Source of the DNA: a virus
IMG/VR virus record: IMGVR_UViG_3300034111_001217
Location: 1 to 20,891 of that record
Reading direction: 5' to 3' (one strand)
Length of the DNA: 20,891 bases
The position numbers and the translations under genes were made by a program. Position 1 is the stretch's first letter; every line of letters begins with the position of its first letter. Shown piece by piece: positions 1-20,891 of this stretch. The notes under the pieces were generated by a model. It was not told the DNA's origin. It saw nothing but the letters and a program-made list of their open reading frames with translations, and did not search any database.

Positions 1-803
1 CCAATCTTTGAGTTATAAACTACTCTCTTTTTACTACGCTTCTTTAAACCTATCGGCCTAATTAATCCTTGCGGGATTAGAAGTTTTTCGAAAGAATCAC
101 AGACTTCTTGCGGAAGTATCGTGGCTAAGAACAGCTCTTAACTATGTACACACCTTTCGTCTATAACTGGCAAACACTTAAGCTTAATTTTTAATTGTAG
201 TTTTTATACCTGAGATAAAAATTGAGTTTTAGTTTTGTAGAATGATTCAAGTAGTGGTTTGCCACCAGCTCCGTTATCTTTTGAACAACGAAATACTATA
301 CTACTCGATGCAATATCCCTACTGCGTTATTTTGAGTCATCTTCATTTATGATTATTGGTATAATTCATAAAAGGATAGTAACAGCACCACCTGTACACA
401 GTCTTATCTTACTACCTTTCGTATAGTTTGATGTTAAGACCACTCTAATAATGAATACCGCAATGATGTAGAGGGATTAAGTCTACACTTCTTACTGATA
501 TTCTATGGGTTATTCTTATTGGTGTTCCCACCTCAACTAAAGTATCTACAATACCCCAGTTACTCAAACTCTTCAATGGTAGTGTTACCCCCACTTACAA
601 AGCCCAAATAATATCCCACTTGCATACTTAAGCTATTCTCCCTTACGGGGAAGGAGCCGCAAACATATCACTTAATATATTCACTTTATCCTTGTTTCCA
701 AGTTTATTTAACGACCATATGCGGCCGATGTTTACTATGTAGAACAAGTCTACTATGTAAAGATTTTAATAATTTAAAGAACTTAATGGTTGTTACCCCA
801 TTG
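1..803 (-). ncRNA. Candidate giant structured noncoding RNA (GOLLD/ROOL-like), runs to window edge
   Basis: No open reading frame of note exists on either strand here, yet the minus strand is full of short hairpins placed downstream of a promoter at 809-840. Stems I can pair by eye (plus coordinates): 785-802; 731-761 (two 5-bp stems around a symmetric 3x3 internal loop); 712-727; 691-702 (GAAA loop); 631-657 (CGTAA loop); 521-532 (GGAA loop); 467-487 (6 bp); 401-440 (6-bp outer helix with an inner GAAA hairpin); 246-285; 126-140; 103-117 and 63-79 (both with CGCAA loops). Large size, many GNRA-like loops and a position next to tRNA/tmRNA genes in a phage fit the GOLLD and ROOL families of large ornate RNAs. 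Membership is inference, and the 3' end may lie beyond base 1. The 5' end is estimated from the promoter. Confidence 0.65.
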
Positions 804-808
804 TTTTA

Positions 809-840
809 TAAATATACGATAATTTTTTTAAACTACCAAA
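809..840 (-). promoter_or_regulatory. Phage promoter, Bacteroidota type, for the large RNA
   Basis: On the minus strand TTTG (840-837) is followed by exactly 20 bases and TATATTTA (816-809). This matches the Bacteroidota -33 TTTG / -7 TAnnTTTG layout. The extended TTTGGTAG block and the ATTATCG just before the -7 element are shared with the copy at 12158-12189 and, with changes, with the copies at 914-945 and 1519-1550. Transcription would begin around 800-804, directly before the first hairpin of the large RNA. Confidence 0.75.
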
Positions 841-854
841 TATATTTAAACTTT

Positions 855-912
855 TTTTCCTAAGATTGAATACCGAGTATCTTTCATCACCTATAAGTTC
901 CAATCTTATATA
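855..912 (-). ncRNA. Candidate small hairpin RNA between tandem promoters
   Basis: Downstream of the promoter at 914-945 the minus strand forms a 7-bp closing helix, AAGATTG pairing with CAATCTT. It encloses about 33 bases that include a smaller GATAC/GTATT hairpin. A following AAGTT could pair back to the internal AACTT to give a pseudoknot. The next promoter begins at 840, so this unit would be only about 60-75 bases long. It has no coding potential. It is too short for a tRNA and has no T-loop. Its ends are approximate, and it could simply be leader sequence for the large RNA. Confidence 0.35.
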
Positions 913-913
913 G

Positions 914-945
914 CTAAGATACGATATGTTTTTCAATCTACCAAA
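914..945 (-). promoter_or_regulatory. Phage promoter, second RNA-locus copy
   Basis: TTTG (945-942), a 20-base spacer and TATCTTAG (921-914) on the minus strand. It keeps the TTTGGTAG block and the TATCG that precedes the -7 element in two sister promoters. It lies between the initiator tRNA and the promoter at 809-840, so the two form a tandem pair about 105 bases apart. Confidence 0.65.
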
Positions 946-953
946 TTTCTTTG

Positions 954-1041
954 GGGATTATTTTGTTAGAGTGTCCGGCTTTCTTCCGTACTGCGTACGT
1001 CACTCAATCGGTTTTATTAGTTGATGGCTTCAACCCTAACA
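954..1041 (-). ncRNA. Structured RNA segment downstream of the initiator tRNA
   Basis: Directly after the tRNA the minus strand folds into a small branched element. TGTTA near 1041 pairs with TAACA near 964 as a closing helix. Inside are GTTGA/TCAAC with a 5-base loop, and GAGTG/CACTC enclosing a CGTAC-GCA-GTACG hairpin. It has no TTCGA-type T-loop, so it is not a tRNA, and no U-run follows, so it is not a simple intrinsic terminator. It may be a 3' processing or stability element of the tmRNA-tRNA transcript, or a small RNA. Manual folding only. Confidence 0.4.
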
Positions 1042-1045
1042 TTTG

Positions 1046-1118
1046 TTGCGATGGAAAGATTCGAACTTCCGACCTCTAGGTTATGAGCCTAGCGAGCTAC
1101 CTCTGCTACTACATCGCG
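1046..1118 (-). tRNA. tRNA-Met(CAU), initiator type
   Basis: The acceptor strands CGCGATG and CATCGCA pair except at the first position, giving a C1-A72 mismatch. That mismatch is the hallmark of bacterial initiator tRNA. The anticodon stem CTAGG/CCTAG carries the loop CTCATAA (anticodon CAT), and the T-loop is TTCGAAT. The D-arm resembles E. coli tRNA-fMet (GGTAGCTCG side, A11-U24 pair) but has an extra or bulged base in its 5' strand. Positions 29-31/39-41 are AGG/CCT rather than the usual three G-C pairs. No CCA is encoded (A73 is followed by CAA). The gene starts 4 bases after the tmRNA 3' end, so both come from one transcript. An elongator or Ile2 identity is less likely because of C1-A72. 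Confidence 0.88.
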
Positions 1119-1122
1119 ATAT

Positions 1123-1495
1123 TGGTGGAGATGAAGGGAGTCGAACCCTTGTCTTACAAAGTAATTATAATACCAGCATGTCACACGTTTAGAATAAAGT
1201 TTTAATCTTACTAACTTTTCAAAAGAATTGGGGTCGGATGGTTAGTCCAACGTTACCACCAACCGATTTAAAGTTTCGGTAAACTTATTTTCACATTCTA
1301 TTTAATTGTCCCATGATGTGTACGGGAGTAATTATGCTGCTACAGCGTAATCGGCACCGATGAAATCCATTAAGGAATCAAAGGTCATAGTTGACATTTC
1401 GTCAGTTATTGTTTTGTGCAGATTTAAGGAGAACTAGCACTTCTCTCCACGTGTGATACTACAATTCTCATTGCAATCAATTCCAAAGCATCCCC
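1123..1495 (-). ncRNA. ssrA: tmRNA (transfer-messenger RNA)
   Basis: tmRNA rescues stalled ribosomes and tags the unfinished protein for proteolysis. The 5' end GGGGATG pairs with CATCTCC before A and an encoded CCA, a 7-bp acceptor with one G-U. The T-arm AAGGG-TTCGACT-CCCTT is perfect. A long helix joins the halves (plus 1449-1456 with 1181-1188, 8 bp). Pseudoknot 1 lies just before the tag: stem 1428-1432/1444-1448, with loop GTGC pairing to GCAC at 1416-1419. Pseudoknots 2 and 3 can also be paired (1309-1312/1324-1327 with 1292-1296/1316-1320; 1272-1276/1281-1285 with 1262-1266/1276-1280). The tag frame ends ADYAVAA, close to the usual YALAA degron. Length is 373 bases, normal for one-piece tmRNA. 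Mature ends need RNase P and 3' processing. Confidence 0.96.
1332..1400 (-). other. tmRNA tag-peptide reading frame (22 codons plus TAA)
   Basis: The resume codon is probably GAA at 1400, about 15 bases after pseudoknot 1 and following CTGAC, which resembles the TAGTC that precedes the E. coli resume codon. The frame runs 22 codons without a stop and ends Ala-Asp-Tyr-Ala-Val-Ala-Ala. GAC at 1403 is an alternative first codon. The tag is about twice the usual 8-12 residues. The hydrophobic ending is the part that ClpXP-type proteases recognise in known tags. The exact resume codon is inferred. Confidence 0.8.
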
Positions 1496-1518
1496 AATAT
1501 TTCAATGAACTTTCTACT

Positions 1519-1550
1519 TAAAGATACAACAATTTATTTAGACTACCAAA
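1519..1550 (-). promoter_or_regulatory. Phage promoter for tmRNA and initiator tRNA
   Basis: TTTG (1550-1547), a 20-base spacer and TATCTTTA (1526-1519) on the minus strand. It carries the shared TTTGGTAG block and the AATAAATT spacer segment also present at 12158-12189. The expected start is about 15-20 bases before the mature tmRNA 5' end at 1495, leaving a short leader for RNase P to remove. Confidence 0.78.
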
Positions 1551-1600
1551 TATTTAAGGTAGTTTGGTATAACTTACTGAGTATCAATCAGTTATATATA

Positions 1601-2725
1601 TTAATATCTAGTAAAACCAATCGTTGCTCTTTCATCCTTACTCTTATCTTGTTGGTTATCAATGTTATAAATTTCGGCTAATGTCATCCCCTCTTTAGCT
1701 TCAGTTTGTTTATTCAACTTCTTTAATAAAGTTTGTGTATCTTCTAATGATAACTTACCAAATTTATGTTCAGCAATCAATCTACCCTTTCTCAATAATG
1801 CACTATCAATCTTTTCCTTATCCATATTAAAAGTAGCAATTACATGTATGTTTAAAATATCACCTAAGATACCATCACTTAAATTCAATAGATTAGAAAC
1901 TCCAACTGAACTACCACTATTTTGTCTATCACCAATTACTTTCTCAGCATCTTCAATAATCAAAACACAATCTTTGTTCTCCATTAAGAACGGAACAAAA
2001 TCTGGATTAACAATACTTTCTGCCATAACAGGTGGTAAAAATAATACCTTCTTACCCAATTCGTGTGCCAAATATTTGAGATAGGTTGTTTTGCCCGTCC
2101 CAGCTAATCCATGTAATAGTACCAACTTAGCTTTGTTATCGTTTTTACCTTGAATAGTATCAACAATATTATTGTGCATATCACTAAACCCAGTTCCATA
2201 ATTCAAATCTAAATCAATTGTTGGTTTACCCAAATCAAATGCTTCAGTTTCAAATCCATATGATGTAGATTTCAATAAATGAATCTTACCTTTCATATCT
2301 TTCTTAGCAAACTTATTCAACTCAGGAAATAAGTCAAACACTTTAGATAACTCACACGTTGATTGAATCCATAATTTCAAAGGTGCTTGCTTTGCTTTCA
2401 AAATTTCTTCCTCACTATCTATCTCTTCACCAGGATATGAATCATTACGATTTGAAAAACCAATATGAATACAATCTTCACCATGCATATATTCATATAC
2501 CGCGGTAATACTATAATCAGTTGGTTCATAATATGTACGTTTTTCATGTACACAAATTAAACCTTTCTCTTTCAAATATGGAATAACACTTTCCTCAAAA
2601 ATTACATTGTTTGAAAAATATGCTACGTTAACCGGCTTACCAGTCTTTTCTGAGATATATTTTTCAGATGGGAACTCACTACCATGTGCCGGTGAGTATA
2701 TTCTATATTGTTCTTTATGTAACAT
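1601..2725 (-). CDS. AAA+ ATPase
   Basis: The protein has 374 residues with an AAA+ core in its second half. Walker A is GLAGTGKT at 206-213, Walker B is LIIEDAE near 255-261, a sensor-1 type asparagine (ATFN) sits at 300, and a likely arginine finger lies in ALLRKGRL at 309-316. The first ~190 residues match nothing I recognise and may bind a substrate or partner. The arrangement resembles single-ring remodelling ATPases of the central AAA family; the target is unknown. It is the last protein gene of the long operon that starts at 12189. Its stop is followed by a weak hairpin and then the tmRNA promoter. It starts 3 bases after the SGNH hydrolase gene stops, so the two are probably translated from one message. 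Confidence 0.85.
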   Translation of the reverse strand: MLHKEQYRIYSPAHGSEFPSEKYISEKTGKPVNVAYFSNNVIFEESVIPYLKEKGLICVHEKRTYYEPTDYSITAVYEYMHGEDCIHIGFSNRNDSYPGEEIDSEEEILKAKQAPLKLWIQSTCELSKVFDLFPELNKFAKKDMKGKIHLLKSTSYGFETEAFDLGKPTIDLDLNYGTGFSDMHNNIVDTIQGKNDNKAKLVLLHGLAGTGKTTYLKYLAHELGKKVLFLPPVMAESIVNPDFVPFLMENKDCVLIIEDAEKVIGDRQNSGSSVGVSNLLNLSDGILGDILNIHVIATFNMDKEKIDSALLRKGRLIAEHKFGKLSLEDTQTLLKKLNKQTEAKEGMTLAEIYNIDNQQDKSKDERATIGFTRY

Positions 2726-2728
2726 ATT

Positions 2729-3487
2729 TTAAATTTTATCTTTTAATAATTTTACTATTTCCATATGACCTTTTGTTGATGGATGTCCTCTTTCTTCAAA
2801 CATACTATCATCCTTAAACCCTTTTAGATATTTTGTTAAGTTTATATCCTTAAAACTTTGTGGAATTTGCTTCCATAAATCTACTAAACCAAAGTAATCG
2901 TTGATATCATCAAATTGTTTTGCCACCTTTTCAGTATTGATATCTTTATTTAGAACTAAAATTTCATCTTCATCATAATCAAAGAATGCATTTATATAAA
3001 GATAAGGTATTTTATTTGCTTCACAAAATGATTTAAGAGATAATATTTGCTGAAATACCCTTAGTAATGAGGGAGTTAGGTTAGTTTGATGAATTACATA
3101 CTTACTATCCGTCAATCTATTCTCATCGATTGTACCCCATTTATCCTTATGTGTCCATAATCTTTCATTTACAAATACATCACCATCAAAATAATCAAAT
3201 CTAGTAGGTGCAGTAAATGAAATTAATACAAACATCTCATCTACTTTAACATACCCTAATTCCTCATTGTAAATTGGCTCACCATTAACAAATTTACATA
3301 AATCTCTTAAAGTATTTCTATAAATTCTATCATTGGATATACCACTGCTCGCTACATTGAAATCTACCAAACCTTTTTCTTTGGCTAACAATGTAGAGAA
3401 TCGGTTAGTTCTGTCCTTTAATTCTGAACCCCAACTAACCGAATCTCCATTTGTATATAATACTTTTAATTTTTTCTCCATACCCAC
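2729..3487 (-). CDS. SGNH/GDSL-family hydrolase-like protein
   Basis: The sequence has the blocks of the SGNH hydrolase fold: GDS at 14-16 (nucleophile Ser16), SSGISND around 47-53 (oxyanion Gly49 and Asn52), and HPSTKGH at 235-241 near the C-terminus, which supplies the catalytic histidine. There is no signal peptide or membrane segment, so it should act in the cytoplasm or on the virion. Family members are esterases or acetyl-hydrolases; the substrate here is unknown. The first codon at 3487 is GTG. An ATG two codons later (3481) is an equally good start. It overlaps the end of the methyltransferase gene by 22 bases, which implies translational coupling. Confidence 0.75.
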   Translation of the reverse strand: MGMEKKLKVLYTNGDSVSWGSELKDRTNRFSTLLAKEKGLVDFNVASSGISNDRIYRNTLRDLCKFVNGEPIYNEELGYVKVDEMFVLISFTAPTRFDYFDGDVFVNERLWTHKDKWGTIDENRLTDSKYVIHQTNLTPSLLRVFQQILSLKSFCEANKIPYLYINAFFDYDEDEILVLNKDINTEKVAKQFDDINDYFGLVDLWKQIPQSFKDINLTKYLKGFKDDSMFEERGHPSTKGHMEIVKLLKDKI

Positions 3488-4698
3488 ATTGGTTCACAAA
3501 ATGTTTTATCTGCTGCTTCTCTTGCCTTTTCTAATGCTTCTTCGGTGTATCTTCCTTCATCACCCTCTATAATTGCTCCTGCACCTGCACTACCAGGTCT
3601 TTTAGCCATTTCCATACCAATACATCCTAAATATTCTGCTCCCTCTTGTTGCTCCAAGAATTCGTTCATAGGAGTAGTGATTGCTCTATACCCTTTATCC
3701 GTTCCTTTTGATGAAGCATACACATCTGCAATGTTTACAATTAGAACACCACCTTTTTTAAGTGTTTTCCAAATCTTTCCTAATGCTTTGTGTAAGAATT
3801 GTTCGTTCCATTCATCAATTGTTTTATATCTAACCCAACTTTGTGTATCATCATATGAATACCTTTCCACACTAAAATAAGGAGGACTTGTAAAAGCAAT
3901 ATCAAAATAGTTATCATATCCAGCATAGTCAAAATCTTCAGCTGGACTCTCCACAAAATCAGCTTTCTTTTCCAATTCAAAGAATCCATTATTCTTTTCA
4001 TAGAACTCCGCCTGTTGTCTATAAATTGGATGGTTTTCTTTTCTCGGGTCAATACCTACATAATGTTTTCCGTATTCACTCGCATAAAAACCACACATTC
4101 TATCTCCCCAACCTGCTGCAAAATCTAATACGGTTTCTGCTTTAAAGTAATCGTATAATGCTTTTGCTACATTTGGTTTGAACTGAGAACAAATATATTT
4201 TCGTAAAGATAAAGCTACTCTTAAACTACCTCTATCAATTTCATCAAATTTTAATGTGTACATTGCACCCATTAGAGTAACCATAAACTCATATGTTCTC
4301 CAAGTTCTATCGGGACCAGGAGATACCGTTCCATCTACACCCCATCTATTCGCTTGTTGAAAATAGTTTGATGCTTGATTTCCAGTATTAACTCGTCTAA
4401 AATACAATTGTTTACCTTCGAATCCTAATCCGAATTTACTATCACCCGCTTTACGAATGAACCACTCATCATCTTTCAATAATTCGTTCCATCTCGTTTT
4501 CTTTAATGCCATATATTCTTTACGGGCATCATCCTCACTAATTTCTTGATAAGGTAGGGGATATTCCATAGCTAATTTTGCTAAGGATTCACACACATCT
4601 GCTTTCTCAAATGTGGTTTGAATATGTTTCCATTGTTCTGCATTGATATACAGGTATGGTGACATATTTTTGAATTGGTCAAAGTAATCTAAATACAT
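3466..4698 (-). CDS. DNA methyltransferase (SPPY type)
   Basis: The protein has 410 residues. An AdoMet-binding motif I, LDFAAGWGDR, lies at about 191-200, with an acidic motif-II-like VGIDPR at 214-219. The catalytic motif TSPPYF at 270-275 is typical of amino-group (N6-adenine or N4-cytosine) DNA methyltransferases. A KGG followed by a hydrophobic strand at about 315-321 fits the later strands of the fold. The ~180-residue N-terminal part may be the target-recognition region. No restriction endonuclease gene is adjacent, so it is probably a solitary methylase for self-protection or regulation. It follows thioredoxin by 36 AT-rich bases and overlaps the SGNH gene. Which base is methylated cannot be told from this motif alone. 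Confidence 0.82.
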   Translation of the reverse strand: MYLDYFDQFKNMSPYLYINAEQWKHIQTTFEKADVCESLAKLAMEYPLPYQEISEDDARKEYMALKKTRWNELLKDDEWFIRKAGDSKFGLGFEGKQLYFRRVNTGNQASNYFQQANRWGVDGTVSPGPDRTWRTYEFMVTLMGAMYTLKFDEIDRGSLRVALSLRKYICSQFKPNVAKALYDYFKAETVLDFAAGWGDRMCGFYASEYGKHYVGIDPRKENHPIYRQQAEFYEKNNGFFELEKKADFVESPAEDFDYAGYDNYFDIAFTSPPYFSVERYSYDDTQSWVRYKTIDEWNEQFLHKALGKIWKTLKKGGVLIVNIADVYASSKGTDKGYRAITTPMNEFLEQQEGAEYLGCIGMEMAKRPGSAGAGAIIEGDEGRYTEEALEKAREAADKTFCEPMWVWRKN

Positions 4699-4734
4699 AT
4701 AACTAAATTTACGAAAATTATTTAATAAAACCTA

Positions 4735-5007
4735 TTATTTTATAGCTTCATTTATAGCATTTACATATGCTATCTTAGAACTTAATCCGGTGAAACGTTC
4801 TACCACTTCACCATCTTTTTCAATAATGATTGTTGGAACTGATGTTACACCATATGTTACAACTTGTTCATTGAAATCATCTACATCGTATTCTTCAAAC
4901 TTCACATTTGAATTAGCACTAAAACTTTCTTTAATCTGCACTAATACTGGAGCCAATGCCCTACAAGGTCCACACCATGTTGCTCCAAATTTTTTAACTA
5001 CTACCAT
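4735..5007 (-). CDS. Thioredoxin
   Basis: A compact 90-residue thioredoxin fold. The active site WCGPC has its cysteines at 12 and 15, and the cis-proline is Pro58 in TSVPT. It lacks a signal peptide and so is cytoplasmic. The gene lies two positions downstream of the ribonucleotide reductase and overlaps the DUF5522 gene by 14 bases. The natural reading is that it reduces the C-terminal cysteine pair of that reductase. At 90 residues it is slightly shorter than the usual ~105; the missing part is N-terminal. A glutaredoxin is excluded by the CGPC centre. Confidence 0.93.
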   Translation of the reverse strand: MVVVKKFGATWCGPCRALAPVLVQIKESFSANSNVKFEEYDVDDFNEQVVTYGVTSVPTIIIEKDGEVVERFTGLSSKIAYVNAINEAIK

Positions 5008-5191
5008 CTTTTTTTGTTTTTAATTGTTTATTTCCTTTTATACCAACTGGAATATATGGACAATGGCGGCACCCACTCCCACAGCAATCACCTCGTTGAA
5101 GGTGATACTCAGGAGTGAACACCACTTTACCATTTTCCAAATAATATAATGTCTTATCATCTTTATTTAATTTCACACGCACCCCCTGCAC
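4994..5191 (-). CDS. DUF5522-like small cysteine-rich protein
   Basis: A 65-residue protein with the block YHLQRGDCCGSGCRHCPY at about 29-46. This resembles DUF5522, small cytoplasmic proteins I associate with Bacteroidota. Four cysteines and two histidines within about 15 residues suggest a metal site, possibly zinc or iron; this is inference. The start overlaps the reductase by 29 bases and the end overlaps thioredoxin by 14 bases, so the three genes form a tightly coupled set. A role in reductase maintenance is possible but not shown by the sequence. Confidence 0.72.
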   Translation of the reverse strand: MQGVRVKLNKDDKTLYYLENGKVVFTPEYHLQRGDCCGSGCRHCPYIPVGIKGNKQLKTKKDGSS

Positions 5192-7019
5192 ATGCTAACT
5201 CACCACTTAAATCTGTGTTATCTTCTAACTCAATAACTTGCGATAAATCCACATCATGCAGAACTTTCATTAATTCTTCGTATCTTTCTTTAGTACAATC
5301 TTCAAATGGTGCTTGAATATAAGTTCCACCATCGTAAGGTAATACTGATAAACCATTATATGCATCTTTGTTTTCCCACATCCATTCACCTACTGCTTTC
5401 CATTCATGTTCTCTAATAGATATTGTTGCAGATACATTATGAGAATTACTTCCGGTTCTATGTCCTGGCTTAATCCATTCTTGATGAACTTTTTTAACTC
5501 TCTCTAATAATTGAATAGGAGATTCAGTTCTAAAAATTGCATTTGCAGGAGCCATTTGAGGAATACCAATTACGGCTGTATCATGTGGTCTAAAATATTC
5601 ATCTTCGATAAGTTCAGGATGGTTCAATACTAAATAATTATACATTGATTCATTTTTACCAACTCTTACTCTGCGAATATAATAATCGTTATGCCAAGCG
5701 TGAATACCACTACTTGTTCCTAAAGTCAATGATGTTGTTCCTGCAGGTTTAACTGTTGTTGTTCTTGCAGAATGATTGATACCTAAAATATCTGCTACTC
5801 TTGCATTTTCTACCTTTACAACTTTTGCTGCTTCTTTCATATCCATTTTCAAAACTGCACCACTACCGATACCTGTCATAGATACACCAATCAATGCATC
5901 CTTTTCAGTTGTTCTTTGCCAAATCGGTCTAAGATAATGGAAATCAGTATAACCTGCTTGCAATGTTCCAATAAATGATGCTGCTTTAACTCTTGCATTT
6001 AAATCATCCTGGTCAACCACATCACTTACATTCACTTCACATAAATTACAAAATTGGAAAGGTCTTAATGCAATCTCACAACAAGGATTAGTTCCCCAAT
6101 CTTTATCATTTGATAAATAGATACCAGGTTCACCTGCTCCACTTGCTTCAATTCTTTTCCACAAGTCCATAAAGTATTCTTTAGTAATTTTATGTCTCAT
6201 TAAAACTGCTGAGTTATTTGCTCTACCTCTTTGTGGATTTGTTTCCCACCATGCACCACTCTTAGAACTAATCATTTGTTCATCACTCGCACTAAACAAA
6301 CTAATCAAAGCTGCTCTACGAATACCACCCGCTAATACTGCATCTGCAATATGGCAAACAATATCATGTACTTCAATTGGTTTTAATTTATCACCATCTT
6401 TTTTAGCATCAAAAATACCTTCAATCTTAATCAAACATTCTTTTAAAGGTTGAGGTCCTGGTGCTTTACCACCACTCGTAATTAATCGTGCACCTTTTGC
6501 TCTAATATCTCTAAAATCAAATTGAGGTTTACTTCCACCAAAGAAATATGATTTTACTAATACTGAAATACTATCTGCCCATCCTTCAATAGAATCACCA
6601 ATAAGAAATCTACGTGTTTTAGATGCATTTGGTTTTCTAATTTCAGGTAATGCATCAACATGATGTGATTGTACTGAATATCCTACACCTGTTCCACCTA
6701 AAAGTAAAAACATAATTTCAGAAAATACTCTCCAATCATCAATCGGTGCAAATGCACAATTGTAAATTCTATTTGGACTCATCTCAATTGGTTTACCGGC
6801 GAACTGCATTGAACGCATTGATGGTAAACATTTTTTGTCATAAACGAACTTATAGTTTTCTCTGATTGCTTCTTCTAATTGTGGGTACGTTTTAATATGC
6901 ATATTCATATTTCTCGTAACCAATTCTTCCCATGTCTCTCTCCTTTTTAATTCAGGTTGAAATTTTGCGTATTTCATGTAAACCGTAATATCCGAAAGGA
7001 TTCTTTGTGAAATGTCCAT
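5163..7019 (-). CDS. Class II (adenosylcobalamin-dependent) ribonucleoside-triphosphate reductase
   Basis: The enzyme converts ribonucleotides to deoxyribonucleotides using a radical generated from coenzyme B12. Key residues match the monomeric RTPR type: Cys88 (NCAFAP) and Cys324 (FCNL) as the active-site redox pair, Cys313 and Glu315 in NPCCE as the thiyl-radical cysteine and partner acid, and a C-terminal Cys610-X4-Cys615 pair that shuttles electrons from thioredoxin. The glycine usual in NPCGE is a second cysteine (Cys314). At 618 residues it is shorter than the ~740-residue Lactobacillus enzyme. No small subunit gene or ATP-cone is evident, consistent with class II. It needs host cobalamin. 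A 155-base AT-rich gap precedes it, without a promoter I can defend. Confidence 0.9.
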   Translation of the reverse strand: MDISQRILSDITVYMKYAKFQPELKRRETWEELVTRNMNMHIKTYPQLEEAIRENYKFVYDKKCLPSMRSMQFAGKPIEMSPNRIYNCAFAPIDDWRVFSEIMFLLLGGTGVGYSVQSHHVDALPEIRKPNASKTRRFLIGDSIEGWADSISVLVKSYFFGGSKPQFDFRDIRAKGARLITSGGKAPGPQPLKECLIKIEGIFDAKKDGDKLKPIEVHDIVCHIADAVLAGGIRRAALISLFSASDEQMISSKSGAWWETNPQRGRANNSAVLMRHKITKEYFMDLWKRIEASGAGEPGIYLSNDKDWGTNPCCEIALRPFQFCNLCEVNVSDVVDQDDLNARVKAASFIGTLQAGYTDFHYLRPIWQRTTEKDALIGVSMTGIGSGAVLKMDMKEAAKVVKVENARVADILGINHSARTTTVKPAGTTSLTLGTSSGIHAWHNDYYIRRVRVGKNESMYNYLVLNHPELIEDEYFRPHDTAVIGIPQMAPANAIFRTESPIQLLERVKKVHQEWIKPGHRTGSNSHNVSATISIREHEWKAVGEWMWENKDAYNGLSVLPYDGGTYIQAPFEDCTKERYEELMKVLHDVDLSQVIELEDNTDLSGELACAGGACEIK

Positions 7020-7174
7020 TGTTTTTTGTAATTTTGTAAGGTTAATAAATAAAACTTTTTTCGATAAAAGTGTGAAATGTATTTATAATTATGGGTATAT
7101 TCATATATAGCACCATTTTTTTAATAAAAAAATACACTTTTTTTCATATTTTTTTCCACATTGTTTTATATTTA
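7020..7174 (-). other. AT-rich intergenic spacer before ribonucleotide reductase
   Basis: 155 bases between the helicase stop and the reductase ATG. It is dominated by A and T runs, and the longest minus-strand frame is about 24 codons. I find no copy of the TTTGGTAG promoter and no GC-stemmed hairpin. A degenerate TGTGG, about 22 bases, then TATTTTTT is the nearest promoter-like arrangement and is too weak to call. Confidence 0.4.
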
Positions 7175-8533
7175 CTACCCCATATTTTCTATATATTTTT
7201 TATGTAAAAGTTTCTTTTCTAAGTTACCACCATTACTAGATTCTTTCTGTGTCATCACCCCATCTGCTGATGTTGGTTCGAATACATCTATCTGTCCAAT
7301 CATTGTATCCATTTTAGCCGGGAAGGTTAAACCATCTGCTCCAAAACGATTTTTCATAACGTGAAATCTAGCAGTATTACTTAATTTATCTTTTGCTTTT
7401 CTACTTACACTCATAATGAAATCTGATGTCATTACTTTTGCATAAGAATCTGCGATTGAATCAGCTTGGATAACTTCAAAATCAATTGCTGAACGATTAG
7501 TTTGTGATGCTGTCCAAATTGGAACACCTAACTCACCACTCAATCCTCTGATTTCTTCGTACACTCCACCTAATTCTGCATATGTACTATCTCTTTTGTT
7601 TACAGGTTTTAACAAATCTGCATAATCTATGATAATTAAATCTGGTTTAAACCCAAATCCTTTGTACTTATCTAAATGTGCTTTGATTGTTTTAACACTT
7701 GCTCCTCTCGGCGGATAATATTTAACCATCAAATTTGCTTTGTGGTTTTTAAGTTTAGCTACAACCTCTTCCTTTCTATCTCTTAATTCATTAGAAGGAA
7801 TACCAGTCATAATAGTATCGTATCTTGTTCCCGCGTAAATTTCGGATAACTCTAAAGTATAATGCATCACATTGTAACCTGCTCTTACTGCATCGGCTGC
7901 AATTTTACACAATACCCAAGTTTTACCAACTCCACTCGGTGCTACAATTACTCCTAATTCACCAGGTCCTAATCCACCATCCATTAAATCATTGATTGGT
8001 TTCCAACCGGTAGGTACTGAACTTCTCTTTGTAACTTCCATACGAGCTGCAATATCTTTATAGTAATCATGGCCTAAGTTGTTTTCCATTCCCGCTTTTA
8101 ATGCGTTCTGAACTACAACTCCTATCTCATCCCAACTCTTTTCGGATTTGATTAGGTCTACTGATTGAAATATTGCGGCTTTTAATTTTTGAAACTTTGA
8201 GAATTTAATATATTCGGTTTTTACAAACTCCATATCTTCACTACCGAATACATCATAGATTTGTTTTATTCTTTCTATGATTTGCTTCTTTTGAGTATCA
8301 GTTCCCAATGATGCCAACTTAACTTTAAATACGTCTAATGTTGGTGCGGCGAATTGTTTTGCTTGATAATCTAATATCGATTCTACAATCCACTTATCTT
8401 GTTCACTCTCAAAATAATCTTTGTTTGTAATTTCAGAAACTTGATTAAGAAAAGGTAAATCCGATAATAATGCAGCTATGACTTTAGATTGGTATGATTC
8501 ACCAAATTTTTCTAATGTATCTACTGCATTCAT
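7175..8533 (-). CDS. Replicative DNA helicase, DnaB/T4 gp41-like
   Basis: A 452-residue hexameric helicase of the DnaB superfamily. The RecA-like domain begins near 175. Walker A is APSGVGKT at 198-205, a glutamate follows in LELSE near 227-231, Walker B is LIIIDYAD at 299-306, and TASQTNR at 341-347 is the sensor motif. The N-terminal ~150 residues look like the helical DnaB N-domain that contacts primase. It should unwind DNA at the phage fork. Its ATG overlaps the stop of the 51-residue gene upstream in a TAATG junction, suggesting coupled translation. No primase gene is visible in this window. Confidence 0.9.
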   Translation of the reverse strand: MNAVDTLEKFGESYQSKVIAALLSDLPFLNQVSEITNKDYFESEQDKWIVESILDYQAKQFAAPTLDVFKVKLASLGTDTQKKQIIERIKQIYDVFGSEDMEFVKTEYIKFSKFQKLKAAIFQSVDLIKSEKSWDEIGVVVQNALKAGMENNLGHDYYKDIAARMEVTKRSSVPTGWKPINDLMDGGLGPGELGVIVAPSGVGKTWVLCKIAADAVRAGYNVMHYTLELSEIYAGTRYDTIMTGIPSNELRDRKEEVVAKLKNHKANLMVKYYPPRGASVKTIKAHLDKYKGFGFKPDLIIIDYADLLKPVNKRDSTYAELGGVYEEIRGLSGELGVPIWTASQTNRSAIDFEVIQADSIADSYAKVMTSDFIMSVSRKAKDKLSNTARFHVMKNRFGADGLTFPAKMDTMIGQIDVFEPTSADGVMTQKESSNGGNLEKKLLHKKYIENMG

Positions 8534-8688
8534 TATTTACTCTCTTTTTCTTTTGTTTCTTTCTTAGGATTTTTGTATTCTTTCCACTCCGATTTAGGAA
8601 TAAATTTCCATTCACTCGTTGCGTTGTAAGCTTCTCTATCACTTACTCTAATAATGTTTCCTGTTTTGTTGCTCTTAAGACACTTCAT
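8533..8688 (-). CDS. Small basic protein, 51 residues, function unknown
   Basis: An uninterrupted ATG-to-TAA frame fills the gap between the GroES and helicase genes. The product begins MKCLKSNKTGNIIRVSDREA and ends in a lysine/glutamate-rich tail. A purine-rich GGAGGAAA lies about 8 bases before the ATG, and the stop overlaps the helicase start (TAATG). The central SEWKFIPKSEWKEY segment, with its WxxxPKSEWK pattern, looks familiar from small phage proteins, but I cannot name a function. It may assist helicase loading given the coupling; that is inference. Confidence 0.7.
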   Translation of the reverse strand: MKCLKSNKTGNIIRVSDREAYNATSEWKFIPKSEWKEYKNPKKETKEKESK

Positions 8689-8716
8689 AGGTTGTTTCCT
8701 CCATGTTTGTTTTTGA

Positions 8717-9028
8717 TTATCTAATTACCATTAAGAGTTCTGACTCTCTTACTAGCATATATTTTTTACCTTCTAATTTAATTTCAGTTCCGTTATGATA
8801 AGGTGGAATAATTACCTGGTCACCTTCTTCTACTTTCATTGGAATTAATGTTCCACTTTGTGTGTAGATACCAGGTCCTACTGCAACTACTTTTACAACT
8901 CTAACATCTTCAGTTCTAACACTATCAGGTAAAATTATACCACCTGCTGATGTTTCTGCTTCTTTTTGTTCTTCAAATAGGAGAACTCTATCTCCCAATG
9001 GTTGTGCTAATCTTTCTTTGTTTGCCAT
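8717..9028 (-). CDS. groES: Co-chaperonin GroES (Cpn10)
   Basis: The frame is open from 9085, but the conserved protein begins at MANKERLAQPLGDRVL, so I place the start at 9028, giving 103 residues. This start lies 7 bases after the nuclease stop and avoids a long overlap. Typical Cpn10 features follow: the first strand PLGDRVLL, the mobile loop with AGGIILPDS around residues 28-36, VVAVGPG, and the hydrophobic C-terminus. No GroEL is encoded here, so it should cap the host chaperonin, as T4 gp31 does for folding the capsid protein. It sits between recombination and helicase genes and is expressed with them. Confidence 0.94.
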   Translation of the reverse strand: MANKERLAQPLGDRVLLFEEQKEAETSAGGIILPDSVRTEDVRVVKVVAVGPGIYTQSGTLIPMKVEEGDQVIIPPYHNGTEIKLEGKKYMLVRESELLMVIR

Positions 9029-9035
9029 TTTAATT

Positions 9036-10064
9036 TTATTTATGTAATTTTGCAAATGTACTTTGAATCCAACTATTAACATCACCGAATGAATTAATAG
9101 TTCGCATTCCCATTGCCTTTTTAATGAATCCTAATTTATCCAATTTTGCTGAATTATCCAAATATTTTTGGTTAATTGTTAATTTTTTATTTGTTGGTAT
9201 ATCTGGATCGGATAATTGCATTAATTTATAGTTTCTTTCAATTATTTTTTTACCATCTAAAATCTTATCATAGAATTTATTTTCACTCTTACGTTGTTCA
9301 CATAGTTCAAACATTTTATCTATGGTAAGTTCCGTTTTTGCAACCACCTCCGGAAATCTCTTAACAATAGTTTTAAGCCCACACCCAGGAATACCATCAA
9401 TGTTATCGGACTTATCACCATCAAGAGTACGATAAACCATAAAATTTGAGGGATGAACACCATACTCATCCAAAACAAGTTTTGTATCGTAAACTTTCTT
9501 TTTTGTTGGGGAATAAACTGTGACTCTTTCATTTACTAATTGTAGGAAATCTTTATCGGCACTCATAATAACTGCCAATTCATCCTCTTTTAAAAGTTGT
9601 GATGCAATATAGCCCATAACATCATCTGCTTCGATGTTATCGTATAACATTATTTCCACAGGTAGGTACTCTAGCAGTTCGATTAAACCAATCATTTGTC
9701 GTTTCATAGATACACCCTCTTCTTCTTTGTTCATCAAATCTGCGTAGGCTCTATTCACTCTAAATCTATTGTTACCTCTATTTTCTTTGTAACCACTATA
9801 TAAATCCTTTCTACTTTTAGAACCACCTTTACCATCAAATACAATAATACAACGAGTTGCATTTTGTTCTCTAATAGCAAAACCAATTCCTTTTAAGAAT
9901 CCAACGATACCACCAATATGGTCTCCGTTATCATCCATAGTAGGATTTACTGTCCAACTTCTTATAAAGGTATTAAGACCATCAACAATTAATACCTTTT
10001 CTTTTCCTAATTGCTGATGGTCTTTCTCTACCTCGTTTAGTAACTTTTTGTATGTTTCGTTCAT
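9036..10064 (-). CDS. 5'-3' exonuclease / flap endonuclease, T4 RNase H-like
   Basis: A 342-residue FEN/PIN-fold nuclease that should remove RNA primers and 5' flaps from Okazaki fragments. Metal-binding acids appear in order: Asp28 (VDGLN), Asp77 (VFDGKGG), the IEADDV cluster at 144-149, SADKD at 168-172, and DGDKSDNI around 215-222, which leads into the helix-3-turn-helix IPGCGLKT. It is not fused to a polymerase, as in T4 rnh. It lies 6 bases after recA/uvsX. The first ~20 residues before KVLIVDG are poorly conserved, so the true start could be slightly later. Confidence 0.88.
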   Translation of the reverse strand: MNETYKKLLNEVEKDHQQLGKEKVLIVDGLNTFIRSWTVNPTMDDNGDHIGGIVGFLKGIGFAIREQNATRCIIVFDGKGGSKSRKDLYSGYKENRGNNRFRVNRAYADLMNKEEEGVSMKRQMIGLIELLEYLPVEIMLYDNIEADDVMGYIASQLLKEDELAVIMSADKDFLQLVNERVTVYSPTKKKVYDTKLVLDEYGVHPSNFMVYRTLDGDKSDNIDGIPGCGLKTIVKRFPEVVAKTELTIDKMFELCEQRKSENKFYDKILDGKKIIERNYKLMQLSDPDIPTNKKLTINQKYLDNSAKLDKLGFIKKAMGMRTINSFGDVNSWIQSTFAKLHK

Positions 10065-10070
10065 AAACCT

Positions 10071-11192
10071 TTATTCTGTTTCGATATCTGGTTCTGGTAT
10101 TTCACCACCACTATCATATGTAATTTCATCCGGATCAATTCCTTCCTTCTTATATTGTAAGATTGTTGATTCACAAATCTTTCTATAAATTTGGTCTCTT
10201 AATTCATCCCTAACTCCCATCATCTGAATAAAATCTTTTGATTGGAATTTAATAACTTCACCAGTATCAGTGTCAATGTATTCGTACCATGCACCACCTT
10301 GCTTAACTAATTTGTTATCTTTCATCACCTTTAACCATCCACCGAAATTATCAATACCTCTATCAAAGAATATATCAAAATCTGCTGAACGTAATGGTGG
10401 TCCTAATCTATTTTTAATAACCTGTGCTCTTACTTTGATACCAATAATTCTCTCACCTGCTTTAATCTGTCCCATATTCTTTAAACGAATACGAACCGAA
10501 GCGTGGAATGCTAATGCTTTACCACCCGATGTAGTCCAAGGGTCACCAAACATCACACCTAATTTTTGCCTAAGTTGATTAGTAAATACAACGGAGATTC
10601 TTTGTCTACCAATTACATTTGTAATCTTTCTCATTGCTTTTGAAATGATAATTGCCTTATCAGTTGCGTAACCATCTTTATCATAATCAGCATCCATCTC
10701 CTTTTTAGTTGATGCTGCTGCTACTGAATCGACTACGATTGTAACTAATCTATCCTTATCACCTTTACGAACTTGTTCAATAATTGTATCAATTGTTTCA
10801 AAAATATCCTCAACCGTGTCTACTGAAACGTATAATAGTTTAGTTACATCTACTCCAATTGCATCAAAGAACTCTCTACTTACCGCAGTCTCAGTATCAA
10901 TCAATACTGCTACCCCACCTTGTCTTTGTGTTTCAGCTAACACGTGTGCTGATAAAAGTGATTTACCACTTTGTTCTAAACCGGTGATTTCGGTAATTCT
11001 TCCTACGGGTAATCCCCCATAAGGTCTGTTCGAAATTGCTACGTCTAACATTGCTGTTCCAGTGGAAACCCAACCCGGTACATTGGTTGGGGCCCCATCG
11101 GAATCATCATCCAAGAAGAAAGCTACCTTTTGGTCTTTCCACTTTTTGTTAAGACTATCGGCAATTTGAGTTGCTAAGTCTACTTTTGCCAT
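10071..11192 (-). CDS. RecA/UvsX-type recombinase
   Basis: A 373-residue strand-exchange ATPase. Walker A is GLEQSGKS at 71-78, a catalytic glutamate lies in DTETA at 99-103, Walker B is TIVVDSVAA at 151-159, FTNQLRQK at 203-210 matches the nucleotide-sensing QLR region of loop 2, and TTSGGKALAFHAS follows. The length and the acidic C-terminus (GGEIPEPDIETE) fit phage UvsX or RecA. It works with the single-strand binding protein encoded immediately upstream (5-base gap) in recombination-dependent replication and repair. RadA/Sms is excluded because no zinc finger or Lon-like domain is present. Confidence 0.93.
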   Translation of the reverse strand: MAKVDLATQIADSLNKKWKDQKVAFFLDDDSDGAPTNVPGWVSTGTAMLDVAISNRPYGGLPVGRITEITGLEQSGKSLLSAHVLAETQRQGGVAVLIDTETAVSREFFDAIGVDVTKLLYVSVDTVEDIFETIDTIIEQVRKGDKDRLVTIVVDSVAAASTKKEMDADYDKDGYATDKAIIISKAMRKITNVIGRQRISVVFTNQLRQKLGVMFGDPWTTSGGKALAFHASVRIRLKNMGQIKAGERIIGIKVRAQVIKNRLGPPLRSADFDIFFDRGIDNFGGWLKVMKDNKLVKQGGAWYEYIDTDTGEVIKFQSKDFIQMMGVRDELRDQIYRKICESTILQYKKEGIDPDEITYDSGGEIPEPDIETE

Positions 11193-11197
11193 AATAA

Positions 11198-12058
11198 TTA
11201 TGAGTTAAATAAGTCATCAAATGCTGCTGCCACATCTACTTTAGGTGCTGGTGCAGTAATATCGTCATCATCCCAAGGTAAATCATTAACTAAACCTGTA
11301 CCACCAATTTCAGGTGCTGCATCTTTAGTTACTAATTGTTCTTCAACTTTCTTTGGTTGAGGAGCTAATGTTTGTTGTGTTACCGAAGGAGTTGGATTTT
11401 CTTCTTCAATTGCTGCTGTTGGGTTTAACCAATTCTCTAACACAGTCTTTAATTCTGCATAAGATAATTCGGAATAGATGTCTGTAATATCAGTTTGTTC
11501 ATCTAATAATTTAGCTGCAGTTGCAGGAGTATCATGTAATAACGATACATTTGGTTTCACTCTGATTCGAGTTTCAGGATATGTTTTACCCGCTTCCTCT
11601 ACGATTTCAATAACAATATCTCTACCATTTGTTTCATCGGTAATATCACCATAATCAGGATCAGCTACAATAGCTAAAATCTCTTGATAAACAGTTTTAC
11701 CAAATCCCCAAAATTTAACACCTTCGTTTTCTTGACCTCTTACGATAATCGGTGCGAATGTTCTTAACTTTGGCTCCATTTTTTTACCCGCTTTCCAATT
11801 CTCAGTATCACCTAATTTCTTAAGTTTTTCTGCGAACTCTAAAATTGGGTCAGGTCTTCCAAAAGAAGCTGGACTCAAATAGGTTTTGTTGTTAATGTTG
11901 TAGTGAAATAACAATTCAATGAAAGGATTTTCCTTATTGAATTTGTAAGGTACGATACGAACTTGGTACTTTCCAGGTTTGGTTTTCCACAATGAGTCCG
12001 TTTTCTTAGAAGTGTTTTGCAACGAATTAAGACGTTGCTTGATTGCATTAATGTTCAT
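11198..12058 (-). CDS. Single-stranded DNA-binding protein, T4 gp32-like
   Basis: A 286-residue protein with the gp32 plan: a basic N-terminal arm (MNINAIKQRL, Lys/Ser-rich), an OB-fold core beginning near KYQVRIVPYK at 30-39, and a C-terminal tail rich in Pro/Gln then strongly acidic (DLPWDDDD and FDDLFNS at the end). Acidic tails recruit replication partners. The zinc-binding cysteines of T4 gp32 are missing; the protein contains no cysteine at all. It is the first gene after the promoter at 12158-12189, followed directly by recA/uvsX, helicase and nuclease genes, which supports the call. The leader carries AU-rich direct repeats that may serve autoregulation. Confidence 0.82.
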   Translation of the reverse strand: MNINAIKQRLNSLQNTSKKTDSLWKTKPGKYQVRIVPYKFNKENPFIELLFHYNINNKTYLSPASFGRPDPILEFAEKLKKLGDTENWKAGKKMEPKLRTFAPIIVRGQENEGVKFWGFGKTVYQEILAIVADPDYGDITDETNGRDIVIEIVEEAGKTYPETRIRVKPNVSLLHDTPATAAKLLDEQTDITDIYSELSYAELKTVLENWLNPTAAIEEENPTPSVTQQTLAPQPKKVEEQLVTKDAAPEIGGTGLVNDLPWDDDDITAPAPKVDVAAAFDDLFNS

Positions 12059-12063
12059 GCTGT

Positions 12064-12102
12064 TTTGTTTTTAAGTTTTAAAAATTTGTTTTTAAGTTTT
12101 AA
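12064..12102 (-). repeat. Two 18-base direct repeats in the ssDNA-binding-protein leader
   Basis: TTAAAACTTAAAAACAAA occurs twice without mismatch on the minus strand, at 12102-12085 and 12081-12064, one copy every 21 bases. The repeats end 5 bases before the ATG at 12058 and contain four TTAAAA units in all. T4 gp32 represses its own translation by binding an unstructured A/U-rich leader containing UUAAA-type repeats. A similar operator is inferred here. Confidence 0.6.
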
Positions 12103-12122
12103 GATTATCGCGATTTAATCTC
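12101..12122 (-). promoter_or_regulatory. Leader hairpin upstream of the AU-rich repeats
   Basis: On the minus strand GAGATT pairs with AATCTT (6 bp, one G-U) around the 10-base loop AAATCGCGAT. The loop CGAT could also pair with ATCG at 12138-12135 as a pseudoknot, though a zero-base connecting loop makes that geometry doubtful. No U-run follows, so it is not a terminator. In T4 a pseudoknot precedes the gp32 operator, which is why this is noted. Confidence 0.35.
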
Positions 12123-12157
12123 ACGTATAAATATCGATTTTCTTAATTCCTATACAA

Positions 12158-12189
12158 TAAAGATACGATAATTTATTGAAACTACCAAA
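12158..12189 (-). promoter_or_regulatory. Phage promoter for the replication operon
   Basis: TTTG (12189-12186), a 20-base spacer and TATCTTTA (12165-12158) on the minus strand, immediately after the DUF3310 stop codon. The extended TTTGGTAG and ATTATCG segments are nearly identical to the promoters of the RNA locus. Transcription should begin near 12150 and give a leader of about 90 bases before the ssDNA-binding-protein ATG. Confidence 0.8.
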
Positions 12190-12420
12190 TTATTTAGAGA
12201 GTAATTTTATCCTTCTTTCTAGGTAAAAAACTGCTTTCTTTAAATCCTCTAGTTCTTTTGCTGGGTCCTTCTTTCCGGCCCTTGCTATGTATTTTGCTAC
12301 ATTGAATAGGTATGCATCTTTGTCTAATCCCCATGCTTCACATACCTTTATTACCTCATATGGGTTATCGATACCACCATAATATGCTGGTCCGTTTACT
12401 GCTTCTTTTATATCTGACAT
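12190..12420 (-). CDS. DUF3310 protein
   Basis: A 76-residue protein matching DUF3310, a small family common in phages. The N-terminal YYGGIDNPYEVIKVCEAWGL segment and the helical FNVAKYIARAGKKDPAKELEDLKKA block (about 39-63), followed by YLERRI, are diagnostic. It is sometimes annotated as a nucleotide-kinase-like protein, but no P-loop is present and the function is unknown. It is the last gene before the replication-operon promoter, and its stop codon abuts the -33 element. It starts 5 bases after the DUF2061 gene. Confidence 0.85.
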   Translation of the reverse strand: MSDIKEAVNGPAYYGGIDNPYEVIKVCEAWGLDKDAYLFNVAKYIARAGKKDPAKELEDLKKAVFYLERRIKLLSK

Positions 12421-12425
12421 ATAAC

Positions 12426-12632
12426 TTATTTTTTTAATCCGTACTTAATCCATTTATACCAAACTCTTTCATGTAGATAATACTGAATAGGTTTGTAAAT
12501 CAATTCTGCTACCCCAAATGCAGCACCTACTTTAATTGAACCACTTATCCACCACATTAATAAAAATCCAACTAAGGTACTTACAATACGATATGATATG
12601 GTTTTTGCAATATGTCTCTTAATCAACGGCAT
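12426..12632 (-). CDS. DUF2061 membrane protein
   Basis: A 68-residue protein with the DUF2061 pattern: KRHIAKTISYRIVSTLVGF at the start and YYLHERVWYKW near the end. One clear hydrophobic segment (about 15-31) and a second, weaker one (about 33-46) suggest an inner-membrane protein with a basic cytoplasmic N-terminus. From memory, DUF2061 genes can be found beside sulfate-activation genes in bacteria. Here it overlaps the nucleotidyltransferase by 14 bases and lies one gene from the APS-kinase-like gene, repeating that association in a phage. Its molecular function is not established. Confidence 0.82.
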   Translation of the reverse strand: MPLIKRHIAKTISYRIVSTLVGFLLMWWISGSIKVGAAFGVAELIYKPIQYYLHERVWYKWIKYGLKK

Positions 12633-12996
12633 ATTCTATAACATCTCCATCAGTGTCCATATAACCTTTTCTAATTTTAGTTCCACTTATCAATTCAATA
12701 TCAGCAGGTGGTGGATGATTGATAACCTCATACCCTACACCTCTACCATAGTTTACTGATTCAATATCAGGAATAATACTTACTAAAATTTTATCTATGT
12801 TTTCTTGAAAAAATGGTTCTTCCATTAAATCCATCATAACTTTATAAGCTGATTTAGGATTACTTTCATCTTCCGGTACATCTCTAATTGCTACCCAAAC
12901 ATCTTTTCCTTTGTCTAATTGTTGACGAATTAACCATTCGTGTCCTGCGTGCCAAGTTTGCCATCTTCCGATGAACATTGCGTATTTTCTTTTCAT
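12619..12996 (-). CDS. HxGH-motif nucleotidyltransferase
   Basis: A 125-residue single-domain enzyme of the cytidylyltransferase/NMNAT superfamily. GRWQTWHAGH at about 10-19 holds the HxGH signature (HAGH), and ISGTKIRKG near 104-112 is the second ATP-binding motif (ISxTxxR). YGRGVGYEV around 83-91 lies between them. The superfamily transfers a nucleotidyl group from an NTP to a phosphorylated or acidic acceptor; the acceptor here is not evident. ISGT also occurs in ATP sulfurylase, but the sulfurylase HxxH-region sequence is absent, so I do not call it one. It stands between an APS-kinase-like gene (23-base gap) and DUF2061 (overlap), so a shared pathway is likely. Confidence 0.8.
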   Translation of the reverse strand: MKRKYAMFIGRWQTWHAGHEWLIRQQLDKGKDVWVAIRDVPEDESNPKSAYKVMMDLMEEPFFQENIDKILVSIIPDIESVNYGRGVGYEVINHPPPADIELISGTKIRKGYMDTDGDVIEYAVD

Positions 12997-13019
12997 AACT
13001 CTAATTTACAATTTTATTT

Positions 13020-13457
13020 TTATATTCCCAAATCTTTACGGAGCTTTTTGAAAGTATCTATTTCTCTTTCATTTGTAGTATCTAAATCAATATAAAATTC
13101 AGTAGGTGCTTCGTAATTAGAAACGTGAAATCCTTCTCTACCTCTTTCATTTGAAGTATGAACATAAATTTCTATTAGGTTTTCACCCATTTCTTCTTTG
13201 AATTTATCTCTTTGGTCTTTGTATGGTGAAACTAATGATACCACTACGTTGTAGCCTTTGTGTTGTAAGAATTTAGCTAATGTTTGTGCATTAGTTATAT
13301 TCTTTCTACGACCTTCCTCTGAATAATCTTTGTTTTGAAATACATCTCTAATATCATCACCATCAATAGTGATAACTTTATGTATTAAATGAGATTCCAT
13401 CCAATTAGCCATAGTAGTTTTTCCACTACCAGGCTGTCCTGTAAACCAATATATCAT
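13020..13457 (-). CDS. Adenylylsulfate (APS) kinase-like P-loop kinase
   Basis: APS kinase phosphorylates adenylylsulfate at the 3'-OH to give PAPS, the sulfuryl donor. The protein shows a P-loop GQPGSGKTT at about 7-15, DGDDIRDVF at 33-41, then RRKNITNAQTLAKFL and VVSLVSPYKDQRDKF, all in CysC order, and a shortened RGREGFHVSNYEAP region. At 145 residues it is well below the usual ~200, with the lid and C-terminal parts trimmed. No ATP sulfurylase is seen here. The substrate could therefore differ, for example a modified nucleoside or sugar. It starts the trio of kinase, nucleotidyltransferase and DUF2061. Confidence 0.78.
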   Translation of the reverse strand: MIYWFTGQPGSGKTTMANWMESHLIHKVITIDGDDIRDVFQNKDYSEEGRRKNITNAQTLAKFLQHKGYNVVVSLVSPYKDQRDKFKEEMGENLIEIYVHTSNERGREGFHVSNYEAPTEFYIDLDTTNEREIDTFKKLRKDLGI

Positions 13458-13468
13458 AACTTATTATT

Positions 13469-13966
13469 TTACTTACCCGTTTTCCAACCACCACCTTTAC
13501 TTTTGTAATTTTTTGCTGCCCATCCGTTTGCATATGCTGATGGATATACATCAAATTTTCGTTTAGCTGCCGCTACGGATGCTGCCCATTTACCTGGATC
13601 AGTTGGAACATTTTTTTCTAAAAATAAATTTAGTTTTTCTTCTAATGCTTCACTAGCTCCTGTCTTTACAAATGTAGGTTTTTGTCCTTTACTTTTTTCA
13701 CCACCCTTCTTACTATCACCCGCATCAGATTGTGCTGCTCTCTTTCTTTTTACAAATGATGCAATACCATCTTTACCTAACTTTGCTGCTTTCTCTTTTG
13801 ATAAACATGCTGCGTATGCATCACCTTTCTCACTATCTCCACACTTACCTGCTTTCTCTCCTTTACTATTATATCTATCCCAGCCACCACCGGTAGCCGA
13901 ACCTTCTCCACCTTTACCAAACCATTTACGAAGGTCTTCTTTTAATATATTTTTTAACTTAATCAT
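13469..13966 (-). CDS. Conserved phage protein, DUF5872-like, function unknown
   Basis: A 165-residue, lysine- and glycine-rich protein. Two recognisable segments occur. The first starts LRKWFGKGGEG and runs through CGDSEKGDAYAACLSKEKA to a basic SFVKRKRAAQ (about 12-80), resembling DUF5872. The second, DPGKWAASVAAAKRKFDVYPSAYANGWAAKNYKSKGGGWK at the C-terminus, is a module I recall from phage and algal-virus proteins. The high charge suggests nucleic-acid or virion association, but no enzyme motif is visible. It lies 11 bases before the kinase gene and directly after an unknown 132-residue gene. Confidence 0.55.
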   Translation of the reverse strand: MIKLKNILKEDLRKWFGKGGEGSATGGGWDRYNSKGEKAGKCGDSEKGDAYAACLSKEKAAKLGKDGIASFVKRKRAAQSDAGDSKKGGEKSKGQKPTFVKTGASEALEEKLNLFLEKNVPTDPGKWAASVAAAKRKFDVYPSAYANGWAAKNYKSKGGGWKTGK

Positions 13967-13967
13967 A

Positions 13968-14366
13968 TTATTTTGCTAAATCTATTACATCAAATACTCT
14001 AGTGTATATTTTTTTTACACCTTCGGTATTTGTTACTAATATACAATTTCTATATTTTTCCCAATCAACTTCAAATTTATTATCCAATTGTCCACCAGTC
14101 GCTTCCATAATAACATTGTTCAATGCATTAATTGTATATAATGTATTACTTTGTTTTTTTCTATGAACTAAAATAGTTTTCATTTCTAAGTTTGGTTGTT
14201 CATTTTCTACTACTACATTGTACGTTACAAATAATTCATTTGGAATGTTTTTGTTTTGAAGAACATAGATGTAGTTATAAGCTAACGTATAATTGCTTTT
14301 AATTAATTCTAAGTGATTCTTTACATCTGTTTTTGTACTAAAAGTACAAAGTAATTGTGTCTTCAT
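13968..14366 (-). CDS. Unknown protein, 132 residues
   Basis: I do not recognise this family. The protein is soluble, has no signal peptide or membrane segment, and alternates strand-like hydrophobic stretches (YIYVLQNK, LFVTYNVVVE, MKTILVHRKK) with a central LYTINALNNVIMEATGG motif and a VDWEKYRNCILV segment near the end. The overall pattern suggests a small alpha/beta fold. Its ATG overlaps the stop of the 785-residue gene by one base (TAATG), and the DUF5872-like gene starts one base after its stop, so it is firmly in the operon. Confidence 0.6.
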   Translation of the reverse strand: MKTQLLCTFSTKTDVKNHLELIKSNYTLAYNYIYVLQNKNIPNELFVTYNVVVENEQPNLEMKTILVHRKKQSNTLYTINALNNVIMEATGGQLDNKFEVDWEKYRNCILVTNTEGVKKIYTRVFDVIDLAK

Positions 14367-16723
14367 TATTGTCTCTTAGGTGCATTATGAAATCTACCTG
14401 CACCAGGATTTTTACTTTTACCATCTAATGTAAATCCAATGTTAAATTCAGATTGTGGGTATGCGATTATATCAATACCATTTGAACTATCAATTGCAAT
14501 TTCACCTGCTTTAACTAATTTTCCACCACCCCTATCTTCTTTTTGTGATAAAACCGAATCATTTGCAAAATCTTGTACATCTACATTTTCATTATATGCT
14601 TCATGTGCCAAATTAGTATAGATATAATATGATTCTAAACGCATTTTAATTTTAGCTAATGTATCTTTATCAATAGGTAACCCTGCTCTAGTTCTTTCTA
14701 ATACAATACCACCTAATGCAGATGCTATTTTTTTAGCTGCTCTACCACCTGGTTTCATTTCTGCTTCCATTTGTTTAATAAATGCAGGCTTTACATTTAA
14801 TGCTAATGCTTTCTTTTTAATTTCAGATTGATAAGTATCGTTTAATTTTTTGTGGTCTGCTAATTTTTGATCCATAGGTAAACCATATGGTACATTATGT
14901 GATTCTGATAATGCTATTACACCCTTTTTAATCAATCCTTTCGGGTCATTTTTATATGTAGATTTTCTTGTTTTTGATGTTAATGCACTTGCACCCCCAA
15001 CACCTTTCTTAACACTTCTACCATCTAATGTTACGATTCTATTTGTTCCCATACCATCACTAATCGTAATAACATCCACCGTTTCTAATGTTTGTGATTG
15101 TGGTAGTAATGCACACTTACCATGTTCTGTTCCGTTACCATTATCTTGCATTTCCTTAATTGCTACAAATATTTCTGCGTAGTTTGCCCATCCTTCTCTT
15201 AGTGATGGTTCACCCTCATGGTTTGCTACCTTAGATAAAATATGTTCAAAATCTTTTAACCATTCTTTCGGATTTTTGTTTGGGTCTCTTTTACTAAAAT
15301 TATCCAATACGGTAATTAATGCTAACGTTTCTTTATCACCAATCATTGCTTTATCTGCTAATACTTTAAAACGATTTGCCATGCCACTAATAGCATTTTG
15401 AATTACTATTACTCTATTTTTAGGAGAATCAGGAATTACACCTTTATCCATATCAATAAAGTCCATATCATTTGCTTCAATCTTAGCAGAATATTCTTCT
15501 AAGTTTCTATTATTTCTTTCTCTTAATTTCTTTTCGTTTGGTTTAATTCCTTTTTCATTTGGGTCTAATCTTATAATATTTAATCCACCAATCTTAACTG
15601 ATTGTACTACACCATTTTTATCTTTATTTACTTTAGCTGCTCCTTTAAGTAATCTAGTATTTCCTTTATCATCTGTAAATGTTTGGTTAGCGGTTGTCTT
15701 TTTTCCACCAAATGTAGATGTTGATAATTCAGGAATACCATTCTTAGTTGCCCATTGTCTAAATGCACCAATTATAGGTGTTGATTTATCTTTTGCACCA
15801 ACATATACTCTGCTTCTTTTATCTGCACCAGCCGTTTTAAATACACCCGGTTGACGTGCAATATATACTTTACATGCATTTGGGTTTGCATCCGTTGGTT
15901 CTGCCACTCTAACGTATTTAGCCAATAACTTTTTTTCACCTGCACTTAACGCTGTTCCACCAAATAATTTTTGTAAACTTGCTTTTACTGCAATATGATC
16001 TTTTTGATTAGGATTTTTTTTATCTTTAATAAATTTATCAACTTCTTTATAAACACTTTTAATAGCAACTGCTACATTATCTTTACTTGTTTTAGTATTT
16101 TTGTTATCTTCAAATCTACCAAACACATCTTTTAATGAACCACTCAAATTAACATTAACAGGTTGTTGAGCCGGTGCTGTTTTTTTAGTTGGTGTTGCCG
16201 TTGGAGCCTGTTGTTGTGGTTGTGGTTTTTGTTGTGGTGTTACCTTTGTTTGTGGAGTAACTTGTGGTTTTGGTTTAGCATAATATTGTGGTTCTTCCGG
16301 ATTAGGGTCATCTATCATATCCACATTTTTTTCACTATACCCAGCCCCTTTTAACATTGCAGCTGCTGCGTGATATGCTGACCTTGCTCCTGCACCTTTT
16401 TGGTCTTTATAATTTAACGCCGATGCAACTGTTACATCTCTACCTGTATCTGCATTTCTTACTTTCTTTTTTAAGATTGCTGCTAACTTTGGGTCAGTAC
16501 CATCTTTCTTAGGTGCTTCTAATGTAAATTTCTTAGGTGCTAAACTAATAGCTTCCATTAATTGCTCATCGGTTAGTGTTGCTGCACCGAATTGTTCTAA
16601 TACATTTTTTAAATGTTCTAGTTGTTCTTTGTTCTGAAAATTTGGAATTGGATATGTAACACAAAATTCTGTTAAAACCTCATCAATAATTTCACTAAGA
16701 TTGTCTAAGTTAAAGTTCATCAT
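14366..16723 (-). CDS. Large phage protein with Pro/Gln linker, probable virion-associated protein
   Basis: A 785-residue protein without enzyme motifs I can name. Residues 87-130 (KVRNADTGRDVTVASALNY onward, then an alanine-rich helix) resemble a small module that recurs in phage structural proteins. Residues ~145-188 are a low-complexity Pro/Gln/Thr linker. The rest is a Lys/Asn-rich mixed fold, with segments such as LREGWANYAEIFVAIKEM and a Gly-rich C-terminus (DGKSKNPGAGRFHNAP). Size, linker and position after the tail-like genes suggest a virion or scaffold protein; this is inference. It overlaps the polymerase gene by 14 bases and the next gene by one base. Confidence 0.6.
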   Translation of the reverse strand: MMNFNLDNLSEIIDEVLTEFCVTYPIPNFQNKEQLEHLKNVLEQFGAATLTDEQLMEAISLAPKKFTLEAPKKDGTDPKLAAILKKKVRNADTGRDVTVASALNYKDQKGAGARSAYHAAAAMLKGAGYSEKNVDMIDDPNPEEPQYYAKPKPQVTPQTKVTPQQKPQPQQQAPTATPTKKTAPAQQPVNVNLSGSLKDVFGRFEDNKNTKTSKDNVAVAIKSVYKEVDKFIKDKKNPNQKDHIAVKASLQKLFGGTALSAGEKKLLAKYVRVAEPTDANPNACKVYIARQPGVFKTAGADKRSRVYVGAKDKSTPIIGAFRQWATKNGIPELSTSTFGGKKTTANQTFTDDKGNTRLLKGAAKVNKDKNGVVQSVKIGGLNIIRLDPNEKGIKPNEKKLRERNNRNLEEYSAKIEANDMDFIDMDKGVIPDSPKNRVIVIQNAISGMANRFKVLADKAMIGDKETLALITVLDNFSKRDPNKNPKEWLKDFEHILSKVANHEGEPSLREGWANYAEIFVAIKEMQDNGNGTEHGKCALLPQSQTLETVDVITISDGMGTNRIVTLDGRSVKKGVGGASALTSKTRKSTYKNDPKGLIKKGVIALSESHNVPYGLPMDQKLADHKKLNDTYQSEIKKKALALNVKPAFIKQMEAEMKPGGRAAKKIASALGGIVLERTRAGLPIDKDTLAKIKMRLESYYIYTNLAHEAYNENVDVQDFANDSVLSQKEDRGGGKLVKAGEIAIDSSNGIDIIAYPQSEFNIGFTLDGKSKNPGAGRFHNAPKRQ

Positions 16724-18056
16724 AATTTTTACCGGTCGTTGTTTTTACTTCGTATCTACCATTACCACCTCTTAATAATGGAATGATATCACTATATAAA
16801 TATTGTTTTTCTGTCGGATGCACATCAAATACAAACGCATCGTAAGTATATAATATCAATTTTGTTAATTTTCCTTCTAATTTCTCTTTAATCTTTAAAA
16901 TTTTATTAATATTACGTTCAGTTTCGTATGCCTGAATATAATAATTAAGAACTTTTGCAGGAGTTATAGGTTCTAATCTTTCAATACCAAATTGAATGTG
17001 GTATGAATGTGTAAATATTGCTTTGTTTTTTATTATTGTTTCCGATAATAAATCAGTAAGATGTTGTATCTCTTTAAAATATTGAATACCTAATAACTCA
17101 CTTCTAATACCACCATATAAATTTTGAAATATTAAAGTTTTTACTTCATTTCTATCATCAATACCCATTTGATTTCCAATCCATGTATAAAAATCTAACC
17201 CACTACTATAAAAATCTTTCATCCATTGCATTTCTTTTACATTTGCAGCTGAATTTAATTTCATTTGATAAATAATATCCATCAATAATCTTGGGTGATA
17301 TGCTTCAAAATCACAACTAATCAATTCACCACCATCAAATCTACTTATAAATGCTTTTCTTTCACCGGTATCTTTTTTAAGTGCAGCATAGTTTACACCA
17401 CCATATCGGTTCGATGGTCGGAGTGTAGATGTCATTAGGTTGTATTGAGTGTAAACATAGTTATCATTCGTTAAATGAACTGGATTGTAGGTTAAAACAT
17501 AATCCCCATCTATCTTTAATCCACTACTTTCAATATACCCAAATGCTTTTGTTACATCATTTATATATCGTATTGTATTTTTATCTATATTAGATGAAAA
17601 CTTAGAAACATATTGTTGTATAAGTTCTATTTGTTTAACCATTGGAATACTATCATTCAAATATGGTTCACTTTTAAATTTTGATTTGTAAAATTGGTTT
17701 AATTGATTATCACCCAATTCAATATCATGATAACCATACTCAATAAATCTTGCCAAATCTATATCAAACCCTTTAGTAAAATTTAATATTTGTGAAATTG
17801 CTTTGTAATTAAAAATTAACTGAGGATGTGGTGTATCTAATAATTGTTCCAATGCTTCTACTTTAATTCCTAACCCGTCACCATTGTTTACATTTATAAC
17901 CCACTCATTCTTTTTTGATTTGACATAAATAAAAGATATACGATTGTTCATCACATGCTTTTCTTCATCTGATAATCTAACGTATATAAAATTAGTATTC
18001 TTTCTATACTCTAATAAAAAACTTTGGAATTCAAATTTATCTTCTACAAATATCAT
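16710..18056 (-). CDS. Divergent family A DNA polymerase without a functional proofreading domain
   Basis: A 448-residue protein carrying the Pol I polymerase motifs in order: a TSTLRPSNRYGGVNYAALKK segment at 209-228 (thumb/palm region), motif A ISCDFEAYHPRLL with Asp249, motif B RNEVKTLIFQNLYGG at 302-316 (the R-x3-K-x7-YG pattern, Arg302, Lys306, Tyr314), and motif C YTYDAFVF with Asp406 in place of the usual HDE. The N-terminal ~115 residues look like a decayed 3'-5' exonuclease fold (LIFNYKAISQIL, DLARFIEYGYHD) but lack the DxE catalytic pair. It is small for a replicase (T7 ~704, Klenow ~605). Translation starts 5 bases after a consensus -7 box. Confidence 0.8.
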   Translation of the reverse strand: MIFVEDKFEFQSFLLEYRKNTNFIYVRLSDEEKHVMNNRISFIYVKSKKNEWVINVNNGDGLGIKVEALEQLLDTPHPQLIFNYKAISQILNFTKGFDIDLARFIEYGYHDIELGDNQLNQFYKSKFKSEPYLNDSIPMVKQIELIQQYVSKFSSNIDKNTIRYINDVTKAFGYIESSGLKIDGDYVLTYNPVHLTNDNYVYTQYNLMTSTLRPSNRYGGVNYAALKKDTGERKAFISRFDGGELISCDFEAYHPRLLMDIIYQMKLNSAANVKEMQWMKDFYSSGLDFYTWIGNQMGIDDRNEVKTLIFQNLYGGIRSELLGIQYFKEIQHLTDLLSETIIKNKAIFTHSYHIQFGIERLEPITPAKVLNYYIQAYETERNINKILKIKEKLEGKLTKLILYTYDAFVFDVHPTEKQYLYSDIIPLLRGGNGRYEVKTTTGKNYDEL

Positions 18057-18060
18057 GTAA

Positions 18061-18091
18061 CAAATATAATCTATTTTGGTTACAAATCAAA
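18061..18091 (-). promoter_or_regulatory. Consensus Bacteroidota promoter for the polymerase operon
   Basis: TTTG (18091-18088), exactly 19 bases, then TATATTTG (18068-18061), a full match to TTTG-N19-TAnnTTTG. It lacks the TTTGGTAG extension of the other phage promoters, so it may be a separate class. The polymerase ATG at 18056 lies 4 bases after the box, so the message would be leaderless or nearly so. Its -33 element falls in the U-tract of the upstream terminator. Confidence 0.72.
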
Positions 18092-18120
18092 ATAAAAAAG
18101 GGAGTATTTAAACTCCCTTT
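18088..18120 (-). terminator. Intrinsic terminator after the dioxygenase gene
   Basis: On the minus strand AAAGGGAGT (18120-18112) pairs with ACTCCCTTT (18105-18097), 9 bp around the loop TTAAAT, followed by a T-rich tract (TTTATTTT). It starts 3 bases after the dioxygenase stop. It is the clearest terminator in the window and separates the dioxygenase unit from the polymerase operon. Confidence 0.92.
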
Positions 18121-18123
18121 ATA

Positions 18124-18933
18124 TTAAAATCCACCGAAATTCTTTTCATCTGATTCTGTCCAATGTTTTGCTTTTAATGCGTGCAAATCGATTGGTTCTC
18201 TTTTCATATGTCCACCTTTATTAAAGATTGCTCCTTTTTTAAGATAACCACCTAATAAGTTTCTACGGAATCTATTTGAGTTATTTGCTTCAGAACCATG
18301 TACACAATGTGAGTGTAACAATACTACTTGTCCTTTTCTTAAATAACCTTCTACTTTACGGAAATCATGTCCTTCAGGCATTACACAAGGTTTACCTCTT
18401 TCGTTTCTCCAAAATGTAGGATTAGTTTTTGTTCTATCTTCATCTACTTCGATTGGTAAAGTTTGTAATCTATGTGAACCTTCATAGTTCCACACTGCTC
18501 CATTTTCAGGGTCATGATTATCTAATGCCAAAGCTGTGTTAATAATTTCATTATGTCCACATCCTGTATAAAATGCGTTTTGATGTTGGTCTCTACCTAA
18601 TTGTCCTGGTGGTTTAAAATAACACCAAGTTTGCATTCCTTGTACTTCACCTTCCATTAAAAATTCACATGCTTCCAAAATCTTTGGATGACAAAACATT
18701 TTTTCTAATTTAGGAGAAAGTTTATGTGGATATGCAAAAGGATCCCACTCACCCCACTCTTTACCATCTTCGGTAGTTGTACCAATTCTAGCTTGTCTTA
18801 ATCTTTCTAATTCATCGTTTACTTCATCAACCTCTTCTTCGGTTAATAATTCTAATACGGTGAATCCTCTGTATCGCCAATCGAAAGTAATTTGTTGTAC
18901 TTCTAAATCGGTTAGATGTTTAAAATTGCTCAT
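18124..18933 (-). CDS. Phytanoyl-CoA dioxygenase-like (PhyH) Fe(II)/2-oxoglutarate oxygenase
   Basis: A 269-residue protein of the PhyH family, enzymes that hydroxylate substrates using iron, O2 and 2-oxoglutarate. Supporting blocks: FKPPGQLGRDQHQ around 106-118, ALALDNHDPENGAVW at about 134-148, EGSHR at 151-155, GQVVLLHSHCVHGS at 201-214 with distal His212, and RFRRN near 221-225 for the oxoglutarate carboxylate. The first metal triad normally reads HxD; here it reads His117-Gln-Asn119, an Asp-to-Asn change. It has its own promoter (18954-18985) and terminator, so it is a monocistronic unit. Related genes are common in marine T4-like phages. The substrate is unknown. Confidence 0.85.
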   Translation of the reverse strand: MSNFKHLTDLEVQQITFDWRYRGFTVLELLTEEEVDEVNDELERLRQARIGTTTEDGKEWGEWDPFAYPHKLSPKLEKMFCHPKILEACEFLMEGEVQGMQTWCYFKPPGQLGRDQHQNAFYTGCGHNEIINTALALDNHDPENGAVWNYEGSHRLQTLPIEVDEDRTKTNPTFWRNERGKPCVMPEGHDFRKVEGYLRKGQVVLLHSHCVHGSEANNSNRFRRNLLGGYLKKGAIFNKGGHMKREPIDLHALKAKHWTESDEKNFGGF

Positions 18934-18953
18934 ATAACTTGTTTTATTTATTA

Positions 18954-18985
18954 TAAATATAATGTATTATTTTTTACTTTCCAAA
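18954..18985 (-). promoter_or_regulatory. Promoter for the dioxygenase gene
   Basis: TTTG (18985-18982), a 20-base spacer and TATATTTA (18961-18954) on the minus strand. It shares the TTTGG start, spacer length and -7 box of the RNA-locus promoters but has AAAG instead of TAG after TTTGG. The ATG lies 20 bases downstream of the -7 box. Confidence 0.7.
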
Positions 18986-19002
18986 TAATAGTATGACTTT
19001 TA

Positions 19003-19371
19003 TTACCCTTTCCAAAACTTAGAATGGTTTTTTAAGTAGGTATCTAAGTTTGAAATATTATGTCTTCCTAATTCAATTGATTTTTTATTTGCTTCTTCTA
19101 CTTCCGTTTTATCACCTTTAATTTTCCAACGAATTTTAGTTGTAATGTATAATGGATTATTTACATATTTTTTGTTTGTATATTTATCAATCTCATAAAT
19201 AATACCCATTGGTTCATTTCGTTTTCTTATAAACAATCTATAAATATATCCTATCTTATAATCTTGTTCTATTAATTTTGGTTCATATGCTTCTAATAGT
19301 GGTTGTCTAGAATTATTTGTATTCTTTATATTAGTATATCTATCCACTATATTTTTATTAATAGTATTCAT
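19003..19371 (-). CDS. Unknown protein, probable tail/baseplate-region protein
   Basis: A 122-residue, strongly basic protein. No enzyme motif, signal peptide or membrane segment is visible. A YKIGYIYRLFIRKRNEP strand pair, an EIDKYTNKKYVNNPLYIT segment and a KIRWKIKG strand suggest a small beta-rich fold. The closing LDTYLKNHSKFWKG is reminiscent of small proteins I recall beside baseplate genes in marine phages, but I cannot name the family. It lies 10 bases after the large tail-like gene and is the last gene before the dioxygenase promoter. Confidence 0.55.
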   Translation of the reverse strand: MNTINKNIVDRYTNIKNTNNSRQPLLEAYEPKLIEQDYKIGYIYRLFIRKRNEPMGIIYEIDKYTNKKYVNNPLYITTKIRWKIKGDKTEVEEANKKSIELGRHNISNLDTYLKNHSKFWKG

Positions 19372-19381
19372 TTTCTTATCC

Positions 19382-20890
19382 TTAAAATTTAACTCTAAAT
19401 CTTATTTCAACATCAATTTCCCATTTAGTATCATCTATTTTTTGCGTAATATCTGTAATTTGCCAATATCCCTTACCATCTAACCATGGGATATATGGAA
19501 TATTACATGCTCTACCTATTACAAATCCACCTACACCTAATGTAGTGAATGTTAATTTTACAGGTAATAATGAATTTTTAGCTTTTTCTTTTCCTTCACC
19601 AAAATATAAATTTTTAACAAGCCCAGCATCTTTAACTACTACAAAATAACTTTCTTCGGAGCCACTATAATAATCTTTTGCATTAAGTTTTACTCTAAAC
19701 TCACCAGGTGCATTAAACATTTTCATAAAAAATTCTTTAACTGCTGCAACCGCTGCTCCTGCTGTATCTGCTACTGCATTAACTGTACCACCCACAACAT
19801 CTCCAACAAAATCAAGTCCTTTTTTTAGGAAAGAACGATTATCTTCTACTACTTTTGTTGCACCACTATTATTATCTCCTCCACCACCATGTTCACCATA
19901 ATTAGCTACATCCTTTTTTACCGCACCTAATACCGGATCTTCACCACCACCACTTCCAAATATTGCACCTCCAGGATTCGTATCTCCACCTTGATTTTCT
20001 CCACCCAACATAGCTTGTCCTGCAATTTCTTTTGGTAAATCTGCTTGTAAATCTATATTTGTTATAGTAGATTGTGGTGAAAATAATGGTATATATGGTG
20101 GTGGTTCTACATCATGTGATAGATTATAATCTACAATAGTATAAACCATATGACCTGTTGTTTCATCTTCAATATCTCTTAATGCTAAATCCCATAAACC
20201 TGCACCTGCTATGTTTAATTCATTAAGTATTTTAACTAAAAAGTCTTTATTTGTTTCTGAACCTTTTGCACATTCTTTAATAAATTCTGCAGATATAAAT
20301 AAGTTTTTTACATACCCCCATTTGTAACCATCTATTGTTTTTCCATACATAGTTTTTGCCGTGCTTTCTGGAAATTTCATATCGTATGACAATTTCATTG
20401 GTCCAAATGCTATACTATTTTCTGTTAATTTTAATACTTTTACTTTTTTACCATCTATTTCTGATTCTCCGTTTGTATCCGTTTCCGGTAAATCTGGACA
20501 TGGTATGATAACATTTTCCGAACAACTTATCATTCGTTGTCTACCCGTTGCAACTGCCTCATCTATTCTAATATCTACTGGCATATCACCCATTTTAGTA
20601 TCACTACCTTTATTACAAATTGTTTTTACGATATATCCTAATTGAATATAAGGTGTGTCCGTATTACCATATGTCCAATCAAATACTTCATCTTGAACAT
20701 TAATTGTAAATTGTAATAAATTTTGATAGGTTGAAGCATCATCTTTTTCCGGATCTAATTTTGCAGCCTGTGCCGCTAATGCAGTTCCTTTAGATGTTTC
20801 TTCTTCTGTTTTTTCTACTCTAGCTCCATGTTGTTTATTTTCTAATGCTAAAAAAGCTGGAATATCAGATGGTTGTGATAATTCTAACAT
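19382..20890 (-). CDS. Probable baseplate/tail structural protein (5' end at or beyond window edge)
   Basis: At least 502 residues. The first codon seen is ATG at 20890, one base from the window edge, so the true start may lie outside. The N-terminal ~290 residues are strand-rich. A Gly/Asn-rich linker with GGGEDP and EHGGGGDNN lies around 295-345, followed by an Ala/Val-rich helix. The C-terminal ~110 residues show a pattern typical of phage tail-hub and baseplate proteins: LPVKLTFTTLGVGGFVIGRA, an IPWLDGKGYWQIT strand pair, and KWEIDVEIRFRV at the end. A virion role is inferred from this pattern. It overlaps no other gene and leads directly into the unknown gene at 19371. Confidence 0.6.
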   Translation of the reverse strand: MLELSQPSDIPAFLALENKQHGARVEKTEEETSKGTALAAQAAKLDPEKDDASTYQNLLQFTINVQDEVFDWTYGNTDTPYIQLGYIVKTICNKGSDTKMGDMPVDIRIDEAVATGRQRMISCSENVIIPCPDLPETDTNGESEIDGKKVKVLKLTENSIAFGPMKLSYDMKFPESTAKTMYGKTIDGYKWGYVKNLFISAEFIKECAKGSETNKDFLVKILNELNIAGAGLWDLALRDIEDETTGHMVYTIVDYNLSHDVEPPPYIPLFSPQSTITNIDLQADLPKEIAGQAMLGGENQGGDTNPGGAIFGSGGGEDPVLGAVKKDVANYGEHGGGGDNNSGATKVVEDNRSFLKKGLDFVGDVVGGTVNAVADTAGAAVAAVKEFFMKMFNAPGEFRVKLNAKDYYSGSEESYFVVVKDAGLVKNLYFGEGKEKAKNSLLPVKLTFTTLGVGGFVIGRACNIPYIPWLDGKGYWQITDITQKIDDTKWEIDVEIRFRVKF

Positions 20891-20891
20891 T

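Follow-up and report, generated by a model that had tools for sequence, protein, structure and literature searches.

The minus strand of positions 1 to ~803 of the window, by which is meant the entire 20,891-base record of a lake phage, contains a new sequence of GOLLD, a class of giant RNA that is already known and is not new in itself; what is new at this GOLLD is its leader, which carries a boxA and, further upstream, two structured elements designated here as B and A. GOLLD RNAs exceed 800 nt in total and consist of a 3' domain conserved throughout the class and, before it, a structured 5' domain that is less conserved; they are located in phages or prophages, often near tRNA genes, and their expression rises during lysis. 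The features of the locus are as follows.

1 to 308, minus strand: GOLLD 3' domain, RF02032 model positions 1-308 of 416, the contig end removing ~107 nt
309 to 727, minus strand: GOLLD 5' domain, 116 consensus base pairs with covariation over 70 divergent sequences
731 to 761, minus strand: leading stem-loop, UUUACAUAGUAGA...UCUACAUAGUAAA, supported by its fold and by compensating changes in the alignment of close relatives
773 to 782, minus strand: boxA-like element, GUUCUUUAAA, containing the top 7-mer of an unbiased enrichment, strand-specific
810 to 840, minus strand: GOLLD promoter of Bacteroidota type, TTTGGTAG-N-TATATTT (TTTG-N-TATATTT)
862 to 907, minus strand: element B, a hairpin with a 12-bp covarying stem and the invariant core RAUGAAAGAUACUCG
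915 to 945, minus strand: element B promoter, TTTGGTAG...TATCTTA
964 to 1041, minus strand: element A, a pseudoknotted RNA with the core UUGAAGCCA...UAAUAAAACCGA...AAAGCCGGA
1045 to 1118, minus strand: tRNA-Met (CAU), with a C1.A72 mismatch of the kind seen in initiator tRNAs
1123 to 1495, minus strand: phage tmRNA (Rfam 89.5 bits, ARAGORN), tag DEMSTMTFDSLMDFIGADYAVAA
1520 to 1550, minus strand: tmRNA promoter, assigned by the promoter pattern

A search with Rfam cmscan matched GOLLD (RF02032) at 1-308 on the minus strand with a score of 182.8 bits (E 2.7e-50), passing the gathering cut-off of 150 bits although the match is truncated. RF02032 covers the GOLLD 3' domain only, and the truncation falls at the 3' end of the match, in agreement with the claim of a first-pass annotation that the RNA reaches base 1; as the window is the complete record, the RNA structure stops at the contig end. 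The same annotation had proposed a GOLLD or ROOL member or a new class, and had asked for an Rfam search with the GOLLD, ROOL, OLE and HEARO models. GOLLD alone matched, with no covariance-model match at E<=1 in the window for ROOL (RF03087), OLE or HEARO, such that membership in GOLLD stands while ROOL, OLE, HEARO and a new class fall away. The claimed hairpin density of the minus strand is likewise borne out, given that 309-727 alone contains 116 strongly covarying consensus pairs, and the strand folds over 1-800 at -196.7 kcal/mol, whereas shuffled versions average -175.6 (z -3.0) and none of the 20 is as stable.

Twenty-three relatives were fetched via the adjacent ATPase gene, and GOLLD was found above the cut-off in the records of 18, the other five including short records that possibly end before GOLLD. 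In 17 of these 18 the 3' domain spans 409-418 nt at 269-297 bits, while the GOLLD of the remaining one (L042) is cut, as in the window. A pattern taken from the region preceding the 3' domain, AAATAAACTNNGAAANNAGGATAAAGTG, produced at least 120 matches in viral contigs; among the matches listed, the 5' region directly adjoins the 3' domain in most loci, and in most of the loci lacking an adjoining 3' domain the fetched stretch ends too soon. Over the 70 divergent sequences, 95.5% of cells pair, 92 of the 116 predicted pairs are changed on both sides, and double-change cells number 1478, compared to 395 ± 24 in shuffled and 203-249 in slid controls. Covariation and direct adjacency to the 3' domain together identify 309-727, which lies outside the Rfam model, as the GOLLD 5' domain. 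A giant structured RNA, as originally claimed, is thus supported by both the above-threshold GOLLD match and the covarying 5' domain.

These results bear directly upon two other readings of the region. That Rfam covers just the 3' part might be taken to favor a different giant RNA class (ROOL, OLE or HEARO) or an entirely new one; this is exceedingly improbable, however, as within the window only GOLLD matches and the GOLLD 3' domain directly follows the 5' domain in most of the listed loci bearing the 5' pattern. The gene-dense nature of phage genomes could similarly suggest degenerate coding DNA or a regulatory region, a reading supported by no tool result and to which we assign next to no probability: consistent with the earlier claim that no useful frame is present, the longest ORFs within 1-803 are 55 and 49 aa, and homologues display compensatory base-pair changes as opposed to the codon-like substitution that had been named as a potential refutation.

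The 5' domain of the window measures 419 nt and the 3' domain of the relatives 409-418 nt; GOLLD in the relatives comprises both domains and totals ~830-837 nt, i.e., more than 800 nt, and a full length of ~835 nt is expected for the window copy, of which 727 nt are left. The GOLLD of env-38, as determined by cryo-EM, contains a 5' domain of 420 nt and a 3' domain of 413 nt, for a total of 833 (PMC12286853). Features shared with env-38 GOLLD include the 3' domain recognized by the covariance model, the placement before it of a 5' domain of equal length, a variable, AU-rich linker near the start of the 3' domain, an apparent palindromic kissing loop, and residence in a phage next to tRNA-Met and a tRNA island. 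With respect to the kissing loop, the palindrome of the intermolecular loop L21a (bridge B8) switches between GC and CG (PMC12286853), and the apparent counterpart of L21a in the 3' domain, placed by inferred env-38 numbering, alternates between CGCAAG and UCGAA, such that the central dinucleotide (GC or CG) remains self-complementary. Compared to GOLLD as described in PMC12286853, in which there is no mention of boxA, antitermination, an element B leader or a tmRNA neighbor, the window adds a boxA/element B leader and a neighboring tmRNA.

A dedicated promoter matching others in the same genome had also been claimed, and is indeed present at 810-840 on the minus strand. Copies of its upstream box occur at 824, 929, 1534, 12173 and 16107 (minus strand); this stricter box is found five times in the window as compared to 0.5 expected, and the pattern TTTG-N-TAnnTTT occurs 19 times as compared to 6.4 expected. 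The previously suggested Bacteroidota phage lineage gains indirect support from this promoter type and from the replicative helicase, the nearest isolated relatives of which include Flavobacterium phages (39% identity), though it is slightly closer to an uncultured phage (44%) and a Microcystis phage (43%). The GOLLD carrier is a tailed phage, probably of a Bacteroidota host. Among named phages, BLAST returned only the GOLLD of the uncultured huge phages LR745206 and LR756502. Across 257 Gb of genomes from bacteria and archaea, neither the 5'-domain pattern nor a 20-base core of element B gave an exact match, and this route accordingly led to no host or prophage.

Elsewhere in the window, a small cluster at 12426-13457 (minus strand) appears by eye to encode APS-kinase-like, nucleotidyltransferase-like and DUF2061-like membrane proteins, and perhaps serves a sulfur-containing modification. 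Also on the minus strand are a Phytanoyl-CoA dioxygenase (PhyH) family protein (18124-18933; Pfam E 2.6e-22) and, by eye, a putative GroES-type co-chaperonin (8717-9085).

In bacteria, the GUUCUUU boxA is the antitermination, or "keep transcribing," signal of rRNA. When 7-mers upstream of the 5' domain were ranked by unbiased enrichment, GUUCUUU (GTTCTTT) came first. Of 77 distinct GOLLD loci, 76 have it in the 150 nt upstream, as compared to 2.5 expected from those loci, and one has it on the opposite strand; following stricter redundancy removal the counts are 44/45 and 29/30, and since all loci were collected with one 5'-domain pattern, this rate holds for one GOLLD class. The leader consensus, AAAA[AC]GUUCUUURAAAA, agrees with boxA as published (GYTCTTTAANA; PMC5725501), and the window GOLLD, an untranslated RNA, carries this boxA consensus in its nascent leader. 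In rRNA leaders, boxA is the site of NusB/S10 (PMC10931766). As in rRNA operon leaders (PMC5725501, PMC10931766), boxA here leads a long structured untranslated RNA, and a hairpin, element B, stands upstream of it in the manner of rrn boxB; unlike those leaders, transcription is served by a phage promoter, and element B carries a distinct conserved core and is in many cases served by a separate promoter. No boxA lies near GOLLD in the huge phage LR756502 or ahead of ROOL in pMP118, and boxA is therefore not universal in giant RNAs. It was rejected as a mark of all such RNAs on the basis of the pMP118 ROOL and of phage ICP1, where it is missing at the start of an ORF-free gap of ~1 kb that itself matches neither ROOL nor GOLLD.

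Element B displays covariation: 11 of the 12 stem pairs are changed on both sides among 44 distinct sequences, and double-change cells number 81 as compared to 23.3 in shuffled alignments (0 of 500 shuffles as high). Its 18-base core, which differs slightly in pattern from the 20-base core mentioned above, occurs in 91 viral stretches. The promoter pattern starts 57-61 nt before the core in 60 of 76 contexts (background 3.4%), and boxA follows within 150 nt downstream in 61 of the 76 (background 4.1%). No Rfam match reaches its family cut-off. A C/D-box or k-turn identity for element B was considered and rejected, given that Rfam scores for sR1, sR2 and sR9 are far below cut-off and that conservation is lacking at the C and D boxes.

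Element B precedes GOLLD, tRNA genes, or a structured RNA, not described before, that follows a DUF2828/DUF7788 gene. With respect to the first context, GOLLD's own promoter is absent in L041 and the L025 group and the element B promoter serves both; this single promoter before B and GOLLD places B within the GOLLD transcript there. tRNA-like genes lying directly after element B (L166, L168, L171, L172, L228 and others) contain a long D-arm insert (GTAACTCTTCGGGGTTT), and ARAGORN makes no call on them. In the third context, B overlaps the stop codon of the DUF2828/DUF7788 protein gene, and the RNA that follows is ORF-free, extends 515-595 nt from B and ends in an intrinsic terminator. Across five sequences, 36 of its pairs are double-changed as compared to 14.7 when shuffled, and no Rfam match was obtained at cut-off. 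The five loci (L165, L176, L197, L216, L221) are all led by element B, four contain boxA, and in L221 the RNA sits before a Mom DNA-modification gene. Whether, within one broad phage group, a shared leader of B and boxA drives rRNA-type antiterminated transcription of GOLLD, tRNA arrays and the 515-595-nt RNA is, from these sequence patterns, a proposition that we regard as evenly balanced.

Element A combines a closing stem with a helix of 4 bp and, as the pseudoknot, another of 3 bp, with 95.9% of cells paired and 95 double-change cells as compared to 37.9 when shuffled; no Rfam match was found at cut-off. The core is present in at least 119 viral stretches. It often stands upstream of a gene for a UvsX-like recombinase, ~70-100 nt from the start codon, and also before a methyltransferase and a DnaB-like helicase; these genes were assigned because their products resemble proteins encoded in the window. 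The element is also observed at L240-L331, and is widespread in phages, the 5' UTR of genes for UvsX-like recombinases being a frequent location. It may act as a regulator or may cleave itself.

The order of the RNA-gene cluster is tmRNA, tRNA-Met, A, B, boxA, GOLLD and tRNA island, and close relatives retain the ATPase gene, tmRNA, tRNA-Met, A, B, GOLLD and ~17-20 tRNAs; RNAs of this kind had been described as often lying beside tRNA genes, and tRNA-Met and a tRNA island flank GOLLD. The same tmRNA gene is found in nearly all close relatives. The tag it encodes has 23 residues, and a distant group of relatives encodes ANVELSTMTFEDAMAWMNSFDYAVAA. As in known phage arrays (PMC7162821, PMC9004378), a tmRNA is accompanied by up to ~20 tRNAs per island; unlike those arrays, the window joins GOLLD and elements A and B to them in a conserved order. 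Ninety distinct GOLLD loci were surveyed, 81 with sufficient upstream sequence. Thirty of these have an RNA gene upstream, the closest one being tRNA-Met in 25, and a tmRNA lies within 2.5 kb of GOLLD in 19 of the 81. No tRNA or tmRNA is located within 2.5 kb upstream in 51 of the 81, and a link to translation is thus not universal. By ARAGORN boundaries, C1.A72 is present in the window tRNA-Met and about two thirds of the neighbors; the notion that every tRNA-Met next to GOLLD is an initiator was discarded, and the GGG/CCC anticodon stem is mostly absent.

Taken together, we consider it likely that GOLLD is a stable untranslated RNA, produced probably via rRNA-type antitermination, that forms a cage during infection. 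In the proposed sequence of events, host RNA polymerase would start at the GOLLD promoter and the nascent leader would present boxA, to which host NusB/S10 would bind as in rRNA operons; the polymerase would thereby resist Rho and co-transcriptional folding would be helped, yielding the long untranslated RNA in quantity. We infer this antiterminated transcription from the leader sequence. Alternatively, GOLLD may stand without GUUCUUU being a working boxA, the motif belonging instead to a single-stranded part of GOLLD or to the site of a phage regulator, as a fixed spacing of ~56 nt between GUUCUUU and the 5' domain in close relatives might indicate. This is unlikely: in distant loci the spacing ranges from ~7 to 120 nt while the motif remains exact, the same motif follows element B before tRNAs and an unrelated RNA, and the rRNA boxA is matched in both context and consensus.

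Following antiterminated transcription, the RNA would assemble into a closed multimer, a step predicted for the window phage from family membership: the GOLLD of env-38 is a 14-mer forming a hollow cage by cryo-EM (PMC12286853). Least certain is what follows, namely the speculative suggestion that the target of the cage is the translation machinery, with tRNAs, tmRNA or ribosomes being held, protected or diverted. Such a role is suggested by the tRNA and tmRNA neighbors together with pull-downs, cited in PMC12286853, in which ribosomes bind GOLLD. It is quite conceivable, if somewhat short of an even chance, that the cage is instead a general storage, decoy or anti-defense particle and that tRNA and tmRNA merely share an RNA-gene island with it. 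The majority of GOLLD loci without close upstream tRNA genes would fit such a particle, as would the finding that the GOLLD of a Lactobacillus brevis prophage is dispensable for phage production (PMC7567579); the near-constant identity of the close upstream RNA gene as tRNA-Met and the recurrence of tmRNA, on the other hand, argue against it.

Elements A and B and the RNA following DUF2828/DUF7788 genes represent structured phage RNAs that are missing from Rfam 15. The conserved block of tmRNA, tRNA-Met, GOLLD and tRNA island highlights translation as the place to seek a function for GOLLD. The near-invariant boxA offers a direct and testable account of how a long untranslated RNA is produced during infection, and its presence before GOLLD ties the cage RNA to the ribosomal-RNA pathway. 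Should the shared leader of B and boxA operate as proposed, giant RNA cages would be produced by way of the host's own pathway for transcribing and folding ribosomal RNA.
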